DNA from: Candidatus Desantisbacteria bacterium CG1_02_38_46
Lineage (GTDB): Bacteria; Desantisbacteria; UBA1551; UBA1559
Assembly: GCA_001871015.1 (NCBI GenBank)
Contig: MNUO01000059.1
Span: 1-7,563, forward strand
Reading direction: 5' to 3'
Length of the DNA: 7,563 nucleotides
Under the pieces are notes generated by a model. The model was not told the origin of the DNA and did not search any database. It saw only the letters and a program-made list of their open reading frames with translations. Below are positions 1 to 7,563 of the stretch, piece after piece. Numbering within the stretch: position 1 is the first letter of the stretch; each line of letters starts with the position of its first letter. A program made the translations under genes and the position numbers.

Positions 1-323
1 GCGCCATACTTATTCCTTTAGCAGCACGGTTTACCGAATTTGCAAATGCAAACAGGGCATGGTGGACTATAGTTACTGACGGCGGAAAATCGAATAGCCC
101 GAATGCAGGAATTCCTGAGGCTGCATATGCTGGAGCACTCGGGATTCAATTAGGCGGGACAAATTTTTACGGCGGTAAAAAGAGTGAAAAACCATTGATT
201 GGAATAGCATTGAAAAACAGGGATGTGAAAGACATTTCTCGGGCAATAAATTTTATGTATATAGTCTCCATACTTACCCTGTTGGCTGGAGTTATAGTGG
301 GATGGATTGTTTGTGGAGGATAA
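1..323 (+). CDS. cbiB: Adenosylcobinamide-phosphate synthase CbiB/CobD, C-terminal part (5' end outside window)
   Basis: The last 106 codons read in frame from base 3 to the TAA at 321-323. The family is an inner-membrane enzyme that joins adenosylcobyric acid to (R)-1-amino-2-propanol or its phosphate, giving adenosylcobinamide (phosphate), late in cobalamin synthesis. The translation carries the family's conserved C-terminal block: TDGGKSNSPNAGIPEAAYAG, followed by ALGIQLGGTNFYGG and KPLIG. A final hydrophobic segment (FMYIVSILTLLAGVIVGWIV) fits a C-terminal membrane helix. About two thirds of the usual roughly 300-residue protein lies upstream of the window. A Shine-Dalgarno-like GGAGG at the very end of the gene serves the next ORF, which starts one base after the stop. 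The recognition is by the SPNAGxPEAA-AGALG-QLGG motif. Whether it acts in full de novo synthesis or only salvage cannot be told here. Confidence 0.93.
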   Translation, partial: AILIPLAARFTEFANANRAWWTIVTDGGKSNSPNAGIPEAAYAGALGIQLGGTNFYGGKKSEKPLIGIALKNRDVKDISRAINFMYIVSILTLLAGVIVGWIVCGG

Positions 324-324
324 A

Positions 325-414
325 ATGTCAAAGTTGATAGATGAAATTTTAAATGTGAATTGTAAGGCTACTGGAATAGGGAGTCTGCCACAGCGGAATG
401 GGGTTGTTAGATGA
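325..414 (+). pseudogene. 29-codon ORF, probable truncated gene start (possibly a MetE/UroD-like methyltransferase remnant)
   Basis: An ATG with a good upstream GGAGG (about 314-318) opens a 29-residue reading frame starting MSKLIDEILN. Its TGA overlaps the ATG of btuF (ATGA), so translation could be handed from cbiB through this ORF to btuF. The stretch CKATGIGSLP resembles the N-terminal motif (ATGIGSLPH) of the cobalamin-independent methionine synthase/uroporphyrinogen-decarboxylase-like methyltransferase family. Family members are several hundred residues long, so this would be only the start, with the remainder deleted. A decayed cobT start is a weaker alternative. It could also be a genuine short coupling peptide. 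Identification of the parent family is tentative; the ORF, its ribosome site and the overlap are directly visible. Confidence 0.45.
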
Positions 415-1283
415 AAAAGATAGTGAAAGAATTATTGAACTTTGCTCCAATTTTTCTTGCGAGTTTAATCTTTTTTGATTCAACTGGAATGAAGGTTGAG
501 ATTACAAAGGTACCACAGAGAATTATCTCCTTAAGTCCTTCAATTACAGAAAGTTTATTTGAACTTGGCATAGGAGATAGAATTGTTGGAGTTACCATAT
601 ATTGCAATCGTCCACCAGAAGCAAAATCAAAAGAAAAAGTGGGAACACTTCTGAATGTAAATTTAGAAAAAATTATAACTCTAAAACCGGATATAATATT
701 TATAGGGGAAGAAGGAAATAGACCGGAGATTATAAGAAAATTGAGGAAAGTAAGTATTAATGTTTTTGCATTTGGAAAAGTTGAGAATTTTAAAAAGGCA
801 TGCCAGGATTTTCAAATGCTTGGCGAAATTGCGGGTAGAAAAAATAGAGCAAAAAATATTGTTAAAGAAATAACTAAAAAAATGGAAGAAATTAAGAAAA
901 GAATTAAAAATATGCCTCCTGTAAAAGTTTTTTGTCAACTTGGTTCAGACCCAATTGTAACAGCAGGAAAAGGAACTTTTATTGATGAATTGATTCATAT
1001 AGCTGGTGGAATAAATATTGCACACAATATTACTCAAAGATATGCAAGATTTAGCAGGGAGCAAGTGATTAAAAAAAATCCTGATGTAATAATTATTGTG
1101 ACAATGGGTGAGTATACAGAGAAAGAGAAAAAGACCTGGTATAAATTTAAAGAATTACCTGCTGTAAAAAATAATAGAATCTATATAATTGATGCAGACT
1201 TAGTCTGCCGTCCAGCGCCAACAGTTTTAATTGAGGGATTGAAAGAGATTGCAAAATGTATTCATCAAGAGGTATTTAAATGA
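411..1283 (+). CDS. btuF: Cobalamin ABC transporter periplasmic substrate-binding protein (BtuF-like)
   Basis: A 290-residue protein of the helical-backbone metal/corrinoid-binding family (Peripla_BP_2 type). It would capture corrinoids in the periplasm and deliver them to BtuCD. The N-terminus has basic residues (MKK) and then a hydrophobic stretch at about residues 8-22, a signal sequence or anchor; there is no lipobox cysteine. The mature part begins with the typical DSTGMKVEITKVPQRIISLS, then PSITESLFELGIGDRIVGVT. It continues with LEKIITLKPDIIF and ends with the family-typical RPAPTVLIEGLKEIAKCIH. The ATG overlaps the stop of the small ORF before it, and its own TGA overlaps the ATG of the radical SAM gene. 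The local ribosome site is weak, so coupling is likely. The family also includes siderophore and haem binders; the B12 assignment rests mainly on the surrounding corrinoid genes. Confidence 0.88.
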   Translation: MKKIVKELLNFAPIFLASLIFFDSTGMKVEITKVPQRIISLSPSITESLFELGIGDRIVGVTIYCNRPPEAKSKEKVGTLLNVNLEKIITLKPDIIFIGEEGNRPEIIRKLRKVSINVFAFGKVENFKKACQDFQMLGEIAGRKNRAKNIVKEITKKMEEIKKRIKNMPPVKVFCQLGSDPIVTAGKGTFIDELIHIAGGINIAHNITQRYARFSREQVIKKNPDVIIIVTMGEYTEKEKKTWYKFKELPAVKNNRIYIIDADLVCRPAPTVLIEGLKEIAKCIHQEVFK

Positions 1284-2137
1284 GAAAGGTCTCTTTTTTA
1301 ACCTGTGAAATAAATCCAAATAAAAAAATAAAAGTCAATTTTTCTGGTTGCAACTGGAATTGTAAGGGGTGTTTTGCAATTGCAAAAAATGAAATAGGAA
1401 GAGAACTTTCTGTTAATGCCCTTGTTGATTTAATTATAAAATCTTCAAATTTAATCTATGGAAAATTGATTGAAGATATTCAGGCAACTGGTGGTGAACC
1501 TGCATTAAATTCTAATTATTTATTATCTTTTATAAAACAATTAAGAAAAATTGGTGTTAGAAAAATTGGAATTTCAACAAATGGACATTTACTTGATGAA
1601 AAACTTATAAGTGAATTAAGTAATTTACATGTGGATTATATAAAAATTGATTTAAAAGCGTATTCTGATGAAATTCATAAATGGTATACCGGGTTTAGCA
1701 ATGAAAATGTATTAAAAGCTGTAAGATTATTGCATAAACATAACTTAAATTTTTATGTTAGAACTATTTTTATTCCAGATATAATGGAATTTTCTGAAAT
1801 AGAAAAAATTGCAAAATTTTTAAGCAGTGTTGATAGAAATATACAATATCGCCTTTATCAATTTACTCCCCAGTATCTGGATAATAAAATTTCACGTGCT
1901 CCAGGAGAAGATGAAATGCTAAAAAATTTTGAAATAGCAAAGAAATATCTTAAAAATGTCCATTATTTTGTTTATAGCAAGAAAATAGGTTTTAGCCAGG
2001 ATTATAAATTTGTTGAAGTAAGAGCAAATGAAGTATTAGAAAATTTTAAAAAAATTGATAAAATCTCTAAAAAAATCGATAAAAACTGGGATATTAAATA
2101 TTTTACCTTTAACCAGATTCTCTCCTTAAACAGATGA
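1280..2137 (+). CDS. Radical SAM enzyme, pyruvate-formate-lyase-activase-like, embedded in the B12 transporter operon
   Basis: A 285-residue radical SAM protein. The iron-sulfur cluster motif CNWNCKGC (Cys24, Cys28, Cys31; CxxxCxxC) is intact. The SAM-binding TGGEP motif follows at residues 70-74, then GISTNGHL and DYIKIDLKAY, as in PFL-activase-like and AmmeMemoRadiSam-like members. The length suits a single radical SAM domain. I see no B12-binding domain and no additional CxxC-rich cluster domain. Start and stop overlap btuF and btuC by four bases each, which ties its translation to the transporter. The gene looks visibly richer in A/T than btuD or btuB. Family members generate a 5'-deoxyadenosyl radical to activate a glycyl-radical enzyme or modify a substrate. 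The actual substrate here is unknown; a role in corrinoid metabolism is inferred only from position. Confidence 0.85.
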   Translation: MRKVSFLTCEINPNKKIKVNFSGCNWNCKGCFAIAKNEIGRELSVNALVDLIIKSSNLIYGKLIEDIQATGGEPALNSNYLLSFIKQLRKIGVRKIGISTNGHLLDEKLISELSNLHVDYIKIDLKAYSDEIHKWYTGFSNENVLKAVRLLHKHNLNFYVRTIFIPDIMEFSEIEKIAKFLSSVDRNIQYRLYQFTPQYLDNKISRAPGEDEMLKNFEIAKKYLKNVHYFVYSKKIGFSQDYKFVEVRANEVLENFKKIDKISKKIDKNWDIKYFTFNQILSLNR

Positions 2138-3132
2138 AAAAGATAAATTTTTTCATTTTTTTAATTGTGATCTTAATAGTAAGTTTAATTTTTTCAATAA
2201 TGTTTGGCGGTGTAAGCATTTCTTTTAAAGATGTAATTTATACTATTTTTCATCCAAAAATTGTTGATTCTAATCAGACAATAATCTGGAAAATAAGAAT
2301 TCCAAGGGTCATACTCGGTCTATTTATTGGTGCAGGGCTTGCTGTAAGCGGCTGTGTTTTTCAGGGGATGCTTCGTAATCCACTTGCTGATCCATATACA
2401 CTCGGCGTTTCTGGAGGAGCAGCATTGGGTGCAAGTATTGGAATTATATTTAGATTTGAAAAATTCCTGGGTTATTATGGTCTTCCACTTTTTGCATTTA
2501 TTGGTGCTTTTATTTCTATTTCGCTTATTTATTTACTTGCACTTAGAAGGAATCTTTCAGTTACTACTTTGATTCTTATTGGTGTAGTCTTAAGTTTTTT
2601 ATTCTCAGCAATCGTAACATTAATACTATCAGTCTCTGACCCACAGAAAGTTCATCTTACAATTATCTGGTTGATGGGGGACCTGTCATTAGCGGATTCG
2701 GGATTAATTTTGCCAGTAAGTTTGTTTGTTATCCCTGGTATTTTAATTCTTTTTTTGTTCTCAAGGGATATGGACTTACTTACACTCGGCGAAGAAAAAG
2801 CAAGACACCTCGGTGTAGATGTGAAATTGATTAGGCGAGTTTTATTTTTATTTTCATCAATTATAACAGGTGCCTGCGTTTCAAGTTCTGGAATAATAGG
2901 TTTTGTTGGGTTGATGGTTCCCCATTTCATAAGGGGATTTACAGGCCCTGGGCACAGGATATTATTACCTGCTTCTGCTATAGGGGGAGCAATTCTTTTA
3001 GTGCTTGCTGATACACTGGCGCGCACGATAATTTCTCCGCTGGAACTCCCTGTAGGAGTTATAACAGGGATATTTGGCGGAATATTTTTCTTAATCTTTT
3101 TTCTTCGCTCAAAGCGAAAGGAAATATTTTAA
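2134..3132 (+). CDS. btuC: Cobalamin ABC transporter permease (BtuC, FecCD family)
   Basis: A 332-residue polytopic inner-membrane protein, the usual length for FecCD/BtuC permeases with about ten membrane helices; it dimerises and binds two BtuD subunits. Diagnostic stretches are RIPRVILGLFIGAGLAVSG at residues 55-73, QGMLRNPLADPYTLGVSGGA at 77-96, the cytoplasmic coupling segment LGEEKARHLGV at 218-228, GFVGLMVPHFIR at 256-267, and the terminal PVGVITGIFGGIFFL at 306-320. The ATG overlaps the stop of the radical SAM gene. The gene is complete and ends in a basic tail (RSKRKEIF). It is separated from its partner btuD by a palindromic repeat instead of being directly joined. A siderophore-type permease is the main alternative, and context favours B12. 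Confidence 0.92.
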   Translation: MKKINFFIFLIVILIVSLIFSIMFGGVSISFKDVIYTIFHPKIVDSNQTIIWKIRIPRVILGLFIGAGLAVSGCVFQGMLRNPLADPYTLGVSGGAALGASIGIIFRFEKFLGYYGLPLFAFIGAFISISLIYLLALRRNLSVTTLILIGVVLSFLFSAIVTLILSVSDPQKVHLTIIWLMGDLSLADSGLILPVSLFVIPGILILFLFSRDMDLLTLGEEKARHLGVDVKLIRRVLFLFSSIITGACVSSSGIIGFVGLMVPHFIRGFTGPGHRILLPASAIGGAILLVLADTLARTIISPLELPVGVITGIFGGIFFLIFFLRSKRKEIF

Positions 3133-3222
3133 TCCCAACCCGACTCCGCAAAAGGCGGGTGCCCCGGTGGGGTGAAGCACTGCTTCACATCCCCCTTTAG
3201 TAAAGGGGGGATTGGGGGGATT
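3133..3222. repeat. Palindromic intergenic repeat element between btuC and btuD (REP/MITE-like)
   Basis: About 90 bases right after the btuC stop are G/C-rich and highly structured compared with the A/T-rich genes. A 7-bp stem GTGAAGC/GCTTCAC (3172-3178 with 3182-3188) has a 3-base loop. It is followed directly by an 8-bp stem CCCCCTTT/AAAGGGGG (3191-3198 with 3202-3209). The outer ends, AATCCC at 3131-3136 and GGGGATT near 3216-3222, are imperfectly complementary, so the whole block can fold on itself. No T-run follows the stems on the + strand, so this is not a standard intrinsic terminator. It may attenuate or stabilise mRNA between permease and ATPase. I interpret it as a dispersed small repeat; copy number in the genome cannot be seen here. 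Confidence 0.65.
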
Positions 3223-3234
3223 GTCAGGTGATTT

Positions 3235-4026
3235 ATGAATTTACTTGAAGTTAGAGATTTGGTTTGTGGTTATGATGGAGAAGAAGTCATTAAAGGACTT
3301 TCTTTTTCCGTTCAGAGCGGTGAATTCTTAGGAATTTTAGGTCCAAATGGTGCAGGTAAAACTACCCTTTTCCGTGCAATTACAGGTGTTTTGAAGCACT
3401 CCAGTGGAAAAATATATTATCAAGAAAAGGAACTCTTAGAAATTCCTGCAAGAGAGATTGCCAGAGAAATTGCTGTTCTTCCTCAGATACTTGAAATTTC
3501 TTTTTCATTTTCTGTTGAAGAATTTGTTAGAATGGGGCGTTTTTCTCATCGTGGAAGGCTTGAAGGTTTTAGAAAAGAAGATGAAATTGCAGTTGAGAAA
3601 GCAATGGAAACGACAGGAATTTTAAATTTGAAATCAAGATCTGTAAATCAGCTGAGCGGTGGAGAAAGACAGCGAGTGCTTCTTGCCCAGGCTCTTGCGC
3701 AGGAGCCCAGTCTCTTACTTCTGGATGAGCCAACTGCACATCTGGATATATCTCACCAGGTGGAAATATGCGATTTGATAAAAAATCTCAACAGGGAAAA
3801 ATCACTTACGGTAATAATGGTTTTGCACGACCTGAATTTAGCCAGTGATTATTGTGACCAGTTGATTTTAATTAACAAAGGAAAACTATATAAAATAGGC
3901 CCTCCGGAAGAAGTTTTAACTTATCAGATTATTGAGGAGGTTTATAAGACAACCGTAGTGGTAAGGCAGAACCCGGTTTCTTTCAGGCCACATATATTCC
4001 TCGTTCCTAAAGAAAGGATTACTTAA
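3235..4026 (+). CDS. btuD: Cobalamin ABC transporter ATP-binding protein (BtuD)
   Basis: A 263-residue ABC ATPase that powers the BtuCD importer at the cytoplasmic face of the inner membrane. All nucleotide-binding motifs are intact: Walker A GPNGAGKTT (residues 36-44), Q-loop VLPQ (Gln84), signature LSGGERQR (140-147), Walker B LLLLDEPT (160-167), D-loop AHLD (168-171) and H-loop histidine His198 in VLHDLN. The order and the FecE/BtuD-like region around FVRMGRFSHRG match importers of iron chelates and B12. The ATG lies just downstream of the palindromic repeat with a modest AGGTGA ribosome site at about 3226-3231. It is the last gene before the B12-regulated leader of btuB, and an independent promoter starts in the gap after it. 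Assignment to B12 instead of siderophores depends on context. Confidence 0.93.
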   Translation: MNLLEVRDLVCGYDGEEVIKGLSFSVQSGEFLGILGPNGAGKTTLFRAITGVLKHSSGKIYYQEKELLEIPAREIAREIAVLPQILEISFSFSVEEFVRMGRFSHRGRLEGFRKEDEIAVEKAMETTGILNLKSRSVNQLSGGERQRVLLAQALAQEPSLLLLDEPTAHLDISHQVEICDLIKNLNREKSLTVIMVLHDLNLASDYCDQLILINKGKLYKIGPPEEVLTYQIIEEVYKTTVVVRQNPVSFRPHIFLVPKERIT

Positions 4027-4106
4027 TAAAAAATACAAATGAGTGCATAAACAATTGGTTCCTTTAATCTTGAAATTTGGAATTGTCTAAAAATTTTTCA
4101 GAAAAC

Positions 4107-4134
4107 TTGACTTTTTTTAAAAAAATGATAAAAT
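4107..4134 (+). promoter_or_regulatory. Predicted sigma-70-type promoter of the btuB leader and TA pair
   Basis: TTGACT (4107-4112) and TAAAAT (4129-4134) are separated by 16 bases in a strongly A/T-rich spacer. Initiation would be expected near 4141-4146, about 40 bases before the half-riboswitch copy. This is the only clear promoter I see between btuD and btuB. It would make one transcript containing the toxin-antitoxin genes, both riboswitches and btuB. The background is very A/T-rich, so the match could be partly chance. Confidence 0.6.
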
Positions 4135-4177
4135 ATATAGTAAAGGTGATTTTAATTGGCAAGAGAAATTTTTGAGC

Positions 4178-4243
4178 ATTAAAATTTGTTCTTTAAATTT
4201 TTTGGAAACTCGTGTAAATCGAGTGCGGTTTTGCCACTGCGAT
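4178..4243 (+). repeat. Direct repeat, left copy: orphan 5' half of a cobalamin riboswitch
   Basis: These 66 bases match 4731-4796 at 63 positions. They contain the riboswitch P1 5' strand, the GGAA, the ACTCG/CGAGT hairpin and a degraded form of the TGCGG..CCGCCACTG core. The differences are TT in place of CC (4231-4232) and C in place of T (4240). The CC-to-TT change falls in a core position that cobalamin riboswitches conserve. The copy stops after GCCACTGCGAT and runs straight into AAGGAGG, the antitoxin ribosome site. It has no B12-box and no 3' P1 strand, so it should not bind cobalamin. It looks like the copy released from selection. Confidence 0.93.
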
Positions 4244-4260
4244 AAGGAGGACCTATCTTT

Positions 4261-4473
4261 ATGAATGTTCAATTTTATAAAATTGCAGAAGAAGTAAAAA
4301 ATTTAGATTTAGTAGACAAAGTTTTTTTAAAAGAGTTATTTGAAAAATGGATTATAGAAGAAAAAAGGGAATTGATAAAAAAACATGCAGAAGAAAGTTT
4401 AAATGAATACAAAAGTGGTAAGATAAAATTTTCTTCTGTAAAAAATTTGAAAAAAGAAATTTATGAGCATTAA
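4261..4473 (+). CDS. Type II antitoxin partner of the RelE/YafQ-like toxin
   Basis: A 70-residue, charged, mainly helical protein with an acidic N-terminal half and a C-terminal segment around residues 50-70 (YKSGKIKFSSVKNLKKEIYEH) of the kind that wraps around RelE-fold toxins in short antitoxins. The ATG has a strong AAGGAGG ribosome site (4244-4250) created exactly where the half-riboswitch repeat ends. Its last 11 bases overlap the toxin gene, the normal arrangement for co-translation of such pairs. There is no obvious N-terminal DNA-binding domain such as a full helix-turn-helix or ribbon-helix-helix, so autorepression is uncertain. The assignment comes from gene order, size, overlap and the well-recognised toxin; the exact antitoxin family is not certain. 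The gene is extremely A/T-rich compared with btuB. Confidence 0.8.
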   Translation: MNVQFYKIAEEVKNLDLVDKVFLKELFEKWIIEEKRELIKKHAEESLNEYKSGKIKFSSVKNLKKEIYEH

Positions 4474-4735
4474 AATAGGTTTTAGTTCTTCTTTTAAAAA
4501 AACCTTTAAGAAAAAAACATATAAAAATAAAAACTTGGAACAAAAATTTTGGATAAATTTAGAAAGATTTGAAAATAATCCTTTTGAATCATCTTTAAAA
4601 ACTCATAAATTAAGTGGAAAACTTGAAGGATTGTGGAGTTTTGTTGTAGAATATGATTGTCGAGTTATTTTTAAATTTTTAGAAGAAAATAAAGTTTTAC
4701 TTATAGATATCGGTAGTCATGATGAAGTTTATTAA
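4463..4735 (+). CDS. RelE/ParE-superfamily toxin, YafQ-like putative mRNA interferase
   Basis: A 90-residue basic protein with the compact RelE fold signature: a lysine-rich N-terminal helical part (FKKTFKKKTYKNKN), then THKLSGKLEGLWSFVVEYDC and RVIFKFLEENKVLLIDIGSH, ending DEVY. In YafQ-type toxins the corresponding histidines, the Asp/Arg of the central strands and a C-terminal aromatic contribute to ribosome-dependent mRNA cleavage. Here His48, Trp58, Asp65, Arg67, His86 and Tyr90 are candidates by position, so the toxin looks intact. Its start overlaps the antitoxin by 11 bases. Its last codon and stop lie inside the right-hand 66-bp repeat, so the 5' end of the riboswitch begins exactly where the toxin ends. 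It could be a growth-arrest toxin or an addiction element keeping this locus. Activity is inferred from family resemblance. Confidence 0.9.
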   Translation: MSIKIGFSSSFKKTFKKKTYKNKNLEQKFWINLERFENNPFESSLKTHKLSGKLEGLWSFVVEYDCRVIFKFLEENKVLLIDIGSHDEVY

Positions 4736-4796
4736 AATTTGTTCTTTAAATTTTTTGGAAACTCGTGTAAATCGAGTGCGGTTCCGCCACTGTGAT
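4731..4796 (+). repeat. Direct repeat, right copy: 5' half of the intact cobalamin riboswitch
   Basis: This is the second copy of the 66-bp repeat at 4178-4243, offset by 553 bases with three substitutions. Here it keeps the conserved TTCCGCCACTGTGAT core and continues into the rest of a complete aptamer. The repeat begins two bases before the toxin stop codon and ends in the middle of the aptamer. Sixty-six bases is far too long for a typical insertion-sequence target duplication, which points to segmental duplication or recombination. Confidence 0.93.
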
Positions 4797-4932
4797 TGGG
4801 GACGAAAGCTGCAATATGCCACTTGTAGGCGGGGACACTATTCTACCACCTTCGGTCGGTAAATAGGGACAGTCCCCTAAAGCAAGGAAGGCGCAGCAAG
4901 TAGGTTTGAACTCATAAGCCAGAAGACAGATT
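4736..4932 (+). ncRNA. Cobalamin riboswitch 1 (long form)
   Basis: The sequence follows the cobalamin aptamer in order. P1 5' strand AATTTGTT (4736-4743) pairs with GACAGATT (4925-4932), using two G-U pairs. Then come GGAA, hairpin ACTCG-TGTAAAT-CGAGT, the core TGCGGTTCCGCCACTGTGAT, GGGGACGAAAGC, and TGCAATATGCCACTT. After a long peripheral hairpin come AAGGAAGGCGCAGC, where GCAGC pairs back to GCTGC at about 4808-4812, and the B12 box AAGCCAGAAGACAG. All main conserved blocks are present, so it should bind a cobalamin and respond to it. A hairpin ACCTT/AAGGT (4943-4958) and an intrinsic terminator (4984-5020) follow, suggesting transcriptional control. Repression of btuB by B12 is the usual outcome in this family. 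Confidence 0.93.
4831..4877 (+). repeat. REP-like hairpin inside the peripheral arm of riboswitch 1
   Basis: Forty-seven bases fold almost completely. GGGGAC (4831-4836) pairs with GTCCCC (4872-4877), CTATT (4838-4842) with AATAG (4862-4866), and TACCACC with GGT-C-GGTA around a TTC loop, with one bulge and a small internal loop. This fills a position, between ATGCCACTT and AAGGAAGG, where cobalamin riboswitches normally have only a short loop. The TAGGGACAGTCCCC part recurs twice downstream of btuB, which marks it as a dispersed repeat motif and not as aptamer core. Confidence 0.7.
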
Positions 4933-4983
4933 CTTCTATGAGACCTTCGAGAAAAGGTAGGGAAGGATTTTTATGAAAGAATT

Positions 4984-5020
4984 TCCCAGATTTCCCTTTT
5001 TCAGGAGTTCTGGGATTTTT
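4984..5020 (+). terminator. Intrinsic terminator / expression platform of riboswitch 1
   Basis: TCCCAGA (4984-4990) pairs with TCTGGGA (5009-5015). An inner TCC/GGA stem lies across a 2x2 internal loop, and TTTTTC then ATTTTT follow directly. A preceding GGGAA (4960-4964) can pair with TTCCC (4983-4987) and would compete with the terminator stem, so it is a candidate antiterminator strand. The position, about 50 bases after the B12 box, is right for a ligand-controlled terminator. Confidence 0.72.
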
Positions 5021-5044
5021 CATTTTTAGAAAGGAGGTGGTGCC

Positions 5045-5056
5045 ATGCCAGAATAA
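5045..5056 (+). other. Three-codon ORF (Met-Pro-Glu) with a strong ribosome site between the two riboswitches
   Basis: AAAGGAGG at 5030-5037, with an eight-base gap to the ATG, precedes ATG CCA GAA TAA. The ribosome site is better than most in this window, yet the frame closes after three codons. It could be a regulatory upstream ORF, a remnant of a lost gene start, or chance. A short stem TTGGTT/AACCAA (5067-5072 with 5082-5087) follows before riboswitch 2. No protein function is claimed. Confidence 0.3.
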
Positions 5057-5095
5057 GAAGATGAGGTTGGTTTCTGGGAAGAACCAAATAGCCGG

Positions 5096-5207
5096 ATAGG
5101 TAAAGGAAATCCTGGTGACCTGGCTACCGCAGGCAGGGATTCCAGGTGCTGCCCCGCAACGGTAATCTCCCGATGTAACATCGTGATGAGCCCGGACGAT
5201 TGCCTAT
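5096..5207 (+). ncRNA. Cobalamin riboswitch 2 (short form)
   Basis: A second complete but shorter aptamer. ATAGGTAA (5096-5103) pairs with TTGCCTAT (5200-5207). AAGGAAATCCTGGTGA and GATTCCAGG form the P4/P5 region. The core GTGCTGCCCCGCAACGGTAA is very close to the cobalamin riboswitch consensus. A small hairpin CGATG-TAA-CATCG (5171-5183) follows, then the B12-box equivalent GATGAGCCCGGACGATTGCC. It lacks the long P8-P12-type domain of riboswitch 1, as in short (class II-like) cobalamin riboswitches. The GTGA..GATT loop is split by about 19 extra bases containing CCTG/CAGG. No T-run hairpin follows; the btuB ribosome site is about 20 bases downstream, so control of translation is the likely output. 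Confidence 0.87.
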
Positions 5208-5224
5208 TTTGGAAAGTATTCTCG

Positions 5225-5234
5225 AAAGGAGGAG
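5225..5234 (+). promoter_or_regulatory. Ribosome binding site fixing the GTG start of btuB
   Basis: AAAGGAGGAG lies five bases (counted from AGGAGG) before GTG at 5238. No ATG upstream in frame offers a comparable site, and the GTG start gives a clean signal peptide. CTCC at 5167-5170 within riboswitch 2 could pair with GGAG here, a possible but weak route for occlusion. Confidence 0.82.
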
Positions 5235-5237
5235 AAA

Positions 5238-7256
5238 GTGGATACTAAAAAAATTGGAAGTTTGTGGTTCACGGTTCTGTTTCTGATTTGTTTTTTTGTT
5301 GTGCATGGTTTTGCTTGGGAGCAGGAGTTTGAACTTGAAAGGATTGTAGTGACAGCGACAAAAGGGCAGGAAAGAGATGTGCAATTTATACCTGCGAATA
5401 TCACTGTCATCACATCTGAGGATATTGCTAAGTCAAATGCCAGGACAATACCAGACTTATTGAAATCTGAAGTCGGACTGGTCGTTCGAGATATTCTCGG
5501 CAATGGTGGTCAAGTAAGTGTTGATATCCGTGGATTTGGTGAAGCAGCAGCAATGAACTGCACAATTCTTATTGATGGGCGAAGGATAAATAACATTGAT
5601 ATGGCTAATCCAGACCTCACCCAGATTTCACTTGCTCAGGTGGAAAGGATTGAGGTTTTAAGAGGTGGTGCAGGTGTTCTTTATGGAAATAATGCTGTTG
5701 GAGGTGTGATTAATATTATAACAAAGAAACCAGAAAAGAAGCGATTGAATGCAAGCATATCTTTTAATGCTTTTAATGGAACAGACTTTCGTTTTGGAGT
5801 TGAAGATGTGATAGAAAAATTTTCTTATTCCATAAGCGGAAGCCATAGATTCAGTGGAGGTTATCGCCTGCACAGCGAGATGAATGCAAGCGATGTGGGG
5901 GTGAGAATTGGAGCAGAAGAAAAAGATTCTGTTGTAGGCTGGGATTTGAACGTAGGTTTTCATCGGGATAATTACCAATTTCCTGGTTCTGTAAATCAGA
6001 CAGATTGGGACTCCGGTTATTACTGGAAGACTTATACTCCCTATGATAAAGGAGAATCTACGGATTGGTATTCGAGATTAGTAGTGAAAAAATCCATCCG
6101 AGATTTAAAAACAGAGACAGAAATTTCTCTGCGTAACCGAGATGCAAAATCCTTTTTTGATTCCTGGGGTCTCTTCGACAGGCGATATACCAGGGTTCTT
6201 GGTGCTGGAGAAAAAATTTCCTATAATCTGTTTGGAGTGGATTTGTTAGGCGGGGTAGAATATTATAGTAATTCTTACAACATATCCCCCGATACTCGTA
6301 CGGGAGATCCAACGGCGGTAAATGATGACCAGAGATTGAATCGCTATTCAACAGCAGGGTACTTTCAGGTGATAACACCAACTTTGTTTGACAGGGTGTT
6401 TCTTGAACTTGGAGGAAGAATTGAAGGTGTAAATCAACATTTTGTAGTAGAGAAAACTTCCTCTGATACATTTATTCCAGAAGTTCTGGATGCTCTTTCT
6501 GCTGGTTTAAGTCTGAAAATCTTAGAAGGAACAAATGCCTATGCAAGATGGGCAAAGTCATTTCGACTGCCAACAACAGATGAATACTACACCGGGATGA
6601 AGTATCTTTCCTTAAAGCCACAGAAAAGTCAAGATGTTGAATTGGGAGTGAAATATACTGGCAAAAAAATTGGCGCAAATTTTTCTTTATTCTTGATGCG
6701 AACACAGGATGAACTTTATTTTGATAATGGAGCATACGAGAACAAAAACTATCCTGACCCGACAGTCCGAATGGGTGGAGAATTGCAGGTTAAAGCGCGG
6801 TTGGCTAAATTCGCATCAGTTTCTCTGGGATATACACTTACAGACGCAAGGTTTGACACCGGTGGCACTGGTGTGTATGCCGGAAAGGAAATTCCACTTG
6901 TTCCAAGGCATAAAGGGGATATTAAACTGCTTCTAAATCTGCCACTGGATATAAATCTCGGTGCCAATTGTACGCTGGTTTCAGACAGGTGGTTTGGAAA
7001 TGAGTATCAGCAGACATCTGAAAAAAGGAGACTCCATGGCTATACTGTAGTAGATTTAAAGGTCTCCCGCCAGTTTGAAAACATTCGCTTGTTTGGAGCG
7101 ATTGATAACATAGGTGATATAAAATATGCAGAGTCTGGTTTTACTTGGGATGAATATGATTATACAACATGGCCATTTACTTTTCTTGGCCATCGCTATG
7201 GTTATTATCCTTCACCTGTGCGAAACTTCAGTGTGGGGATGGAAGTGAATATGTAA
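5238..7256 (+). CDS. btuB: TonB-dependent outer-membrane cobalamin receptor (BtuB-like)
   Basis: A 672-residue TonB-dependent receptor, typical length for a 22-strand barrel with an N-terminal plug; it brings corrinoids across the outer membrane using TonB energy. Residues 1-26 are a signal peptide (KK, then LWFTVLFLICFFVV, cleavage likely after HGFA). A TonB box-like ERIVVTAT follows at 34-41. The plug has PANITVITSEDI, DIRGFGE at 96-102 and the hallmark IEVLRGGAGVLYGNNAVGGV at 138-157, then INIIT. The rest alternates strands and loops and ends with RNFSVGMEVNM, a barrel-closing strand with an unusual final Met instead of Phe or Trp. Two cobalamin riboswitches in its leader and B12 genes on both sides support corrinoids as ligand. 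It uses GTG as start. The gene is less A/T-rich than the TA and radical SAM genes. Confidence 0.94.
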   Translation: MDTKKIGSLWFTVLFLICFFVVHGFAWEQEFELERIVVTATKGQERDVQFIPANITVITSEDIAKSNARTIPDLLKSEVGLVVRDILGNGGQVSVDIRGFGEAAAMNCTILIDGRRINNIDMANPDLTQISLAQVERIEVLRGGAGVLYGNNAVGGVINIITKKPEKKRLNASISFNAFNGTDFRFGVEDVIEKFSYSISGSHRFSGGYRLHSEMNASDVGVRIGAEEKDSVVGWDLNVGFHRDNYQFPGSVNQTDWDSGYYWKTYTPYDKGESTDWYSRLVVKKSIRDLKTETEISLRNRDAKSFFDSWGLFDRRYTRVLGAGEKISYNLFGVDLLGGVEYYSNSYNISPDTRTGDPTAVNDDQRLNRYSTAGYFQVITPTLFDRVFLELGGRIEGVNQHFVVEKTSSDTFIPEVLDALSAGLSLKILEGTNAYARWAKSFRLPTTDEYYTGMKYLSLKPQKSQDVELGVKYTGKKIGANFSLFLMRTQDELYFDNGAYENKNYPDPTVRMGGELQVKARLAKFASVSLGYTLTDARFDTGGTGVYAGKEIPLVPRHKGDIKLLLNLPLDINLGANCTLVSDRWFGNEYQQTSEKRRLHGYTVVDLKVSRQFENIRLFGAIDNIGDIKYAESGFTWDEYDYTTWPFTFLGHRYGYYPSPVRNFSVGMEVNM

Positions 7257-7262
7257 TGTAGC

Positions 7263-7337
7263 GCAGGGCTTTACGCCCTGCTAAAAGGGACAGTCCCCCC
7301 TTCTTGCTTTCGCAAGAAAGCAGGGGGGACAGTCCCT
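7263..7337. repeat. Two adjacent palindromes in the btuB-cobA gap, including a GGGACAGTCCC REP-like hairpin
   Basis: GCAGGGC (7263-7269) pairs with GCCCTGC (7275-7281) around TTTAC. Directly after, AGGGACAGTCCCCCC (7286-7300) is complementary to 7323-7337 with one A-A mismatch. Between these arms TTCTTGC (7301-7307) pairs with GCAAGAA (7312-7318), so the whole 52 bases form a long hairpin. Neither stem is followed by a T-run, so a classic terminator is unlikely, though they may slow exonucleases. The same TAGGGACAGTCCCC motif lies in riboswitch 1, so this appears to be a dispersed repeat family. Confidence 0.75.
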
Positions 7338-7352
7338 ATCGAAGGAGCCATT

Positions 7353-7563
7353 ATGAAAAAAGGATTGATTCAAATATATACCGGGGATGGAAAAGGAAAG
7401 ACAACTGCTGCAATTGGACAGATAGTCCGTGCACTCGGGCACAATTTGAAAGTATGCTATATTTCCTTTTTTAAGGACCCTGCAAAATGGAGTTATGGAG
7501 AGATGGGAATCTTGAGAAAATGGGGAGTGGATGTTTACCATTTTGCTACCAAGCACCCATGTT
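7353..7563 (+). CDS. cobA: Corrinoid adenosyltransferase CobA/BtuR, N-terminal part (3' end outside window)
   Basis: The first 70 codons of a CobA/CobO/BtuR-type cob(I)yrinic acid a,c-diamide adenosyltransferase, which transfers the adenosyl group of ATP to Co(I) corrinoids in the cytoplasm. The start MKKGLIQIYTGDGKGKTTAA contains the family's modified P-loop GDGKGKTT (residues 11-18), followed by RALGHNLKVCYISFFKDP and the HFATKHPC region. The ATG follows GAAGGAG (7341-7347) at good spacing and lies just after the hairpin block. Placement behind btuB makes sense: imported cobalamin or cobinamide must be adenosylated for use as coenzyme. It is probably cotranscribed with btuB and therefore under the same riboswitches, unless the intervening hairpins stop transcription. 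The rest of the protein (families are usually near 170-200 residues) lies beyond the window. Confidence 0.95.
   Translation, partial: MKKGLIQIYTGDGKGKTTAAIGQIVRALGHNLKVCYISFFKDPAKWSYGEMGILRKWGVDVYHFATKHPC

Follow-up and report, generated by a model that had tools for sequence, protein, structure and literature searches.

A family of radical SAM proteins encoded within corrinoid import and salvage loci of bacteria and archaea

We identified rSAM-A, a new family that belongs to the known radical SAM superfamily and has a well-supported genomic context: every genome found to carry the gene encodes it among corrinoid import or salvage genes. We consider it about 60% probable that rSAM-A is a single-cluster radical SAM enzyme with a pyruvate-formate-lyase (PFL) activase fold that acts in the cytoplasm on imported corrinoids, in an accessory salvage or remodelling step. 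Most bacteria that require B12 are unable to make it and reuse what they find, and rSAM-A is probably an oxygen-independent step in the recycling of scavenged B12 relatives. An unnamed radical SAM family that always occurs in corrinoid salvage operons, beside the unexplained DUF71-B12, points to an unrecognised anaerobic step, for which rSAM-A is a direct candidate common to archaea and bacteria. The literature that we searched on radical SAM proteins with corrinoid salvage, transport or BtuF holds no description of the family; subscription journals were mostly outside this search.

The importer locus

The stretch of DNA analysed (hereafter the window) corresponds to a single contig of 7.6 kb (G000:C52) from a bacterial draft genome (G000; 1.73 Mb, 88% complete). 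Its neighbourhood is a corrinoid locus. On the plus strand are, in order, the end of cbiB, btuF, the radical SAM gene, btuC, btuD, a toxin-antitoxin-like pair, cobalamin riboswitch elements, a TonB receptor gene, and the start of cobA. Pfam searches confirmed the neighbours as Peripla_BP_2, FecCD, ABC_tran, a TonB receptor, the C-terminus of CobD_CbiB, and the start of CobA. Specifically, the contig start cuts CbiB (adenosylcobinamide-phosphate synthase), of which the C-terminal part is encoded (3..323; PF03186, E 7.6e-18). A BtuF-like periplasmic corrinoid-binding protein (411..1283; PF01497, E 5e-42) is followed by rSAM-A (1280..2137, 285 aa, ATG start) and a BtuC-like permease of the FecCD family (2134..3132; PF01032, E 6.6e-96). 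After a gap of ~100 bp, and on the same strand as btuC, comes a BtuD-like ATPase (3235..4026) whose best NCBIfam match is a corrinoid ABC transporter ATPase, below the cut-off of that family. A cobalamin riboswitch (4709..4948; RF00174, 55.4 bits) and a second cobalamin-riboswitch-like element (5051..5221; 29.6 bits, narrowly under the gathering score of 31.5) are apparently arranged in tandem (4709-5221) ahead of the BtuB-like TonB-dependent receptor identified by profile matches (5238..7256), the second element being just upstream of it. The contig ends within the CobA/BtuR corrinoid adenosyltransferase gene (7353..7562; PF02572, E 4.6e-21).

An earlier reading of the window from sequence alone described a complete radical SAM protein, with Cys24/28/31 and TGGEP, between btuF and btuC, and the motif and Pfam results agree. 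It also described the gene as translationally fused into the operon. There are indeed ATGA overlaps on both sides, between the btuF stop at 1283 and the rSAM-A start (TTTAAATGAGA) and between the rSAM-A stop and the btuC start at 2134 (CAGATGAAA), but the products are separate proteins whose start and stop codons overlap, not a fusion. The chance of a 285-codon open frame at this composition is ~2e-13.

Other features of this genome were also observed. Direct repeats of 66 nt that are 95% identical (window positions 4178-4243 and 4731-4796) correspond to the 5' part of a cobalamin riboswitch. They enclose an ORF and a RelE/YafQ-like toxin gene (4261-4735), so that the toxin-antitoxin-like pair has a partial riboswitch copy on one side and a full copy on the other. 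A 29-codon ORF ahead of btuF (324-413; MSKLIDEILNVNCKATGIGSLPQRNGVVR) resembles by eye the beginning of a methionine synthase of the core-MetE/COG0620 type and may be what is left of a gene; the rSAM-A operons of G061 and G022 adjoin a complete gene of this type. Elsewhere in the genome (G000:C115:5086-8358), NrdD is interrupted by ~1.5 kb within a single 1321-aa open frame, which suggests an intein.

Protein family and predicted fold

The window protein belongs to the radical SAM superfamily based on its match to the Pfam Radical_SAM profile (PF04055; E 5.7e-24, 85.6 bits versus a cut-off of 29.5). The CxxxCxxC motif of the [4Fe-4S] cluster (C24/C28/C31, CNWNCKGC; 1349..1372, plus strand) is invariant in relatives, and the GGEP motif for SAM binding (residues 71-74; 1490..1501, plus strand) is invariant in rSAM-A. 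The sequence TNG occurs at residues 100-102. No NCBIfam equivalog cut-off was reached for NrdG2 (TIGR02495; 85.5 versus 131 bits), YjjW (TIGR04041; 85.3 versus 250), PFLA (59.6 versus 232), or AmmeMemoRadiSam (TIGR04337; 38.8 versus 220), the first two being the best matches, and no curated family names rSAM-A.

Based on predicted models, the fold is of the PFL-activase type. Over residues 3-229, comparison with PFL-activating enzyme gave Z ~18 and rmsd ~3, with 212-214 residues aligned. The mean pLDDT of the AlphaFold models is only ~76, and placement is poor for residues 24-41 and for the C-terminal part. Alignment and structure comparison place this C-terminal part (residues 230-285; 1967..2134, plus strand) beyond the PFL-AE-like core. 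It is present in all complete rSAM-A proteins, missing from PflA and from most members of a second family, rSAM-B, and lacks conserved extra Cys residues. By Pfam, the window protein matches only PF04055 and PF13353, with no SPASM or auxiliary-cluster domain, B12-binding domain, or peptide-recognition domain.

Phylogenetic analysis places rSAM-A (support 100/99) and rSAM-B (100/100) together in a supported clade (96/91). PflA and ten other related (COG1180-type) radical SAM proteins, included as outgroups, all fall outside it. rSAM-B is likewise unnamed and PflA-like, with a conserved DCH motif, and 7/7 rSAM-B genes are in corrinoid import or salvage loci (L009 4246-5010, L010 8810-9574, L031 9713-10432, L038 10820-11539, L056 6994-7824, L057 6486-7292, and L088 5644-6372). 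A further related radical SAM gene in an archaeal genome (G392; L055 1267-2277), beside an ABC ATPase and a FecCD-like permease, is outside the rSAM-A/B clade.

Genomic context

All seven rSAM-A genes lie inside corrinoid import or salvage loci, the opposite of the outcome (homologs mostly outside such loci) that the sequence-only reading had named as counting against it. Its suggestion of a corrinoid-processing role gains further from CbiZ (adenosylcobinamide amidohydrolase, by Pfam), which adjoins rSAM-A in five carriers. DUF71-B12, with DUF71 assigned by PF01902, is beside CbiZ in three of the five: G061, G102 and, almost certainly, G022, where two contig ends are involved.

In G102 the locus reads cobU-cobT-cobS-AsnB-like-DUF71-CbiZ-rSAM-A-btuF-cobA-btuC-btuD. 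In G239, DUF71 directly precedes rSAM-A (cobU-cobT-cobS-AsnB-like-DUF71-rSAM-A); here rSAM-A is divided between two contig ends, and the contig with the other half carries btuF-btuC-btuD-TonB receptor. Cobalamin riboswitches head the collinear runs containing rSAM-A in both genomes, ~150-170 bp before cobU. The G061 locus (cobA-DUF71-CbiZ-rSAM-A-btuF-rSAM-B-btuF-TonB receptor) and the G022 locus (CbiZ-rSAM-A-btuF-TrpD-ADH-rSAM-B-btuF-btuC-btuD-cobU) encode both radical SAM families, and the G022 CbiZ continues on a second contig beside DUF71 and cobA. The Nitrososphaeria loci (L009 and L010) comprise btuF, rSAM-A-CbiZ, rSAM-B-btuC-btuD, and cobD, with cbiP also in L009. Coding ends are tight, with TAA abutting ATG in G102 and overlaps in G061 and the window.

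In G022, the corrinoid operon is interrupted by genes for a TrpD-like phosphoribosyltransferase and a Zn-dependent dehydrogenase (L031 10450-12626), a possible alternative base-activating pair. They occur in G022 only, and we rejected them as obligatory partners of rSAM-A. Strict dependence on CbiZ was also rejected. No CbiZ was detected in G239 or in the window genome (88% complete), and no DUF71 was detected in the latter, so the link between rSAM-A and CbiZ is not universal. CbiZ and DUF71-B12 are side by side in five bacterial genomes (L031, L038, L039, L085, and L089), which runs against the strict anti-correlation of the two reported for bacteria (PMC3541065).

The phylum of G102 provides a natural comparison. 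The slot between DUF71 and btuF is occupied by CbiZ and rSAM-A in G102, rSAM-A in G239, CbiZ in G792, and rSAM-B in G793, and is empty in G368, which is of the same genus as G102. This substitution pattern suggests that CbiZ, rSAM-A, and rSAM-B are alternative tools for one task, as exchangeable or complementary parts. Similarly, G059, from the genus of G061, has DUF71-CbiZ-btuF without rSAM-A. The sequence-only reading had held that close relatives with the importer, without the enzyme, and with identical cobamide use would speak against a corrinoid role; close relatives with the importer and without rSAM-A do exist (G368, G059, and G792).

Distribution and possible lateral transfer

At high stringency, rSAM-A is rare. 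It was detected in 4/386 bacterial genomes, in 2/400 genomes sampled around an archaeal carrier, and in 2/9 and 2/6 genomes of two small phyla. Seven genomes, belonging to three bacterial phyla and one archaeal class, support the family, with a complete sequence from each of six and a split sequence from G239. The carriers are the window genome; G022 and G061, which share a phylum; G102 and G239, from a second phylum; and two Nitrososphaeria (G392 and G393, with loci L009 and L010). A contig scan with the window protein alone recovered only two relatives, owing to the narrowness of the exact peptide patterns on which it relies.

The rSAM-A proteins of Nitrososphaeria share 62-63% identity with those of two bacterial phyla, and CbiZ shares 61-66%, compared with only 36-41% between archaea and bacteria for the BtuC and BtuD encoded beside them. 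These values suggest, as the simplest reading, that rSAM-A travelled as a cassette, mostly along with CbiZ, and became linked to importers already resident. Alternatively, rSAM-A and CbiZ may be under stronger constraint than the importer.

Proposed role and alternative explanations

The best reading is that rSAM-A acts together with, or in place of, CbiZ/DUF71. Its family, cluster motif, and fold, its corrinoid operon in every carrier, its coupling to CbiZ, and the riboswitch-headed operon in two relatives were computed; an activity on a corrinoid or corrinoid-fragment substrate, and the position attacked, are predicted as follows. BtuFCD would import a cobamide, cobinamide, or analogue. The [4Fe-4S] cluster of rSAM-A would cleave SAM to give a 5'-deoxyadenosyl radical. 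This radical may abstract a hydrogen from the corrinoid just imported, for which the nucleotide loop or lower ligand is the likeliest site, or alternatively from a product released by CbiZ. CbiB, CobU, CobT, and CobS could then rebuild the molecule. To our knowledge, no reaction of B12 salvage is known to proceed by 5'-deoxyadenosyl radical chemistry. Several points weigh against a salvage or remodelling role: relatives manage without rSAM-A, neither CbiZ nor DUF71 was detected in the window genome, the family comprises few sequences, and an enzyme that modifies a protein of transport or salvage would show an identical gene context. More specifically, rSAM-A and rSAM-B might be radical-based remodelling enzymes whose chemistry cleaves or rearranges scavenged cobamides at the nucleotide loop or lower ligand, and which archaea and bacteria have traded, together with CbiZ, as a cassette. 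We regard this tentative extension as possible but doubtful. A role as an alternative corrinoid adenosyltransferase, combining the radical with Co(II), was set aside because cobA is present in the same loci.

It is rather unlikely that rSAM-A instead makes or alters a lower-ligand base for CobT (by, for example, methylation, ring formation, or demethylation) and leaves the corrinoid itself untouched. The presence of cobT, cobS, and cobU in the same operon in G102 and G239 is consistent with such a function, as is the TrpD-like phosphoribosyltransferase and Zn alcohol dehydrogenase pair between rSAM-A and rSAM-B in G022, but this pair is missing from the sister locus in G061. By position, rSAM-A is coupled with CbiZ and btuF rather than with cobT, and no lower-ligand synthesis family is among the NCBIfam matches listed.

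Modification of a protein, such as BtuF, CbiZ, or another operon product, by an enzyme resembling RiPP maturases would also fit the operon link, and some loci have two btuF and two radical SAM genes. We consider this unlikely, given the lack of a SPASM or auxiliary-cluster domain or a peptide-recognition domain match in the window protein. In addition, no small precursor ORF was seen to be kept beside rSAM-A among the ORFs covered in the relatives (those above 80-90 aa), and rSAM-A is conserved although its would-be target BtuF has diverged to ~30% identity between archaea and bacteria.

The sequence-only reading had also proposed activation of a B12-independent glycyl-radical enzyme (GRE). 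On this view, a PflA/NrdG-type activase would be in the btu operon by chance and would switch on a B12-independent enzyme, such as a class III RNR, when B12 is scarce. The fold predicted from models is that of PFL-AE, the best family matches, both under cut-off, are the activases NrdG2 and YjjW, the CxGC motif resembles that of NrdG, and NrdD is encoded in G000, G022, and G061. If rSAM-A activates a GRE, then carriers should encode one. However, the Gly_radical domain (PF01228) was detected in 0/7 carriers (drafts, 82-96% complete where stated), whereas it scores in E. coli, B. ihuae, and L. lactis, which served as controls. The PF13597 search gave no NRDD in G102 or G239, and the archaeal NRDD matches end at profile position 530/562, before the part with the glycine-radical site. 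A GRE gene is beside rSAM-A in no carrier, and a different radical SAM gene adjoins nrdD in G022. Given the lack of a PFL-type domain, the patchy NRDD, and the other radical SAM gene at the G022 nrdD, all in draft genomes, activation of a GRE appears improbable, and the PF01228 and PF13597 searches of all carriers led us to reject it as the main reading.

Finally, a mobile passenger gene with no corrinoid role is very improbable: rSAM-A in the window is very AT-rich (25% GC versus 34-41%, about 38%, in nine other stretches of the genome), has a toxin-antitoxin pair nearby, and is patchily distributed, but the gene is in frame, always in the same operon type in four distant lineages, with close or overlapping coding ends and intact active-site residues.

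Comparison with known systems

PflA (PDB 3c8f/8fo0) has a predicted fold match over residues 3-229 of rSAM-A, and the CxxxCxxC, GGE, TNG, and DLK...DEIH motifs of the two align. The two share only ~21% identity, and rSAM-A has G rather than an aromatic residue before the third Cys, S99 at the position of PflA D104 (which we take to be a cation ligand), an extra C-terminal part, and no GRE partner. The NrdG2 and YjjW activases are the top NCBIfam matches (~85 bits each), but rSAM-A is well under their curated cut-offs of 131 and 250 bits. The AmmeMemoRadiSam radical SAM enzyme (TIGR04337) has a related radical SAM core (38.8 bits); rSAM-A is far under the cut-off of 220, and the AmmeMemoRadiSam partner proteins were not seen in rSAM-A loci.

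The salvage genes CbiZ and DUF71-B12 share operons with rSAM-A, but rSAM-A is an unrelated protein, with predicted radical chemistry versus hydrolysis or ATP use; the role of DUF71-B12 is itself predicted and unproven (PMC3541065). The remodelling enzymes named in PMC7733943 are only CbiZ, CbiR, and some CobS proteins, and known remodelling works by hydrolysis (CbiZ and CbiR) or through CobS. Unlike rSAM-A, the Akkermansia remodelling enzyme CbiR is an AP-endonuclease-2 TIM-barrel hydrolase, not a radical SAM protein. Nevertheless, CbiR was found via corrinoid-gene context and provides a precedent for the recruitment of an unrelated fold to cobamide remodelling (PMC7733943).
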